This document shows, one piece after another, positions 1 to 64,000 of a stretch of DNA of 64,000 bases (its first letter is position 1; each line of letters opens with the position of its first letter). The stretch is from Amycolatopsis sp. DSM 110486. Its GTDB lineage: Bacteria > Actinomycetota > Actinomycetes > Mycobacteriales > Pseudonocardiaceae. Under the pieces are notes generated by a model. That model did no database searches. It saw only the letters and a list, made by a program, of their open reading frames with translations, and was not told where the DNA came from. The stretch spans positions 9,727,001 through 9,791,000 of the forward strand of contig NZ_CP080519.1 in NCBI RefSeq assembly GCF_019468465.1, given 5' to 3'. Both the position numbers and the translations under genes were made by a program.

Positions 1-107
1 GCCCCTCTCATCCCCCACGGATGAGGCCGCGTCGCTCGGTCGGCGGCGACGATGCTCGCGGACACGACCGGAGCCCGTGATGCGTCGTGACGGAGCTGGA
101 GGCAGGG

Positions 108-1508
108 ATGACATCGACAGCCATCGAGCCGCCGCGGGCGGACGTCCTCGTGATTTTCGGGATCACCGGCGACCTGGCGAAGGTGATGACCTTCCGTTCG
201 CTCTACCGCCTCGAGGCCCGCGGGCTGCTCGACTGCCCCGTCGTGGGGGTGGCCGCCGACGACTGGACACTCGATCAGCTCATCGAACGGGCCCGGTCGT
301 CGATCGAAGCGACCGGAGACCTCGACAAGGCGGTCTTCGAGCGGTTCGCCGCCAAGCTGTCCTACGTCAGCGGCGACTTCACCGACCCGGCCACCTACGA
401 GCGGGTCGGAACCGCGGTCAAGGGCGCCGCGACACCGGTGTTCTACCTGGAGATCCCGCCGTTCCTGTTCGCCCGAGTGGTCAAGGGACTGTCCGAAGCC
501 GGGCTGACCACCGGTGCCCGGCTCGTCATCGAGAAGCCGTTCGGCCACGACCAGCAGTCCGCCCGTGCGCTCGCTGATGAGCTGCACCAGTACGTCGACG
601 AGGCGCAGCTGTTCCGGGTCGACCACTACCTGGGGAAAATGGGGCTGCAGGAGATCCTCCACCTGCGTTTCGCCAACGCCGTTCTCGAGCCGCTGTGGAG
701 CCGCAACTACCTCGAGTGCGTGGAGATCACGATGGCGGAGAGCTTCGGCGTCGAGGACCGCGGTCATTTCTACGACCCGGTCGGCGCGTTGCGCGACGTC
801 GTCGTCAACCACCTGATGCAGGTGGTGGCGGCCGCCGCGATGGAGCCGCCGTCGCGGGGCGACCCGGTGACCCTCAAGGAGTCGCAGGTCGGTCTGTTCC
901 GAGCGGTGGTGGAAGCGAATCCGGCCCACTACGTGCGCGGGCAATACCGCGGCTACCTCGACATCGACGGCGTTCCCCGCGACTCGGCCACCGAGACGTT
1001 CGCGGCGCTGCGGCTCGACATCGAGAACTGGCGCTGGGCCGGCGTGCCGTTTTTCATCCGGACCGGCAAGCGGCTGCCGGTGACGCAGACCGAGCTGCGG
1101 CTGGTGTTCAAGCGCCCGCCCAAGCTGGGTTTCGGGCTCGTCGGACACGCGGCGCAGCCGAACCAGCTCGTCCTGAGGCTCGACCCGTCGACCGGGGTCC
1201 GGATCCAGGTCGACGCGTTCCGCGCGGACGTGGCCCGCATCGCGCCGATCGAGCTCGACATGGAGTTCGCGGACGAGGGCGGCGAGGGCCCGACACCGTA
1301 CGAGGTTCTGCTGCACGCGGCGATGATCGGGAACAGCACCCGGTTCTCCCGCCAGGACGGCGTCGAGGAGACCTGGCGGGTCATGCAGCCGCTGCTCGAC
1401 GCGCCGCCGCCGGTGCAGGCCTACGAACCCGGAACCTGGGGGCCGGCCGCGGCCGACCAGATCACGGCCGGGTTCGGCGGCTGGCGCACGCCCTGGACGT
1501 CCCGCTGA
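108..1508 (+). CDS. zwf: glucose-6-phosphate 1-dehydrogenase
   Basis: Oxidises glucose 6-phosphate to 6-phosphogluconolactone with NAD(P)+, the entry step of the oxidative pentose phosphate pathway in the cytosol. The 466-residue product shows the N-terminal dinucleotide-binding motif FGITGDLAK (residues 17-25), the IEKPFG loop near residue 141 and the substrate-binding signature RVDHYLGK near residue 170. It is a little shorter than typical family members (about 500). ATG at 108 is preferred because GGAGG lies five bases upstream at 98-102; an in-frame GTG at 87 would add seven residues without a comparable site. The gene stands alone and converges on ndh. The neighbouring GH15 enzyme could feed the same sugar pool, but that is inference. 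Confidence 0.95.
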   Translation: MTSTAIEPPRADVLVIFGITGDLAKVMTFRSLYRLEARGLLDCPVVGVAADDWTLDQLIERARSSIEATGDLDKAVFERFAAKLSYVSGDFTDPATYERVGTAVKGAATPVFYLEIPPFLFARVVKGLSEAGLTTGARLVIEKPFGHDQQSARALADELHQYVDEAQLFRVDHYLGKMGLQEILHLRFANAVLEPLWSRNYLECVEITMAESFGVEDRGHFYDPVGALRDVVVNHLMQVVAAAAMEPPSRGDPVTLKESQVGLFRAVVEANPAHYVRGQYRGYLDIDGVPRDSATETFAALRLDIENWRWAGVPFFIRTGKRLPVTQTELRLVFKRPPKLGFGLVGHAAQPNQLVLRLDPSTGVRIQVDAFRADVARIAPIELDMEFADEGGEGPTPYEVLLHAAMIGNSTRFSRQDGVEETWRVMQPLLDAPPPVQAYEPGTWGPAAADQITAGFGGWRTPWTSR

Positions 1509-1575
1509 CCAGGCTCGGCCGAGCCGCGCCGGTGGCCGGTCGCGACCCGAAGTGCTCCCGCGTCGGCCGTCCGCC

Positions 1576-2919
1576 TCAGGAACGGCCGGCCGACGTCGTG
1601 GAGTCGCCTCGGTCGAGAGAGATGTGCGGAGCGTCCGCCTCGTCGTCTCCCCAGACGATGCGGTGGGGTTTCGTGGACCACTCGACGATCGCGGCGTGGT
1701 CGCGCTCGAAATAGTCCCACGCCCACGACATGAAGGCGTCGACCCTGCTGTGCACCCCGCTCAGCAGCATCGCGTGGACCCCGAGCCAGGCGGCGAACGC
1801 GAGGGGCCCGTCGACCTGGTGCCGGTGCTTGCCGACCTCGGCGACGGCGGCGTTGCGGCCGATCATGGCCATGATGCCCTTGTCCTTGTAGTGGAACGGT
1901 TTCGCCGGCTGTCCGGCTCGCCGGCGCAGGATGTTGGCGGCGGCCCACTCGCCGGACTGCTGGGCCACGGAGCCCAGTTGCGGCAGCGTCCCTTTATTCC
2001 GCGCCGGGATGTTGGCGGCGTCTCCGATCGCGTACACGTCCGGGTGTCCGTCGACCGTCAGGTCGGGCAGCACGTCGACGCGCCCGCCACGACCGGTCCC
2101 GAGGCCGGCGGCGGCCTGCACCACGGGGGCCGCCGACTCGCCGCCGCCCCAGATGACGGTGCGGGTGCGGATGGCGGTGCCGTCGTCGAGCTCCACCCGG
2201 TCGGCGTGCACCGCCGCGACTCCCGTGTCGAGCCGGGGCTCGGCGCCGTGCTCGATGAGCCGCTTGTGCGCGTACTGGTGCGACCGGTGGGAAAAGGCGC
2301 CGAGCAGCCTGCTGCCGCGGTCGATCAGGAAGATCCGCCCGGAGGTCGGGATCCGCTCCATGGCCGCGAGGGCGGTCATCAGCTCGGTGAGCGCGCCGGT
2401 GATCTCGACGCCGGTCGGGCCGCCGCCCACGACGACGATGTCGAGGGCGTCCTCGCCGAGCCGTTTTTCCGAGACCTCCCGCACCAGGTCCTGCACGTGA
2501 AGCCGGAGCCGCACGGCGTCCGCCACCGAGTAGAGCGGGAACGCGTGCTCGGCGGCGCCCGGGACACCGAAGTACTCGGGCTGCGCGCCGGCCGCGATCA
2601 CCAGGTGTGATCCGCTGATCTTCTCGCCGCCGGACAAGGTCAGGCCGAGGCTCGCGATGTCGAGCTCCGTGACGCGCGCGGTGCGGATCTCGACCGTCGG
2701 GTGGTCGCGGAAGATCACCCGGTGCGGGCGCGCGATGTCTTCCGCGGGCAGCTGCGAAGTGGCGACCTGGTAGAGGAGTGGCTGGAACTGGTGGTAGTCG
2801 TTGCGGTCGACGAGGGTCACCCCGATGCCCTCGTCACCGAGGCGCCGGGCACACGCGACGCCCGCCAGCCCGCCGCCCAGCACCACGACGTTCCGGTTCC
2901 CGGTTCGCTGCTCGGTCAC
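1576..2919 (-). CDS. ndh: type II NADH dehydrogenase (NADH:quinone oxidoreductase)
   Basis: Single-subunit FAD enzyme that passes electrons from NADH to menaquinone at the cytoplasmic face of the membrane without proton pumping. The 447-residue product has two dinucleotide folds, VVLGGGLAG (12-20) and VVVGGGPTG (162-170), the FAD-phosphate motif YAIGD (296-300), and a C-terminal hydrophobic/amphipathic stretch of the kind that holds NDH-2 on the membrane. Its GTG start at 2919 overlaps the stop of the GH15 gene by four bases (GTGA), with GGAG eight bases upstream, so the two are probably translationally coupled. The frame stays open far upstream inside GH15, but that extension has no family similarity. 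Related pyridine nucleotide-disulphide oxidoreductases are the alternative. Confidence 0.92.
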   Translation of the reverse strand: MTEQRTGNRNVVVLGGGLAGVACARRLGDEGIGVTLVDRNDYHQFQPLLYQVATSQLPAEDIARPHRVIFRDHPTVEIRTARVTELDIASLGLTLSGGEKISGSHLVIAAGAQPEYFGVPGAAEHAFPLYSVADAVRLRLHVQDLVREVSEKRLGEDALDIVVVGGGPTGVEITGALTELMTALAAMERIPTSGRIFLIDRGSRLLGAFSHRSHQYAHKRLIEHGAEPRLDTGVAAVHADRVELDDGTAIRTRTVIWGGGESAAPVVQAAAGLGTGRGGRVDVLPDLTVDGHPDVYAIGDAANIPARNKGTLPQLGSVAQQSGEWAAANILRRRAGQPAKPFHYKDKGIMAMIGRNAAVAEVGKHRHQVDGPLAFAAWLGVHAMLLSGVHSRVDAFMSWAWDYFERDHAAIVEWSTKPHRIVWGDDEADAPHISLDRGDSTTSAGRS

Positions 2920-4775
2920 AGTGACAGCTCCGCCATGAAGTCGGACAGGATGATCCGGCTCGCCGCCTGGATCAGGGCGAGGTGGGAGAACGCCTGGGGG
3001 AAGTTGCCCAGGTGCCGTGCGCGGTCGACTTCGAACTCCTCCGCGTACAGGCCCAACGGCGACGCGATCCGCAGCAGGCGCTCCATCAGGCTGCTCGCCC
3101 GGTCCATTTCGCCCACCATCGCCAGCGCGGAGACCAGCCAGAACGAGCAGATGAGGAACGTGCCTTCCTTTCCGGACAGCCCGTCGTCGGTCTCGTCGGT
3201 CTTGTAGCGCAGGACGTAGCCGTTCTCGGTCAGCTCGTCGGCGATCGCGTCGACCGTCTTGCGCATGCGTTCGTCGGTACCCGGCAGGAAGCCGAACAGA
3301 GCCGCGAGCAGAGTCGAGGCGTCCAGCGCGTCGGTGTCGTAGTGCTGCCGGAACACGCCCCGTTCGCTCAGGCCGTGCTCGAGGATGTCCGCGCGGATCT
3401 CGTCCGCCGTCGTGCGCCACTGGCTCTCGAGCTTGCCGTCGTCGCGGATGTTCGCCAGCTTGGCGGCCCGGTCGAGCGCCACCCAGCCCATCAGCTTCGA
3501 CGACACGTAGTGCTGCGGCTTGCCGCGAGCCTCCCAGATGCCCTGGTCCGGCTCGCGCCACACCGCGGTCGCGGCCGCTGCCTGCGATTGGACGAGCGGC
3601 CACAGCCGGCGCGGCAGGTGCTTGCTCCTGGCGGTGTGCAGCAGAAGCGAGTCCAGAACCGCGCCGAAGACGTCGTTCTGGCGCTGGTCGAACGCACCGT
3701 TCCCGACGCGGACCGGCCGGGCGCCTTCGTAGCCGCCGAGATCGTCGCGAGTGGACTCGGCCAGATCCCGGCGTCCGTCGATGCCGTACATGATCTGCAG
3801 GCCGCCGTCGCTGTTCGGCTCGAGGTCGCCGACGAACTGCATGAAGTCGCCGGCTTCCCAGTCGAGGTTCAGGTAATGCAGCGCCTGGAGTGTGAACGTG
3901 GTGTCGCGGATCCAGGTGTAGCGGTAATCCCAGTTGCGCTCACCGCCCGGCGCCTCGGGCAACGACGTCGTCAGGGCCGCGACCGTCGCGCCGGTCGGCA
4001 TGTAGGTCAGGCCTTTGATGGTGAGCGCCGAGCGCTCGAGGGGAAGGCGCAGTGGGTGGTCCGGGATGCGGGCCCGGGAGAGCCAGCTGCGCCAGAACTG
4101 GACCGTCGCGTCGATCCGGGCCTGCGCCTCCGCGACGTCGGCCGGCGAGGCCAGCCCCTCGGCCCACGACAGCGCGCAGAACGCCTTGTCGCCCTTGGTG
4201 AGCACGTGCCGAGCCCGCGCGGTGCCACCTTCGATGCCGATGAGCATGTCCGTGCTCAGCCGGAAGGTCTGGCCGGCCCCGGTCGCGTCGGCGCGGTGAT
4301 CGTCGCCGACGATGGTCCAGACGGCAGGCTCCCGCCCGTAGTCAAACGCCGGCTCGCAGACCAGCTCGACCTCCAGCTCACCTTCGAGGCACTCGACGGT
4401 GCGCACGAGCAGGTGGTCGGCGTCGCTGTCGGCGGGTGGCCTCGTGTGGGGCGTGACCGTGTCGGGGCCGCGCCGGGGGCCCATCGTCAGGGCATCGTGG
4501 ACCAGCAGCCAGCCGCGGGGCGTGTGCCAGGTGGTGGTCATGACGTTGGTACCCGGCACGTAGGCGCGCGAGGTCGGCACGTTGATCCCGTAGGGACCGA
4601 ACCGGAAGGAGCCGGCTCCGCGGTCGAGCAGGTTGCCGAAGCTGCTCGGGGCGTCGAACGCGGGCACGCACAGCCAGTCGATGGACCCGTCCGGCGCCAC
4701 CAGGGCACCGGTGTGGCAGTCGGACAGGAACGCGTAGTCGGCGATCCGCGGGAAGGGCGAGGTCGTGGCGTTCAC
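2916..4775 (-). CDS. glycoside hydrolase family 15 protein (glucoamylase/trehalase-like)
   Basis: A 619-residue, apparently cytosolic GH15 enzyme, expected to release glucose from alpha-glucans or trehalose by inversion. Seen: an N-terminal beta-sandwich region starting with DGSIDWLC (29-36); then an (alpha/alpha)6 barrel with RNWDYRYTWIRD near residue 280 and a GIWEARG segment that carries the usual first catalytic Glu; and late in the protein the conserved FLICSFWL helix. No signal peptide is visible. The GTG start at 4775 is preceded by AAGGAG five bases upstream; the longer frame to 4850 starts with unrelated residues. It overlaps ndh by four bases. Proteins of this family often sit beside zwf in actinobacteria. 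Substrate (trehalose versus dextrin) cannot be decided from sequence alone. Confidence 0.88.
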   Translation of the reverse strand: MNATTSPFPRIADYAFLSDCHTGALVAPDGSIDWLCVPAFDAPSSFGNLLDRGAGSFRFGPYGINVPTSRAYVPGTNVMTTTWHTPRGWLLVHDALTMGPRRGPDTVTPHTRPPADSDADHLLVRTVECLEGELEVELVCEPAFDYGREPAVWTIVGDDHRADATGAGQTFRLSTDMLIGIEGGTARARHVLTKGDKAFCALSWAEGLASPADVAEAQARIDATVQFWRSWLSRARIPDHPLRLPLERSALTIKGLTYMPTGATVAALTTSLPEAPGGERNWDYRYTWIRDTTFTLQALHYLNLDWEAGDFMQFVGDLEPNSDGGLQIMYGIDGRRDLAESTRDDLGGYEGARPVRVGNGAFDQRQNDVFGAVLDSLLLHTARSKHLPRRLWPLVQSQAAAATAVWREPDQGIWEARGKPQHYVSSKLMGWVALDRAAKLANIRDDGKLESQWRTTADEIRADILEHGLSERGVFRQHYDTDALDASTLLAALFGFLPGTDERMRKTVDAIADELTENGYVLRYKTDETDDGLSGKEGTFLICSFWLVSALAMVGEMDRASSLMERLLRIASPLGLYAEEFEVDRARHLGNFPQAFSHLALIQAASRIILSDFMAELSL

Positions 4776-4847
4776 GGGGGCTCCTTCACATTCGTGACGC
4801 GCGAGGTCGCGGGCCTGCTTCGACGATCGATGGACCGGGCGGCGCGG

Positions 4848-4870
4848 CAATCACCTTTCGCAGGTGATTG
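4848..4870 (-). terminator. hairpin downstream of the truncated cyd genes
   Basis: Perfect nine-base arms at 4848-4856 and 4862-4870 with a five-base loop, placed between the stop of the cydB remnant and the GH15 start. There is no clear U tract on the minus strand, so this may be a weak terminator or a regulatory stem-loop. Confidence 0.4.
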
Positions 4871-4879
4871 CGGTACGGC

Positions 4880-5707
4880 TCAGCCGGCCTCGGTGTCGAC
4901 GATCCGGTCGGCGGCGTCCTCGACACCTTCCTCGGGGAGCAGCCGGCGCTGGTCAAGCACGTAGAGCAGCACGAAGCCCGGCAGCACGATCAGCACCGCC
5001 AGTCCCACGGCGACCAGCAACGTGATCAGGGTTCCGGTCGGTGCGGCCGCGGCGGAGACGGTGACGCTCTCCGGCAGCAGGTACGGCCACTGGGCGACAC
5101 CCCAGCTGAAGATGATGCAGGCGACCGCGACGACGGCGAGCACGCGCGCGCCGCGGGCCGCGCCGCGGACCAGCAGCACCAGGGCACCGAACCCGCTCAG
5201 GACGCTGAGCACGACAGGGGGCAACGCCCACGAGATCAACCGGTCGAAGACGTGCGGAGCCGAGGCGCTCAAGACGACGAAGCCGATCACGGCGACCACG
5301 GCCGCGGCGACGGCGCTCAGCACGGCGCGGCGGCGGAAGTAGCCCGCCAGATCGGTGTCACCGGCTCGCCGTGCGTCCCTGACGAGGTACACCGCCGCCA
5401 GGTAGGCCGCCAACACGACCGCCAGCCCACCTGTCACGAGCGAAGTCCGGTTGAGCCAGCTGCCCACCGGGTCGCCGGCCTTGCCCCCGGCCGGCACGCG
5501 ACCGGACGCGATACCGCCCGCGATCGCGCCGAAGCAGAAGGGCACGAGCACCGACGAGAGGGCGAACAAGCCACCGAAGACCCGCCGGAAGCGCACGGTG
5601 ACCACCGTCTTGCGGAACGCGAAACTCGCGCCGCGCAACACGATCCCGAAGGCCGCGATGGCCAGCGGGACGAACATCGTGTCGAGGCCTTGGACGACGG
5701 TCGACCG
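4880..5707 (-). pseudogene. cydB: cytochrome bd-type oxidase subunit II, C-terminal part (5' end deleted)
   Basis: From about 5707 the frame encodes the back two thirds of a CydB-family integral membrane protein: MFVPLAIAAFGIVLRG followed by ASFAFRK, then about six further hydrophobic helices and an acidic tail. Subunit II in the actinobacterial branch is normally about 330 residues and begins with two helices and a WEANHVWL-type motif. None of that is present here. The reading frame runs backwards directly into cydA sequence in a different frame. An ATG at 5677 would give a 265-residue fragment, but no ribosome site is evident. Loss of the N-terminal helices should prevent formation of a working oxidase. 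Confidence 0.8.
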
Positions 5708-6290
5708 GCCGGTGCTGCATCGCGTCGTTGAAAATCACCGCGAGCGGGTCGACGTCGACGATCTCGCCCTGCGCGTTCGCGGTGAACCCGGAGGGGGCGT
5801 TCATCCAGGCGTTCGCGGCGACCACGGAGATCGAGCCGAACACCCCGGCGAGGACGATCGGCACGCCGGTCCAGAAGTGTGTCCACGGTTTCAGCCGGCG
5901 CCAGCCGAAGATGTAGATCGCGACGAAGATCGCCTCGGTGAAGAAGAACAGCCCCTCGAACGCGAACGGCACGCCGAAGGCTTCGCCCCAGGTCCCCATG
6001 AAGTGCGGCCAGATCAGCCCGAACTCGAAACTCAGCACGGTCCCGGTCACCGCGCCCACCGCGAACGTCACGGCCATGTACTTCGACCACCGCTGCGCGA
6101 GCACCAGCGCGGCCCGGTCGTGGCGGCGCACCGCCCGATAGTTCGCGATCAGCGTCATGAACGCCCACGACACCCCGAGCGGCACCAGGATGATGTGGAA
6201 CCCGAGCGTGAACGCCATCTGCGAACGCGCCCAGGGCACGGGATTCACGGCGGCGGCCGCGTTCGCCAGACCGGTCAACGTCTCGCCCAC
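5708..6290 (-). pseudogene. cydA: cytochrome bd-type oxidase subunit I, N-terminal part (3' end deleted)
   Basis: The first 190 or so residues of CydA are intact: GFHIILVPLG with the axial haem histidine (His32), the acidic pair Glu112 and Glu119 of the proton/haem region, and about five membrane helices ending near NAWMNAPSGF. At about 5705 the sequence crosses into cydB in another frame, so the quinone loop, the second half of the haem pocket and the remaining helices are missing. GTG at 6290 is chosen for the AGGGG five bases upstream. CydA is normally about 450 residues, so roughly 1 kb spanning the end of cydA and the start of cydB appears lost. A collapsed assembly is possible. Confidence 0.8.
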
Positions 6291-6429
6291 GATCACCCCT
6301 GCCCGCTTGCCCGTGCACCGGCCCCAGCCGCTCGGAGGGTTCGCCGGTTGTAGCGATGCCCCCGATCGCGGCGGGGCGGAAACTGCGGCTGCCGCCCGCA
6401 GTCGACAGCCGGCACGGCAGAATTCGGGG

Positions 6430-6786
6430 GTGACAAATCTGATCGAGATGAGTGAGCGCGAGTACTTCGCCTTCTTCGCCAAGCGCACCGGCATGTTCAT
6501 CGGCCGGACGACGCTCAGCGGAACGACTGCCTTCATGGCGGGTTATAACCACGCTGCCAGCCGACACGGCGGGCCTGGCCTGGATGGTTGGCGCGAGTGG
6601 CTGATGGCGAACCATGAGGTCAGTCGCAACCTCGCCTGGCAAGCCCAGATCGAGCAGATCGCCCTTCCGGATCGGCAGGGCGGGACCGTCCTCACGCCCG
6701 AGCAGGAAGCACATGTTCTCGAGGTGCTCTTCGAGTTGCTCGACGAGTTTCTCGCCGAACGGGAGAGCTCTGCTTCACAGGCTTGA
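6430..6786 (+). CDS. hypothetical protein, 118 residues
   Basis: I do not recognise this family. The product is a soluble, mixed-charge small protein with two aromatic-rich helices in the first half (EREYFAFFAKRTGMFIG; later GWREWLMAN) and a C-terminal acidic helix, ending DEFLAERE. Codon use looks coding and the frame is distinct from its neighbours. GTG at 6430 is taken as the start; ATG at 6448 is an alternative, and neither has a strong ribosome site. It is divergent from the cydA remnant, 139 bases away, and convergent with the small membrane-protein array. Confidence 0.6.
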   Translation: MTNLIEMSEREYFAFFAKRTGMFIGRTTLSGTTAFMAGYNHAASRHGGPGLDGWREWLMANHEVSRNLAWQAQIEQIALPDRQGGTVLTPEQEAHVLEVLFELLDEFLAERESSASQA

Positions 6787-6920
6787 CGCATCACCTGGTA
6801 GTTCGGATGGCCTCGCTTCCACGATGGCGAATTCGACAGGTCGTCGCGGCGGCGCTGGTCAAGGTGCTGGTGTCGGGACTGTCGCGAAGCGTTGGCCCGC
6901 CGCGCCGGCGCCGAACAGGG

Positions 6921-7280
6921 TCAGTGCGACGCGAACCCCACCGCGTCGTGCAACCGCGAACGCCGCGTGCCCGAAGCCGGGCGCGCGGGCGGGCGTTCCT
7001 CCGTCGGCGGCGCGTAGGTCGCGCCCGCCACGATCTCCTCCGCCATCCCGTACAGCAGCGGCAACGCGCCGGCCACCACCGCGCCCGTGCGGTTGATGTG
7101 CGAGACGCCCGGCACGATCGCCTCGGCGTGGGTGTTGATGCGCCGCAGGGTGTCCGCGCAGTCCTCCAGGTTCGTGGCGATGCGGGCGAGCAGGCCGCCG
7201 ACCCAGAACAAGTACACCGCGAGGCCCGCGATGAGCAAGACGATGTCGACGACGGTCAGCACGATCAGGGTGGTGGTCAC
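6921..7280 (-). CDS. small single-helix membrane protein, fifth of five (119 residues)
   Basis: Unrecognised family. One N-terminal membrane helix (about residues 5-27) is followed by a helical region with conserved small residues (NLEDCADTLRRINTH, then a less polar segment) and a Pro-rich basic tail. GTG at 7280 has AAAGG seven bases upstream and overlaps the stop of the preceding gene by four bases (GTGA). It is the last gene of the run that starts with coxM. The overall plan (one helix, then a 50-residue amphipathic stretch) is shared with the four genes before it, so diverged paralogues are likely. Function is unknown; the position suggests a membrane role linked to the CO dehydrogenase cluster. 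Confidence 0.7.
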   Translation of the reverse strand: MTTTLIVLTVVDIVLLIAGLAVYLFWVGGLLARIATNLEDCADTLRRINTHAEAIVPGVSHINRTGAVVAGALPLLYGMAEEIVAGATYAPPTEERPPARPASGTRRSRLHDAVGFASH

Positions 7281-7552
7281 GATTTCACCTTTCCGAGCAC
7301 ACGGCCGAGGAACAGGTGGTGTTGCAGGCCCTCGGCGAGCACGGCGTCGACGCGCGTGGCCGTGACGGGGATCAGGTCGGTGTGCTGCGTGTTGTCGGCG
7401 GCGCCGTGCAGCGTGTCGCGGATGCCCGCGACCCGGCGGTCGATCACCTTCACGTAGCGGATGAGCAGGCTCAGCAGAGCCACCACCACGAGGATCACCA
7501 CGAACCCGGCGGCGATGGCGATCCACCACAACGTCTCGTCCTGTGTGGACAC
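7277..7552 (-). CDS. small single-helix membrane protein, fourth of five (91 residues)
   Basis: N-terminal membrane helix (about residues 9-31, Trp-Trp start and valine-rich core), then a basic RYVKVIDRRVAG segment and an amphipathic tail. The positive residues after the helix predict a cytoplasmic C-terminus. The GTG start at 7552 lies five bases after the previous gene, and the stop overlaps the next start (GTGA). No homologous function is recognised. Grouped with its neighbours by size, order and a shared helix-plus-coil plan. Confidence 0.72.
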   Translation of the reverse strand: MSTQDETLWWIAIAAGFVVILVVVALLSLLIRYVKVIDRRVAGIRDTLHGAADNTQHTDLIPVTATRVDAVLAEGLQHHLFLGRVLGKVKS

Positions 7553-7557
7553 CCGGA

Positions 7558-7800
7558 TCAGCCTCCCAGCCGCTCACGGCCGCGCCGCAGACCGGCGACG
7601 ATGACCTCGGCGTGGTCGATGGTGGTGCGCAGCTCGGCCAGCGGCGCGGTGTTGCGTTCGGCCGCCTTGAGCTCGTCGTCGATGAGCGGCGCGGCCCGGC
7701 CGATGGAGCGCGCGAGCGCCAGGATCGGCACCACGAGCGCCACCACGACGAGCACGATGACGACCCCGATCGAAAACCCGATGATCCAGCCCGTGGTCAC
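7558..7800 (-). CDS. small single-helix membrane protein, third of five (80 residues)
   Basis: Begins MTTGWIIGFSIGVVIVLVVV, a clean membrane helix to about residue 28, then a short helical tail with ERNTAPLAELRTTIDHAE. That tail resembles the AEETAPVPAALG stretch of the next protein upstream in the operon, which supports a common origin. It is vaguely like DUF948-type membrane proteins with one helix and a coiled tail. No catalytic residues are visible. Spaced 13 bases after the preceding gene and five before the following one. Confidence 0.72.
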   Translation of the reverse strand: MTTGWIIGFSIGVVIVLVVVALVVPILALARSIGRAAPLIDDELKAAERNTAPLAELRTTIDHAEVIVAGLRRGRERLGG

Positions 7801-7813
7801 GACACTCCCCCTC

Positions 7814-8041
7814 TCACACCGACTCGCAGAAGTCGCGCACCGGCTTGAGGTTCGCGTTGACCGAGCCCAGCGCGGCGGGCACGGGCGCGGTCTCCTCCGC
7901 GATAACGCGCACGCCGCCCAGCACGCTGCCGAGCGTGCGGCGGACGTGGCGCAGGTGCAGGATCACGCGGAGCAGGCCGACGGCGGCGAACAGGATGATC
8001 AGCGCGCTGATGGCCAGGGTGGCCCAGGCGGCGGCAGGCAT
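7814..8041 (-). CDS. small single-helix membrane protein, second of five (75 residues)
   Basis: Membrane helix at about residues 6-27, then a basic LHLRHVRRTLG hinge and a tail containing AEETAPVPAALG and one Cys near the C-terminus (DFCESV). ATG at 8041 lies 12 bases after the preceding gene. The tail motif recurs in the neighbours (AGQLEPVPEALA upstream, ERNTAPLAELR downstream). The protein is too small to be an enzyme; a role as membrane anchor, assembly factor or scaffold is inference from position only. Confidence 0.72.
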   Translation of the reverse strand: MPAAAWATLAISALIILFAAVGLLRVILHLRHVRRTLGSVLGGVRVIAEETAPVPAALGSVNANLKPVRDFCESV

Positions 8042-8053
8042 GGCGGAACTCCT

Positions 8054-8308
8054 TCAGCCCAGCAGTTTCGCGACGCTGCCGGCGTACCGGGTCGCGCCGA
8101 CGGCCACTTCGCCGATGGTGCGGTCGGTGCGCGCGAGCGCCTCCGGGACGGGTTCGAGCTGCCCCGCGAGGCGCACGCCGCCCACGAGGATGTCGTCGGC
8201 CGCGGCGCGGATCCGCTCGACGGCGGCCAGCACGCGGTTGAGCAGGGCGATCACCACGGGCAGCACCACGAACAGCAGCACGGCGTTGCCGATCCACCAC
8301 AGGACCAC
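8054..8308 (-). CDS. small single-helix membrane protein, first of five (84 residues)
   Basis: Starts MVLWWIGNAVLLFVVLPVVI, a membrane helix of about 22 residues, then an Ala-rich amphipathic helix with AGQLEPVPEALA and a weakly hydrophobic end. It follows coxG by ten bases in the same direction, so it is almost certainly cotranscribed with the CO dehydrogenase genes. No known domain is recognised. This is the head of a five-gene run with the same architecture. Confidence 0.72.
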   Translation of the reverse strand: MVLWWIGNAVLLFVVLPVVIALLNRVLAAVERIRAAADDILVGGVRLAGQLEPVPEALARTDRTIGEVAVGATRYAGSVAKLLG

Positions 8309-8318
8309 GGTTGCCTCC

Positions 8319-8900
8319 TCAGGCCGGGGTGCTCGGGTAGGGCGCGAAGAACCGGCGGAACACGCGCCTGAGCGCCATGAGCGTCGCCTGCAGGCCGATC
8401 GTGAACCCGCGGGCCGGGGCCGCCGCGTGGCGCGCCGCCGCCTCCCCGCGTTCGGCGCGCGCGATGGCCTCCTGCACGTTGAGGGCGAACTGGCGCATCA
8501 GCACCGACGAGACGTCGGCGATCATGCCCCGCCCGTACTGCGCGGCGGCGCCGGACACCTGCAGGTCCTGCTCGAAGTCGACGCGGGTGCCCACGTCCGC
8601 GCGGGCCAGCGTCGCCGTCACGACCATGGCCGCCTGGCCCCGGCCGCGGGCTTCGGCGCCACTCGCGTCGACCACGAGCCGGCGGGCGTCCTCGTCGCGC
8701 GAGGTGATGGCCGCGACGCCGTCGAACTTCAGCGACACCGGCCCCAGGCGGACGCCCACGCGGCCGCGGTAGTGCTCGTCGCCGAGGTCCTCGGTCAGCT
8801 CGGCGCCGGGCAGGCACGTCGCCACAGCCGGCACGTCGTCGAAGAACCGCCAGACCTTGTCCACGGGCTGCGCGACCTCGAACTGGTTGCGGATCAGCAT
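8319..8900 (-). CDS. coxG: CoxG-type SRPBCC protein (CO dehydrogenase subunit G)
   Basis: 193-residue START/SRPBCC-fold protein of the CoxG family. Family members accompany Mo-CO dehydrogenases and are reported to connect the soluble enzyme with membrane quinone. Seen: the N-terminal family pattern IRNQFEVAQPVDKVWRFFDD (residues 3-22), CLPGAEL near 35, the VGVRLGPVSLKFDG strand, and after the domain a basic amphipathic tail (MALRRVFRRFFAPYP) suited to touching the membrane. ATG at 8900 has AGGAGA six bases upstream and overlaps the XdhC gene by seven bases. The run of small membrane proteins directly after it fits a membrane-docking theme; that part is inference. Confidence 0.85.
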   Translation of the reverse strand: MLIRNQFEVAQPVDKVWRFFDDVPAVATCLPGAELTEDLGDEHYRGRVGVRLGPVSLKFDGVAAITSRDEDARRLVVDASGAEARGRGQAAMVVTATLARADVGTRVDFEQDLQVSGAAAQYGRGMIADVSSVLMRQFALNVQEAIARAERGEAAARHAAAPARGFTIGLQATLMALRRVFRRFFAPYPSTPA

Positions 8901-9826
8901 CGGCTCTCCTTCTTGGCGTACGCGCCGGGGTCGCGCAGGAAAGCGGCGCGGCAGCCGGCGCAGCAGAAGCTGTACTCGTGGCCCTCGAACACCACCGGGT
9001 CGTCGACCTCCACGGTCATGCCGCACACCGGGTCGACGGCCGCGGCCTCGACCTGCCCCGGCGATCCGGGCGGCACCCCGCGGGCCGCCCGGATCCGCAC
9101 GAGCTCGGCCAGGATCGCCACGGCGATTTCCCGGTGCGACACACTGCCGAGGTCCAGCCCGGCCGGCACCTGCACGCGGTCCAGCTCGTCGCCCGGCACG
9201 CCCCGGTCGGCGAGGTAACCGAGCACGCTCGCCCCGCGGCGGCGCGAGCCGACGAGCCCGACGTACGCCGGCCGTGCGGCGAGGGCTCGCTCCACCGACT
9301 CTTCGTCGTGGTGCCCCTGCGTCGCCACGACCACAAAGGACCGCTCGGTCACCGCGTCCAGCTCCGTGTGCTCGACGAGCTGCGCGTGCCAGCCGAGCGA
9401 ACCCGCCAGCTCCACCAGCGTGTGCGCCATCGGCGAGCGCCCGACCACCACCAGGTGCGGCACGGGCTGCACCGGCTCGATGTAGACCTCCAGCGCGCCC
9501 TCGCTCTGGCACGAGATCGGCACCACCGTCATGCCTTCGGGCACCGCCGCGCCGAACTGCTCCAGCGAACCGAGCAGCAGCAGCCGGGGCGTGCCTTCGA
9601 CGAGCGCCTGCCGGGCCTCGCGGATCACGGCCGGCTCGGCGCACGCGCCGCCGATCCACCCGCGCAGCTCGCCCTCGGCCGTGATGATCGCGCGGCAGCC
9701 CTGCTTGCCCGACGACGGGCCCTGGCGCCACACCACGGTCGCGAGCGCGAACGCCTCACCGCGGCGGGCCAGCTCCCCGGCGTGGGTGAGGACGTCCCAG
9801 CCGTCGGATGAGTCCATAGTAGACAT
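8894..9826 (-). CDS. XdhC/CoxI family protein with C-terminal YHS domain
   Basis: 310 residues. The N-terminal XdhC_CoxI domain has GWIGGACAEPAVI; a Rossmann fold follows with VVVGRSPMAH. XdhC proteins bind and sulphurate molybdenum cofactor before its insertion into xanthine-dehydrogenase-type enzymes. The last 45 or so residues are a YHS domain with VDPVCGMTVE and YSFCCAGC, whose cysteines can bind a metal. ATG at 9826 has GAGGT seven bases upstream and lies ten bases after coxL. The XdhC-YHS fusion within a form I cox operon suggests one protein serving both cofactor maturation and metal (perhaps copper) handling; the metal role is inference. Confidence 0.85.
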   Translation of the reverse strand: MSTMDSSDGWDVLTHAGELARRGEAFALATVVWRQGPSSGKQGCRAIITAEGELRGWIGGACAEPAVIREARQALVEGTPRLLLLGSLEQFGAAVPEGMTVVPISCQSEGALEVYIEPVQPVPHLVVVGRSPMAHTLVELAGSLGWHAQLVEHTELDAVTERSFVVVATQGHHDEESVERALAARPAYVGLVGSRRRGASVLGYLADRGVPGDELDRVQVPAGLDLGSVSHREIAVAILAELVRIRAARGVPPGSPGQVEAAAVDPVCGMTVEVDDPVVFEGHEYSFCCAGCRAAFLRDPGAYAKKESRC

Positions 9827-9836
9827 CTCAGGCACC

Positions 9837-12227
<2,391 letters not shown>

Positions 12228-12237
12228 GTCGAGCCTC

Positions 12238-12752
<515 letters not shown>

Positions 12753-12756
<4 letters not shown>

Positions 12757-13619
12757 GCCGCTTCCTCCCCGGTGCGGCCCAGCGCGCGCACCACGAACGT
12801 GCGCACCACGTGCCGCTTGAACTCGGCCGTGCCGCGGTGGTCGGTCTTCGGGCGGGCCGCCGCGGCGGCCAGGTCCGCGGCTTCCGCCACGCTGTCCGGC
12901 GTCAGCGGGCCGCCCACGAGCGCGTGCTCGGCGTCGGTGGCTTCGATCGTCGAACCGCCGACGCCGGTGAGGGCGATGCCGGCGCGGGTGACCGTGCCGG
13001 CCTGCGTCTCCACCGCCACGGCGACGCCGACCGTCGCGAAGTCGCCGACCCGCCGTTCCAGCTTGAGGTAACCGCCCGCGGGTGTACCGCGGGGTGCGGG
13101 AATGACAGCCTCCACGGCGATCTCGTCGGGCGCCAGCGCGTTCTGGAACGGGCCGAGCACGAAGTCGCGCGCGGCGATGCGGCGCCGGCCGGCGGGCCCT
13201 TGCGCGACGATCGACCCGTCCAGCGCCAGCACCACCGAAGCCCAGTCGCCCTGGGGATCGGCGTGGCACAGCGAACCGACCAGCGTGCCGCGGTTGCGCA
13301 CGATGGGATCGGCGATCAGCGGCGCCGCGGCGGCCATCGTGGGCTGCACGGACTTGAGCAGCTGCGAGCGTTCGAGATCGGCGTGCCGGCACAGCGCGCC
13401 GACGTGGAGGTTGCCCTCGGCGTCGAGCTCGTGGTGGGCGAGGCCGGGGACGTTGTTGATGTCGACGACGAGCGCGGGTGCGGCAAAACGCAGCTTCATC
13501 AGTGGTACCAGGCTCTGCCCACCGGCGAGGACCTTGGCCTCGTCGCCGCCCGTGCGCAGCAGGTCAAGCGCCTCGGGCAGGGAACGCGGTGCTTCGTAGC
13601 GGAACCGGGACGGGTACAC
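12753..13619 (-). CDS. coxM: carbon monoxide dehydrogenase medium subunit (FAD)
   Basis: 288-residue flavoprotein subunit that takes electrons from CoxS and passes them to quinone. The two FAD-pyrophosphate motifs are AGGQS (32-36) and TLVGS (112-116); the second departs from the usual TIGGS by having Val for the first Gly. The GTG start at 13619 has AGGAGG six bases upstream, and that site overlaps the stop of the small gene before it. The order M-S-L is canonical for form I cox operons. Confidence 0.92.
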
Positions 13620-13629
13620 GCGGGCCTCC

Positions 13630-13866
13630 TCAGGCGTTCTCGGGAGGTTCGGCCACGGCCGTGGGCAGCGTGTCCTCTTCCGGGTCCGGCCGAGGCCGTT
13701 GGTGCGGTGGCCACGGCCCGGCGACCGGGCGGCCCGCCACCTTCAGGAAGTCCACGAGGTCGGGCCACGCCCACACGGTCGGGCCCGGGCCCTGCTTCGG
13801 TGCGTCCTCGACGAGCTCGAACAGCCGGGGGTTGCCGCGGCTGTGCCCGTCGGACTCGATCCGCAT
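13630..13866 (-). CDS. hypothetical protein, first gene of the cox operon (78 residues)
   Basis: Unrecognised. A short basic/aromatic core (VWAWPDLVDFLKVAG) is flanked by a polar N-terminus and a Pro/Glu-rich tail. ATG at 13866 is chosen for AGGTG seven bases upstream; the frame stays open to 13986. The stop lies ten bases before the coxM start, so it would be the leader gene of the CO dehydrogenase operon, facing the divergent control region. Codon use looks coding but the assignment rests mainly on position. Confidence 0.5.
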   Translation of the reverse strand: MRIESDGHSRGNPRLFELVEDAPKQGPGPTVWAWPDLVDFLKVAGRPVAGPWPPHQRPRPDPEEDTLPTAVAEPPENA

Positions 13867-13882
13867 GACGCGCACCTGCTTC

Positions 13883-14112
13883 CGCCGTTGGTCAGCTGCT
13901 GTGATGCTCCACCCGGACCACGGACGCGACAATCCGCGATTAACCCTTTGCTTAACCCCGCGCCGAGCTGGGCGGAACCGGTGCATATACCTGTTGCCAA
14001 TCCGACCAAAAGTAGGCAGACCCCGGGCATGACGTAACCGTTGCTACGAAAGCTCGGAGCCGTGGCTGTGGTCGGATTGGTAACCAACGGCGCAGTAGGT
14101 CATCGGTTAATC
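13883..14112. promoter_or_regulatory. divergent control region with three pairs of inverted repeats
   Basis: Between the two cox clusters three separate words are each repeated in inverted orientation: CGCCGTTGGT (13883-13892) with ACCAACGGCG (14083-14092); GATTAACC (13938-13945) with GGTTAATC (14105-14112); and CCAATCCGACC (13997-14007) with GGTCGGATTGG (14070-14080). The interval is more AT-rich than its surroundings and also holds the short palindrome TTGGTAACCAA (14077-14087). This could be a shared regulator site on both promoters, or the trace of an inverted duplication. Confidence 0.6.
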
Positions 14113-14154
14113 CGCTGTTGCGGCGGGCCCGCGCGGCGGGGACGATCGACCGTC

Positions 14155-15021
14155 ATGCAGGTGCCGGCGCAGTTCGAGTACGAGCGGGCCACGAGTGTCG
14201 AGCACGCGCTGGCGCTGCTGGCCAAGTACGGTCCGGAAAGCCGCGTGATCGCAGGCGGGCACAGCCTGATCCCGATGATGAAGCTGCGCCTGGCCCGGCC
14301 CGAAGCGCTCGTGGACGTCAACGAGCTCACCGAGCTGTCCGGGATCGAGGTCGCCGACGGCGAGCTGCGCATCGGCGCGCTGGTGCGGCACGCGGAGCTG
14401 CTGGCCTCGGCCGAGGCCGGCGCGCTGTTCCCGGTTCTGGCCGACGCCGAGCGCGTGATCGCCGACCCGATCGTGCGCAACCGCGGCACGATCGGGGGTT
14501 CGCTGTGCCAGGCCGACCCGTCGGAGGACCTGTCGGCCGCCTTCGCCGCCGTGCGGGCCAACGCCGTGATCCGCGGGGAGGAAGGCACGCGAACCGTGCC
14601 CGTGCGCGAGTTTTTCACCGGGCCCTACAGCACGGTCGTCGGTCCCGCCGAGCTGCTCGTGGAGCTGCGACTGCCGATCCGCGAGGGCAGCGGCAGCGCG
14701 TACGCGAAGGTCGGCCGCCGGGCGGGTGACTGGGCGGTGGCGGCCGCCGGGGCCGAGCTCGTGCTCGAAGGCGACGACGTGGGCGAGGCCGGCATCGGGC
14801 TCACCGCGGTCGGCGCGCCGCGGTTCGTCGCGGCCGAGGCAGAGGATTTCCTGCGCGGTGGCGCCGCTTCGGCGGAACGCTTCGAGAAGGCCGGGGTCAT
14901 CGCGGCCGAGCACTGCTCCCCCGCCGCCGACCAGCGCGGCCCGGCGGACTACAAACGCCACCTCGTCGCCACGCTCACCACACGGGCGTTGCACCGGGCG
15001 GCGGAACGGGCCGGAGGCTGA
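14155..15021 (+). CDS. molybdenum hydroxylase FAD subunit (CoxM-like), second cluster
   Basis: 288 residues with both FAD motifs, AGGHS (33-37) and TIGGS (112-116), and the [10 protein letters not shown] helix shared with the first coxM. It accepts electrons from the iron-sulphur subunit encoded five bases downstream. ATG at 14155 starts the family-like MQVPAQFEYERA; the upstream frame is noise. Ribosome site weak (GGGGAC). It opens a plus-strand M-S-L operon diverging from the form I operon, with no XdhC or CoxG gene of its own, so maturation may depend on the other cluster. Confidence 0.88.
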   Translation: MQVPAQFEYERATSVEHALALLAKYGPESRVIAGGHSLIPMMKLRLARPEALVDVNELTELSGIEVADGELRIGALVRHAELLASAEAGALFPVLADAERVIADPIVRNRGTIGGSLCQADPSEDLSAAFAAVRANAVIRGEEGTRTVPVREFFTGPYSTVVGPAELLVELRLPIREGSGSAYAKVGRRAGDWAVAAAGAELVLEGDDVGEAGIGLTAVGAPRFVAAEAEDFLRGGAASAERFEKAGVIAAEHCSPAADQRGPADYKRHLVATLTTRALHRAAERAGG

Positions 15022-15026
15022 CGGGC

Positions 15027-15500
15027 GTGGAGATCACGGTGACGGTCAACGGCGAACCCCACCGCCGCACGGTCGAGCCGCGCCTGCTGCTCGTGCACCT
15101 CCTGCGCGACGACCTCGGGCTCACCGGCACGCACTGGGGCTGCGACACCTCCAACTGCGGCACCTGCGTGGTGTGGCTCGACGACCTGCCGGTGAAGTCG
15201 TGCACAGTGCTGGCGGTGATGGCCGACGGCAAGCGGGTGCGCACCGTCGAGGACCTCGGCCACGGCGCGCAGCTCGACCCCGTGCAGCAAGGTTTCGTGG
15301 CGTGCCACGGGATCCAGTGCGGCTTCTGCACGCCGGGGATGCTGATGACCGCGCGCTGGCTGCTCGACCGCGACCCGGATCCGAGCGAAGACGTGATCCG
15401 CGAAGCGATCTCCGGGCAGCTGTGCCGCTGCACCGGTTACGAGAACATCGTCCGCTCGATCCGGTGGGCGGCCGAGCACCCGGACGGGGAAGCCCCATGA
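15027..15500 (+). CDS. molybdenum hydroxylase 2Fe-2S subunit (CoxS-like), second cluster
   Basis: 157 residues. First cluster ligands Cys39, Cys44, Cys47 and Cys59; second cluster ligands Cys98, Cys101, Cys133 and Cys135, in CGFCTPG and CRCTGY. An additional Cys93 sits beside the second cluster. The GTG start at 15027 follows the FAD subunit by five bases and the stop overlaps the large-subunit start by four bases. Relays electrons from the molybdenum centre to the FAD subunit. Confidence 0.9.
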   Translation: MEITVTVNGEPHRRTVEPRLLLVHLLRDDLGLTGTHWGCDTSNCGTCVVWLDDLPVKSCTVLAVMADGKRVRTVEDLGHGAQLDPVQQGFVACHGIQCGFCTPGMLMTARWLLDRDPDPSEDVIREAISGQLCRCTGYENIVRSIRWAAEHPDGEAP

Positions 15501-17851
15501 CCTACGGTTCGCTGCCCCGCAAGGAAGACGCGCGCTTCGTGCGCGGACGCGGCACGTTCCTCGACGACTTCGTGCTGCCCGGGATGCTGCACGGCGCGAT
15601 CCTGCGCAGCCCGCACGCCCACGCGCGCCTCGTGTCGGTGGACACCAGCGCGGCCGAGGCGCACCCCAAGGTCCGCGCCGTGCTCACCGGGAAAGACCTG
15701 GCCGAACGCGGGATGGCGTGGATGCCGACGCTCTCGCACGACGTACAGGCCGTGCTGGCCACCGACAAGGTCCGGTTCCAGGGCCAGGAGATCGCGTTCG
15801 TCGTCGCCGAAGATCGGTACGCGGCAAGAGACGCACTCGAGCTGATCGACGTCGAATACGAGCCGCTGCCGGTGGTCGTCGACGCGCCGGCCGCGCTCGC
15901 CGCCGGCGCCGCCGTGATCCGCGACGACCTCGGCAAGGCCGACAACCACGTGTTCGACTGGTCCTCCGGCGACGAGGAAGCGACGGAAGCCGCGTTCGCG
16001 AAAGCGGACGTGGTGGCCCGGCAGGACATGCTCTACCCACGCGTGCACCCGGCGCCGCTGGAGACGTGCGGCGCCGTGGCCGACATCGACGCGATCACCG
16101 GCAAGCTCACGGTGTGGGCCACGGCGCAGGCGCCGCACGCGCACCGGATCCTGTACTCGCGGATCACCGGCCTGCCCGAGCACCGGATCCGCATCGTCGC
16201 GCCCGACATCGGCGGCGGTTTCGGCAACAAGGTCGGGATGTACCCGGGGTACCTGTGCGCGGTGGTCGGTTCGATGGTCACCGGGCGGCCGGTGAAGTGG
16301 ACCGAAGACCGGTCGGAGAACCTGATGAGCACGTCGTTCGCCCGCGACTACCACATGCGCGGCGAGATCGCGGCGACGCGCGACGGCCGGCTGCTCGGGC
16401 TGCGCGTGCGCGTGCTCGCCGACCACGGCGCGTTCAACGGCACCGCACAGCCCGCGAAGTTCCCCGCCGGGTTCTTCCACGTGTTCACCGGCTCCTACGA
16501 CCTGCCGGCCGCGTTCTGCTCGGTCACCGGCGTGTACACGAACAAGGCGCCCGGCGGCGTCGCGTACGCGTGCTCGTTCCGGATCACCGAGGCCGTGTAC
16601 GTGGTCGAGCGGATGATGGACGTCCTCGCGCGTGAGCTGGGGCTCGACCCGGCGGAGCTGCGCATGCGCAACCTGCTGCGGCCCGAGCAGTTCCCGTACA
16701 CGTGCGCCACGGGCTGGCAGTACGACTCGGGCGACTATCCGCGCGCACTGACGCTGCTGAAGGAGATCGCGGGCTACGACGAGCTACGCCGGGAGCAGGC
16801 CGAGAAACGCGCCCGCGGCGAGCTGATGGGCCTCGGGCTGAGCTTCTTCACCGAGGCCGTGGGCGCCGGCCCGCGCGAGCACATGGACATCCTCGGCTTC
16901 GGCATGGCCGACGGCGCCGAGCTGCGCGTGCACCCGTCCGGCTCGGCCGTGCTGCGCCTGTCCTGCATGTCGCAGGGCCAGGGCCACGAGACGACGTTCG
17001 CGCAGCTCGTGTCGGCCGAGCTCGGCATCCCTCCCGACGAGGTCGAGGTCGTGCAGGGCGACACCGACAACACGCCGTTCGGCCTCGGCACCTATGGCTC
17101 GCGTTCGACGCCGGTGTCGGGCGCGGCCGCCGTCACGGTGGCGCGAAAGGTGCGCGAACGCGCGCGGCAGGTCGCGTCGGCGATGCTCGAGGTGAGCCCG
17201 GACGACCTCGAGTGGGAACGCGGGCGCTGGTTCGTGCGCGGTGTCCCCGGCCGTGGGCACACCATCCGCGAGATCGCGTTGGCCGCCCACTCCGACCTGG
17301 CGTTGCCCGACGGCGTGGAGGGACAGCTCGACGCGAGCGCCGTGTACAGCCCGCCGAACCTCACGTATCCCTTCGGCGCGTACCTGTGCGTGGTCGACGT
17401 CGACGCGGACACCGGCCAGGTGCGCGTGCGCCGCTTCATCGCCGTGGACGACTGCGGCGTGCGGATCAACCCGATGATCGTCGCGGGCCAGGTGCACCGT
17501 GGCCTCGCCGACGGCATCGGGATGGCGCTGATGGAGCTGATGGCGTTCGACACCGACGGAAACCACCTCGGCGGCTCCTTCATGGACTACCTGCTGCCCA
17601 CGGCTTTGGAGTGCCCGTCCTGGGAGCTCGGCGAGACCGTCACGCCCTCGCCGCACCACCCCATCGGCGCGAAGGGCATCGGCGAGTCCGCGACCGTCGG
17701 CTCGCCCGCGGCCGTGGTCAACGCGGTGGTCGATGCGCTGGCCCCGTTCGGGGTGCGCCACGCCGACATGCCGCTGACGCCGGCCGCGGTCTGGCGGGCG
17801 ATGCGCGGCTCACCGCTGCGAGCTGACCTGGCCATCTCCTGGGCGGGGTGA
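15497..17851 (+). CDS. CO dehydrogenase-like large subunit with variant active-site motif AYACSFR
   Basis: 784-residue molybdopterin subunit, close in layout to the form I CoxL encoded divergently: GGGFGNK near 239-245, YTNKAPGGVAY before the active loop, and KGIGE with the catalytic base Glu730. The signature loop reads AYACSFR (356-362): the predicted copper-binding Cys359 is kept but the preceding Arg is Ala358. Form I enzymes have AYRCSFR and form II AYRGAGR. This may be a CO dehydrogenase variant or a related hydroxylase with a different substrate. ATG at 15497 overlaps the small-subunit stop (ATGA). Confidence 0.88.
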   Translation: MTYGSLPRKEDARFVRGRGTFLDDFVLPGMLHGAILRSPHAHARLVSVDTSAAEAHPKVRAVLTGKDLAERGMAWMPTLSHDVQAVLATDKVRFQGQEIAFVVAEDRYAARDALELIDVEYEPLPVVVDAPAALAAGAAVIRDDLGKADNHVFDWSSGDEEATEAAFAKADVVARQDMLYPRVHPAPLETCGAVADIDAITGKLTVWATAQAPHAHRILYSRITGLPEHRIRIVAPDIGGGFGNKVGMYPGYLCAVVGSMVTGRPVKWTEDRSENLMSTSFARDYHMRGEIAATRDGRLLGLRVRVLADHGAFNGTAQPAKFPAGFFHVFTGSYDLPAAFCSVTGVYTNKAPGGVAYACSFRITEAVYVVERMMDVLARELGLDPAELRMRNLLRPEQFPYTCATGWQYDSGDYPRALTLLKEIAGYDELRREQAEKRARGELMGLGLSFFTEAVGAGPREHMDILGFGMADGAELRVHPSGSAVLRLSCMSQGQGHETTFAQLVSAELGIPPDEVEVVQGDTDNTPFGLGTYGSRSTPVSGAAAVTVARKVRERARQVASAMLEVSPDDLEWERGRWFVRGVPGRGHTIREIALAAHSDLALPDGVEGQLDASAVYSPPNLTYPFGAYLCVVDVDADTGQVRVRRFIAVDDCGVRINPMIVAGQVHRGLADGIGMALMELMAFDTDGNHLGGSFMDYLLPTALECPSWELGETVTPSPHHPIGAKGIGESATVGSPAAVVNAVVDALAPFGVRHADMPLTPAAVWRAMRGSPLRADLAISWAG

Positions 17852-17905
17852 ACCCGCGGGGCCGCAGATCCGTGTTCGAGGTGAGGGACGCGGAAAGGAA
17901 TCGCC

Positions 17906-18163
17906 ATGACGACGACACCGCTCAACGGCCGGGCGCTCGCTCTGTTGCGCGCCGTCGCGGCGGGTCGCGCCGAGCTCGGCGCCGGCAGGGAACCCGACCT
18001 GCGGATCGACGGCCTGCTCTGCTCCGACCAGCCCACCGCGCACGCGCTCACGCACGCCGGGCTCGTCCGGCCGGTGCGGGAAGTCGCTCCCGGGCGCTGG
18101 GTGCCGGCCGAGCTCACGCCGGCCGGGGCACAGGCGCTGGACGACCTGAACTCCGCCGCCTGA
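17906..18163 (+). CDS. small winged-helix-like protein (85 residues)
   Basis: Not firmly recognised. The sequence reads like a compact winged helix: LNGRALALLRAVAAG, a short strand (LRIDGLLCSD), a second helix (AHALTHAGLV) and a strand pair ending ELTPAGAQALDDL, the last resembling the C-terminal helix of MarR/ArsR-like domains. ATG at 17906 has AAAGGA six bases upstream. It lies 54 bases after the second large subunit and may be cotranscribed; it could be a regulator of that cluster, which otherwise has none nearby. Confidence 0.6.
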   Translation: MTTTPLNGRALALLRAVAAGRAELGAGREPDLRIDGLLCSDQPTAHALTHAGLVRPVREVAPGRWVPAELTPAGAQALDDLNSAA

Positions 18164-18193
18164 GGAACACCACCTTGGCCGCCGCCGTCGGGC

Positions 18194-19480
18194 TCAGCCT
18201 GTGGTGACCGGCGAGCGCGGAAACGCGATCACCGCACCGAGACTGATCAGCGCGACCGCCACCATGTACAGCGACACCGACAGCGACGTGCCGGTCGACG
18301 TCTGCAGCGCCGTCGCGATCAGGGGCGCGAAACCACCACCGAGGACCGCGCCCACGGCGTACGCGAACGAGGCGCCGCTGTAGCGGTAGCGCGGCTCGAA
18401 CAGCTCCGCGAACAGCGCCGACTGCGGCCCGTACGTCGCGCCCAGGCCGAGGTTCAGCACGACCACCGCGACCCCGAGCAGCCACGGCTGGCGCGTGTCG
18501 ACGAGCAGGAAGAACGGGATCGACCACACGACGAGCAGCACCGAACCCACGAGGTACACCCGTTTTCGCCCGACGCGGTCCGACCAGATCGCGCCCGCGA
18601 TGATGCTCACGAGCCACACGACACTGCCGACGATGATCTCCACCAGCATCGTGGTGCTGCTCAGCTTCAGCACGGAAGTGCCGTAGGACAACAGGTACGC
18701 GAAGAAGACGTAGCCCAGCGCGGTGTTGGCGATGAAGCTGAGCGCCGCCACGGTCACCTCACGCGGGCGGCGGCGCAGCACGTCGACGATCGGCACGCGG
18801 CTGCGTTCGCCGGTCTCCCGCAGCCGCGCGAACACGGGACTTTCGGCCACGCGCAAGCGGATCACCAGGCCCACGACGACCAGCACGAGACTGACCAGGA
18901 ACGGCACGCGCCAGCCCCACGACCGGAATTCCTCCGGTGACAGGGAGCTCGTCACCGCGAAGAACACCAGCTGCGCGATGATCAGCCCGGCGGGCACGCC
19001 GATCTGGGAGAACGAACCGTACCGCCCGCGCCGGCCCGCCGGTGCGTGCTCGACGGCCATCAGCGCGGCGCCACCCCACTCGCCGCCGGCCGAGATGCCC
19101 TGCAGCACGCGCAGCACCACCAGCAGCACGGGCGCGAGCACGCCGGCCTGCGCGAACGTGGGCAGTACCCCGACCGCGGCCGTCGCGAGCCCCATCAGGA
19201 CGAGCGATGCGACCAGCATCGCCTTCCGCCCGACCCGGTCGCCGAAGTGGCCCCACACGATCCCGCCCAGGGGCCGCGCGACGAAGCCCACGCCGAGCGT
19301 CGCGAACGCCGCCAGCGTGCCCGACGCCGGGGAGAGCGACGGGAAGAACAACTTGTTGAACACCAGCGCGGTGGCGGTGCTGTAGATGAAGTAGTCGTAC
19401 CACTCGATCGTCGTGCCGATCGCGCTCGCCACCGCGACGCGGCGCACCTGCTCGCCGCGCACCAGGACCTGCTCAGCCAT
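18194..19480 (-). CDS. MFS transporter, metabolite:H+ symporter (MHS) type
   Basis: 428-residue integral membrane protein with twelve predicted helices. The MHS branch is indicated by the N-terminal TTIEWYDYFIYSTATALV segment, the loop motif GHFGDRVGRKAMLV after helix 2 and the second-half copy WSDRVGRKRVYLVG. Family members import organic acids, betaines or aromatic acids with protons. ATG at 19480 has GGGAGAGGA just upstream. It is convergent with the small winged-helix gene; no substrate can be assigned from sequence. Confidence 0.87.
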   Translation of the reverse strand: MAEQVLVRGEQVRRVAVASAIGTTIEWYDYFIYSTATALVFNKLFFPSLSPASGTLAAFATLGVGFVARPLGGIVWGHFGDRVGRKAMLVASLVLMGLATAAVGVLPTFAQAGVLAPVLLVVLRVLQGISAGGEWGGAALMAVEHAPAGRRGRYGSFSQIGVPAGLIIAQLVFFAVTSSLSPEEFRSWGWRVPFLVSLVLVVVGLVIRLRVAESPVFARLRETGERSRVPIVDVLRRRPREVTVAALSFIANTALGYVFFAYLLSYGTSVLKLSSTTMLVEIIVGSVVWLVSIIAGAIWSDRVGRKRVYLVGSVLLVVWSIPFFLLVDTRQPWLLGVAVVVLNLGLGATYGPQSALFAELFEPRYRYSGASFAYAVGAVLGGGFAPLIATALQTSTGTSLSVSLYMVAVALISLGAVIAFPRSPVTTG

Positions 19481-19574
19481 CCCGTCCTCTCCCCCGTTGA
19501 TCAACCCGGCGAGCATAGTCCGCGCAGGTCGAGGGGGAAACGGCCAATCCTCGCCAGGGTGCCCGCCCGTCCCG

Positions 19575-21695
19575 TCAGTTCTTCCCCATCCGCACCAGCG
19601 AGCTCAGCGAGGCGTCCGGCAGGTACGCGCGCGCGAGCGCGACGCCGATCCGCGGCAGGTCGGCCTCCTCGCGGTAGGCGAGGTACATCGGCACGTAGCG
19701 GGGCTTGAACTTCGTCTTGAACGCGTGCAGCGAACGGAACCCGTAGTAGGGCTCCATCGCTCCGCCGAACGAGTCGAGGAGTCGTTCGAGCGGCGCGGCG
19801 GGCGGCGCCTCCGGGGCGCGGGCCAGCGGGGCGCCCGACAGCGAGACGAAGCGCGCGCCCTCGGCGCGGAACGCCTGGCAGGACGAGGCGATGAGGAACT
19901 CCACCACGGGCCGGAACCCGTTGCCGCGGCGGCGCATCACGTCGAGCGTCCAGCCCTCGACCTGCCCGTCGCCGCCGTACACGGGCAGCCACGACGTGAC
20001 GCCCTGGACCACGCCGTCCGTGTCCACGGCCAGGCCGACGCGGACGCGCGGGTCCAGCGCCTCGTCCACGCCGCCGAGGGTGAAGCCCATCTCGGGCATC
20101 CCCTTGTCCCCCACCCACTCCTCGGAGATCGCGCGCACCTGCGCGACAAGCGACCACGGTTCGTCGGCCAGCGTCACCAGGCGGAAGGTGACGCCCTCCT
20201 TCACCGCGCGGTTGAGCGCCGAGCGCACGGTCTGCCACGCCTTCCCGCGGAACTCCAGGTCCTCGAGGTCGACGAGGGTGTCCTCGGCGACCTGCACGCG
20301 CGCCCAGCCGAGCGAGTCCGTGACGGCGGTGGTCTCGTCGGTGACGGAGAACAGGCACGGCACCAGCCCGGAGTTGTCGCACAGCTCGGCGAACGCCCTG
20401 ATCGTGCCGGCGGTGTTGGGGCCGATCGGGTCGCCGAGGGCGATGGCCACCCCGGCGTGGCGGCGGTAGGCGAGGTAGCACTCGGCGTCGGGGCCGAAGA
20501 AGTGGGAGTTCTCCGGCCAGAGGGTCATCCAGGACAGCGTGCCGCCGCCGTGGCGTTGCAGCAGCTCGGTGGCGCCGTCGACGTCGCGGGAGCCGAGCGC
20601 GCGGCGCCGCTTCCGCCGGGAGGGGACGCGGAATGCCCCGCGCGCGGCGATGAGCAGCGTCAGCATGGCGCCCCAGAGCACGGCGTCGGCGATGAGGAAC
20701 GACGCGTTTTCGATCGTGTAGGCCAGGCCGAAGATCTCCGCGACGAGCACGACCACGGCGATCACGACGCCGAGCGCCACGATCAGCGAGGCGAGCCCCA
20801 CCGCCCATCGCCAGGCGGCGCGTTTGCCGCGCCGCAGGCCGTTGATCATCAACGCGATCACCACGAGCACGATCGCCAGCTCCGGCACCGAGTCGGCCTG
20901 GTCCGCCGTGGAGCCGAGCGGGCTGACGCCGGGCGCGATGCGCACCACGATCTGCACCGCGCCCGCGATGACGAGACCGGTGACCGCCAGCAGCCGCCAC
21001 TCCCGCCGCGTCGGGCGGCCCGTGGAGCGCAAGCGTTTCGGGCCCGCGAGCCGGCGCGCGAGCGGCAGCGTGAGGCCGACGGCAAGCAGGTGTTCCAGGT
21101 CGGCGAGCGTGCCGATGTAGAGGATCGACACCCCGACGTACACGCACAGCAGCGCGCGCAACCGCAGCCGCCACGGTGAGCGGATGGTCGCGCTGACCAC
21201 GGCGACCACGGCGAGTGCGCCCGCGGAGAACCCGACGTCGGTGCGGCCGGCGAGCTGCGTCGCCCATTCCCAGCCGGTGCCGCGCAGCGCGAGCAGGATC
21301 AGCGAAGCGCCGAGGGTGGCGGCCAGCTGCGCGCCCACGGCGATCGCGGCGGTCCGGCGCGTTCCCAGCCGTGCTTCGGATGGGCCGACGAGCAGGGCGA
21401 ACCCGCCGGCCACCGGCAGGTAGAAGAGCGGGGTCAGCGCGAAGAACGGGCCGGTGAGGAACGTCCACCAGCGGCCGTCGAGGAGCGAGGGCAGGCCGTA
21501 GGACACCTGCGGGAACCACTCGCGCGTCTCGACGGCGCTCCACAGCGTGCCCGTCGCCAGGCCGAGCGCGACCATGGCCACGACAACGGCCGTGGTGAAC
21601 GGGGCGCGCCGCCACAGCACCAGCGCGATCGACCGTGCGCGGCTGAGGAACTCGGGGGTTTTCGCGTGCTCGACGGTCGCGGTGTGTTCTGCCAT
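19575..21695 (-). CDS. MprF-like membrane protein with C-terminal DUF2156 (phosphatidylglycerol lysyltransferase) domain
   Basis: 706 residues. The first 390 or so hold about ten hydrophobic helices, including a rhomboid-like block (FFALTPLFYLPVAGGFALL and following helices). The rest is the GNAT-fold DUF2156 domain with LSWMTLWPENSHFFG, VAIALGDPIG and FKTKFKPRYVPMYLAY, as in enzymes that transfer an amino acid from tRNA to phosphatidylglycerol. That makes the membrane less anionic and can raise resistance to cationic peptides. ATG at 21695 has no strong ribosome site; the gene follows the two-helix protein by 23 bases, so coupling is likely. The donor amino acid is unknown. Confidence 0.82.
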   Translation of the reverse strand: MAEHTATVEHAKTPEFLSRARSIALVLWRRAPFTTAVVVAMVALGLATGTLWSAVETREWFPQVSYGLPSLLDGRWWTFLTGPFFALTPLFYLPVAGGFALLVGPSEARLGTRRTAAIAVGAQLAATLGASLILLALRGTGWEWATQLAGRTDVGFSAGALAVVAVVSATIRSPWRLRLRALLCVYVGVSILYIGTLADLEHLLAVGLTLPLARRLAGPKRLRSTGRPTRREWRLLAVTGLVIAGAVQIVVRIAPGVSPLGSTADQADSVPELAIVLVVIALMINGLRRGKRAAWRWAVGLASLIVALGVVIAVVVLVAEIFGLAYTIENASFLIADAVLWGAMLTLLIAARGAFRVPSRRKRRRALGSRDVDGATELLQRHGGGTLSWMTLWPENSHFFGPDAECYLAYRRHAGVAIALGDPIGPNTAGTIRAFAELCDNSGLVPCLFSVTDETTAVTDSLGWARVQVAEDTLVDLEDLEFRGKAWQTVRSALNRAVKEGVTFRLVTLADEPWSLVAQVRAISEEWVGDKGMPEMGFTLGGVDEALDPRVRVGLAVDTDGVVQGVTSWLPVYGGDGQVEGWTLDVMRRRGNGFRPVVEFLIASSCQAFRAEGARFVSLSGAPLARAPEAPPAAPLERLLDSFGGAMEPYYGFRSLHAFKTKFKPRYVPMYLAYREEADLPRIGVALARAYLPDASLSSLVRMGKN

Positions 21696-21718
21696 GGTTG
21701 CCGGCCCGGTCCGCGGTC

Positions 21719-22420
21719 TCAGTACTGCGGCGGCGGGGTCGGCGTGGTCGGCTCCGGGGCCTGGCTGCGGGGCCGGCCCATCGCGAGCGCGACGATGGCG
21801 GCCACGACCAGGACCAGCCCGCCGATGAGGAAGCCGAGCGCGTAGCCGAAGAGGCCCGGCAGGTTCAGGTTGACGCTGAGGCGGGAGTCCACGCCGGGTG
21901 TGCCGTCGGCGTTCATCACGACCGCGCGGTAGTCGCCGTCGGTGATCTGCCAGGTCACGTCGGTCGCCCCGGACGCGACCCAGAACGGCTGGGTGGCCGG
22001 CGGGAACGCCAGTGCCGTGCCGTCGCGGCGGACGGCGTCGAGCGCGAACGGGTCGAGGTTGAAGTTGCGCGCCTGCTCGATCGCCACCCCGGTCAGGTAC
22101 CGGTCGACGTCCGCGGCGGGCCCGATGCCGATGAACAGGCCGGACGAGTTGCCGCCCGTCGCGTGGACGCTCACCGAGGGCGACCCGAGCGCGCGGGTGA
22201 GCCGGCCGGTGTCGGTGATCTGCGCCGTGTCGGTCACGATGGCCGCGGTCGGGGTCGTGACGTCGTGCTCCCCCGACTTCAGCGACCCGCCGGAGCCGAA
22301 CACGAGCAGCAGGACACCGCCCCCGATGGCCAGGCACACGCCGATCACGAGCACGACCACCGCGATGACGATCACGGCGATCCGCGCGGGGCTGCGGCGC
22401 GGCGGATAGGTCTCAGTCAT
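21719..22420 (-). CDS. two-helix membrane protein of unknown function (233 residues)
   Basis: One N-terminal membrane helix (about 14-41, isoleucine/valine-rich then Gly-rich), an extracytoplasmic beta-rich domain of about 140 residues, a second helix (about 192-217), and a short Pro-rich cytoplasmic tail ending in PPPQY. The outer domain contains FWVASGATDVTWQITDGDYR. I do not recognise a family. It sits directly upstream of the MprF-like gene and probably forms a two-gene operon with it, so a cell-envelope role is likely by context. Confidence 0.72.
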   Translation of the reverse strand: MTETYPPRRSPARIAVIVIAVVVLVIGVCLAIGGGVLLLVFGSGGSLKSGEHDVTTPTAAIVTDTAQITDTGRLTRALGSPSVSVHATGGNSSGLFIGIGPAADVDRYLTGVAIEQARNFNLDPFALDAVRRDGTALAFPPATQPFWVASGATDVTWQITDGDYRAVVMNADGTPGVDSRLSVNLNLPGLFGYALGFLIGGLVLVVAAIVALAMGRPRSQAPEPTTPTPPPQY

Positions 22421-23163
22421 CGGCGCCTCCCCGGCTCGAAGACAGCTCTCGGCAGGCGATCCCCGACCTCAGCGGTCCTCGGGTGTCCTTTGTGGTCGGT
22501 GGTGACCAGGAAGGGCCACGCGGTGGAAACTCACCCGTCGAGCTCGCTGCGCGCCAGTTCCCCGCACGATGCGACGCCGGGCTTCGTGGGGCACGCCTCG
22601 GCCCGGCGACCGAGGAACATCGGCGCAGCATGAATCGGATGGTAACCCCGGTTTCGGGCACCTCCGGCCGGCTCGGGACCGGGCACCGGCCGGATCCCCG
22701 CGCTGCTCGGCGTGGATCCGCGGGGCCGGATTCACCGCGGGCGGCTGGGCACGGGCGTCGCGCACGTCGACGTCCTGGTCGCCTTCTCGGGGATCGATGC
22801 TGCTGCCTGCGGCGTGCCGGTGCGTCGGCGATCGGGCCTGATTCGGGTGGGCACGGTTCGGGAATCCTCTTGCGGTGCACCGGTTCGGCGGCGCTCACCA
22901 GCTTCGGCCATCCGCCCCCGCTCGACGTTCGAGCCACGCGATGACGACCCCCGCCGTGCGCCGAGCCGGGCTCTCTGACGCCGCGGTGCCTGCACCGGCC
23001 TTCGGACCGGGTCTCGATCACGTGCGGCCGCGGTGCTGCTGACGGCCTCTTCGGGCGATTGGCTACCGGCTGTGAAAAGTGCATCCGCAACCGGGTGCGT
23101 CAGCGCCGGTCGATCGTCGCCGGCGGCCAGAGTCCCTGGACGGCACAGCCGGCGGCGACCAGC
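22421..23163. other. about 740 bases without a convincing gene
   Basis: Open frames exist on both strands but their products are Arg/Gly/Pro-rich, lack domains and look like GC-rich shadow frames. A 33-codon frame at 22941-23042 (+) begins MTTPAVRRAGLSDAA, which is reminiscent of the first residues of GNAT acetyltransferases, but it stops at once. The stretch may be eroded coding DNA continuous with the gene remnants that follow. The promoter for the two-helix membrane protein should lie at its left end. Confidence 0.5.
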
Positions 23164-23271
23164 CGCCCGCCCGCGTGACGTCGTGACCCGCGTCGGCCAG
23201 GCCCGTCAGCAGCCCGGTGAGCCACGCGATGCCCGCGATCCCCCTCCGCCCAGGACCAGCGCGCCGGTCAC
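23164..23271 (-). pseudogene. patatin-like phospholipase, N-terminal remnant
   Basis: A GTG at 23271 overlaps the stop of the SDR gene by four bases and begins MTGALVLGGGG; after a one-base shift the reading continues IAGIAWLTGLLTGLADAG, then HDVT. Together this is the oxyanion-loop start of a patatin-like protein (ALVLGGGG-x-AGIAW). Nothing downstream continues the domain: the GxSxG serine motif and the rest are absent. It is a frameshifted and truncated remnant, the third gene of a decayed operon. Confidence 0.6.
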
Positions 23272-23947
23272 CACGGCAGCTCGCCGTGGCGGTCGGAAAA
23301 CGTGCCGGTAGGACCGTTCGCGCCGATGCTCGCCAGGCGCACGATCGCGTCGGTGCCCTCCTCGGCGGTCTGGATCCCGTCGCCGCTCATGCCGTGCATC
23401 TCGGTCGCGGTGAACCCGGGATCCACCGCGTTCACGCGGATCCCCGGCAGCCCCTTGGCGTACTGCACGGTCAGCATCCCCACCGCCGCCTTCGACGACG
23501 CGTACGCCGGCAACGGAAACCGCGACTCGTGCCGCTCGGGGTTGTTCACCGTCCCGAACGACCCCAGGCCGCTGCTCACGTTCACGATCACCGGCGCGTC
23601 GGACCGTCGTAGCACCGGCAGGAACGCGTGGATCGTCCGGACCACACCGAACACGTTGACGTCGAAGATCTCCCGCATGTGCCCCACCGTCGCGTCTTCG
23701 GGCTTGAGCATGCCCTCGAACGCGCCCGCACAGTTCACGAGCACGTCCAACTCGGTCAACCGGCCGGCCGCCGCGGCAACGGACTCGTCGTCGGTCACAT
23801 CGAGCTGCAGGAACTTCGCCCCGAGCTGATCCGCGGCCTCGCGGCCCCGCGTAGCGTCCCGCGCTCCGATGTAGACAGTGTGCCCGCCGGCGATCAACCT
23901 GCGCGCGGCTTCCGGCCGAGACCCCTGGCGCCGCCGGTGATGGTCAT
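23268..23947 (-). pseudogene. short-chain dehydrogenase/reductase with an N-terminal frameshift
   Basis: ATG at 23947, preceded by GGGGGAAG, starts MTITGGARGLGR, the nucleotide-binding TGxxxGLG loop. The frame then breaks, and the remaining SDR resumes in another frame as AARRLIAGGHTVYIGARD, runs through VNCAGAF, VNVSSGLGSFG and the catalytic YASSK, and stops normally at 23268. One missing G/C near 23911-23913 would restore GLGREAARRL. Without the glycine loop the 209-residue remainder should not bind NAD(P). A sequencing error is possible, but the neighbours are also broken, which favours real decay. Confidence 0.75.
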
Positions 23948-23961
23948 GGATTCTTCCCCCG

Positions 23962-24190
23962 TCAGCTGTCGGTCTTGTGCAGCTTCAGCACGCGGCCGGT
24001 GACGGGGTTCGCCATTGCCCGCAGATACGCCTGCGCCACCTCGGCCGCGGCACGGGCGTGAAACCGGGGAAATACGGGTGGTAGGCCGTGGATTCGGTGA
24101 GGACCGTCGGGCTGACGCAGTTGATGCGCACGCCCCGCGGCAGCTCCGTCGCCGCCGCCTTGACGAACCCCTATCACTGCGTGCCTGTCA
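23962..24190 (-). pseudogene. short-chain dehydrogenase, C-terminal remnant with frameshift
   Basis: On the minus strand GFVKAAATELPRGVRINCVS, then PTVLTESTAYHPYFPGF, then TPV is a clear SDR C-terminal half (post-YxxxK helix, substrate loop). After a one-base shift it continues AAEVAQAYLRAMANPVTG and ends LKLHKTDS at 23962, fifteen bases before the start of the next SDR. Upstream there is only MTGTQ and a stop, so the N-terminal 140 or so residues, including the cofactor loop and active site, are deleted. Confidence 0.65.
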
Positions 24191-24204
24191 TTAGATGCCT
24201 CCTG

Positions 24205-24219
24205 TGTCAGTGACTGACA
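24205..24219. promoter_or_regulatory. palindrome TGTCAG-N3-CTGACA, candidate TetR-type operator
   Basis: Perfect six-base arms around a three-base centre, about 15 bases upstream of the first codon left in the decayed SDR operon. The form and position match operators of TetR-family repressors. No TetR gene is present beside it, so the regulator may have been lost with the deleted DNA or may act from elsewhere. Confidence 0.45.
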
Positions 24220-24322
24220 TTTCAGCATTGCACGCCATCGGGTGGCTCGTCCACCGGGGGTAGCGCCCGTCACTCCACCTTCGGCGGGCACGGCGGAGAG
24301 AGAGTTCTGGCACGATCACGGC

Positions 24323-24703
24323 GTGGCCCCCGCTCACGACCCGTCCGCGTCGCTGCAACTCCTGGTCTGCCGCGAGATCAGCGCGGTCAGCTTCGTCCGC
24401 GACTACGTCGAACTGCATTTCGACGGACCCGTCTTGCGAGCGCTCACGAACCCGTTTGGGATGTACGGCTGCCGCGCATGGCGCTTTCCCGAAGGACAGT
24501 CGCTGGTCGTCATGCGCTATTTCGTCGGCAACGTGATCGACGGCTACGAAGTGGTCCCCCACAGCTACCTCGCGGTCGACTCCGGCGAGCATCGCTTCGC
24601 CATCCCGCTGGACGACGACTCCCGCAGCGGCCCCGAAGCAGCCCATCTCGTCGGGGTCGATGAAAACGGTCAGCCCGACGCGCGACTGTTGTCGGTCTGG
24701 TAG
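24323..24703 (+). CDS. hypothetical protein, 126 residues
   Basis: Unrecognised. A compact, soluble beta-rich protein: LQLLVCREISAVSFVRDYVE, a FDGP turn, LRALTNPFGMYGCRAW, a hydrophobic strand (SLVVMRYFVGNVI) and an acidic C-terminal half. The GTG at 24323 is taken as the start because the upstream extension looks non-coding; there is no good ribosome site, so a leaderless mRNA is possible. It stands alone, divergent from the decayed SDR operon. Confidence 0.6.
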   Translation: MAPAHDPSASLQLLVCREISAVSFVRDYVELHFDGPVLRALTNPFGMYGCRAWRFPEGQSLVVMRYFVGNVIDGYEVVPHSYLAVDSGEHRFAIPLDDDSRSGPEAAHLVGVDENGQPDARLLSVW

Positions 24704-24716
24704 CGAGGACATCATC

Positions 24717-24736
24717 GACTGACTGACTGACTGACT
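24717..24736. repeat. five tandem copies of GACT
   Basis: An uninterrupted tetranucleotide run just after the stop of the 126-residue protein, unusual for its balanced base composition in this GC-rich DNA. It is intergenic, between two convergent genes. Confidence 0.8.
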
Positions 24737-24782
24737 GCCACCGCCGACCGCATCTCGGGGCCAGGACAACCCGCTGGTGCGA

Positions 24783-25787
24783 TCAGGGCGACAGAGGAAC
24801 TTCCACCTCACCCGGCACCCGATCCGGCCTCAACCCCCGCCAAGCCGTGTGCCGAAGCCGCTGGTCGCCCGGAGTCAGGCGGCGGTACACCACCTCGCCG
24901 ACGAGCGAAGGTGCCAGCCAATGCGCCCCCCGGGCCCGGTCCCGGGGCACCACGTTGGCGAACGGGCTCGCCGGCCGCTCCAACGGCGCCAGCGTCTCCC
25001 GCAGATCCACCAGCATCTGCTCGGTGAACCCCGTCCCCACATCACCCAGGTACAGAAGATCGCCCGTCGCAGGATCGTGCGCACCGAGAAGCAAAGCGCC
25101 CAGGGTCGAAGCGCGACGCCCCTGGCCCGGCCGCCAGCCCCCGAGCACGACTTCCGTGGTGCGGATCAGCGGGTGCTTCAGCCACTCCGGGCTCCGCCGG
25201 CCGGGGTGGTACCGCGAAGCTCGCGCCTTGACCACCAGGCCTTCGAGCATCGTCTTCTGAGCCACGTCCAGCAGGTCCTGCGGCGACATCCCCTGCGCCG
25301 ACAAGTCCGTGTGGGAGTAGGACGGGGTGATGGCCGCCAGGCGGCGGTCCAACGGCGCAAGTGACTCAAGAACACCCCGACGTTCGTCGTACGGAGCGTC
25401 CAAAAGCGAATCACCGCCGAGCCACAGCACGTCGAACACGAAGTACGACACGGAACGCTGGGAACTGTCGTGGTTCTGCAGCAGCCCGAAGTCGGGATGC
25501 CCCTGCTCGTCGAGAGCCACGATCTCGCCGTCGAGCACCGCGGGCCGCCCGCCCAGCGCGTCGCCGAACACGCCCAGCAGCTCGGGGAAGCGCCCGGTGA
25601 AGTCGTTGTTGTTGCGGCTTGTCAGCACGGTGGTGCCGTCGGGGGCGACGCGCATGATGGAGCGGTAGCCGTCCCACTTGAACTCGTAGGCGTAGTCCGG
25701 GCTGTCGCGCAGGAGGCCGCCGTCGGGGGTCGCGAGCATCGGCTCGATCGGGGCCGGCACGCGCGACCGCTCAGCACCGCCTGCCAT
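24783..25787 (-). CDS. ATP-dependent DNA ligase (LigC-like)
   Basis: 334-residue two-domain ligase. The nucleotidyltransferase domain has FKWDGYR with the adenylated Lys37 (motif I), VLDGEIVAL (motif III) and EGLVVKA (motif IV); the OB-fold follows with EVVLGGWRPGQG. It seals nicks in DNA, in this family usually for repair. No polymerase or nuclease domain is attached, so it resembles stand-alone actinobacterial LigC rather than LigD. ATG at 25787 has GGGAGG six bases upstream. It is monocistronic, with no Ku gene in the window. Confidence 0.9.
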   Translation of the reverse strand: MAGGAERSRVPAPIEPMLATPDGGLLRDSPDYAYEFKWDGYRSIMRVAPDGTTVLTSRNNNDFTGRFPELLGVFGDALGGRPAVLDGEIVALDEQGHPDFGLLQNHDSSQRSVSYFVFDVLWLGGDSLLDAPYDERRGVLESLAPLDRRLAAITPSYSHTDLSAQGMSPQDLLDVAQKTMLEGLVVKARASRYHPGRRSPEWLKHPLIRTTEVVLGGWRPGQGRRASTLGALLLGAHDPATGDLLYLGDVGTGFTEQMLVDLRETLAPLERPASPFANVVPRDRARGAHWLAPSLVGEVVYRRLTPGDQRLRHTAWRGLRPDRVPGEVEVPLSP

Positions 25788-25857
25788 GCCGGCCTCCCGC
25801 CTCGGACGTCCCGCTCGCCCCACCGTAAGGCGAACCGAGCGGAAACGTCCACAGTAG

Positions 25858-27294
25858 TCACCCGCCGTGCGTGCTGCCGCTCTGGTATTCGGTGTAGGTG
25901 TACGGGTTGTCCAGGACCTTCGCCGCGGGAACGTCGGGGTTCATCCCCTGCTCCCAGGCCTCGTCGCCCAGCTGCGCACGCAGGTGTTCGACCGTCGCGT
26001 CCACCGTGCGGCGCACCGCCGCGAGGTCGGCGTCCACGAGGCGGCCGTCGCGCTTCACGATGCGGCCGTCGACCAGCACGGTGTGCACGTCGCCGCGCTG
26101 GGCCTGGAACGCGATGTGGCCGTGGGGATTGAGCAGCGGGAACGACACGGGCGAGTGATCGTTTTTCACCAGCACCAGGTCGGCCTTCTTGCCGACCTCG
26201 ACGCTGCCCAGCTCGGCCTCCCGCCCGAGTGCCCTGGCGCCGCCGCGGGTGGCCCACTCCACGACCTGGTCGGCGCGCAGCGCGGCGTGCGTGACGGTGT
26301 CGCCCTTCGCGTGCGCCTCAAGGTGCTCGCGGGACCGGTCGGCGCCCAGCGTGGTGCGCATGGCGGAGAACAGGTCGCCGCTCCACCACACCGAAGTGTC
26401 CATCGACAGCGACACCGGGATGCCGTGCGAGCGCAGCGCCCAGGTGGGCGGGTAGCCCTGGCCCGCGCTCTGCTCGCTCTCGGTGGACACCGACACCGAG
26501 CCGCCGGTCGCGGCGATCCGGTGGTACGAGTCGGCCGAGAGCGACGCGCCGTGCACGTAGATCGTCTCCGGCGTCATGAAGCCGTGGTCGTGCATGAGGC
26601 GGATGCCGTCGTCGCCGGTCGCGCCCCACACGCCCGCGTGCGTGGTCACGGGGACGCCGAGCTCGCGCGCGACCTCGAACGCCGGCTTCTCCGGGAACGC
26701 CGGGTCGCCGGTCACGTCGAACGCCAGCTGGAAGCCGAGCATCGGGTCGCCGGTCATGCGGCGCGCGACGAACTCGCGGAACTCGGGCGTGGCGGTCCAG
26801 TGCGCCGGCGCGTCCTGGATGTTGCCGTATGCCAGCACGAACCGGCCCGGCACGGCCTGCAGCGCGTCCACGGCCGCGTCGGCGTGCTCGGTCGTCTGCA
26901 GCCCGTGCGACCAGTCCACTGTGGTCGTCACGCCGGCATCGAGCGCTTCCCAGGCGGACAGCACGTTGCCCGCGTAGACGTCGGCCGGGCGGAACGTCTT
27001 GCCGTGTTCGAGGTAGTACCAGACGAAGTACTGCGTCAGCGTCCAGTCGGCGCCGTAGCCGCGCATCGCCGTCTGCCACATGTGCCGGTGCGTGTCGATC
27101 ATGCCCGGCATCACGATGCCGCCGGTCGCGTCGATCTCCACGGTGCCTTCGGGCACGGCCAGCTCCGGGCCGACGGCGGTGATCGTGTCGCCGGTGACCA
27201 GCACGTCGTGCCCGGGCAGCACGCGGCGGGTGGCGTCGACGGTCAGCACGGTCCCGCCGCGCAGGACGACCGGCCGGCCGGTGGGCTCGCTCAT
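25858..27294 (-). CDS. amidohydrolase family protein (chlorohydrolase/deaminase-like)
   Basis: 478-residue metal-dependent hydrolase of the TIM-barrel amidohydrolase superfamily. Seen: the N-terminal composite beta-domain (VVLRGGTVLTVD), PGMIDTHRHMW with metal ligands His69 and His71, GVTTTVDWSHG, VTTHAGVWG with a further His, and the SLSMDTSVWW aspartate near the barrel end, closing with GKKADLVLV. It resembles guanine/cytosine deaminases and s-triazine hydrolases. ATG at 27294 follows GAGAGG. It diverges from the IclR regulator and carries one of the three GTCCG-N5-CGGAC boxes in its promoter, so it probably belongs to the same catabolic regulon. Confidence 0.85.
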   Translation of the reverse strand: MSEPTGRPVVLRGGTVLTVDATRRVLPGHDVLVTGDTITAVGPELAVPEGTVEIDATGGIVMPGMIDTHRHMWQTAMRGYGADWTLTQYFVWYYLEHGKTFRPADVYAGNVLSAWEALDAGVTTTVDWSHGLQTTEHADAAVDALQAVPGRFVLAYGNIQDAPAHWTATPEFREFVARRMTGDPMLGFQLAFDVTGDPAFPEKPAFEVARELGVPVTTHAGVWGATGDDGIRLMHDHGFMTPETIYVHGASLSADSYHRIAATGGSVSVSTESEQSAGQGYPPTWALRSHGIPVSLSMDTSVWWSGDLFSAMRTTLGADRSREHLEAHAKGDTVTHAALRADQVVEWATRGGARALGREAELGSVEVGKKADLVLVKNDHSPVSFPLLNPHGHIAFQAQRGDVHTVLVDGRIVKRDGRLVDADLAAVRRTVDATVEHLRAQLGDEAWEQGMNPDVPAAKVLDNPYTYTEYQSGSTHGG

Positions 27295-27346
27295 GGCTGC
27301 CTCTCTTCCACGCCGGAGCCCCCACGGACCCCTGACGCGTACAATC

Positions 27347-27361
27347 GTCCGCTTGACGGAC
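27347..27361. promoter_or_regulatory. GTCCG-N5-CGGAC box 1 (amidohydrolase promoter)
   Basis: Inverted repeat with centre CTTGA, 53 bases upstream of the amidohydrolase start. The same arms and spacing recur twice nearby, so this is a candidate operator for the IclR protein. Confidence 0.6.
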
Positions 27362-27450
27362 AACCAGTGGGGTGCAGACACTTTTGCGCACCGCGGAGCC
27401 CCTGTCAATGCCCGGCCGGGCCCCGGCGTCGCGCGAGGCTGGGCGACGCT

Positions 27451-27465
27451 GTCCGTCTCGCGGAC
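27451..27465. promoter_or_regulatory. GTCCG-N5-CGGAC box 2 (iclR promoter)
   Basis: Inverted repeat with centre TCTCG; the arms extend to eight bases (GCTGTCCG / CGGACAGC, 27448-27468). It lies 58 bases before the IclR start, suiting autoregulation. Confidence 0.62.
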
Positions 27466-27523
27466 AGCGAGCGGATACGCTTCGCGGGACGCAGTGCCCG
27501 CCAGGCCGTGAGGAGGTCGTGCC

Positions 27524-28342
27524 ATGCCACGAGAGGGAACCGGTCCGGACTTCATCGAGGCGCTCGCCCGCGGGCTCGAAGTGATCGCCGCCTTCCGGCC
27601 CAACCAGCCGGTGATGACGCTCGCCGAGGTCGCGACCGCCACGAAGCTGGCCCGCCCCACCGCGCGGCGGATCCTGCTGACGCTGGAAGAACTCGGCTAC
27701 GTGCGCGCGGCCGAGCGTGGTTACGCCCTCACGCCCCGCGTGCTCGAGCTCGGCGTCGCCTACGTGCGGTCGATGGGCCTGTGGGACATCGCGCGCCCGC
27801 ACCTGGAGAAGCTCGTGGCGCAGACGAACGAGTCCTGCTCGATCGCGCAGCTCGACGGGTCCGACATCGTCTACGTGGCCCGGGTTTCGGTGCCGAAGAT
27901 CGTGTCGCTGGCCGTGCAGATCGGCACCCGGTTCCCGGCGTTGCCGACATCGCTGGGCAAAGTCCTGCTCGCTGCCCTGTCACCCGAGGAGCTCGAGACG
28001 ACCCTCGCCGAGCCGACGCGCTCCGGGCTCGTGCCGCGCTGGCAGCCCGGTCACGCCGAACGCGACGCCGAGCTGCGTGAGGTCCGCGCCCGCGGCTGGG
28101 CGCTGACCGACGAGCAGCTCACCCTCGGCATCCGCTCGGTGGCGGCGCCGCTGCGCGACGGGTCCGGCCGCGTGATCGCGAGCGTCAACGTCAACTGCCA
28201 CGCCGCCGAGACCCCGGTCGACCGCCTGATCGGCCACCACCTGCCACTGCTGCTGCAGGCCGCGGGCGACATCAGTGCGGACTTCGCGCGCCTGCAGGAC
28301 GTGCCCCACAGTGCTGCCGCCACCGCGCCGGCCGTGTCCTGA
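27524..28342 (+). CDS. IclR family transcriptional regulator (PcaR/PobR-like)
   Basis: 272-residue regulator. The N-terminal winged helix-turn-helix covers about residues 8-68 (MTLAEVATATKLARPTARR, ELGYVR). The C-terminal IclR effector domain begins near residue 85 and has GTRFPALPTSLGKVLLA and SVAAPLRDGSGRVIASVNV. This branch typically controls aromatic ring-cleavage or beta-ketoadipate genes. ATG at 27524 has GAGGAGG upstream. It is transcribed toward a CoA transferase, a lyase and an intradiol dioxygenase and away from an amidohydrolase; the three repeated boxes around these promoters are its likely targets. Confidence 0.9.
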   Translation: MPREGTGPDFIEALARGLEVIAAFRPNQPVMTLAEVATATKLARPTARRILLTLEELGYVRAAERGYALTPRVLELGVAYVRSMGLWDIARPHLEKLVAQTNESCSIAQLDGSDIVYVARVSVPKIVSLAVQIGTRFPALPTSLGKVLLAALSPEELETTLAEPTRSGLVPRWQPGHAERDAELREVRARGWALTDEQLTLGIRSVAAPLRDGSGRVIASVNVNCHAAETPVDRLIGHHLPLLLQAAGDISADFARLQDVPHSAAATAPAVS

Positions 28343-28406
28343 CCCACGCTTGACCGGCGCGCCGCACTGGCGCAGACTCTCGGTTGGACGACTCGGACGG
28401 ACACTG

Positions 28407-28421
28407 GTCCGCCTGACGGAC
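28407..28421. promoter_or_regulatory. GTCCG-N5-CGGAC box 3 (CoA transferase promoter)
   Basis: Inverted repeat with centre CCTGA, 17 bases before the CoA transferase start and close to its ribosome site, a position suited to repression. A further CGGAC half-site lies just upstream. Confidence 0.6.
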
Positions 28422-28438
28422 GCGAAGAGAGGCGAAGT

Positions 28439-29617
28439 ATGGAAGACTCCCCGGCGGGAGCGGGCACCGGACCGCTGTCGGGGCTGCTGGTGGCGGACTT
28501 CTCCCGGGTGCTGGCCGGCCCGTACGCCACGATGCTGCTCGCCGACCTCGGCGCCGAAGTCGTGAAGGTCGAGGGCCCACAGGGCGACGAGACCCGCACC
28601 TGGATGCCGCCGGTGCGCGGCGAGACCTCCACCTACTACCTCGGCGTGAACCGCGGCAAGCGCTCCATCGCCCTCGACCTGCGAGACGAGGCCGACGCGG
28701 CGCTCGGGCGCGAGCTCGCCGCCCGGGCCGACGTGCTCATCGAGAACTTCAAGCCCGGCGGCCTCGCCAAGTACGGCCTCGACTACGAAACCGTCCGCGC
28801 CCTCAACCCCGGCCTCGTCTACGCGTCGATCACCGGCTTCGGCTCCGGCGCGGGCAGCCACGTGCCCGGTTACGACCTGATGGTGCAGGCGATCTCCGGC
28901 CTGATGAGCCTCACCGGCGACCCCGCCGGGCCGCCGTACCGCGCCGGCATCTCCGTGTTCGATGTGATGGCCGGCAACCACGCCGTGATCGGCATCCTCG
29001 CCGCGCTGCGCCACCGCGACGCGACCGGCGCCGGCCAGCTCGTGGAGGTCAACCTGCTGTCCTCGGCGCTCACCGGGCTGGTGAACCACAGCTCCGCCTA
29101 CGTCGCGGGGGGCGTGGTCCCCTACCGGATGGGCAACGCGCACCCCAGCGTGTTCCCGTACGAGCCGCTGCCGACCGCCGACGACGACATCATCGTCGCC
29201 GCGGCCAACGACGGCCAGTTCCGCAAGCTGTGCGACGTGCTCGCCATCCCGGAGATCGCCGAAGACCCGCGCTTCACGCACAACGCCGACCGCACGCGCA
29301 ACCGCGAGGAGCTGCGCCCGATCCTCGTCGAGCGCCTGTCCACCCGCGGCGCCGTCGACTGGTTCGAGGCCCTCACAGCCGTGGGCGTGCCGTGCGGCCC
29401 GATCTCCACGATCGACGGCGGCTTCGCGATGGCCGAGCGGTTCGGGCTCGATCCCGTGGTCGAAGTCGGCGAAGGCGACCGCGCGGTGCCCACGACGCGC
29501 CACCCGCTGCGGCTCTCGGCGACCCCGGCGTCCTACCGGCTGCCGCCGCCGGAGCTCGACGAGCACGGTGCCGAGCTGCGCGCCTGGCTCCGTACCCCGC
29601 GAGAGGAATCCGAGTGA
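28439..29617 (+). CDS. CaiB/BaiF (family III) CoA transferase
   Basis: 392-residue family III acyl-CoA transferase, which moves CoA between carboxylic acids through a mixed anhydride on an Asp. Seen: LLVADFSRVLAGPYATMLLA, the ADLGAEVVKVEGPQGD nucleotide loop, SIALDLRDEAD, and YDLMVQAISGLMSLTGDP with the candidate catalytic Asp near residue 145. ATG at 28439 has GAGAGG seven bases upstream. The stop overlaps the next gene (GTGA). Probably activates an organic acid as its CoA ester for the lyase encoded next. Confidence 0.9.
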   Translation: MEDSPAGAGTGPLSGLLVADFSRVLAGPYATMLLADLGAEVVKVEGPQGDETRTWMPPVRGETSTYYLGVNRGKRSIALDLRDEADAALGRELAARADVLIENFKPGGLAKYGLDYETVRALNPGLVYASITGFGSGAGSHVPGYDLMVQAISGLMSLTGDPAGPPYRAGISVFDVMAGNHAVIGILAALRHRDATGAGQLVEVNLLSSALTGLVNHSSAYVAGGVVPYRMGNAHPSVFPYEPLPTADDDIIVAAANDGQFRKLCDVLAIPEIAEDPRFTHNADRTRNREELRPILVERLSTRGAVDWFEALTAVGVPCGPISTIDGGFAMAERFGLDPVVEVGEGDRAVPTTRHPLRLSATPASYRLPPPELDEHGAELRAWLRTPREESE

Positions 29618-30414
29618 GCGAACCGCCCGTGTACGAGACGGCGCTCGGAGCGTCGTCGCTCGACAAGATCACCCTGCTCGGCCAGGACCTGGCCCACGAC
29701 GTGATGGGCAAGGTCGGCTTCGGCGAGCTGGCCTTCTGGCTCGCGACGCAGCGCCGGCCGACGCCGGGCGAGACCCGCGTGTTCGAGGCCGTGCTCGCGG
29801 CGCTGGCCGACCACGGCTTCACCCCGACCGCGATCGTCACGCGGCTGACCTACCTGTCCGCGCCCGACTCGATCCAGGGCGCGCTCGCCGCCGGCCTGCT
29901 CGGCGGTGGCTCGCGCTTCCTCGGCGTCACCGAGGACTGCGGCCGCTTCCTGCACGAGGTGCTCGCCTCGGCCGGCGACCTCCCCACCGACGACGCCGGC
30001 TGGGACACACTCGCCCTCGAAACCGTTCGCACGAAACGGGAAGCCCGCGAGTTCGTCCCCGGGCTCGGGCATCACGTGCACAAGCAGGGCGACCCGCGCA
30101 CGCCGCGCCTGCTGGAGATCGCCGCCGAGGAAGGGCTCGTCGGCCCGCACCTGGCGCTGTTCACCGCGATCGGCCGCGTGCACCCGCAGGTGCTCGGCAA
30201 AACGCTGCCGCTCAACGGCGCGGGCGTCTGCGGCGCGGCGCTGGCCGACCTCGGGCTGCCGCTGGAACTGCTGCGCGGGTTTGCCCTGCTGGCCCGCACG
30301 GCCGGGCTCATCGGGCAGCTCGCCGAGGAACTGCGCCACCCCGTGGGCAACGACATCTTTCTCGCGGTAGACCTGAACAACCGGCCCGTGGAGCCGGACC
30401 CGTACACGCCCTGA
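29614..30414 (+). CDS. citryl-CoA lyase / citrate synthase-fold protein
   Basis: 266 residues, shorter than citrate synthase (about 370-430) and like the short citrate-synthase-fold lyases. Seen: GKVGFGELAFWLATQRRPTP, HHVHKQGDPRTPRLLEIA near the active-site histidine region, LPLNGAGVCGAALADLG and the closing HPVGNDIFLAVD. Such proteins cleave citryl-CoA-type thioesters, or run the reverse condensation. The GTG start at 29614 overlaps the CoA transferase stop by four bases, so transferase and lyase are likely sequential enzymes. The exact acyl-CoA is unknown. Confidence 0.8.
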   Translation: MSEPPVYETALGASSLDKITLLGQDLAHDVMGKVGFGELAFWLATQRRPTPGETRVFEAVLAALADHGFTPTAIVTRLTYLSAPDSIQGALAAGLLGGGSRFLGVTEDCGRFLHEVLASAGDLPTDDAGWDTLALETVRTKREAREFVPGLGHHVHKQGDPRTPRLLEIAAEEGLVGPHLALFTAIGRVHPQVLGKTLPLNGAGVCGAALADLGLPLELLRGFALLARTAGLIGQLAEELRHPVGNDIFLAVDLNNRPVEPDPYTP

Positions 30415-30446
30415 CCCCACGGAATCCGGTCGAGAAGAGGACGTCA

Positions 30447-31310
30447 ATGGAGCTCGTCACCGAGGACAACATCACGGAGCTGGCCGCGCAGCGGTGGGGC
30501 ACCGCGCACGACCCGCGCACGAAGGAGCTGATGACCGCGCTCGTACGTCACCTGCACGACTTCGCGCGCGAAGTGCGGCTCACCGAGCCGGAGTGGATGG
30601 CCGCGATCCAGTGGCTCACCAGGACGGGCCAGATCAGCGACGAGAAGCGCGAGGAGTTCATCCTCGCCTCCGACGTGCTCGGCCTGAGCATGCTCGTCGT
30701 GCAGATGAACCACGCCTTCGAGAAGGAAGCCACGCCGGCCACGGTGCTCGGCCCGTTCCACATCGACGGCTCCCCCGAGCTCGACTTCGGCGGCGACATG
30801 TCCGACGGCGTCGAGGGCACCCCGCTCTACGTCAGCGGCGCCGTCCGTTCCCTCGATGGCTCTCCCGTCGCCGGCGCGCTGCTCGACGTGTGGCAGGCGG
30901 ACGCCGACGGCTCGTACGAGTCGCAGCTGCCGGAGATCGACGAAGCCCGGTTGCGCGCGAAGTACACCGCTCGCGCCGACGGCACCTACTGCGTGCGCAC
31001 GATCGCCCCGAAGGGGTACTCGATCCCGATGGACGGTCCCGTCGGCGACCTGATCTCGCGCACCGACATCAGCCACTTCCGCCCCGCCCACGTGCACTTC
31101 CTCGTGAACGCCGCCGGGCACGAGCCGCTGATCACGCACCTGTTCCAGGAAGGCGCCGAGTACCTCGACAGCGACGTCGTGTTCGGCACCAAACAGGAGC
31201 TCGTGGTCACCTTCGAGCCCCGCGAGCCGGGCCCGACACCCGACGGCGGCGAGTCGGCCGTGCCGTGGGTCGAGGCGCGCTACGACTTCGTACTTCAGCC
31301 CGTCGGCTGA
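30447..31310 (+). CDS. intradiol ring-cleavage dioxygenase (hydroxyquinol 1,2-dioxygenase-like)
   Basis: 287-residue non-haem Fe(III) dioxygenase that opens a catechol or hydroxyquinol ring between the hydroxyls, giving a muconate or maleylacetate. The four iron ligands are visible as Tyr157 (DGSYES), Tyr191 (KGYSIP), and His215 and His217 (RPAHVHF). The N-terminal helical dimerisation domain (residues 1-100) and VLGPFHI are typical of the hydroxyquinol/chlorocatechol branch. ATG at 30447 has GAAGAGG upstream. It closes the IclR-linked operon and is followed by a strong terminator. The substrate (hydroxyquinol versus catechol) is not certain. Confidence 0.9.
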   Translation: MELVTEDNITELAAQRWGTAHDPRTKELMTALVRHLHDFAREVRLTEPEWMAAIQWLTRTGQISDEKREEFILASDVLGLSMLVVQMNHAFEKEATPATVLGPFHIDGSPELDFGGDMSDGVEGTPLYVSGAVRSLDGSPVAGALLDVWQADADGSYESQLPEIDEARLRAKYTARADGTYCVRTIAPKGYSIPMDGPVGDLISRTDISHFRPAHVHFLVNAAGHEPLITHLFQEGAEYLDSDVVFGTKQELVVTFEPREPGPTPDGGESAVPWVEARYDFVLQPVG

Positions 31311-31351
31311 TCCCGAGAATCCCGAGAATCCCGGCAGCAGAGACAGCAAAA

Positions 31352-31382
31352 GGCCCCCAGCGCTCACGAGTCGCTGGGGGCC
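31352..31382 (+). terminator. strong hairpin after the dioxygenase gene
   Basis: Perfect eleven-base arms (31352-31362 and 31372-31382) with a nine-base loop, preceded by AAAA and followed by TTCTT. It lies between the convergent dioxygenase and DUF397 genes, so it can serve both strands. Confidence 0.85.
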
Positions 31383-31393
31383 TTCTTGCGCGG

Positions 31394-31570
31394 TCAGCGC
31401 CCGAGCTGCTCCAGCAAGGCCGGCCACGCGGCGGCGCGAACGTCGAGTTCGCCGCCCTGGCGGTCCTTGGTGTCCCGGATGCCGACCGACTCGATGCCCA
31501 CGGCGACCTCGACGCATTGCCCTTCACTGCTCGAATACGACGAGGTGCGCCACAGCCGGGTCTCGTTCAC
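31394..31570 (-). CDS. DUF397 domain protein (58 residues)
   Basis: Short DUF397 protein: TRLWRTSSYSSSEGQCVEVA, then GIESVGIRDTKD and a tail in which Leu/Ala replace the usual second motif. DUF397 proteins are partners of the XRE/DUF5753 regulators, encoded directly upstream, and such pairs are widespread in filamentous actinomycetes, where they influence development and antibiotic production. The GTG start at 31570 lies three bases after the regulator stop, so the two are coexpressed. The gene is well supported by its family sequence despite its size. Confidence 0.85.
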   Translation of the reverse strand: MNETRLWRTSSYSSSEGQCVEVAVGIESVGIRDTKDRQGGELDVRAAAWPALLEQLGR

Positions 31571-31573
31571 GTT

Positions 31574-32422
31574 CTACCCGCCTTGGTGCTCGGTTCGAAT
31601 GGTCGCCATCAGGCTAGTCGAATCCTCGAAGCTCAACGCTGTCGCCTGGAGCGCCTCCCAGGCCGACTCATACCGGTCCACGTCGCGAGTCTCCTCCAGG
31701 TACGAGCCACCGGCGAGGGTGTCGAGGTAGACATACGTGGCCCGATCGGCAAGATCGAGCAGCGTGAAGGGAGTTCCCATCGCCGGATGGCCGCTCATGT
31801 CCGTCGGGAGCACCTGCACACGGATGCCCGGCGAGTTGGCCGCCGAGATCAGCGCGGCCACTTGGTCCGCCATCACGCCGCGACCGCCGACGGGGCGCCG
31901 CAGCGCCATCTCGTCGAGGATCACCCACATCCGCAGGTCTCGGGATCGGGCACTCTCCTGGAGTTCGGTTCGGACCTTGAGCCGCTGCTGGATTGTCTCC
32001 TCGCTGGCATCCGGCAGACCGAGGCGCAGAACCGCCTCGGTGTACCCGCTGGTCTGGAGCGCGCCCGGCACGATGCCTTCCTCGAACTCGCGAATGCGAA
32101 CTGCATCGGCCTGCATTTCGATGTAGTCCGTCAGCCGGCCGAGCGCATCATCGGAGTACGCCGCCCACCACCCGCGCTGCTTGGAGCTTCGCGCGAGCTG
32201 CACGAGCGCATCCGTTGTCTGCTGGTCCGCCCCGTAGACCTGGGCGAGCCGGAAGGTGTCGTCGCCGTTGACCATGTGCCGCAGCGTTTCGATCCGGCTG
32301 AGCTTGGCTTCGGAGAACCCCGCGGCCTCGGCAGCGTCCACAATGGTCAGCCCCGCTTCGGTGCGCAGCCGGCGAAGCGCCGACACCAGGCGCCGACGGC
32401 GAAGGGAAGGCGGGTTGGACAC
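31574..32422 (-). CDS. XRE-type helix-turn-helix regulator with DUF5753 domain
   Basis: 282 residues. N-terminal XRE helix-turn-helix (about 8-65; RTEAGLTIVDAAEAAGFSEA, KLSRIETLRH), then the DUF5753 effector domain with REFEEGIVPGALQTSGYTEA, RPVGGRGVMADQ and the YLEETRDVDRYESAWEAL C-terminus. GTG at 32422 is preferred over ATG at 32428 because GGAG lies seven bases upstream of the GTG and only one base from the ATG. Paired with DUF397. The long palindrome immediately upstream is a likely autoregulatory site. Confidence 0.88.
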   Translation of the reverse strand: MSNPPSLRRRRLVSALRRLRTEAGLTIVDAAEAAGFSEAKLSRIETLRHMVNGDDTFRLAQVYGADQQTTDALVQLARSSKQRGWWAAYSDDALGRLTDYIEMQADAVRIREFEEGIVPGALQTSGYTEAVLRLGLPDASEETIQQRLKVRTELQESARSRDLRMWVILDEMALRRPVGGRGVMADQVAALISAANSPGIRVQVLPTDMSGHPAMGTPFTLLDLADRATYVYLDTLAGGSYLEETRDVDRYESAWEALQATALSFEDSTSLMATIRTEHQGG

Positions 32423-32440
32423 GATCATGCTCCTTTCGAG

Positions 32441-32475
32441 TGAGGCGAGAGTGTAAATATTGCACTCTCGCCTCA
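32441..32475. promoter_or_regulatory. 35-base palindrome between two regulator operons
   Basis: Perfect thirteen-base arms (32441-32453, 32463-32475) flank an AT-rich nine-base centre (TAAATATTG), 19 bases upstream of the XRE start and 55 bases before the divergent small gene. The AT-rich core could contain a -10 element. This is a strong candidate binding site for the XRE protein or the double-HTH protein encoded on the other side. Confidence 0.7.
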
Positions 32476-32529
32476 TCTACTTCAAAGTGTAGCCCCGTGC
32501 ACACGTGACGTGTTCGGGGAGGGTGAGCG

Positions 32530-32808
32530 ATGACAATAGCGGCAGATGATGTGACCGGCGAGCTGTCACCGGCGATGATCGAGCGTGGCCTGTTCGCCGT
32601 GCATTTCTGGGCGGGAGACACGCGTAACCACCGGTACCTGCGCGCTCAGCTGGAAGACGAGGAACGGGACACCTTCAGCCCCGGCTGCACGCAGAACGGC
32701 TTCGTCATTCCCGCGCGGTGGGCGTTCCGCTCGGAACTGTCGCAGGAACTCGGCGACGACCGTGACAGGGCACGCGACTGCCGCACCTGCTTCCGGCGGC
32801 CGCGATGA
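32530..32808 (+). CDS. small protein encoded with a double-HTH regulator (92 residues)
   Basis: Unrecognised. Seen: FAVHFWAGDTRNHRYLRAQL, an acidic stretch, CTQNGFVIPARWAFRSEL, and a Cys-x2-Cys pair near the C-terminus (DCRTCFRR). ATG at 32530 has a strong GGAGG site upstream. The stop overlaps the next start (ATGA), so it is translated together with the double-HTH protein and may be its partner, in the way DUF397 partners the XRE protein across the palindrome. Confidence 0.65.
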   Translation: MTIAADDVTGELSPAMIERGLFAVHFWAGDTRNHRYLRAQLEDEERDTFSPGCTQNGFVIPARWAFRSELSQELGDDRDRARDCRTCFRRPR

Positions 32809-33431
32809 CCGCACTGGTCCAGCGGTCGGCGCTCGCGCAACTCGACATCGTCGCCGCGCGGCTCGAAGAGATCCGCGTCGCCGAGGGCCTCACCCTGCGG
32901 GAAGCGGGGCGGATCCTCGGCATGCTCGCCGGCAACATCCACTCGCTGCGCACCCGGGCCCGCACCAGCCAGACCCTGCCTACCCTCGACGCCTACGCCC
33001 GCCACCTCGGCTACCGCCTGCACGTCGTCCTCGTCGAAGACGACCCGGGACAACGCCGCCCGCCCTGGCGCGAGCGCATGCCCCACGGCGACAACGCCGG
33101 CGACGCCCAGGCGATGTCCGAACTGTGGCAGCTCCTGCAACACCTGCAGACGCTGCGCCAGAAGGCCGGCCTGACCCGCGACGAGGTCGCCGAAACCCTC
33201 GGCATCAGCCCACTCACCTTGTGGCGCCTGGAAAACAACCCCGGCGCAGCCGATGCGGCCTTCACCAACGTGCTGCTCTACGCCCGCTTCTACGGCTACA
33301 CCGTCCAACTCCTCCTCGCCGAGCCGCTGGAGGTGACGGCGATAGGCAAATGGATGCGCGACGACGGCTCAGTGATCTACGACGGCAACCCCGAAACCGG
33401 CGACGACGAAGACCACCCCGACGACGAATGA
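32805..33431 (+). CDS. protein with two helix-turn-helix domains (208 residues)
   Basis: Two XRE-like helix-turn-helix units in one chain: residues about 15-75 (LTLREAGRILGMLAGNIHSL, LPTLDAYARHLGY) and about 110-170 (LTRDEVAETLGISPLTLWRL). A Pro/Arg-rich linker joins them, and the end is strongly acidic (ETGDDEDHPDDE). Both units are degenerate in the turn. A tandem arrangement would suit binding of two half-sites or a DNA loop at the adjacent palindrome. Overlaps the preceding gene by four bases. Function otherwise unknown. Confidence 0.72.
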   Translation: MTALVQRSALAQLDIVAARLEEIRVAEGLTLREAGRILGMLAGNIHSLRTRARTSQTLPTLDAYARHLGYRLHVVLVEDDPGQRRPPWRERMPHGDNAGDAQAMSELWQLLQHLQTLRQKAGLTRDEVAETLGISPLTLWRLENNPGAADAAFTNVLLYARFYGYTVQLLLAEPLEVTAIGKWMRDDGSVIYDGNPETGDDEDHPDDE

Positions 33432-33507
33432 TCTCCCGGCTGCCGCGTGCTGACCCCGACCAGGTGCGGCGGCCGGGTTCCCACTCCCGCCTCGGGCGGG
33501 CTGAGCC

Positions 33508-33541
33508 GAAGCCTCCAGGGACTCACGAGCCTGGGGGCTTC
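33508..33541 (+). terminator. hairpin after the double-HTH gene
   Basis: Twelve-base arms (33508-33519, 33530-33541) with one mismatch and a ten-base loop, downstream of the double-HTH stop. No clear U tract. Confidence 0.65.
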
Positions 33542-33555
33542 GTGCTGCGGCCTGT

Positions 33556-33595
33556 CTGCCGCTGGTTTGCCTGCCGCTGGTTTGCCTGCCGCTGG
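33556..33595. repeat. 15-base direct repeat, 2.7 copies
   Basis: Two exact copies of CTGCCGCTGGTTTGC followed by a partial third (CTGCCGCTGG). It is intergenic, about 75 bases before the aldehyde dehydrogenase start. Confidence 0.75.
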
Positions 33596-33671
33596 GGCCG
33601 GGAAGACCTAGGCTCGTGTTGGGGACGGCCCGCGCGGCCGCACCGCGACGAGGAGAAGGGACGGCTCCGCC

Positions 33672-35048
33672 ATGGCGATCGCCACCATCAACCCCGCGAC
33701 CGGGGAGACGGTCAAGACGTTCACCGAGCTGACCGAGGCCGAGGTCCGGGACAGGATCGGGATCGCGCACGAACAGTGGCAGACCTACCGGCGCACCACG
33801 TTCGCCGAGCGCGCCGCGCTGCTGCACGCCACCGCCGACCTTCTCGAAAAAGAAGCCGACGACGTCGCGCGGATGATGACGACCGAGATGGGCAAGACCC
33901 TCGCCTCGGCCCGCGCGGAGGCGCTGAAGTCCGCCAAGGGCATGCGGTACTACGCCGACCACGCCGAAGAATTCCTCGCCGACGAGCCGCTGCCGGACCC
34001 GTCGGTGGTCGGCGCGTCGCGCGCACTGGGCCGCTACCAGCCGCTCGGGGTGGTGCTGGCCGTGATGCCGTGGAACTTCCCGCTGTGGCAGGTGATGCGC
34101 TTCGCCGCGCCCGCGCTGATGGCGGGCAACGTCGGGCTGCTCAAGCACGCGTCCAACGTGCCGCAGTGTGCCCTGTACCTCGAGGACGTGTTCCGCCGCG
34201 GCGGATTCGGCGAAGGCTGCTTCCAGACGCTGCTGGTCTCCGCGCACCAGGTCGAGCCGATCCTGCGTGACGCGCGCGTCGCCGCCGCCACGCTCACCGG
34301 CAGCGAGCCGGCCGGGCGCTCGGTCGCCGCGATCTGCGGTGACGAGGTGAAGCACACCGTGCTGGAACTGGGCGGCAGCGACCCGTTCGTGGTGATGCCC
34401 TCGGCCGACCTCGACCGCGCGGCCGAGACCGCGGTGACGGCGCGCACGCAGAACAACGGCCAGTCGTGCATCGCGGCGAAGCGCTTCATCGTGCACACCG
34501 ACGTCTACGACGAGTTCGCCAGGAAGTTCGTGGAGCGGATGCGGGCGCTGACCGTCGGCGACCCGTTCGACGACGACACGAAGGTCGGGCCGCTGGCCAC
34601 GGAACAGGGCCGCGCCGACGTCGAGGAACTGGTGGACGAGACCGTTTCCGCGGGCGCCACCGTGCTGTGCGGCGGGAAACGGCCGGAAGGCCCGGGCTGG
34701 TTCTACCCTCCGACGGTGATCACCGACATCACGCGCGAGATGCGCATCTTCACCGAAGAGGTGTTCGGCCCGGTCGCCTCGCTCTACCGCGTGGCGGACC
34801 TCGACGAGGCGCTGGAGATCGCGAACGCGACGCCGTTCGGCCTCGGGTCCAACGCGTGGACCGAGGACGCCGGCGAGATCGAGCGGTTCATCGACGACCT
34901 CGACGCCGGGCAGGTGTTCATCAACGGCATGACGGTGTCCTACCCGGAGCTGCCGTTCGGCGGCGTGAAGCGCTCGGGTTACGGCCGCGAGCTGTCGTCG
35001 CACGGAATCCGGGAGTTCTGCAACCTCAAGACGGTCTGGGTCGGCTGA
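33672..35048 (+). CDS. NAD(P)-dependent succinate-semialdehyde-type aldehyde dehydrogenase
   Basis: 458 residues, typical for the SSADH branch of the aldehyde dehydrogenases. Catalytic Glu232 lies in LELGGSDPF and the nucleophile Cys266 in [22 protein letters not shown] and [12 protein letters not shown] are also present, with the branch ending [20 protein letters not shown]. It oxidises a semialdehyde (often succinate semialdehyde) to the acid. GGAGAAGGGA lies about a dozen bases before ATG 33672. It stands alone, facing the acyl-CoA operon end to end. Confidence 0.9.
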
Positions 35049-35066
35049 CGCTCGGGGGCCCGGGCG

Positions 35067-35846
35067 TCAGAGCACGCCCGGGTACGCCCCGCCGTCGATG
35101 AGCAGGCTCTGGCCGGTGACGAACCCCGCCTGCGCCGAGCAAAGGTAAGCGCACGCCGCGCCGAACTCCGCGGGCTCGCCGAACCGGCCGGCGGGGATCG
35201 CCGCGCGTTGCCGGTCCGCAACGGCTTCCGGCGTCACTCCCGCGTTCGCAGCCGCCGTTTCCTGACCCGAACGCAGGCGGCGGGTGTCGAACGAGCCGGG
35301 CAGCAGGAAGTTGATCGTCACGTTGGCGTGCGCGACGGACCGGGCGACGCCGGCGAGGAACCCGGTGAGGCCGGCCCGCGCGCCGCTGGAGAGGTCGAGT
35401 CCGGCGAGCGGCATCTTGACCGAGCCGGACGTGATGTTCACGATCCGGCCGAACCGGCGTTCCACCATGCCGTCGACGACCAGCTGCACCAGCCGGATCG
35501 GCGTGGCCATGTTGGCGCGCACGCCGGCGAACAGCGCGTCTTCGTCAACCTCGCGGAAGTCGCGGAACGGCGGACCGGCGTTGTTGTTCACGAGGATGTC
35601 GACCGGTCCCGCGGCCGAGAGCAGCGCGTCCTGCACGGCGTGGTCGCCGAGGTCGCCCGCCACGGGCACCACGGTCGCGCCCGTTTCCGCCGCGAGCTCC
35701 GCGGCCGCGGCGCGCGTCGAGTCCTCCGAGCGCCCGTTGACGACGACGGTGCAGCCCGCCCGGGCGAGCTCCACCGCGCAGGCCCGCCCGAGGCCCTGGG
35801 TCGACGCACACACCACGGCCGTGCGGCCGGCGACTCCGAGATCCAC
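35067..35846 (-). CDS. SDR-fold oxidoreductase lacking the YxxxK motif
   Basis: 259-residue Rossmann-fold protein of the short-chain dehydrogenase superfamily. The nucleotide loop is CASTQGLGRA instead of TGxxxGIG, and the second motif is VNNNAGPP. At the catalytic site NITSGS keeps the serine, but the position of YxxxK reads LSSGARAG, so Tyr and Lys are both missing. A subgroup of actinobacterial SDRs has this change; such proteins may use another mechanism or be non-catalytic. GTG at 35846 has GGGAG nearby. It is the last gene of the acyl-CoA operon, 45 bases after carboxylase alpha. Confidence 0.85.
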   Translation of the reverse strand: MDLGVAGRTAVVCASTQGLGRACAVELARAGCTVVVNGRSEDSTRAAAAELAAETGATVVPVAGDLGDHAVQDALLSAAGPVDILVNNNAGPPFRDFREVDEDALFAGVRANMATPIRLVQLVVDGMVERRFGRIVNITSGSVKMPLAGLDLSSGARAGLTGFLAGVARSVAHANVTINFLLPGSFDTRRLRSGQETAAANAGVTPEAVADRQRAAIPAGRFGEPAEFGAACAYLCSAQAGFVTGQSLLIDGGAYPGVL

Positions 35847-35890
35847 GAGCGTGCTCCCCTGTCGTACCAACGGAAACTCCCCGGTGGACC

Positions 35891-37630
35891 TTACCCGGCG
35901 ATCTCGCAGAGCACCTCGCCCTGGGCGCGGCTGTCGCCCACCGCCACCGCGAGTCCCGTGACCACGCCGGATTTGTGCGCCTTCACCGGGTTCTCCATCT
36001 TCATCGCCTCCACCACGGCGATGAGGTCGCCGGCCTCGACCGGGTCGCCTTCGGCCACGGCGAGCTTCACGACCGTGCCCTGCATCGGCGTCGTCACCGC
36101 GTCGCCGGACACGGCCGTCGCGCGGGGACCGAGCGCCACGGCCGCGGAAGCCGCGCGGATCTTGTCGGCCCGGCTGCCCACTTCGGACAGACCGGGCAAC
36201 GACACCCGCAGGGCGCGGCCGCCGACGGAGATCGACACCTTGCCGTCGTCGGCGGGTTCGGCGGAGTACTCGGGCAGGGTGTTGGCGAAGTCCTCCTCGA
36301 TCCAGCGCGTGTGGACGGTGAACCCGTTCTCGGCGGTGAACGCCGGGTCGCGCACCACGGCGCGGTGGAACGGCACCACGGTCGCGAGACCCTCCACCGC
36401 CAGCTCGGCCAGCGCCCGCCGGCTGCGAGCAAGGGCCGTCGCGCGGTCGGGCCCGGAGACGATCAGCTTGGCCAGCATCGAGTCGAACTGTCCACCCACA
36501 ACGCTGCCCGCCTCCACACCGGAGTCCAGGCGGATGCCGGGGCCCTCGGGTACGTCGAAGCGGCGCACGGTGCCGGGCATCGGGAGGAAGCCGCGGCCCG
36601 GATCCTCGCCGTTGATGCGGAACTCGAACGCGTGCCCGCGTGGTTCGGGATCGGCGATGGTCAGCCGCTCGCCGCGGGCGATGCGGAACTGCTCCAGCAC
36701 GAGGTCGAGGCCCGTCGTCTCCTCGGTCACGGGGTGCTCGACCTGCAGACGGGTGTTGACCTCCAGGAACGAGATCGTGCCGTCGGTGCCCACGAGGTAT
36801 TCGACAGTACCCGCGCCGAGGTATCCCGCCGCGGCGCAGATCTGCTTGGCGGACGAGTGGATCAGCGCGCGCTGATCGGCGCTCAGGAACGGCGCCGGGG
36901 CTTCCTCCACCAGCTTCTGGTGACGGCGCTGCAACGAGCAGTCGCGGGTGCCGGCCACGACGACCGTGCCGTACGCGTCGGCGAGCACCTGCGCCTCGAC
37001 GTGCCGGGGGTGGTCGAGGTAGCGCTCGACGAAACACTCGCCCCGGCCGAAGGCCGCGACGGCTTCGCGCGTGGCGGACTCGAACAGTTCGGGGATCTCT
37101 TCGAGCGTGCGCGCGACCTTGAGCCCCCGACCCCCACCGCCGAACGCTGCCTTGATCGCCACCGGCAGCCCGTGCTCGCGCGCGAACGCCACGACCTCCT
37201 CGGCCGACGCCGCCGGCTCCTCGGTCCCCGGCACCAGCGGCGCGCCGACGGACCGGGCGATCTTGCGCGCGGTCACCTTGTCGCCGAGGTCGCGGATCGC
37301 CTGCGGGCCCGGGCCGATCCACACGAGACCGGCGTCGAGCACGGCCTGGGCGAAGGCGGCGTTCTCCGAGAGGAACCCGTAGCCGGGGTGCACGGCGTCG
37401 GCGCCGCTGACCTTGGCGACGTCGAGGATCTTGTCGATGTCCAAATAGGACTCCGCGGCCGTGCTGCCGTGCAGCGCGTAGGCCTCGTCGGCGAGTCGGG
37501 TGTGCGGTGCCCGGGCGTCCGGATCGGCGTAGACGGCGACCGAAACCAGCCCGGCGTCGCGCGCGGCGCGGATCACGCGGACCGCGATCTCGCCCCGGTT
37601 CGCGACCAGGACCTTGGTGAACTCAGACAC
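35891..37630 (-). CDS. acyl-CoA carboxylase alpha subunit (biotin carboxylase plus biotin carrier)
   Basis: 579 residues. Biotin carboxylase domains: [16 protein letters not shown] at the N-terminus, the ATP-grasp Gly loop [10 protein letters not shown], and the active-site block [14 protein letters not shown]. The C-terminal carrier domain has EAMKMEN with biotinyl Lys544. It carboxylates biotin with bicarbonate and ATP for transfer by the beta subunit encoded three genes upstream. The length fits the actinobacterial AccA family. GTG at 37630 follows GAGGGGGA and overlaps the F420-type gene by eight bases. The acyl-CoA carboxylated (acetyl, propionyl, methylcrotonyl or other) is not determined by sequence. 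Confidence 0.92.
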
Positions 37631-38546
37631 GGGACATCCCCCTCTCCCGGATCCCCGGGAGGACCTCGGTGGCGAACAGGTCGATCGCGCGGTCGTGATC
37701 CGCGCACGCGGGCGCGAAGATCACGCTCTCGGCACCCGCTTCGGCGTACTCCGCCAGCCGCTCACGCACGCGCGCCGGCGTGCCGAACAACAGGTAACGG
37801 TCGGCGTGGCCCTCGAAGTCCTGGCGGTAGGTCTCGCTCACGGCCGACACCACCTCACGCCGGGCCCGGTCGCCGTCGGTGTCCACACTGGACCACATGT
37901 ACACGCCGCCGCGAATGTCCTCGGGCCGCCGCCCGTACCCCACGGCCAGCTCCCGCACCTGCGCCAGGCTGTCGCGCAGCCGATCCGGCGCGACCAGGTA
38001 GGGCAGCCAGCCGTCACCGTGCCGCGCGGCCCGCCGCATCGCCGCGCGCCGCCGGCCACCGACCCACACCGGCGGCCGACGTTCGGGCACCGGCTGGAGC
38101 TCCTGATCCTTGATGGTCGTGAACTCGCCGTCGAACGTCACCGGGCCCCCGGCGAGCAGCCGGTCGAGCACCTCGAGGGCCTCGTCGGTCCGGCGGCCGC
38201 GCTCGGCCAGCGGCACGCCGACGGCCTCGAACTCCGGCGGATGCTCACCACCCACGCCGACCCCCAGCTCGAACCGGCCGCGAGACACCGCCGCGAGCGT
38301 CGCCACGAGCTTCGCCGCCAGCGCCGCCGGATACACCGGCAGGATCGTGAGCGCGCTCATTAGCCCGAGCCGCTCGGTCGCCCCGGCCGCCGCGGCCAGC
38401 CCCACGAAGGCGTTGGTCATCGGCCCGTGGAAGAACACGTGCTCACCACAACAGAAGAAGTCGAACCCGGCTTCCTCGGCCCTGCGCGCGACCGCGGGGA
38501 TCTCCCCCGGATCGCCCGCGGGCGGGAACATCAACCCGACGCGCAT
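37623..38546 (-). CDS. LLM-class F420-dependent oxidoreductase
   Basis: 307-residue luciferase-like TIM-barrel protein. Seen: [70 protein letters not shown] and [10 protein letters not shown], typical for the F420-using branch of actinobacteria. It would oxidise or reduce an intermediate using deazaflavin F420. ATG at 38546 shares one base with the stop of the preceding gene (TGATG) and has GGGGGAGG upstream. Its place between the lyase and carboxylase genes implies a role in the same pathway. Confidence 0.87.
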
Positions 38547-39370
38547 CACGCCTCCCCCGGCACTCGGGCCAGCACTGTGCGCGCCATGCGGACGTGGACG
38601 TCGTCGACCATCTGGCCGTCGACGACGGCGACGCCGGAGTCGGCGGCGGCCAGGACGGCGCGCGCGTGGGCGACCTCGTCCGGGGCGGGCGTGAAGACCT
38701 CGTGCGACAGCTCGACCTGGCGGGGGTGCACGCAGATCTTGCCCGTGTAGCCGATCGCGCGGCCCTGGTGGGCGTCGGCGCGGAAGCGGTCGTCGTCGCG
38801 GATCGAGACGACGGCCTGGTCCACTGTGGACACCCCGCACAGATGGGCGGCCAACCGCACTTCACTGCGGGCGTACAAGACCTCGTCCCCGCGGGCGGTG
38901 CGGACGCCGCCGATGTCGGCGATGTAGTCCTCCGCTCCGAAGTAGACGGAGTCGATCCCGGCGCGCAGCAGGTCACGGCAAAACGCCACGCCGCGCACGG
39001 TCTCCAGCCCGGCGATCACCGACACGTCGGGACCGACCCGCGCCCGCACCGCGTCGATCTCCTCACGCCGCTCGTACTTGGGCAGCACCACGCCGACGCC
39101 GCCCAGCGAAGCCACCGCGGCCAGGTCGTCCGCGAACCACGGCGAGGTGACGGGGTTGACCCGCACCAGCACCGTCGTCGAAGGGCCGGCGTCGAAGCCC
39201 TCCAGCGCGGCCACGGTCGTCTCCCGCGCTTCGGCCTTCTGCGCGGCGGGCACGGCGTCCTCGAGGTCGACCACGGCCGCGTCGGGCGCGATCGCCGGGA
39301 TCTTCGCGATCATCGCCGCTTTCGAGCCCGGCATGAACAGCAGGCTGCGGGGCACCAGTCCGTCCGACAT
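38546..39370 (-). CDS. HpcH/HpaI-type CoA ester lyase (CitE-like)
   Basis: 274 residues of the CitE/malyl-CoA lyase family. Seen: RSLLFMPGSKAAMIAK, AVVDLEDAVP with the Mg-binding acid, VLVRVNPV, AGLETVRGV, YFGAEDYIADIGG and IGYTGKICVHPRQV. These enzymes cleave 3-hydroxyacyl-CoAs such as citramalyl-, malyl- or methylmalyl-CoA. ATG at 39370 has GGGAG upstream; a TTG one codon earlier is the alternative. With two MaoC hydratases in the operon, a hydratase/lyase pair acting on an unsaturated dicarboxyl-CoA is plausible. Confidence 0.88.
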   Translation of the reverse strand: MSDGLVPRSLLFMPGSKAAMIAKIPAIAPDAAVVDLEDAVPAAQKAEARETTVAALEGFDAGPSTTVLVRVNPVTSPWFADDLAAVASLGGVGVVLPKYERREEIDAVRARVGPDVSVIAGLETVRGVAFCRDLLRAGIDSVYFGAEDYIADIGGVRTARGDEVLYARSEVRLAAHLCGVSTVDQAVVSIRDDDRFRADAHQGRAIGYTGKICVHPRQVELSHEVFTPAPDEVAHARAVLAAADSGVAVVDGQMVDDVHVRMARTVLARVPGEA

Positions 39371-39380
39371 CAAAGCTCCC

Positions 39381-40898
39381 TCACACCGGGCTGATCAGGT
39401 GGTGACGGCGGTGGCCCGAACGCTCCCAGCTCCCCGCCGCGCGCAGGCGGCCCAGCAGCTCGGCCCGCAGCGCCTCCGGTTTCACCACCGTGTCGACGTG
39501 CAGCTCACCGGCCAGCCGCAGCAACGTGAAGTCCGCGGCCTGCTCGGCGACGCGCGCGGCCACGAACGCCTCGCGTTCGGCCGGGTCCTCGATCGCCGCG
39601 ATCTTGTTGGCGTACACCGCGTTCGCCGACGCCTCGGGGGACATCGTGCCGATCGTCGCGGTCGGCAAAGCGATCGTGGCGCGCGGTTCGAAGCCCGGCG
39701 CGCACATCGCGTAGAAGCCGGCCGCGTACGCCTTGCGCAGCACCACGCTGAACTTCGGCACCTCGGCGCTCGCCATCGCCGCGACCATCTTCGCACCGTG
39801 CCGGATGATCCCCTGCCGCTCCACCGCGACGCCGACCATGAAGCCCGGCACGTCCTGCAGGAACACCAGCGGCACGTTGAACGCGTCGCACATCGACACG
39901 AACCGCGCCGCCTTGTCGGCCGAGTCCACGAAGATCGCGCCGCTGCGCACCGACGGCTGGTTCGCGACGAGCCCGACGGTCTGCCCGCCCAGGCGCGCGA
40001 AGCCCGTCACCATCTCCTCGGCCCACGCGGACTTGATCTCGAAGAAGCTCCCGGCGTCGACCAGCCGCAGGATCACGTCGCGCACGTCGTAGGCCGCGTT
40101 GGGGTCCTCCGGGATCAGGCCGTCGGGCCAGTCCGGGATCTCCGGCGCCACGGCCTCGGCGCGGGCGGGCGCCGAGCGCCAGTCGTCGGGCAGGTACGAC
40201 AGCAGCAGCCGCGCCGCCGCGATCACCTGCCAGTCCTCGTCGAACACCTCGTCGCCGCAGCCGGAAACGGTGGCGTGCATGGTCGCGCCGCCCATCTCCT
40301 CGAGCGTGGTGCGCTCGCCGGTCACCTTCTCCGCGACGCGCGGCGAGGCCAGGTACATCGACGCGTTGCCCGCGACCATGCCCACCCAGTCGGTGAACGC
40401 CGGCATGTACGCGCCGCCCGCGGCCGAAGGCCCGTGCAGGCAGCAGATCTGCGGCACCCTCCCGGAAAGCTTCACCTGCAGCTGGAAGATCCGCGACGCC
40501 CCGCGCCGCCCGGAGAAGAAGCCGAGCTGGTCGGTGAGCCGCCCGCCGGCGGAGTCGACGAGGTAGAACACCGGCAGCAGGTCACGGTCGGCGCGCTCCA
40601 GGATGCGCACCTGCTTCTCGCACGTCAGCTCGCCCCACGACCCGGCCTTCACCGAGAAGTCGTGGGCGATCACGGCGACCGGCCGGCCCTCGACCGTGCC
40701 GACGCCGGTGAGCACGCCGTCGGCGGGCAGGCCGTCGCCCGACGCGTCGGCGAGCAGCCCGTCCTCCACCCAGCTGCCGGGGTCGAGCAGCAGCGCGATC
40801 CGTTCCCGCACCGGGAGCTTGTTCGGCCAGCGGCTCGCGTCGCCGCCCGCCAGCGCGATCTCTTCGGCCGTCTCGAGCTCGGCCGTCACCTCGCTCAT
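39381..40898 (-). CDS. acyl-CoA carboxylase beta subunit (carboxyltransferase)
   Basis: 505 residues, crotonase-fold carboxyltransferase of the AccD/PccB/MccB type. Seen: RWPNKLPVRERIALLLDPGS, the acyl-CoA oxyanion region HGPSAAGGAYMPAF, and the biotin-side block FLQDVPGFMVGVAVERQGI followed by GAKMVAAMASAEVPK. It transfers CO2 from biotin to the acyl-CoA, partnering the alpha subunit downstream. ATG at 40898 has GGAGG upstream and overlaps the MaoC gene by four bases. Similarity to methylcrotonyl-type subunits is possible but not proven here. Confidence 0.92.
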   Translation of the reverse strand: MSEVTAELETAEEIALAGGDASRWPNKLPVRERIALLLDPGSWVEDGLLADASGDGLPADGVLTGVGTVEGRPVAVIAHDFSVKAGSWGELTCEKQVRILERADRDLLPVFYLVDSAGGRLTDQLGFFSGRRGASRIFQLQVKLSGRVPQICCLHGPSAAGGAYMPAFTDWVGMVAGNASMYLASPRVAEKVTGERTTLEEMGGATMHATVSGCGDEVFDEDWQVIAAARLLLSYLPDDWRSAPARAEAVAPEIPDWPDGLIPEDPNAAYDVRDVILRLVDAGSFFEIKSAWAEEMVTGFARLGGQTVGLVANQPSVRSGAIFVDSADKAARFVSMCDAFNVPLVFLQDVPGFMVGVAVERQGIIRHGAKMVAAMASAEVPKFSVVLRKAYAAGFYAMCAPGFEPRATIALPTATIGTMSPEASANAVYANKIAAIEDPAEREAFVAARVAEQAADFTLLRLAGELHVDTVVKPEALRAELLGRLRAAGSWERSGHRRHHLISPV

Positions 40899-41341
40899 CG
40901 CGCTGCCTCCTCCGTGACCACGAGGGTCTTCAGCGACGCCGCCAGCACGGTTTCGCCACGCTGGTTGAGGATCCGGAACGCGGAGGTGACCACGCCCCTG
41001 CCGTCGCCGCGCGGGGTCAGCTCGGTGACCTCGGTCTCGACGTGGATCGTGTCGCCCACGCGCACCGGCGTGACGAACCGCAGCCGGTCGATGCCGTAGA
41101 ACGCCTTCATCGCCTCGGGCCAGAACGTGACCAGGCCCAGCGCGACCGACAGCGACAGCGCGCCGTGCGCCACGCGGCCGCCGAACACCGGGTCGGCCCC
41201 GAAGTACTCGGCATCGGTGTGCGCCGGGTGCCAGTCGCCGGTGAACATGGCGAACTGCACGATGTCGGTCTCGGTGATCGTGCGGGCCCGGCTGACGTGG
41301 GTGTCGCCCACCTTGATCCGGTCGAAGTACTCGGTGATCAC
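40895..41341 (-). CDS. MaoC-family (R)-specific hydratase, copy 1
   Basis: 148-residue hot-dog-fold protein with the hydratase motif region [15 protein letters not shown] (catalytic Asp and His), then [19 protein letters not shown] and [15 protein letters not shown]. It hydrates an enoyl-CoA to the (R)-3-hydroxyacyl-CoA. The GTG start at 41341 overlaps the stop of the second MaoC gene (GTGA), and its own stop overlaps the carboxylase start. The pair may form a heteromer, as paired MaoC genes often do. Confidence 0.88.
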
Positions 41342-41826
41342 GCGGCATCCCCCACTGGTCGGCGGTGCATCAGGCCGGTGCGCTTGGCCCGGCACACCAG
41401 TTCGTCGCGCTGGTTGTAGGCGCGGTGCTCGAACACGACGATCCCGGCGTTCGGCCGCGACTTCGAGGCGCGGGCCTCCACGACCTCGCTCTCCACGCGG
41501 ATCGTGTCGCCCGCGAACACCGGCTTCGGGAACTCCACCTCGGACATCCCGAGCTGCGCCACGATCGTGCCCAGCGTGAGCTCGTACACCGAGAGCCCGA
41601 CCACCAGCGCGATCGTGAACATGCTGTTCACCAGCGGCTTGCCGAACTCGGAGCGCGAGGCGTAGTCGGCGTCGAGGTGCATCGGCGCCGGGTTCATCGT
41701 CATGGTCGTGAACAGCACGTTGTCGGTCTCGGTCACGGTGCGCCGCGTCGCGTGCCGCACCACGGTGCCGACTTCCAGCTGTTCGAACCACCGGCCCGAG
41801 ACCGGGCGATCGGTGTCTGTGCTCAT
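41338..41826 (-). CDS. MaoC-family hydratase, copy 2
   Basis: 162-residue hot-dog protein. The motif corresponding to the active site reads [16 protein letters not shown]; the Asn and His are kept but the usual Asp is not, while [16 protein letters not shown] and [16 protein letters not shown] are conserved. This may be the structural partner of copy 1 or act on a substrate such as mesaconyl-CoA. ATG at 41826; it follows the enoyl-CoA hydratase gene by 38 bases. Confidence 0.85.
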
Positions 41827-41864
41827 GGTTTACCTTTCCGCGCCGGGCCACCGGCGATCTTGAA

Positions 41865-42647
41865 TCAGAGACTGCCGAACCGCGGCGCTCTCCGCTCGGC
41901 GAACGCGGCCAGCCCCTCCCGTGCGGTGGGGCCGGCCAGGTGCGCGAGCAACGTCTCCCGCTCCGCGGTGATCGCGGCGGCGGGTTCGTCGGCGAGTGCC
42001 TTGCGGTGCAGGCGTTTCATGCCGCGCAACGCGTCGGGCGCGTGCCGGGCCAGGCGCGCGACGAGCGCCTCGACGGCGTCGTCGAGCTCGGCCGCGGGCA
42101 CCGCGCTGCTCACGAGCCCGAAGCCCGCGGCGGTGGCGCCGTCGACGATTTCGCCGGTGTAGAGCAGCCTGCGGGCGATCGCCGGGGCGACGGCGTGGGT
42201 GAGGCGTACCGAACCGCCGGCGCCCGGCAGCAGCCCGTACTCGAGGTGCCGGTCGCCGATCTGCGCGGTCTCGCTGACCACGGCGAGGTCGCAGGCGAGC
42301 ATGATCTCGCAGCCACCCGCCACCGCGTAGCCGTCGATCACGCAGACGGACACGAACGGCGCGGCTTCCAGCCGGTCGAGCGTCACCCCGATGGACGTGA
42401 TGTACTCGCGCACCGCGGCCGGGTCGTCCAGCACCGAACGCAGGAACTTCAGCTCGGCGCCGGCCGACAACGTTCCGCCCCGCCCGCGCACCACGACCAC
42501 CGAGCACTCCGCCGCGGCCGTGATCGCCTTGTCCAGACCGGCGATCACCTCGGGGCTGAGCGCGTTGCGCGTCGCCTCCTGGTCGATCGTGATCCGGCCG
42601 ACGGGGCCGTCCACACTGAACCTGACGGCTTCACTTCCTGATGACAA
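41865..42647 (-). CDS. enoyl-CoA hydratase/isomerase family protein
   Basis: 260-residue crotonase. Seen: LSAGAELKFLRS (CoA-binding and first oxyanion region), DGYAVAGGCEIMLACD (second oxyanion Gly), and GLLPGAGGSVRL following the HLEYG strand, where one catalytic glutamate would lie. It hydrates or isomerises enoyl-CoAs. A TTG start at 42647 with GGAGG nine bases upstream gives the expected N-terminus (EAVRFSVDGPVGRITID); it overlaps the ligase gene by 17 bases. A GTG a few codons downstream would delete the first strand, so the TTG is preferred. Confidence 0.87.
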   Translation of the reverse strand: MSSGSEAVRFSVDGPVGRITIDQEATRNALSPEVIAGLDKAITAAAECSVVVVRGRGGTLSAGAELKFLRSVLDDPAAVREYITSIGVTLDRLEAAPFVSVCVIDGYAVAGGCEIMLACDLAVVSETAQIGDRHLEYGLLPGAGGSVRLTHAVAPAIARRLLYTGEIVDGATAAGFGLVSSAVPAAELDDAVEALVARLARHAPDALRGMKRLHRKALADEPAAAITAERETLLAHLAGPTAREGLAAFAERRAPRFGSL

Positions 42648-44247
42648 TGCCCGCCGCCTCCCGGTCCCACAGCTCGCCGACGCGGTCCGCGGCAGCGGTC
42701 TTCAGCTTGTACTTCTCGATCTTCTCGCTCGGTGTCTTCGGCAGGCGCTCGATGAACTCCAGGTAGCGCGGCACCATGAAGTAGGGCATGTGCTCGTCGC
42801 AGAACGCGATGATCTCCTCGTAGGAGGCGCTCGCGCCCTCTTCGAGCACGACGTACACCATCAGGTCGTCCTCGCCCAGTTCCGAAGCCACGGGCACGGC
42901 GGCGGCCTCGAGGATCGCCGGGTGCTTGCAGACGATGGTCTCCACCTCATACGCGGAGATGTTCTCGCCGCGGCGGCGGATGGCTTCCTTCTTGCGGTCG
43001 GAGAAGAACAGGTACCCGTCTTCGTCGAGCCAGCCGCGGTCGCCGGTGTGGAACCACAGGTCGCGCGTGGCGCCGACAGTGGCGTCGGGCATCTTGTAGT
43101 ACTCCAGCATGGTCATGCCGGGTTCGTTGGGGCGCAGGCGGATCTCGCCGACCTCACCCGTCGCCAAGGCGCGGCCCTCGTCGTCCACGATCTGCACGCT
43201 CATGTCCGGACGCACGCGCCCGGCCGAGGGCACCTTCTCCGGCGAGTCGTCGGGGCTGAACACGGTGACCGCGCAGTTCTCGGTCATGGCGTACACCGAC
43301 GTCACGCGCGTGCCGTAGCGCTCGAGGAAACCCTGGGCCAGCTCACGGGAGTTGGGCACCATCATGCAGATCCGCACGTTGTGGTCGCGGTCGCGCTCCG
43401 AGGGCGGCTGCTGCCAGATGATGTTCGCCATCGCGCCGAGGCAGTTGAACACCGTCGCCTTCGACTCACGGATCTGCGACCAGAACCGGCTGGCCGAAAA
43501 ATGCGGGTAGAGCGCCACCGACGCTTCCGCCCACAGCGCGGCGTAGACGGTGTACCAGATCGCGTTGCCGTGAAAGACCGGCAGGCACGTGTAGAGCACG
43601 TCGTCCTGGCGGTAGGAGTTGAGCGAGGCCATCTGGTGGCCCACGGCGTGGCCCTGCGCCTGCGGGCAGATCGCGCCCTTCGACGGACCGGTCGTGCCGG
43701 AGGTGTAGAGGATCAAGTGCGGGTCGTTCCAGCGCACGGGTTCGGCCAGCCGCGGCGGCTCGGGTGAAGCCCGGCCGAGGTCCGCGAGGTCGTGCGTGGT
43801 GATCCCGTCGAGCGCGGCCAGCTGCGCCGGGTCGGAACCGAGCCCCAGCACCGTGCGCACGGCCGGCACCTCGGGCAGCACGGCGGCGACGCGCGCGAGC
43901 AGGTCGCCGGCCACGCACACTGCCGTGGATTCGGACTGGTCGAGGAAGTACCGCAGCAGCTCGCCCTTGGCGGCGGTGTTGAGCGGCACCGCCACAGCGC
44001 CGAGCTTGCCCAGGCCCCAGAGCGTCCACAGGAACTCGGGTCCGTTGGGCATCATCATCGCCACGTGGTCGCCCCGGGAAATGCCGAGGTCGGCGAACCC
44101 GTTGGCGTAGCGGTTGGTCATCTCGTCGAGGTCGCGATAGGTGAAGGTGCGCCCCGCCCAGTGCAGGAACGGGCGGTCGCCGACGCGAGCGGCTTTGTCG
44201 GCGAGGATGTGCGCGGTGGTCCTCTGGTCGATCTCGTAGTAGCGCAT
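42631..44247 (-). CDS. AMP-dependent acyl-CoA synthetase
   Basis: 538-residue adenylate-forming ligase. P-loop-like LYTSGTTGPSKGAICPQ, YAMTENCAVTVFSPDD, LWFHTGDRGWLDEDGYLFF and the hinge RRRGENISAYEVE are all present; the C-terminal lysine motif is PSEKIEKYKLK. It activates a carboxylic acid with ATP and CoA, the likely entry step for this operon. ATG at 44247 has GGAGG about nine bases upstream. It is the first gene of the minus-strand operon and is divergent from a TetR gene. It resembles the CaiC/FadD17-like branch; the substrate is unknown. Confidence 0.9.
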   Translation of the reverse strand: MRYYEIDQRTTAHILADKAARVGDRPFLHWAGRTFTYRDLDEMTNRYANGFADLGISRGDHVAMMMPNGPEFLWTLWGLGKLGAVAVPLNTAAKGELLRYFLDQSESTAVCVAGDLLARVAAVLPEVPAVRTVLGLGSDPAQLAALDGITTHDLADLGRASPEPPRLAEPVRWNDPHLILYTSGTTGPSKGAICPQAQGHAVGHQMASLNSYRQDDVLYTCLPVFHGNAIWYTVYAALWAEASVALYPHFSASRFWSQIRESKATVFNCLGAMANIIWQQPPSERDRDHNVRICMMVPNSRELAQGFLERYGTRVTSVYAMTENCAVTVFSPDDSPEKVPSAGRVRPDMSVQIVDDEGRALATGEVGEIRLRPNEPGMTMLEYYKMPDATVGATRDLWFHTGDRGWLDEDGYLFFSDRKKEAIRRRGENISAYEVETIVCKHPAILEAAAVPVASELGEDDLMVYVVLEEGASASYEEIIAFCDEHMPYFMVPRYLEFIERLPKTPSEKIEKYKLKTAAADRVGELWDREAAGIVIRK

Positions 44248-44302
44248 CGTCGGGCTGCCTCCAAGTCTCCTCCCGGACGCTAACCGCACGGACGCGATCG
44301 GT

Positions 44303-44318
44303 CAACAAACAGTTGTTG
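44303..44318. promoter_or_regulatory. CAACAA-N4-TTGTTG, candidate TetR operator
   Basis: Perfect six-base arms in the 121-base space between the acyl-CoA ligase and TetR starts. The AACAAAC-type core resembles operators of TetR regulators of acyl-CoA catabolism. Its place between divergent starts suits control of both genes. Confidence 0.55.
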
Positions 44319-44368
44319 CACTCGTTCTGCCCATCGACTCGTCACTCGCCGTAGTGTCTAATGGGCGG

Positions 44369-44950
44369 GTGTCCGAACGAGCCACCGACTACGTCACGCC
44401 CATCGTCGAGATCGCCGCAAGCCTGTTCGCCCGCAAGGGCTACCACGGGACCTCCATGCGCGACATCGGCCGGGAGGTCGGCGTGCACGCCGGAAGCCTG
44501 TACGTGCACATCCAGAGCAAAGAGGATCTGCTCGAGGCGATCGTGCACAGCATCATGGAACGGTCCGAGCGCGACATGGAGGAGATCCTCGCCGCCGGCG
44601 GCACCGCGACCGAGCAGCTGCGCCAGGTCGCCGCGCGCGACCTCAAGCTCATCGGCGAGAACAAGGAGTTCGCCACCGTGTTCTTCCACGAGTGGCGCAA
44701 CCTCAGCGAACCACGCCGGCAAGCTGTGATCGCCAGCCGCGACCGCTGGGAAACGGGGCTGCGCGGCATCATCACGAAGGGCATCGAAGCCGGTGAGTTC
44801 CGCGAAGCGGACCCGCGCATCGCCGGCATCGCGCTCACGAGCATCCTGAATTGGGCGTATGTCTGGTATTCACCCGAAGGTGAGCTGACGACCGAAGAGC
44901 TGGCGGACCGGTTCGCCGACCTGTTGATCGAGGGCCTGCGCGCGCACTGA
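44369..44950 (+). CDS. TetR/AcrR family transcriptional regulator
   Basis: 193 residues. The N-terminal helix-turn-helix covers about residues 10-55 (AASLFARKGYHGTSMRDIGR, EVGVHAGSLYVHIQSKEDLL), followed by a ligand domain with Trp/Tyr-rich helices (ILNWAYVWYSPEGELTTEEL). This branch includes regulators of fatty-acid and acyl-CoA operons. GTG at 44369 is favoured over GTG at 44354 by the usual N-terminus, but neither has a strong ribosome site. It probably represses the divergent acyl-CoA operon through the inverted repeat, with an acyl-CoA as inducer (inference). Confidence 0.87.
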   Translation: MSERATDYVTPIVEIAASLFARKGYHGTSMRDIGREVGVHAGSLYVHIQSKEDLLEAIVHSIMERSERDMEEILAAGGTATEQLRQVAARDLKLIGENKEFATVFFHEWRNLSEPRRQAVIASRDRWETGLRGIITKGIEAGEFREADPRIAGIALTSILNWAYVWYSPEGELTTEELADRFADLLIEGLRAH

Positions 44951-45001
44951 ACCAGGTTGTGGTCACGGTCTCGCGCGGCGCGCGCACCTGCCTCGCGGAC
45001 C

Positions 45002-45007
45002 TATGAT
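45002..45007 (+). promoter_or_regulatory. TATGAT -10 element, probable leaderless start
   Basis: A good -10 hexamer ends seven bases before the nitroreductase ATG at 45014, so transcription should begin at or next to the start codon. No ribosome-binding site lies between them. Confidence 0.55.
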
Positions 45008-45013
45008 CGCGGC

Positions 45014-45646
45014 ATGCTCGAACTTTCCCCGGACCAGTTGCTGTCCACCACGCGCGCCGTGCGCAAACGCCTCGACTTCACCCGCGACGTGCCCGACGAC
45101 CTCATCCGCGAATGCGTCGCCCTCGCCCTGCAGGCCCCGGCCGGCTCGAACATCGTCACGGCCCGCTTCGTGGTCGTGCGCGACGAAGCCAAGCGCCGCG
45201 CCATCGGAGAGATCTACGGCTCGATCTTCGCCCAGTACAAGGCGTCCCCTGGCTACCCGGGCAACAACTCGGGCGAGACCGAGCGGGACCGCGTGCAGTC
45301 CCGCGTCGCCAGCTCGGCCGACTACCTCGGTGACCACATGGGCGAAGCGCCGGTCCTCGTGCTGGCCTGCAACGAAGGCACCGACCGCGCGTCCGCCACG
45401 GCGGGCATGTCCAACGTCCTGCCCGCCACCTGGAGCTTCATGCTGGCGGCCCGCGCCCGCGGTCTGGGCACAGCCTGGACCTCCATGCACGTGGTCCGGG
45501 AGAAGGAGGTCGCGGAGCTCCTCGGGATCCCGTACGAGACCGTCGCGCAGGCCGTCTTGACCCCGCTGGCGTACACGAAGGGCACGGACTTCCGCCCGGC
45601 GACGCGGCCCGCACCGGACGAGGTCACCCACTGGGACAAGTGGTGA
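45014..45646 (+). CDS. nitroreductase family protein
   Basis: 210-residue FMN-dependent oxidoreductase. Seen: TTRAVRKRLDFTRDVPDD with the FMN-binding arginines, ALQAPAGSNIVTARFVVVRD, WSFMLAARARGLGTAWTSMH and LGIPYETVAQAVLTPLAYT, all typical of the family. It reduces nitro compounds or quinones with NAD(P)H. The ATG at 45014 follows a TATGAT -10 element, so the mRNA is probably leaderless. The gene is convergent with the Rhs gene and is not an immunity gene. Confidence 0.87.
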   Translation: MLELSPDQLLSTTRAVRKRLDFTRDVPDDLIRECVALALQAPAGSNIVTARFVVVRDEAKRRAIGEIYGSIFAQYKASPGYPGNNSGETERDRVQSRVASSADYLGDHMGEAPVLVLACNEGTDRASATAGMSNVLPATWSFMLAARARGLGTAWTSMHVVREKEVAELLGIPYETVAQAVLTPLAYTKGTDFRPATRPAPDEVTHWDKW

Positions 45647-45684
45647 CCACCACCCGGTCCACACCCTGACCGTCCACATCGGAC

Positions 45685-45731
45685 CTCGGCCGTCCCGGGC
45701 AGCGCGATCCGCACTGCCCCGGACGGCCGAG
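45685..45731. terminator. bidirectional terminator between nitroreductase and Rhs genes
   Basis: Eighteen-base arms (45685-45702, 45714-45731) with one mismatch and an eleven-base loop, filling the gap between two convergent genes. Its presence leaves no room for another gene after the Rhs stop. Confidence 0.85.
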
Positions 45732-45745
45732 AAGCCACTGCCCGA

Positions 45746-48700
45746 TCAGCTCAGGTTGGAGTTGCGCTTCCCGATGTCCTTGCCGTAGTTCTTCCACCAG
45801 TTGTCGTCCGGCGGGTTGGCGTGGTAGGTCGACGTCCACTTACCCTTGGTGCTGTCGTAACCGGTCGTGATGTCGTAGATGATCCCGTCGTCCTGCGGGA
45901 CCTTCTTGTAGTCGTTGATCACCGTGTTGTTGCGAGCTTCGACCTCGGCTTTGTACTGCTGCTCGAAGTCGTCCTGATCCTTCTTTGCAGCCTTGTAATC
46001 CGCCGCCAGGGAGTCTCGCTCCTTTTCCAGCCGCGTGATGTCGTCGGCCGAAGCGTTGGGGTCTTTCTTGGCGTTCTTCAGCTCCTGGACCTTGTCCATA
46101 CCATTGTTCTTGAGGTCGGTGACCGTTTCCTTCTGGTTTTCGAACTTGGTCTCCGCGTCCGAAACCCTCTGATCGAACGGGCGGGTCTTCTCGTTGGTCA
46201 TCTTCCCGACTTGTTCGGCCATGTGGTTCTGGTGCCACGACTCGTCCACGTTGCCCGGGAATTTGGTCCCCGACCCGCCCTTATACGGATTCATCCCGAG
46301 GAAGCTGTTGCCGCCCTGCTGGTGTTTGGCCTGGTGGGAGTCGACGTTCACGTCGACCCCGTTGTGGTCGCCGAGGTTGTACGATTCCTTGTCCGCGCTC
46401 AGCTTTCCATTGCCGCCCTTGCCACCGCTCGAACTGGCCGACGTGTCGGTGTCGTTCGCCTTGTTCTTGCCCTTGCCCTTCTTGTCCGGGACGTTGCTCG
46501 CATCGTTGCTCGCGCCCGGCCGGTCAGAGGCGCCACCGGAACCGCCGCCGCAGGCGCCCTTCTTGCCCTTCGTCGGTGCAAGGCCCAGCGGGTCGCAGTC
46601 CGCGAACGGGTTGGGGACGTACGCGACCGGGTTCTCCGCGGGCCCGAGCCCGAGCGGGTCCTGGCTGAGGTACCGGCCGGTGGCCGGGTCGTAGTAGCGG
46701 TAGACGTTGTAGTGCAGGCCTGACTCGCTGTCGGCGTACTGGCCGGGGAAGCGAAGCGGCGTGAGCGTCGCGCCGCCGGCGCGGTCCCAGAGCCCGCCGC
46801 TGTCGCGCCACACCGTGGATCCGTCGGCGTCGAGCAGTTCGGTCGGGGTGCCGAGCAGGTCGGTGACGATGGAGAAGAACTGCTCGTCCACAGTGGACGG
46901 TTGGCCGACCTGCAGGATCGGGCGGTCGTCCTCCGGGTGGTACTCCCACGTGGTGACGGTCCGCGCACCCGACTCGTCGATGTGGCACTGCTCCACGAGC
47001 TGTGCACCGCTCCACGAGAACTCGAAGGTCTCGGCCACCCGCCACGAACCCGCGGCGGGCACCAGCCGCTGCTTGCCGATGCGGCGGCCCACCGGGTCGT
47101 AGCGGTACGTCCACCGGTCACCTTCGGGGGTGAGAAGCCCGATCAGCCGATCGTGCGCGTCCCAGGTGTAGCGCCACGCCCGGTCGCCCTCGCGCCGCAG
47201 GACCACGCGTCCCTGCAGGTCGTGTTCGTACGCGGTGGCGCCCGCGCCCACCAGGGTGTTCCTCGTGTAGCGGTGGACCGCAGCGGCCACCGGTTCGGCG
47301 GACTCGACGACGTTGCCCAGGCCGTCGTAGCGGTACTGCCGGCTGCCCTGCGGCGTCCGCAGCTCCACCACCCGGCCGACGGCGTCGAGGACCAGCTGCG
47401 TCGGGCCGGCCACCTCGTCGTCGATGGCGGTGAGGAAGCCGTCACGCCGGTAGGTGAACCGGCGGCTCCGCTCGGCTCCGCCGGTCCGCACCGACTGCGC
47501 GACGAGGTTCTCGTCGCTGTCGAAGGCGTGCGAGACGACCACCCGGCCGTCGATCGTCCGCACGATCTCCCGGCCGCTTTCGTCGTGGCGGAAGCGCACG
47601 GAGTGCCCGCCCACCGTCACCGCGTCGGGATTGCCCGCGGCGTCGAAGCTCCACACGCTCTCCGCCCCGGAAGGCGTGCGCCGCACCGTCGCGCCGCTTT
47701 CGTCGCGGCTGGTGGTCACGGTGCGGCCGTCGACGGTTTCGCTGAGCAGAGTGCCGTCGGGCGCGTACTCGACCTGGAGCTCGACGTCGCCGATCACGGC
47801 GTGGATCATCCGCCCGACCGGGTCGTACGCGTAGCGGGTCGTCCCGGTCGGAGTGCGCCGTTCGAGGACGTTGCCGAGCTGGTCGTAGACGTAGTCGGTC
47901 TGGTCGCCGGCTCCGTTGACCGACCGGACCAGCTGCCCGGCGCGGTCGTAGTCGAACCGCAGGACACGCCCGTCGAAGTCGACCTCTTCCACGAGCCGGC
48001 CCGCCGCGTCGTGGCGGTAGCTCCACTGAAGACCCAACGGGTTGGTCACCGAGGTGAGCCGCAGCTCGGTGTCGTAGGCGTAGGTGGTCCTCGCGCCGGA
48101 AGCGTCGATCGACGCCGTCCGCAACCCGAACGGCCCGTACTCGGTCCGGCTCGCGAACCCGGCACCGTTGACGTGCTCGACCTCGTTGCCCTCCGCGTCG
48201 TACCGCCGGGCCTCCCGGATCCCGGACGGGTGGACCCGCAGATTCTCCTCGCCCTCGACGGTCCAGCCGAGGCGGACCTGCCGCCGTGACCGGTTGAGCA
48301 CGGTGGTCGCGCGGCCGAACACGTCGCGCGCGTCCGGCGCCGCGGCGGCGCCGGTGCTCGTCGTCGCGACCACCGGGCTCGCGTTCTGGCGGTCGATCAC
48401 CTCGGTGTAGCTCAGCGCGGTCGACACCCCGAGCGGGTCGGCCAGCGGATCGGGCACGTTGTCGCCGCTGTACGTGCGGCTCCAGTAGCGGTCCTCGTCC
48501 CGCACCGTGATCGCCAGCTCCGTGTCGTCGCCGCCGAGCTCGACGACGGAACCGTCGGGACGGGTCACGGACATCAGCTCGCCGTCGGCGTCGTAGGAGT
48601 ACGCCGTGGTCCGGCCGAGCGGGTCAACGCGTTCGAGCAGCCGGTCGTAGCGGTCCCAGACGTAGCCCGTCACGTTCCCCATCGGGTCGACGCGGCGCAG

Positions 48701-50794
48701 CATCTGGTTCGCCTCGTTGAGGTGGTACTCGGTGACGTTGCCCAGGGAGTCGGAGTAGCGCGTGATCAGCCGCTCGCGGTCGTAGGCGAAGGCGCCGCTG
48801 AAGTAGCCCTGCGGGCCCACCGTGCGCACGCAGCGGCCGTCGGCGTCGTAGACGTAGCGGTACCAGGTACCGGTGCGGTCCTGCCAGCCGACCATGCGGC
48901 CGTGCACGTCGTAGTCGTAGCCCGCCGCCAGCCCGGACGAGTTCGAGGCGTTCGTCAGCTGGCCCAGCTTGTTGTAGCCGAACCTGGCGACGGTCACCGA
49001 CACGTCGCCGGCCGCGGCGGTGACGTCGACCCCGGTGATCCGGCCCTGCTCGCTGAGCAACCGGACCGCACGACCGTCGGATCGGGTGAGCCCGGCCGGC
49101 ACGCCGGACGGACCGTACTCGAAGTCGATCCGGTCGCCGCCGGCGTGCTCGATCGCGACGAGGGGGAACACCCCGGGACGCGACCCCGGGACCGCGGCGA
49201 ACTCCAGGTCCACCTGCCCCGCCGGGTCGGCCAGCCGGTATCCCGACTCGGTGGCGACGAGCGGCAGCCGCGGGCCCTCGACCGGGAGCACGGCCGCGTT
49301 CGCGCCCGGCAGCGGGTACACGAGGATCATCCCGTCGGCCGAGAAGTAGCAGGCGTTCTCGTCGTCGAACTCCAGGCGCTGGTCCAGAGTGGACGCCCAC
49401 GTCGCGCCGAACAGCCGGCCGGCGCGGTAGGACGAGATGTGCGTGCGCTCCAGCGAAAGCTCCGGCAGCCCGGGCATCACCAGGTCGAGCACCGTCATCA
49501 CCACGTCGCCGGTCGCGATGTCGATCGGGTCCGACTCGCACACGCGGTCGTCGGTGCCCACCGCGCCATCGCGCGGTGGCTCCGGCTTGTCGGTCACTCC
49601 CCTCGAGTTCCCGGCGCCGGAGGTCTTGGTGCCCGACCCGGTGTCGGGCGCCTTGGTCGGCGGCGGGATCTCGCCACCGCCACCGGTACCACCACCGGTA
49701 CCGCCGCCCTCGCTCGAGGTGTGGGTGGTGTCGCCGGTTTTCCCCGGGGGCGTGCCACCACCACCGGACTCGCCGCCGCCCGCGCCGGACGCGTGGGTGG
49801 AGTCGTCGCCACCGGACTTGCCCGGAGGTGGGGTGTAGTCCTTCGGGTCGCCCTCGTACCCCGAGGCCGAGGTGCTGTCGTCGCCGCTCGATTTCCCCGG
49901 GGGCGGGGTGTAGTCCTTGGGCGTGCCTTCGTAACCGCCGCCCTTCGGGGTGCCGCCGCCGTCGCCGCCGGGGGTTTTGACCGGCGGGGCCTTCGGGGTG
50001 CCGGAGAGGTCACCGGCCTTGGGCGGCGGGGTGACCTTGCCGCCCTTGAGACCCTTGAACGCCTTGCCCGCGTCCTCGAACAGCGTCCCGGCCTTCTTCA
50101 GCAACGGCACCAGCGCCTTGAGCGCCTTCACCAGCTTCGTCACGAGGCCGGTGATCTGCGACGCCGTCTTCGCCACCGCGCTCACGACCTGCGGCACGAC
50201 CCAGGCGAGACCGATGCCGAGGGTGAACACGACCTGCAGGGCCCAGCTGATCATGTGCCCGATCAGCTCGGAAATGATGTCGCGCACCAGCGTGCGGACC
50301 GCGGCGACCACCTCACCCGCGGTCTTCACCCCGGAGGACGCGCCTTCACAGCCCTTCTGCGCCGCCTGCAGCGACGTCGCCAGGTCCTGCCCCCGCTGCC
50401 GGTAGGCGTCCGAGGCAGACCCGGACCACGACTGCAGGTCGGCGTTGATCGCGTCGGTCAGGTCAGAGGAAACGGAGCCCAGTTCCTTGGCGACGTTTGC
50501 CCACGTCTCCGACTGCGCCTTGATCTGATCCGCGTTGCCGGTCAACCCGTTCAACGCGTCCTTCAGCGGGCCGACGTGCTCCATCAACCACGACACACCG
50601 GCCGCCAGGATCGCGCCGAACGGGTCCATCGCCATCGACAACGCATCCAGCGCCGTCCCGACCGCACCCATCGCCACCGACGCCCAGTCACCCGACTCGA
50701 TCGCCGTGGACAGGTCGTTGGCGGTTTCCAGGAGCGAAATCCCCGAATACGCCTTCGTCGAGTCCTGGGTTTGCGCGATCAACGGATTGCTCAC
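45746..50794 (-). CDS. WXG-headed Rhs/YD-repeat protein, probable T7SS-exported polymorphic toxin
   Basis: 1,682 residues. Residues 1-155 are a helical WXG-like head (SWSGSASDAYRQR); about 160-260 is a hydrophobic helical region; about 270-430 is a Gly/Pro/Asp linker with two near copies of KDYTPPPGKS. The YD-repeat shell follows, ending in the core marker YRYYDPATGRYLSQDPLGLG. The last 280 residues are the variable tip: Lys/Asp/Glu-rich, with a coiled-coil stretch and an aromatic end (DDNWWKNYGKD), visibly lower in GC than the shell. The fold of the tip is unrecognised. GTG at 50794 has AGGAGG upstream. A DNA-, RNA- or membrane-targeting toxin is expected from the architecture, but no immunity gene follows. 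Confidence 0.87.
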   Translation of the reverse strand: MSNPLIAQTQDSTKAYSGISLLETANDLSTAIESGDWASVAMGAVGTALDALSMAMDPFGAILAAGVSWLMEHVGPLKDALNGLTGNADQIKAQSETWANVAKELGSVSSDLTDAINADLQSWSGSASDAYRQRGQDLATSLQAAQKGCEGASSGVKTAGEVVAAVRTLVRDIISELIGHMISWALQVVFTLGIGLAWVVPQVVSAVAKTASQITGLVTKLVKALKALVPLLKKAGTLFEDAGKAFKGLKGGKVTPPPKAGDLSGTPKAPPVKTPGGDGGGTPKGGGYEGTPKDYTPPPGKSSGDDSTSASGYEGDPKDYTPPPGKSGGDDSTHASGAGGGESGGGGTPPGKTGDTTHTSSEGGGTGGGTGGGGEIPPPTKAPDTGSGTKTSGAGNSRGVTDKPEPPRDGAVGTDDRVCESDPIDIATGDVVMTVLDLVMPGLPELSLERTHISSYRAGRLFGATWASTLDQRLEFDDENACYFSADGMILVYPLPGANAAVLPVEGPRLPLVATESGYRLADPAGQVDLEFAAVPGSRPGVFPLVAIEHAGGDRIDFEYGPSGVPAGLTRSDGRAVRLLSEQGRITGVDVTAAAGDVSVTVARFGYNKLGQLTNASNSSGLAAGYDYDVHGRMVGWQDRTGTWYRYVYDADGRCVRTVGPQGYFSGAFAYDRERLITRYSDSLGNVTEYHLNEANQMLRRVDPMGNVTGYVWDRYDRLLERVDPLGRTTAYSYDADGELMSVTRPDGSVVELGGDDTELAITVRDEDRYWSRTYSGDNVPDPLADPLGVSTALSYTEVIDRQNASPVVATTSTGAAAAPDARDVFGRATTVLNRSRRQVRLGWTVEGEENLRVHPSGIREARRYDAEGNEVEHVNGAGFASRTEYGPFGLRTASIDASGARTTYAYDTELRLTSVTNPLGLQWSYRHDAAGRLVEEVDFDGRVLRFDYDRAGQLVRSVNGAGDQTDYVYDQLGNVLERRTPTGTTRYAYDPVGRMIHAVIGDVELQVEYAPDGTLLSETVDGRTVTTSRDESGATVRRTPSGAESVWSFDAAGNPDAVTVGGHSVRFRHDESGREIVRTIDGRVVVSHAFDSDENLVAQSVRTGGAERSRRFTYRRDGFLTAIDDEVAGPTQLVLDAVGRVVELRTPQGSRQYRYDGLGNVVESAEPVAAAVHRYTRNTLVGAGATAYEHDLQGRVVLRREGDRAWRYTWDAHDRLIGLLTPEGDRWTYRYDPVGRRIGKQRLVPAAGSWRVAETFEFSWSGAQLVEQCHIDESGARTVTTWEYHPEDDRPILQVGQPSTVDEQFFSIVTDLLGTPTELLDADGSTVWRDSGGLWDRAGGATLTPLRFPGQYADSESGLHYNVYRYYDPATGRYLSQDPLGLGPAENPVAYVPNPFADCDPLGLAPTKGKKGACGGGSGGASDRPGASNDASNVPDKKGKGKNKANDTDTSASSSGGKGGNGKLSADKESYNLGDHNGVDVNVDSHQAKHQQGGNSFLGMNPYKGGSGTKFPGNVDESWHQNHMAEQVGKMTNEKTRPFDQRVSDAETKFENQKETVTDLKNNGMDKVQELKNAKKDPNASADDITRLEKERDSLAADYKAAKKDQDDFEQQYKAEVEARNNTVINDYKKVPQDDGIIYDITTGYDSTKGKWTSTYHANPPDDNWWKNYGKDIGKRNSNLS
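50333..50794 (-). repeat. head repeat of the Rhs gene, copy A
   Basis: The first 154 codons of the intact Rhs gene are nearly identical to those of the shrunken copy at 60432-60893, in the same orientation. The two lie about 10 kb apart and could recombine. Confidence 0.85.
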
Positions 50795-50947
50795 TTCGAC
50801 ACCCCTCCTATGCCGGCGAGCGAACCCTGCCGGGAAAAAAAGAAACTGCGAAGAAAGAAAAAGCACGTGATTCCGGGAAACACGGCAACCGGGAATTCGG
50901 CAATTTCTCTTCGGCCGACATCCGCGACCGTCATTTCGATTTCAATC

Positions 50948-50984
50948 GTGGTTACGGCCGGCCGGACAAGCCGGCCGCAACCAC
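50948..50984 (-). terminator. hairpin between the YbaB-like and Rhs genes
   Basis: Fifteen-base arms (50948-50962, 50970-50984) with one mismatch and a seven-base loop. It separates the T7SS-type genes from the Rhs gene; the 240-base gap also holds a purine-rich stretch (50831-50870). The Rhs gene may therefore have its own promoter. Confidence 0.6.
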
Positions 50985-51034
50985 GGAGCACCTCGACCCA
51001 CCACGAGTCCACTGTCCTCAGTGGACATCGGGGA

Positions 51035-51622
51035 TCACCAGGGGTTGTTGTCCTGCTCGTCCGGGTCGATGCCACCTCGGCGGCGCGGCGCAGCCGGACC
51101 GGCCGGGCCCGGCGGAGCGGCGGGCGGCGGCGGGGTCGCGGCGCCACCGGCCGACGGCGCGGGTGGCACCGGCGGCGGGGTCGGGGCCGGCGGCTCCGGC
51201 TCGCCCGGGCCGTCTTCGGGCTCGTCGAGGTCCGGGAAGCGGCTGCGGAGGCTGCCGAGCAGCGCGGAGCGGGTGTCCTGGTCCTCGTCGCCGAGGTTCT
51301 CGGTCATGACCTCGGCCACGCGCTGGGTGATGCCCGACTGCGCGCGCCGCATGGTGTCCAGCACCATGCGGGCCAGCTCCTCCTGCGGCATGGTCCGCGT
51401 CTTGGACCCGAAGACCAGGTCGGACACGACCCCGTCGGCGCCGACGGTGACCTTGACGGTGCCGTCGGGGCTCGACGCCGTGAGGCGCAGCCGTTCGGTC
51501 TCCTGCTGGGCGGCCGCGTAGCGCTCGGCCTTGCGGGCGAAGCCCGCCGCCCACTCGTCCATCCGCCGGATCGCCTCGTCGGGGTCCCTGATCAGGTCAC
51601 CCAACCCTCCCGCACTGGTCAT
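51035..51622 (-). CDS. YbaB/EbfC family-like protein with Pro-rich tail
   Basis: 195 residues. The first 110 fit the YbaB/EbfC fold found beside actinobacterial ESX genes: an N-terminal helix (RRMDEWAAGFARKAERYAAA), then a beta pair (GTVKVTVGADGVVSDLVFG) and a C-terminal helix. The last 80 are Pro/Ala/Glu-rich and disordered, ending DPDEQDNNPW. Bacterial YbaB proteins bind DNA; in T7SS loci they may instead be chaperone-like. ATG at 51622 has GAGGAG upstream. Fifth gene of the minus-strand cluster. Confidence 0.75.
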   Translation of the reverse strand: MTSAGGLGDLIRDPDEAIRRMDEWAAGFARKAERYAAAQQETERLRLTASSPDGTVKVTVGADGVVSDLVFGSKTRTMPQEELARMVLDTMRRAQSGITQRVAEVMTENLGDEDQDTRSALLGSLRSRFPDLDEPEDGPGEPEPPAPTPPPVPPAPSAGGAATPPPPAAPPGPAGPAAPRRRGGIDPDEQDNNPW

Positions 51623-51706
51623 GGTGTTCGTACTCCTCGATCTGCCTGCTGCTGAACTGTTCGGGTGGCGCCGGGCGAAGCGTCGCCCGGCGCCAACTGG
51701 CACCGG

Positions 51707-52348
51707 CTACTCGGTGACCGTGCCGATCCTGAACGACGACGGGTTCACCACGGGCTCTTGGTCGGGCACCGTGGTACCGATGCGAGGCGACAGCGGCGCC
51801 TGCAACGGCTCGCTCGGCACGGTCGTGCCGATGCGGTACGACGGGCGATCGGCCTCCAGCGGCGCCTGCAACGGCTCGCTCGGCACCGTGGTGCCGATGC
51901 GGGGCGACAGCGGCTCCTGCAGCGGCTCGCTCGGGATCGTCGTGCCGATCCGCGGCGACAGCGGTTCGCTGCCGGACGGGTAGCTGCTCGACGAGTAGCC
52001 GTCCGAGCCCCCGCTGGTGAAGCCCGCCGCCTCGTCGCTGTTGGCCAGCTGGTTGAGGAACGGCTGCGCCTCCTGGGAGTCGCCGTCCATGTACGCCTGC
52101 GCCGTGGTGCGGACGTTGTCCGCAGTGGTCTGCATGCCTTCGGCCGCGGCGCTCACCGCGTCCTTGGCCTGCTCCCCCGTCGGGTTCACGATCGGCGGGA
52201 GAAACGCGCACAGCAGGCCGTAGGCGTCGTCGTTCAACGCGTAGTCCGCCGCCTGCACGGCGTTGTTCAGCCGGTCCACGAGCCCGTCGAGGTGGCTGGC
52301 GTGCGCCGTCAGCTCGTCGGGTTCGACGTCGAAGCCTCCGCTGGTCAT
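51707..52348 (-). CDS. ESX-1 secretion-associated-type protein with tandem RIGTTVPSEPLQ repeats
   Basis: 213 residues. The first 105 are a WXG100-like helical hairpin (MTSGGFDVEPDELTAHASHL, then NVRTTAQAYMDGD), like ESX-1 secretion-associated (DUF2580-type) proteins. A Ser/Gly linker leads to a tail with four to five repeats of about 20 residues built on SPRIGTTVPSEPLQ, ending SFRIGTVTE. The repeats are also visible in the DNA. Probably a T7SS substrate exported with its neighbours; the repeat tail may bind an envelope component. ATG at 52348, seven bases after the PPE-like gene. Confidence 0.78.
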   Translation of the reverse strand: MTSGGFDVEPDELTAHASHLDGLVDRLNNAVQAADYALNDDAYGLLCAFLPPIVNPTGEQAKDAVSAAAEGMQTTADNVRTTAQAYMDGDSQEAQPFLNQLANSDEAAGFTSGGSDGYSSSSYPSGSEPLSPRIGTTIPSEPLQEPLSPRIGTTVPSEPLQAPLEADRPSYRIGTTVPSEPLQAPLSPRIGTTVPDQEPVVNPSSFRIGTVTE

Positions 52349-52355
52349 CCCCGCC

Positions 52356-54299
52356 TCACTTCCAGTCCTTGTTCTTCCAGTCACCGATCACCGGCGGCGC
52401 GACGACCTCGTCCGGGGCGAAGAAGCTCGGGTCGTCCGACTCCACGTAGTCGGCGATCTTGTGCTCCTTGTCCTCCGGGCCCTTGCCGCCCTTCTGGCCG
52501 GCACCCATGCCGCCCATGCCCGGCGAACCGGCCGCGCCCTTGGCGCCCGCCTGTGCGCCACCGCCTCGCGCGGCCAGCTCCTCCTCGGTCGCCGCGGCAC
52601 CGGAACCGGCACCCGCGCCGGCCGCGCCACCGAGGCCTGCGCCCTTGATGCCGGCGCCACCACCGATGCCGCCGATCCCGCCGCCACCGGCACCGCCGCC
52701 ACCGCCGAGGCGGCTGCTGATGCTGTCGCCGTTGATGCCGCCACTACGGCCGATGGTCGGGATCTTGCCCGAGCCCCCGCCGAGGCCGCCACCGGAACCG
52801 CCGAGCGAGCCACCGCCGACGCCCGTGCCGGGGTTGAACGGCGGCGGGGTGAAGCCCGTGCCGGAACCCGAGCCGCCGCCCAGGCCACCGCCACCGACAC
52901 CGCTGCCCGGGTTGAACGGCGGCGGGTTGAAGCCACCGCCGCCGATCCCGGTACCGCCGGGACCGTCGGGCACGTTCAGCGGCGGGGGCGTGAAGCCCGA
53001 AGTCTTCGTGGTCTCGTCGTTCGGCAGGCCGGAGCCGCCGCCGAGGCCGCCACCGCCCAGGCCACCGCCACCGGCGCCGCCCGGACCGTCGGGCACGTTG
53101 AGCGGAGGCGGGTTGAAGCCGCCGGCGCCACCACCCGCACCGCCGCCGGCGCCGCTGCCGGAACCACCGCCGAGACCACCGCCACCGGCGCCGCCCGGAC
53201 CGTCGGGCACGTTGAGCGGAGGCGGGTTGAAGCCGCCGGCGCCACCACCGGCACCGCCACCAGCGCCGCCGCCCGCGCCACCACCGGCACCGCCGATCGG
53301 CAGCCCGTCGGGACCGATGGGCCGGCCGTCCGGGCCGATCGGCAGGCCGTCGGGGCCGATCGGAAGACCCTGGCTCCCGGCACCGCCACCGCCGGCGCCA
53401 CCGGCGCCGCCGCCGTTCGCGGCGGTCGAGCCCGGCAGCTTCGGCGGAGCCGCGAACGCCGGCGTCACGACGGCCGAGCCGATCGTGTGGTCGTACTGCG
53501 TCATCAGCTGCGCCGCCTGCTGGCGCGCGGCCTGCTGCTCGGTGAAGGTCGCCATCGCCTTGGACGCCTGCGCGGCGTACTCGGTGGGGTCCTTGATCTG
53601 CTGCAGCTGCGCGTTGGCGTCCTGCACGTTGAACTGCACGGGCGGGTTCGCGGCCATCGCGATCTGCGTCTGGTTCAGCGCCTGCGAGTGGATCTCCTGC
53701 TGGCGCCCGGCCAGGGTCGCGCCCTGGGCGGTGGTGCCGAGCCACTTGCCGACGTTCGCGAGGTGCTCGCGCGCCGCGTCGCCGCCCGCGCCCTGCCAGT
53801 TGCTCGTGCTGGCGGAGATCGCCTGCGCGAGGTTCTGCTGGTGCGTGGCCAGGTCGTTGCCGACCTGCACCCACTCCTCCGACGACTCGGCCACGGTGCC
53901 CGAGTTCGCCTGCTGGGTGATGGCCTGCTGCATCTGCTCGTGCGTCGCCTGCGACCAGTCGGTGTAAGGCGCGCCGTCGGTCTGGCGCAGCTGGAGACCA
54001 CCGTCGAGGCCGGACTTCGCCTCCACGAGCCGCTGCTCGTAGAGCTCCTGGATCTTGTCGTTGCGCGTCTTCGGGTCGACGACGGGGCCGAGCCAGCCCT
54101 GGGCGATCTCGTCGTCGACCTCCTTGGCGGCGTCGGCACGGATCTGGTCACCGGAGGCGACGTCGTCCGGCTTGACCGGGCCGACGAAGTACTTCGACGA
54201 CGAGTCGGCCGTCACTTCGTAGTAGGGGCTGTGCGGGTCGTAGTCCGGTGACGACGGGTCTGAAACCGCCGAGGTGGACGTGTCGGTTGTCGTGGCCAC
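52356..54299 (-). CDS. PPE-like helical protein with long Gly-rich repeat region
   Basis: 647 residues. The N-terminal 280 are helical with SNWQGAGGDAAREHLANVGK, the WxG-turn expected of a PPE/WXG100 relative. About 295-540 is Gly-rich with repeats of FNPPPLNVPDGPGG and of LPIGPDG. The C-terminus is again charged, ending FAPDEVVAPPVIGDW. The start is GTG at 54299 with AGGAGG five bases upstream. EspG, encoded two genes earlier, normally chaperones PPE proteins, which supports T7SS export. Confidence 0.8.
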   Translation of the reverse strand: MATTTDTSTSAVSDPSSPDYDPHSPYYEVTADSSSKYFVGPVKPDDVASGDQIRADAAKEVDDEIAQGWLGPVVDPKTRNDKIQELYEQRLVEAKSGLDGGLQLRQTDGAPYTDWSQATHEQMQQAITQQANSGTVAESSEEWVQVGNDLATHQQNLAQAISASTSNWQGAGGDAAREHLANVGKWLGTTAQGATLAGRQQEIHSQALNQTQIAMAANPPVQFNVQDANAQLQQIKDPTEYAAQASKAMATFTEQQAARQQAAQLMTQYDHTIGSAVVTPAFAAPPKLPGSTAANGGGAGGAGGGGAGSQGLPIGPDGLPIGPDGRPIGPDGLPIGGAGGGAGGGAGGGAGGGAGGFNPPPLNVPDGPGGAGGGGLGGGSGSGAGGGAGGGAGGFNPPPLNVPDGPGGAGGGGLGGGGLGGGSGLPNDETTKTSGFTPPPLNVPDGPGGTGIGGGGFNPPPFNPGSGVGGGGLGGGSGSGTGFTPPPFNPGTGVGGGSLGGSGGGLGGGSGKIPTIGRSGGINGDSISSRLGGGGGAGGGGIGGIGGGAGIKGAGLGGAAGAGAGSGAAATEEELAARGGGAQAGAKGAAGSPGMGGMGAGQKGGKGPEDKEHKIADYVESDDPSFFAPDEVVAPPVIGDWKNKDWK

Positions 54300-54309
54300 G
54301 AGATCCTCC

Positions 54310-54726
54310 TCAGGTCAGCTCGTCGACGGGAAGCCGGTTGATGGTGTCGCGCGTTCCGGCTTCGGTGTTGCTGTAGTTCTGCTTCGCCAGCTTGATCGCC
54401 TCGACGTATGTCGGGAACTCGTCGCGCGCCGCCTGCAGCTGCGTGAGCAAGCCCTGGGCGTCGCTGGCGGTGTTGAGCATGTGGTTCGACACCCATTGAC
54501 CGGTCGCCGTGGACGACAGAGCCGGGGCAGTGCCCAGCTTCTGCAAAGCGTCCCACCGCGCCTGAAGGGTGTCGATCACACCTTCGAGCGCCTCGATCAT
54601 CTGGTTGCCGGTGGTGTCGTCCACCGCGAAACTGCCGGTCTGCGCCAATCGCTTCAGCTCGGTCCCGGACAACTGCGGTGTAAATTCACGCGCAGTCATC
54701 TTCGCCGGGGTCGCGTCGTCGGCCAC
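54310..54726 (-). CDS. small T7SS-cluster protein (138 residues)
   Basis: Unrecognised beyond context. It is predicted mostly helical: REFTPQLSGTELKRLAQTGS, MIEALEGVIDTLQARWDALQ and LLTQLQAARDEFPTYVEAIK, i.e. a hairpin of long helices as in WXG100-type partners, but without a clear WxG. GTG at 54726 has GGAGGGAG upstream. Placed between the EspG and PPE-like genes, where PE-like or EsxB-like partners usually sit, so it may pair with the PPE-like protein (inference). Confidence 0.65.
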   Translation of the reverse strand: MADDATPAKMTAREFTPQLSGTELKRLAQTGSFAVDDTTGNQMIEALEGVIDTLQARWDALQKLGTAPALSSTATGQWVSNHMLNTASDAQGLLTQLQAARDEFPTYVEAIKLAKQNYSNTEAGTRDTINRLPVDELT

Positions 54727-54755
54727 CGGATCTCCCTCCTCTTGGTGCGCGCGCG

Positions 54756-55604
54756 TCAGTAGACGGCGGCGATGGCGTTCTGCACGGCGCGGGCCACCTC
54801 GGACCGCCCTGCGGGGACGTACTTCGCGCTCAGGTCACCGGCCTCGCCGGTGGTGGTGTGGATCAGGTAGCGGCCGTCCTGCGTGTCGAGCCAGCTGAGC
54901 GGGTCGGCCGCGCGCAGCTCGCCGTGCCGGCCCCAGCCGGTGACGGTGACGTGGCCGCCGCCGAGGCGCGGCGCGGCCATGACGCGCTCCAACACCTCGG
55001 TGCTGCCAGGCGTCGGTGTCACACGGGGGTCGGTGCGGCTGGGCCGCACGGTCCCGCGGACCTCGATCATCCCGAACGCGTCCGTCTCTTCCTCGTCCTC
55101 GGCCGCCTCGGCGATGCGCCGCGCGGTCATCGCCGACACCGCACGCGTCGCCTGCCGGCTCACCTCGTGGGCGCCGGTCGTCGCGGCGCGCGCCGGAGGT
55201 AGCACGCCGGTGACGACGTCGACGAGGTCCTCGTCGGCGAAGAGGGAGAACAGCAGGTCGTCGGTGCGCGGGTTCTGCGTGATCCCGAGCGCCTGCCTGC
55301 CGTCACTGAGGGCGAGCACCGCGATGTCGGCGCCGACGCCGTCGACCCCGGCCACCGCGACGGAGACGCGCGGCCGGGCGAGCAACCCGAACGCCGTCTG
55401 CACGTGGGGGCTGAGCTCACCATGAGTGGAGAGCCGCTTGTCCTCCATCGCCCGGTAGACCTGGGTCGCCAGGCGGACGAACCGGATGGGATCCGAAGGC
55501 ACCGTGCCGATTCGCAACGGGTACTGGCGGATGTCACCGCCGGTTGCCTGGCTGACTACAAGAGCTTCGAAGACGTCGAGAACGAACTCGAACCTGTCCG
55601 CCAT
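54756..55604 (-). CDS. EspG family T7SS chaperone
   Basis: 282-residue EspG-like protein. Seen: the N-terminal FEFVLDVFEALVVSQ, GLLARPRVSVAVAGVD, and the C-terminal domain with VTGWGRHGELRAADPLSWLD and DGRYLIHTTTGEAG. EspG proteins bind PPE-family substrates in the cytosol and deliver them to the ESX secretion machine. ATG at 55604 follows AAGGAAG at some distance. It is the first gene of the minus-strand cluster. The window has no EccC ATPase or membrane core genes, so export must use a system encoded elsewhere. Confidence 0.82.
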   Translation of the reverse strand: MADRFEFVLDVFEALVVSQATGGDIRQYPLRIGTVPSDPIRFVRLATQVYRAMEDKRLSTHGELSPHVQTAFGLLARPRVSVAVAGVDGVGADIAVLALSDGRQALGITQNPRTDDLLFSLFADEDLVDVVTGVLPPARAATTGAHEVSRQATRAVSAMTARRIAEAAEDEEETDAFGMIEVRGTVRPSRTDPRVTPTPGSTEVLERVMAAPRLGGGHVTVTGWGRHGELRAADPLSWLDTQDGRYLIHTTTGEAGDLSAKYVPAGRSEVARAVQNAIAAVY

Positions 55605-55894
55605 ACCCGAGAGCTTCCTTCCCCACGGCGGGTCGTGCACGGCGCTGCGCCGCGGTCCGGACACCTGCGCAAAAGGGGCGCAGATGTCACTGATCGGAGC
55701 GTAGCAGTCCTGGTGTGACGGGAAATCACCACTCGAACCGGTGCCCGAAAGACCATCCGTCCGTGTCAACCCGGGCACGGCCTTCGCGCCCTTCCGCACC
55801 CATCACGTGGGCCGGAGCCGATTCGGTTCACCGCGATCGGCGAAAAAGTTCACGGACTTCTCCCGGGGTGCCGAAACGGGGTTCGTTCGGGGAC

Positions 55895-56824
55895 TCAGCC
55901 CAGCCGTGACCGGTACACGCGCAGGTTCAGCCGGACCAGTTCCAGCAGTGGTACGGACACCCCGAGCGCGTGCGCCCGGTCCACCAGATCACCGAAGATC
56001 TGCTCGCCCTCCACAGGCAGCCCGGCCGTGAGGTCGCGGTAGAGCGAGGGCGCGCGCAGGGAGCCGACCTCGGTCACGGTACCGCGGGCGTTCTCGAGAG
56101 CGGCGGCCTCCAGCGGGTGCCCGGCGGCCGCCGCGACGGCCGCGCACTCGGCGACCACGGCCTCGGCGAACGCGATCCCGCCCGGCTGCCCGGCGACGTC
56201 GCCGACGGTGCCGCGCATGAGCGAGGTCACGGCACCGATCGAGGCGATGAACACCCACTTCGCCCACATGGCGGCCGTGATGTCCGGGGACAGGACCGTG
56301 TCGAAGCCCGCACCCGAGAGCAGTTCGTGCACCCCAGTGAGCCCGGCCGGCGCCGGCTCGGTGCGGGCGCCGTAGGTCAGCGACTGGAGGTCGAACAGGC
56401 GGCGGATGTCGCCCACACCGTCCACAGTGGTCATCACGATCGCGACACCGCCGAGCACCCGCTGCTCGCCGAAGCGGGCCACGAGCGCGTCGAGGTGGCG
56501 CAGCCCGTTGAGCACCGGCAGCACGAGGGTGTCCGGCCCGACCGCCGGCGCCACGTCCTCGATCGCCTGCTCGAGCCCAGCGGCCTTGACCGTGAACAGC
56601 ACGAGGTCGTACGGCTCGGTGAGCTCACCGGCGTGCACGAGCTTCGGTGTGAGCACCGTCTCCTCGCCGAGCCCGGTGATCCGCAGGCCGCGTTCGCTCA
56701 ACGCCGCCGAGCGCCCGGGGCGCACCAGGAAGGTCACGTCACGGCCGGCCTGCACCAGCCGGCCACCGAAGAACCCGCCGGTCGCGCCGGCACCCACCAC
56801 CAGGATTCGCTTCGCGCTCGTCAC
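55895..56824 (-). CDS. panE: 2-dehydropantoate 2-reductase
   Basis: 309 residues. The NADPH fold is VVGAGATGGFFGGRL (10-24). The ApbA/PanE pattern continues with LVLFTVKAAGLEQAIED, VLNGLRHLDAL and the C-terminal helical domain with the catalytic-lysine segment AMWAKWVFIASIGAVTSLM. It reduces ketopantoate to pantoate for coenzyme A synthesis; close relatives can act on other 2-keto acids. GTG at 56824. It lies 290 bases upstream of the EspG start; that gap shows no gene and presumably holds the EspG promoter. Confidence 0.88.
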   Translation of the reverse strand: MTSAKRILVVGAGATGGFFGGRLVQAGRDVTFLVRPGRSAALSERGLRITGLGEETVLTPKLVHAGELTEPYDLVLFTVKAAGLEQAIEDVAPAVGPDTLVLPVLNGLRHLDALVARFGEQRVLGGVAIVMTTVDGVGDIRRLFDLQSLTYGARTEPAPAGLTGVHELLSGAGFDTVLSPDITAAMWAKWVFIASIGAVTSLMRGTVGDVAGQPGGIAFAEAVVAECAAVAAAAGHPLEAAALENARGTVTEVGSLRAPSLYRDLTAGLPVEGEQIFGDLVDRAHALGVSVPLLELVRLNLRVYRSRLG

Positions 56825-56896
56825 CCGTGCGGCAGTAGGCCGCTGACTTGTCTAGGCCAAGCCAGAGTCACTGCTCTCACACCTCGGCGGTTCGAC

Positions 56897-57403
56897 TCAG
56901 ACGCCGACGACGCCGTCGACGCCCTCGCGCAGGAAGTCGGCGTGGCCGTTGTGCCGGGCGTACTCGTGGATCAGGTGCAGCATCACCAGCCGCAGGGAGA
57001 CGTCCTCGCCCCACCGCGCGTTGTACGCGACGACGTCGAGCGACTCGGCGGCCGCCTCGATCCGCCGCGAGTGCTCCACCTCTGCCTGCCACGCGGCGAA
57101 GGCCTCGGCCCGCGTGCCGTCGGTGGCGTCGTAGGCGGCCTGGTAGTCACCGTCGGCCGACCAGACGAGCGGCACGTCCTCGCCGTCGATCACCCGGCGG
57201 AACCAGGCGCGCTCGACCTCGGCCAGGTGCCGCACGAGCCCCAGCAGCGACAGCGACGAGGGCGGCATCGACTGCCGGCGCAGCTGCTCGTCGGAGAGGC
57301 CGTCGCACTTGATCGCGAGCGTCGCGCGGTGGAAGTCGAGGAACGCGCGCAGCATCTCCCGCTCCCCCGCGATCGCCGGCGGCCCGATCCGTTCCGTCGC
57401 CAC
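56897..57403 (-). CDS. DinB family (DUF664) protein
   Basis: 168-residue four-helix DinB-like protein. The metal-binding pattern appears as LVRHLAEVERAWFRRVI (first His) and LIHEYARHNGHADFLREG (two further His). Members act as mycothiol-dependent enzymes or unknown metalloproteins in actinobacteria. GTG at 57403 with GGGGGAG just upstream; the longer frame to 57520 is not family-like. Probably monocistronic. Confidence 0.85.
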   Translation of the reverse strand: MATERIGPPAIAGEREMLRAFLDFHRATLAIKCDGLSDEQLRRQSMPPSSLSLLGLVRHLAEVERAWFRRVIDGEDVPLVWSADGDYQAAYDATDGTRAEAFAAWQAEVEHSRRIEAAAESLDVVAYNARWGEDVSLRLVMLHLIHEYARHNGHADFLREGVDGVVGV

Positions 57404-57577
57404 GGCTCCCCCTTCACCCGGTGACACGTCCGGGCTCAGGCTACCGCCGCGCCAAGGTGCGGCGAACGGCGCCGCCGCGGGCGCCTCCAGCCGCACGGCT
57501 TCGTGCGCGACCCGGCGCACGGACCCGGGCTCCCGTACCCCGTGGACTGTCCACTGTGGATTCGCGCGGCGCGAGGT

Positions 57578-58069
57578 TCAGCTCACGGGTTCCGCGAGCG
57601 CCACGGGTTCGGGCGAGCGCCACGGCCGGTACCAGAGCATGTCCTCGCGGCGCATCGGTTCGCCGCATTCGTCGCACAGCGTGCCGGGACGGGTGCGCGC
57701 CCCGCAGGCGCCGTGGACGATCAGCATGCGCTCGGCGGGCGGGTCGGAACGCGTGTGCTCATCGCCCCACTCGGCGAGGGACAGCAGCACCGGCAGCGCG
57801 TCGGCGCCGGCCTTCGTGAGGCGGTACTCGTGGCGGGTGCGGCCGCCGTCGCGGTACGGCACGCGCGTGAGCAGCCCTGCTTCCGTGAGTTTGGTGAGCC
57901 GGGTCGTGAGCACGTTGTCGGCGATGCCGAGCTCGTCGCGGAACTCGTCGAAGCGCGCGGTACCCGTGGTGGCGTTTCGCAGGATCAGCAACGTCCACGG
58001 TTCACCGAGCACGTCGACCGCCCGGGCGATCGGGCACGCTTGCCCAGACCACTGGATGCGTCGGACCAT
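57578..58069 (-). CDS. HxlR family transcriptional regulator with Cys-rich tail
   Basis: 163 residues. Winged helix of the HxlR type: CPIARAVDVLGEPWTLLILR (12-31), RFDEFRDELGIADNVLTTRL, and YRLTKAGADALPVL. An additional 50-residue C-terminal segment carries CGARTRPGTLCDECGEP, which could bind a zinc ion. HxlR proteins sense electrophiles or redox state, often through the N-terminal Cys (Cys12 here). ATG at 58069 follows GGGAG. Divergent from the serine hydrolase gene, its possible target. Confidence 0.88.
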   Translation of the reverse strand: MVRRIQWSGQACPIARAVDVLGEPWTLLILRNATTGTARFDEFRDELGIADNVLTTRLTKLTEAGLLTRVPYRDGGRTRHEYRLTKAGADALPVLLSLAEWGDEHTRSDPPAERMLIVHGACGARTRPGTLCDECGEPMRREDMLWYRPWRSPEPVALAEPVS

Positions 58070-58209
58070 CACCGCTCCCTTCCTTCCACCACACCGCGTT
58101 CGCTGCCTTTCGCGGTGCAAGCCGTCATCGACCGTAGCACGCGGCGGGCGGGCGCTGGGCCGTTCGGCCGATCACAGCGGCTTCACAGCAACACACAGGA
58201 AACAGACAG

Positions 58210-59202
58210 GTGGAATCTGCTGCAACAAAGCGGTTCCGCGGCGTTGTCCCGGGTATGGCAAGACGGCTGAGATGGACACTGGCTGCCGCGGGGCTCACCG
58301 CGACGGTCCTCACGACGGCGGTCGTCGTCACGGTGAATACGCGCCACGTGACGACGATGCCCGCGGCGCAGACGCTGCCACCGCCCTCGTCCTCCCCCGC
58401 GCCGCCGTCCACGAGCGAACCACCGACGTCGACGACACCACCGACCACTTCCTCGCCTCCTCTGCCCGACCCCTCGGCCGTGGCCGACGATGTAGTCGAC
58501 GCGGTGACCGCCGCGTCGAAGGGCACGAAGGTCGGGCTCGCGGTGTACGACACGAAGACGGGCAAGACGCTCGCGCTGAACAACCCCCAAACCTCGTACT
58601 ACACGGCTTCCGTGGTGAAGCTGCTCATCGCGCTCGACTCACTGTACGACGACGGCACCTGGCAGGTCCCCTCCGGCGACACCGCCGACGAGCTCACCGA
58701 CATGATCTCCGGCAGCAACGACGCCGTCGCCGACAAGCTGTGGGAAGCCGACGGCGGGACCGCGATCGTCGGGCGGATGGCCCACCTCATCGGGCTTTCG
58801 CACACACTCGAACCGACGGACCCGGGCCAGTGGGGCATGACGAAGATGAGCCCCGACGACGTGGTCACCACCTACCGCTACCTCACCGACACCGTCCCCG
58901 ACGCCACGGCACAACCACTGCTCACCGCGATGGCCGACGCGCGCCAGCCCGCCGACGACGGCTACCCGCAGTACTTCGGCATCCCGGACGGCATGCCCGG
59001 CACGACGTGGGAGATCAAGCAGGGCTGGATGATCCTGCGCTCGTCGCTCGTGCTCAACACCACCGGGATCGTCGACTCCCGCTTCGTCGTGGTGCTCCTG
59101 ACGCAGCAGCCGGCCGCCACCTCGTCGGCGAAGGGCCGCGCCGCGGTGACCGCGGGGATCAAGGCTTTGGCGCCGGCACTGGCCGCGTGGACGGCGGGGT
59201 GA
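58210..59202 (+). CDS. secreted or lipid-side serine hydrolase (beta-lactamase-like)
   Basis: 330 residues. An N-terminal signal anchor (RWTLAAAGLTATVLTTAVVV) is followed by a 50-residue Pro/Ser/Thr linker and a class-A beta-lactamase fold: YYTASVVKLL with the SxxK serine and lysine, ISGSNDAV at the SxN position, and KQGW in place of KTG. It may be a peptidase or esterase of the envelope rather than a lactamase, because the Omega-loop Glu is not obvious. GTG at 58210 has AGGA upstream; ATG at 58255 is an alternative that still keeps the signal sequence. Confidence 0.8.
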   Translation: MESAATKRFRGVVPGMARRLRWTLAAAGLTATVLTTAVVVTVNTRHVTTMPAAQTLPPPSSSPAPPSTSEPPTSTTPPTTSSPPLPDPSAVADDVVDAVTAASKGTKVGLAVYDTKTGKTLALNNPQTSYYTASVVKLLIALDSLYDDGTWQVPSGDTADELTDMISGSNDAVADKLWEADGGTAIVGRMAHLIGLSHTLEPTDPGQWGMTKMSPDDVVTTYRYLTDTVPDATAQPLLTAMADARQPADDGYPQYFGIPDGMPGTTWEIKQGWMILRSSLVLNTTGIVDSRFVVVLLTQQPAATSSAKGRAAVTAGIKALAPALAAWTAG

Positions 59203-59259
59203 CAGACCCCGATCACTCCTCTGTGGACAGTGTGATCCCGCACCGCCCCACCGGAGTTC

Positions 59260-59303
59260 GGGGCGGGGCCACGGTTCGGTGAGAACCGCGGCGGCCCCGC
59301 CCC
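59260..59303. terminator. two-tier hairpin between serine hydrolase and Rhs remnant
   Basis: Outer arms of eleven bases (59260-59270, 59293-59303) enclose a second perfect stem (59272-59277, 59283-59288). The convergent position suits a bidirectional terminator. Confidence 0.8.
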
Positions 59304-59330
59304 GCTCGGGTGCGACGACTGCGCGCCGGG

Positions 59331-60149
59331 TCAGCGGCGCTTAGCGATGTCCGCCCACGACGGTTTCGGCGGCGCCGTCGAACTGCTCGGCGCCGGGCCC
59401 GAAGGAGCGGGAGCAGGAGCCGGAGCCGGTGTGGGCGTCGGAGCGGGTGCGAGAGCCGGGGCGGGAGCCGCCGGTGCGGGAGCCGGCGCCGGGGCCGGCG
59501 CGGCCTGCGGCAACGGGCGCGCGGGCAGCGTGGGGTCCGAGTGCCCCGACGGGCGGATCCCGAACTGCCCCAGCACGTGGTCGCAGGTCGTGCAGGGCGG
59601 GAAGTAGCGGCCCTGCCGGTCGCTGAGCCCGCCCGTCTTGCTGTCGACACCCGCGATGCCCATCCGGCCGCCGTTGAGGTCGTCGAGCCGGTTCTGCAGC
59701 GCCTGCCGCGTCAGGGGACGGCCGCGGCTGTCGTGCAGTGCCTGGTTGACCGCGTCCATCTCGGCGCACCCGCCGTGCTGGAAGTTCTCCGCGCGGCGGT
59801 TCGGCGGCACGTTGTTCAGCGCCTGCGTGAGCCTCGGGTGCTGCGTCGTGCCGCCCGGCAGCTTGTGGGTCTCGGGGTTGCGGCCGTTGAGCCGGTTCTG
59901 GTTCGCGTACGACCCTTGCCGGCCGGTGCGGATGTCGTGGTTCCCGCGGCCGCTGAAGCCGTAGAACACCGAGTTCTGGTCGTGCCCGGCCGGACGCAGC
60001 ACCGACGCCATCGCGGTCGGGAAGTTGTTGCGCGACGCGATGTCCGCGACCTCTTCCGCTTCGGACTGCACGCACATGAACAGGCCGAGCGGGTCGAGCA
60101 TCGTCGTCGGGTTGGGCACATACGCGCGGGGGTTGGGCCCCGCCCGCAT
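59331..60149 (-). CDS. orphan Rhs C-terminal fragment with nucleic-acid deaminase-type domain
   Basis: The intact 272-codon frame begins inside the Rhs core end (PNPRAYVPNPTTMLDPLGLF). It continues into a deaminase-superfamily domain: GGCAEMDAVNQAL with Cys128 and Glu130, and FPPCTTCDHVL with Cys186 and Cys189, the CxE...PCxxC zinc/catalytic pattern of YwqJ-like toxin deaminases. A Pro-Ala-rich tail ends SWADIAKRR. ATG at 60149 has no ribosome site, so expression alone is doubtful. The whole is best seen as the surviving toxin tip of the pseudogene below. No immunity gene is visible. Confidence 0.5.
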   Translation of the reverse strand: MRAGPNPRAYVPNPTTMLDPLGLFMCVQSEAEEVADIASRNNFPTAMASVLRPAGHDQNSVFYGFSGRGNHDIRTGRQGSYANQNRLNGRNPETHKLPGGTTQHPRLTQALNNVPPNRRAENFQHGGCAEMDAVNQALHDSRGRPLTRQALQNRLDDLNGGRMGIAGVDSKTGGLSDRQGRYFPPCTTCDHVLGQFGIRPSGHSDPTLPARPLPQAAPAPAPAPAPAAPAPALAPAPTPTPAPAPAPAPSGPAPSSSTAPPKPSWADIAKRR

Positions 60150-60431
60150 CCCGAGCGGGTCGCGCGAAAGGTAGTGCGCCTGCGCCGGGTCGTAGTAGCG
60201 GTAGAAGTTGTAGTGCAGCCCGGTTTCCGCGTCGTGGTACTGGCCGGGGAACCGCAGCGGGGTCGTCGCCGGACCGGCCGGGACCGCCGCGCCCGGCTCG
60301 GCGCCTCAGGCCGTGTGGCGCGCGTGCCAGACCACCCGGCCGCCGTCGTCGACGAGCTCCTGGGGCGAGCCCACGAGATCGGTGACGATGGCGTAGAAGT
60401 TCGTGTCCACCCAGCCGCGCTGTGCGTCGGC

Positions 60432-60893
60432 GGAGGAAGCGCCTTCACAGCCCTTCTGCGCCGCCTGCAACGAAGTGCCCAGGTCCTGTGCCCGCTGCCG
60501 GTCCGCGTCCGACGCGGACCCGGACCAGCTCTGCCGATCCGCGCTGATCGCGTCGTTCAGGTCCGACGAGATACCGCCCAGCTCCTTGGCGACGTTCGCC
60601 CATGTCTCGGACTGCGCCGCGATCTGGTCCGCATTGCCCGTGAGCCCGTTGAGCGCGTCCTTGAGCGGACCGACGTGCTCCATCAACCACGACACACCGG
60701 CCGCCAGGATCGCACCGAACGGGTCCATCGCCATCGACAACGCATCCAGCGCCGTCCCGACCGCACCCATCGCCACCGACGCCCAGTCACCCGACTGGAT
60801 CGCCGTCGACAGGTCGTTCGCGGTTTCGAGCAGCGAGATCCCTGACTACGCTTTCGTGGAATCCTGGGTCTGCGCGATCAGCGGATTGTTCAC
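60432..60893 (-). repeat. head repeat of the Rhs gene, copy B
   Basis: Nearly identical in encoded protein to 50333-50794 over 154 codons, apart from the nonsense codon 16 and a few substitutions near the end. Same strand as copy A, about 10 kb apart. Confidence 0.85.
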
Positions 60894-60941
60894 GGACGTG
60901 CCCCTCCCCACCAGGCCTTGTCACCTCGAATTCACAAGTTA

Positions 60942-61640
60942 TCAATTGGTCTGGACCCCCGCCCGGCGGGCCCGCTCGATGTCCGGACCGCGGTAGAGCC
61001 GCTCCGGAATGGACGCCAGCGTCGACTCGCGCACCTGCGGGCCCAGGCCGTAGAGCTTCTGGAAGCTCATGATCAGCGGACGCCACGCGTCGGGGTCCAC
61101 GCGGTCGTCGGTACCGGGCAGGCGGATGTCGTCGTGGACGAAGACGCGCTGGACGCGGACTTCCAGGCCCACGATGGAGCCGTGCTGGGTCTCGTCGTCA
61201 GCGGCGAAGGGGTGGGTGGCCTCGAGGACGGCCTCCATGGCCACCGGGCACTCGGCGACGCGTGGCGGCGCGACCGTCTCGGACGAGACGGGGGTGAGGC
61301 CCGCGCGGCCGAACTTGTCGGCGACGTGGAAGTAGCCGCGCTGCTGCTTGCCCGGGGGCACCGGGTCCGAGCCTGTGGTGAGCGCGAGCCGGTCGACGGC
61401 CGCGGCGAGAGCGGCCGAAGGCAGGTTCAGCACGCATTCGCGCGTGCGCCGCAGGTTCTGGGTGGTCTTCGAGCGCGCGCCCAGGCCGAGCATGGCTCGC
61501 CAGCCGAGCCAGAACGCCGAGGACATCGGGGCGAGGTTCGCCGAACCGTCCTCATTGGTCGTGGAGATCAGCACCACGGGGGTGCCGAAGTACAGGATTC
61601 CGGGCTCGATGGCCGTGTGCAAGGGAAACGTCGTGTTCAC
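60942..61640 (-). CDS. flavin reductase-like domain protein
   Basis: 232 residues with the FMN-binding split-barrel pattern of flavin reductases: FGTPVVLISTTNEDGSANLA, PMSSAFWLGWRAMLG, NLRRTRECVLNLPSA, and VGLEVRVQRVFVHDD. It binds FMN and may reduce flavins or act on an unknown small molecule. GTG at 61640 has GGGG just upstream; the frame to 61700 is not family-like. It lies 85 bases after the third FAD subunit in the same direction, so it could be the last gene of that molybdenum-hydroxylase operon. Confidence 0.83.
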   Translation of the reverse strand: MNTTFPLHTAIEPGILYFGTPVVLISTTNEDGSANLAPMSSAFWLGWRAMLGLGARSKTTQNLRRTRECVLNLPSAALAAAVDRLALTTGSDPVPPGKQQRGYFHVADKFGRAGLTPVSSETVAPPRVAECPVAMEAVLEATHPFAADDETQHGSIVGLEVRVQRVFVHDDIRLPGTDDRVDPDAWRPLIMSFQKLYGLGPQVRESTLASIPERLYRGPDIERARRAGVQTN

Positions 61641-61725
61641 GTTCCCCAGTCTGCGCACGCCGGGCGCGCTCGGCTGGCGGGAAACGGACGTCACGATCAC
61701 GCCCGTTCCCCACCGGCCGAGCGGC

Positions 61726-62541
61726 TCAGGCGATGCCCGCCGCCAGCAGTGCCCGCCGCGTCAGCACGCGCGCCAGGTGCCGGCGGTACTCCGCCGACGC
61801 GTGGGGCTCGTCGGGCGGCGAGGTGTCCTCGGCGGCGAGCGCCGCGGCCTCGTCGGCCGAAGCGCCGTCCGCCAGCGCCTTCTCCGTCGCCGCGGCCCGC
61901 AGCGGGGTGCCGCCGAGGTTGATCAGGCCCACGGACTTGCCGACCACCGCGACGCCCACGATCGCCCAGTCGATGTTCCGGCGCGTGAACTTCTCGAAGC
62001 CCCAGCCCAGTCCGGCCTGGCTGGGCAGGCGGATCTCGGTCAGCAGCTCGTCCGGCTCCAGCGGCGTGGTGAACGGGCCCAGGAAGAACTCGGATGCCGG
62101 GATACGCCGCTCCCCCGCCGGACCGCGCGCGACGAGCACGCCGTCGGACGCGAGGATCACCGCGGGCAGGTCGGCGGCCGAGTCGGCGTGCACGAGCGAA
62201 CCGCCGAGCGTGCCGCGGTGGCGCACCTGCGGATCTCCGACGGCACCCGAAGCGTGCGCGATGAGCGGCGCGTGCTCGGCGAGCACCGGGTCGCTGTGGA
62301 GGTCGTGGTACCGCGACAGCGCGCCGATCACCACCTCCTCGCCGTCGAGCCGCACGAACTTCAGCTCGTCGAGCGGCGCGATGTCCACCACGACCTCGGG
62401 CGCCGCGAACCGCAGTTTCATCAGCGGCAGCAGCGAATGCCCGCCGGCGAGCAGCTTCGCGTCCTCACCGTGCTCGGCCAGCAGCGCCAGCGCCTCGTCC
62501 ACAGTGGACGCCCGACGGTAGGAGAACTCGGCGGGGATCAC
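61726..62541 (-). CDS. molybdenum hydroxylase FAD subunit (CoxM-like), third cluster
   Basis: 271 residues with FAD motifs AGGHS (32-36) and TLGGS (111-115), slightly shorter than the other two CoxM-like proteins. GTG at 62541 lies in GGTGGACCGGTGATC with GCAGGAGG upstream, and overlaps the small-subunit stop (GTGA). The gene order here is L-S-M, unlike the M-S-L of the other clusters, so this set is probably a separate lineage with its own substrate. Confidence 0.88.
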
Positions 62542-63008
62542 CGGTCCACCTCCTGCCCGGAAGCCTCGACCACGGCGCTCACGATGTTGTGGTAACCCGT
62601 GCAGCGGCACAGGTTCCCTTCGAGCGCCTCCCGGACCTCGCGTCGCGAGGGCTGCGGGTTCTCCTTCAGCAGCGACACCGAAGCCATCATCATCCCCGGC
62701 GTGCAGAAGCCGCACTGGAGCCCGTGCTGCTCGCGGAACGCGCGCTGCACGGGGTGCAGCTCGCCGTCGTCGCCGGCCAGACCCTCCACTGTGGTCACCT
62801 CGTGCCCGTCGGCCTGCGCGGCCAGCACCGTGCACGACTTCACCGACTCGCCGTCGAACAGGACCGTGCAGGCGCCGCACGAAGTGGTGTCGCAGCCGAT
62901 GTTCGTGCCGGTGAGCCCGACGGTGTCGCGCAGGTAGTGCACCAGCAGCGTCCGGTCCGGCACCTCCCCGGCCGTGGTCCGGCCGTTCACCTCGATGGAG
63001 ACCCGCAC
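62538..63008 (-). CDS. molybdenum hydroxylase 2Fe-2S subunit (CoxS-like), third cluster
   Basis: 156 residues. Cluster ligands Cys39, Cys44, Cys47 and Cys59, then Cys99, Cys102, Cys134 and Cys136 (CGFCTPG, CRCTGY). GTG at 63008 follows the large-subunit stop by one base. Electron relay between molybdenum and FAD subunits. Confidence 0.9.
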
Positions 63009-63009
63009 G

Positions 63010-64000
63010 TCAGTCCGCCTTCCTCACGTCGTTCAGGGCCGCCCAGACCCGCATCGGGGTGGTCGGCATGTCCAGGTGCCGCACGCCGTGGTGGGCGAGC
63101 GCGTCGACCACCGCGTTGTGCACCGCCGGCGTCGACCCGATCGTCGCGGCCTCGCCGATCCCCTTGACCCCCAGCAGGTTCCGAGTCGTCGGCGTCGCCA
63201 TGTCCACGAGCTCGAAGTCGGGCAGCTCGGTCGCGGTCACGAACGAGTAGTCCGCGAGCGTGGCCGTGGTCGGGTTGCCGTCCTCGTCGTAGTTCACGAC
63301 CTCCAGCAGCGCCTGCGCGATGCCCTGGCCGAGCCCGCCGTGGCGCTGGCCGCGGAAGGTCAGCGGGTTCACCACCGGCCCGGCGTCGTCGACCGCGACC
63401 AGCCGCCGCACCTCGACCTTGCCCGTCTCCGTGTCGACCTCGACCACGGCGAGGTGCGCGCCGAACGGGAACGTCGGCTTGCCGTCCCCGAACCACACGT
63501 CGGCCGACAGCGCCGCGCTCTCGGCCGCGGACACGATCCGCGCCCAGTCGAGCGTGGTGCTCGACGGCGCGCCGCGCACCTGCCAGACCCCGCGTTCCGT
63601 GTCGAGCTCCAGATCCTCGGCCGCGGCCTCGAGCAGGTCGGCCGCGAGCTCCCGGGCCTGGGCGATCACCTCGTCGGCCGCCTGCCGGACCGCCGAGCCG
63701 CCGAGCTGCAGAGACCGCGAGCCGAACGTGCCGACCGCGCGCGGGACCTCGTCGGTGTCGCCGTGCTTCACGGTGATCTTCGCCAGCGGCACGCCGAGCT
63801 GGTCTGACAGGAGCATCGCCAACGACGTCGCCAGCCCCTGGCCGTGCGGCGAGCTGCCCGTGTACGCGGTGACCGAGCCGTCTTCGTGGATATCGACGCG
63901 GCCGCTCTCGCCGCTCGCGTCGCCGCCGGTGATCTCGACGTAGGCCGCGATGCCGAGACCCAGTGCCACCGGGTCGCCCGCGGCGCGGCGCAGCTCCTGC
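63010..64000 (-). CDS. molybdenum hydroxylase large subunit, third cluster (5' end beyond the window)
   Basis: The last 329 or so residues of a CoxL/XdhB-type molybdopterin subunit. Seen: a Gln-rich [15 protein letters not shown] loop, [40 protein letters not shown] and the base motif KGIGEAA. The frame is open to the edge of the window with no start there, so the N-terminal two thirds, including the active-site loop that separates form I from form II, cannot be read. The C-terminal half differs clearly from both other large subunits and looks form II-like. Confidence 0.88.

What the first reader, a model, noticed from the sequence alone, without database searches (positions are those of the whole stretch)
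59331..60893. Silent Rhs cassette: same head, shell removed in frame, deaminase toxin tip, two stop codons
This copy keeps the head and core-end sequences that flank the shell in the intact gene, but carries a different tip with CxE and PCxxC deaminase motifs. It looks like an orphan tip cassette that could swap onto the intact gene by recombination in the shared core end. The in-frame 1,100-residue deletion and single-base nonsense changes (TAG at codon 16, TGA at 60306) may keep it silent.
Basis: partly seen in the sequence, partly recalled or inferred. Interest (0 to 1): 0.75.

Follow-up and report, generated by a model that had tools for sequence, protein, structure and literature searches.

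The report
Broken shell-less Rhs deaminase toxin gene
A bacterial toxin-like gene here has lost the protein shell between its predicted delivery head and its deaminase-like tip and carries two stop codons, so it is likely a decaying relic rather than a spare tip that could be swapped onto the intact gene nearby.

Summary
59331-60893 (-) is one frame of 521 codons with TAG at codon 16 and TGA at 60306-60308. Its first 154 codons match the head of the intact Rhs gene (88% DNA identity). A net 1,140 residues of shell are missing in frame, and the tip scores as a Pfam YwqJ deaminase (45.7 bits, cut-off 25.9) with CxE and PCxxC motifs kept.

The swap-cassette idea is not supported. The core ends are about 70-74% identical, with a longest exact run of 22 nt to the intact gene and 28 nt to any paralogue compared. 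The copy lies upstream of the intact gene and has no room beside it for an immunity gene.

The insert is absent from the same place in two relatives. The junction is not peculiar to this record: a second, unnamed database protein (P0003) has it too and is open across the second stop. I read the copy as a recently silenced, internally collapsed type VII-type Rhs toxin gene. One independent open analogue (P0033, Streptomyces) and a shell-free head gene in the same genome leave open that compact head-tip toxins are a real design.

The parts
60432..60893 (-). head module, codons 1-154 (GTG start at 60891-60893), type VII/WXG-type N-terminus shared with intact Rhs and other paralogues
   Evidence: 87.9% DNA identity to intact gene and to L016, starting exactly at the start codon; the intact gene's head scores WXG100_2 29.7 bits, cut-off 27; the orphan piece alone scores WXG100_ESAT6 16.4, cut-off 44.85
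60846..60848 (-). first in-frame stop, TAG, codon 16
60431..60432 (-). junction where the shell (net 1,140 residues relative to the intact gene) is missing, frame kept
   Evidence: same junction in database protein P0003
60309..60431 (-). first part of Rhs core end (RHS protein motif), before second stop
   Evidence: PF03527 31.4 bits, cut-off 27.9, in P0001
60306..60308 (-). second in-frame stop, TGA
   Evidence: database protein P0003 is open across this point
60078..60305 (-). rest of Rhs core end, ending in DPLGLF at 60078-60095
   Evidence: TIGR03696 74.7 bits, cut-off 32.5; coordinates
59520..60077 (-). deaminase-type tip; CxE in GGCAE 59760-59774 and PCxxC in PPCTTC 59583-59600
   Evidence: PF14431 45.7 bits, cut-off 25.9; motifs aligned with relatives
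59334..59519 (-). proline/alanine-rich tail ending SWADIAKRR
   Evidence: translation
59331..59333 (-). terminal stop TGA
58210..59202 (+). flanking beta-lactamase-like gene (PF13354 20.1 bits, below cut-off 22)
   Evidence: neighbour of the flavin reductase gene in G003 and G009
60942..61700 (-). flanking flavin reductase-like gene
   Evidence: PF01613 52.4 bits, cut-off 27
45746..50794 (-). intact Rhs gene with same head, full shell and different tip (1682 aa)
   Evidence: (RHS repeats, DUF6531, WXG100_2)
51035..55799 (-). gene cluster between the two Rhs copies: YbaB-type, EspC-type, PPE-like, small Esx-like and EspG-like genes
   Evidence: PF02575, PF10824 over cut-off, PPE below cut-off; the last two named by recall, no family hit (Pfam for the Esx-like gene; NCBIfam for the EspG-like gene); cluster found near the flavin reductase in relatives

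Best explanation
This is a copy of an Rhs toxin-like gene that lacks the shell and carries two in-frame stop codons, and it is likely a decaying pseudogene rather than a working swap cassette. Likely history: a type VII-type Rhs gene with a deaminase tip came to lie between two ordinary genes in this lineage; an in-frame deletion with little shared sequence at its ends fused codon 154 of the head to the core end; nonsense changes then stopped translation, the second of them probably after this strain split from the source of P0003. Shown: the anatomy, the junction, the two stops in this record, the empty site in two relatives, and a second database protein with the same junction and no second stop. 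Inferred: silence, order of events, mechanism of insertion and deletion, that P0003 comes from another strain, and that the tip once was an active antibacterial deaminase delivered by type VII secretion.
For: Single frame with only two premature stops. Coding signature kept: third-position GC 0.87 in the head, 0.95 in the core end, 0.96 in the deaminase, 0.74 in the tail. CxE and PCxxC motifs kept. More replacement changes in this head than in its two nearest paralogues: 15 silent, 7 replacement, 1 stop, against 13 silent and 1 replacement in each of the two (pooled Fisher p 0.03). Empty site: in G003 the two flanking genes lie end to end, in G009 another small gene sits there. No match to either piece or to the intact shell at E 1e-6 in the 15 relatives' loci fetched around the flavin reductase. 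P0003 (379 aa, unnamed source) has the same junction, is open across the second stop and differs from the window at 2 of 324 residues after it. No room beside the gene for an immunity gene. Head remnants and broken Rhs genes occur elsewhere in this genome and genus.
Against: The two stops rest on one assembly; no reads were seen. P0003 could be another strain or another assembly of this one, so the second stop could be an error in one of them. The replacement excess is weak: more distant paralogues on open frames also show replacements (L018 31 silent to 8, L017 20 to 18, against intact = L016). The deaminase part could still be made from an internal start (272 aa from ATG 60149). The empty-site comparison rests on the two relatives, of 15, in which the beta-lactamase-like neighbour was found; three of the 15 loci are cut short by contig ends.
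Confidence: 0.65

Rival explanations
1. Compact toxin: the collapsed head-tip gene was, or in sister strains still is, a working shell-free type VII toxin, and only this strain lost it recently.
For: P0003 keeps an open frame over 379 aa. The same head occurs in this genome on an open shell-free gene with a Gln_amidase papain-fold toxin (L018). P0033 from Streptomyces brasiliensis is an independent 523-aa fusion of a T7SS_signal/WXG100 head to an RHS core end and an AHH nuclease tip. The frame was kept across the deletion.
Against: P0003 starts inside the head, so no full head-to-tip open frame is known; (142 candidates, length limit 567 aa) found none. No adjacent immunity gene. Weak sign of relaxed constraint in the head.
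Confidence: 0.2
2. Reserve tip cassette that can recombine onto the intact Rhs gene.
For: Same orientation, shared head and core end on one chromosome; an orphan Rhs tip is activated this way in Salmonella (PMC3967940, passages seen).
Against: Core-end identity about 70-74%, longest exact run 22 nt with the intact gene and 28 nt with L016, against 522 bp at 95% in Salmonella; copy lies upstream, so duplication or gene conversion would be needed first; no adjacent immunity gene; no close match to this tip in 198 other genomes (best 36% identity) nor in the close-relative pattern scan of 84,980 species genomes.
Confidence: 0.06
3. One or both stops are sequencing or assembly errors.
For: Single-base changes in an otherwise open, coding-like frame; P0003, which may be another assembly of the same or a near strain, lacks the second stop.
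Against: P0003 differs at 2 further residues of 324, which suggests another strain; the genome is near-finished, 2 contigs, completeness 100, contamination 4.17. Reads not available.
Confidence: 0.13

Closest known systems
Orphan rhs-CT modules of Enterobacteriaceae (Salmonella LT2; PMC3967940, passages seen)
   Same: Rhs fragment with core end and a different toxin tip, on the same chromosome as a full-length Rhs
   Different: here a head with start codon is kept, it lies upstream of the intact gene, core-end identity is low, no adjacent immunity gene, two stops
Type VII-associated Rhs toxins (LrhA of Listeria, PMC10327511; abstract and section 15 read)
   Same: type VII association, DUF6531, Rhs repeats and variable tip in the intact gene of the window
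   Different: in this copy the DUF6531 and repeats are gone; actinomycete WXG/PPE-type head; no adjacent immunity gene
YwqJ-like deaminase toxins (PF14431; B. subtilis YwqJ, PMC8321402, passages seen)
   Same: deaminase domain over Pfam cut-off, CxE and PCxxC motifs
   Different: Rhs core end rather than LXG head; no paired immunity gene; broken frame. B. subtilis YwqJ stops growth without visible effect on chromosome or rRNA, so the substrate of this family is open
P0033, 523-aa Streptomyces brasiliensis protein
   Same: type VII-type head fused in frame near the end of an Rhs shell, core end and toxin tip
   Different: other head family and junction, AHH nuclease tip, keeps one RHS repeat, open frame

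Membership tests
Rhs polymorphic toxin | RHS-associated core end before a variable tip | tested here: met
   TIGR03696 74.7 bits, cut-off 32.5; PF03527 31.4, cut-off 27.9
Rhs polymorphic toxin | YD/RHS-repeat shell enclosing the tip | tested here: not met
   no RHS_repeat or DUF6531 hit in either piece; net 1,140 residues absent
Rhs polymorphic toxin | type VII/WXG-type delivery head | tested here: inconclusive
   88% DNA identity to the head of the intact gene, which scores WXG100_2 over cut-off; orphan piece itself only 16.4 bits to WXG100_ESAT6, below cut-off 44.85
Rhs polymorphic toxin | adjacent immunity gene | tested here: not met
   128 and 48 nt to neighbours; an immunity gene elsewhere in the genome is not excluded
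Enterobacterial-type orphan rhs-CT | long near-identical segment shared with main rhs for recombination | tested here: not met
   longest exact core-end run 22 nt to intact gene, identity about 74%
Enterobacterial-type orphan rhs-CT | located downstream of main gene with linked immunity gene | tested here: not met
   upstream by about 8.5 kb (coordinates); no adjacent immunity gene
YwqJ-like deaminase (PF14431) | profile score over gathering cut-off | tested here: met
   45.7 bits versus 25.9
YwqJ-like deaminase (PF14431) | CxE and PCxxC zinc/catalytic motifs | tested here: met
   present in this tip; alignment A1 with 11 relatives, in which E is invariant and the two cysteines of the second motif nearly so
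YwqJ-like deaminase (PF14431) | deaminase fold | tested here: inconclusive
   single-sequence model mean pLDDT 38.8, unusable; no PDB relative by sequence
YwqJ-like deaminase (PF14431) | deaminase activity | not testable with these tools
   needs enzyme assay

The most novel reading that the evidence does not exclude
Shell collapse is a recurrent route by which actinomycetes turn giant type VII Rhs toxins into compact head-plus-tip toxins: in-frame deletions fuse the delivery head straight to the core end and tip, as in this locus and in the source of P0003 and, independently, in P0033, alongside shell-free head genes such as L018.
Probability: 0.15. Interest if true: 0.6.

Novelty: new member of a known kind. 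Interest (0 to 1): 0.33.

Why it matters
It corrects a tempting story: a tip on a neighbouring broken copy is not automatically a reserve warhead. It gives an example (junction shared with a second database protein, second stop not) of how type VII-type Rhs toxin genes decay, and a concrete question: whether heads and tips can work without the shell.

Tried and rejected
Swap cassette through the core end: not supported, on low identity, topology and lack of close matches to the tip elsewhere. Copy of the neighbouring intact gene: not supported, since L016 is equally close in the head (87.9% each) and the core end is about as far from all paralogues compared. A recurrent junction in G017 (head match ending at residue 138): rejected, the contig ends there. 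Orphan tips as counterparts: nine short-frame core ends picked from the list were read; none had a head in the same frame, though L104's frame runs off the stretch fetched. Fold model of the tip: failed. PDB relatives: only weak beta-lactamase matches, E 0.087 or worse. Defence-system models: none. Imm6 in own genome: none, but nothing rang in the control genomes either, so not informative. In the search of 60 genomes with the head piece, only this locus was listed as matching over all 179 residues (the list is cut, and own genome is one of the 60).

Full report
WHAT IS THERE. The minus-strand frame 60893->59331 is 521 codons including its terminal stop, with TAG at codon 16 (60846-60848) and TGA at 60306-60308. 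The start is GTG; the upstream DNA reads GGGGAGGGG shortly before it, a possible ribosome site by eye. I searched the two open pieces apart: P0001 (60309-60845) and P0002 (59334-60305). P0001 matches PF03527 RHS (31.4 bits, cut-off 27.9). P0002 matches PF14431 YwqJ-deaminase (45.7 bits, cut-off 25.9) and TIGR03696 Rhs_assc_core (74.7 bits, cut-off 32.5). The CxE and PCxxC motifs are present and align with 11 relatives. After the deaminase comes a Pro/Ala-rich tail.

HOW IT RELATES TO THE INTACT GENE. The intact gene (45746-50794, 1682 aa) has the same head, DUF6531, RHS repeats, a core end and a different tip. Head DNA is 87.9% identical over 463 nt, beginning exactly at the start codon and ending at 60431; L016, a 1700-aa Rhs elsewhere in the genome, is equally close. 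From there the copy jumps to core-end sequence; a net 1,140 residues are missing with frame kept. By eye the jump shows almost no shared sequence. The core end is 74% identical to the intact gene over 194 nt and 73% over a further 63 nt, and 70-71% to L016, L017 and L021 over 316-359 nt; a 39-nt piece matches L006 at 85%. Longest exact runs in the core end are 22 nt (intact) and 28 nt (L016), whereas the head shares an 82-nt run with each. So the core end, unlike the head, is not close to the intact gene.

THE HEAD FAMILY IN THIS GENOME. The genome (10.98 Mb, unnamed, 2 contigs) has 17 places matching P0001 and 7 matching P0002. The same head sits on full Rhs genes (intact gene, L016, L017), on an open shell-free gene with a Gln_amidase papain-fold toxin (L018), and on remnants (L019, L020). 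Relatives also carry broken copies (G028 L122 with a frame change in the head, G019 L103 with head and core end in different frames). Shell-free and broken head genes are therefore part of the background.

THE SITE. The window's order is EspG-like ... beta-lactamase-like, [this copy], flavin reductase. One search covered 40 genomes for the flavin reductase and 23 matched, this one included; I fetched loci of 15 of the 22 others. None of the 15 matched P0001, P0002 or the intact shell at E 1e-6, though three are cut by contig ends; at E 1e-5 the intact head matched weakly (46-49% over 39 residues) inside the PPE-like gene of two. The beta-lactamase-like neighbour was found in two: in G003 the two genes lie end to end, in G009 a different small gene lies between. 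One search printed 6 of the 15 loci; 4 of the 6 show all five genes of the YbaB/EspC/PPE/Esx/EspG cluster near the flavin reductase, the other two part of it (one is cut short). So this copy looks like a lineage-specific insert.

AGE OF THE PARTS. A search of 5.8 billion proteins with the tip region gave 2 proteins of 142 candidates: P0004, identical to the end of P0002, and P0003, 379 aa, with the same junction, open across the second stop, and 2 differences in the 324 residues after it. P0003 stands for 4 member sequences; its source is not named, so it may be another strain (likelier, given the 2 differences) or another assembly of this one. If another strain, the collapse is shared and the second stop is not. 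P0003 begins inside the head, so the state of the first stop there is unknown. Codon comparison of the heads gives 15 silent, 7 replacement and 1 stop change here, against 13 silent and 1 replacement in each of the two nearest paralogues (pooled Fisher p 0.03). That is a weak sign: the more distant L018 (31:8) and L017 (20:18), both on open frames, also carry replacements. Pairwise dN/dS is 0.13-0.14 between this head and its two nearest, 0.07 between those two, and up to 0.29 with L017.

IS THE TIP ELSEWHERE? Not in close form. The tip alone matched 6 of 199 genomes: this one, and five genomes of two other genera of the order at 31-36% identity over the deaminase half (17 candidates scored per genome at most). 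PF14431 matched 7 of 60 genomes, this one included, 6 over the cut-off; some of those frames are thousands of residues long and were not examined. The scan of 84,980 species genomes with short patterns from P0002 gave 6 loci, none matching beyond residue 122, before the CxE motif. With all of P0002 as query, 43 of 60 genomes matched (own included), mostly through the core end; ten listed matches ran past residue 139, to 140-201, at 35-46% identity, and two weak ones (G058, G005) lie in or run into the low-complexity tail; G005 did not appear with the tip alone. YwqJ domains behind Rhs core ends are known in the database: 5 of the 120 listed proteins (of 1583 hits), P0003 included; P0009 and P0114 are 35% identical to P0002 over core end and tip.

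CAN IT SWAP? In Salmonella an orphan tip with its own immunity gene, downstream of the main gene, is proposed to recombine through 522 bp at 95% identity after duplication (PMC3967940, passages seen). Here identity is low, the copy is upstream and same-oriented, and there is no room for an immunity gene: 128 nt to one neighbour and 48 nt to the other. Another YwqJ-type deaminase in this genome (L110) does have a SUKH-3 immunity gene next to it. YwqJ deaminases are listed with Imm6 and SUKH immunity partners (PMC3482391, passages seen). A direct-repeat deletion between the two core ends would give shell-less head plus intact tip, so the swap needs duplication or conversion (inference).

MOST LIKELY STORY AND ITS LIMITS. 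A collapsed, recently silenced type VII-type Rhs toxin gene. The bolder alternative, that head-tip collapse yields working compact toxins, gains from L018 and from P0033, a 523-aa Streptomyces brasiliensis protein with T7SS_signal (42.7 bits, cut-off 27), one RHS repeat, RHS core end and AHH nuclease (46.3, cut-off 22.3). By precomputed domains P0033 is the only one of the 120 listed proteins with both a WXG/T7 head and an RHS core end, and an assembly collapse there was not excluded. Activity, delivery and silence are untested; the substrate of the family is open, since induced B. subtilis YwqJ stopped growth with no effect seen on chromosome or rRNA (PMC8321402, passages seen). Literature searches for type VII Rhs toxins in actinomycetes and for shell-deleted Rhs genes (listings, plus abstract and one section of PMC10327511) showed nothing that describes this form; most subscription papers are not held.

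Noticed in passing
L110 1645-3065 (G000:C1 about 8432144-8433564): PT-HINT plus YwqJ-like deaminase gene with a SUKH-3 immunity gene at its end: a paired deaminase system in the same genome.
   Followed up: partly
L018 1708-3621 (G000:C1 about 1064207-1066120): Open gene with the same type VII-type head but no Rhs shell, ending in a Gln_amidase papain-fold toxin.
   Followed up: partly
window 45746-50794: The intact Rhs gene is followed by an opposite-strand gene, with no co-directional immunity gene seen directly downstream; its tip relative in G021 (L036, 42% identity) is also followed by an opposite-strand ORF.
   Followed up: partly
P0033 (Streptomyces brasiliensis, 523 aa): Independent in-frame fusion of a type VII-type head to an Rhs core end and AHH nuclease tip.
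   Followed up: partly
L122 1290-1762 and L103: Head split by a frame change in G028, and head and core end in different frames in G019: other broken members of this gene family.
   Followed up: no
window 59334-59519: Pro/Ala-rich tail ending in SWADIAKRR after the deaminase domain; role unknown.
   Followed up: no
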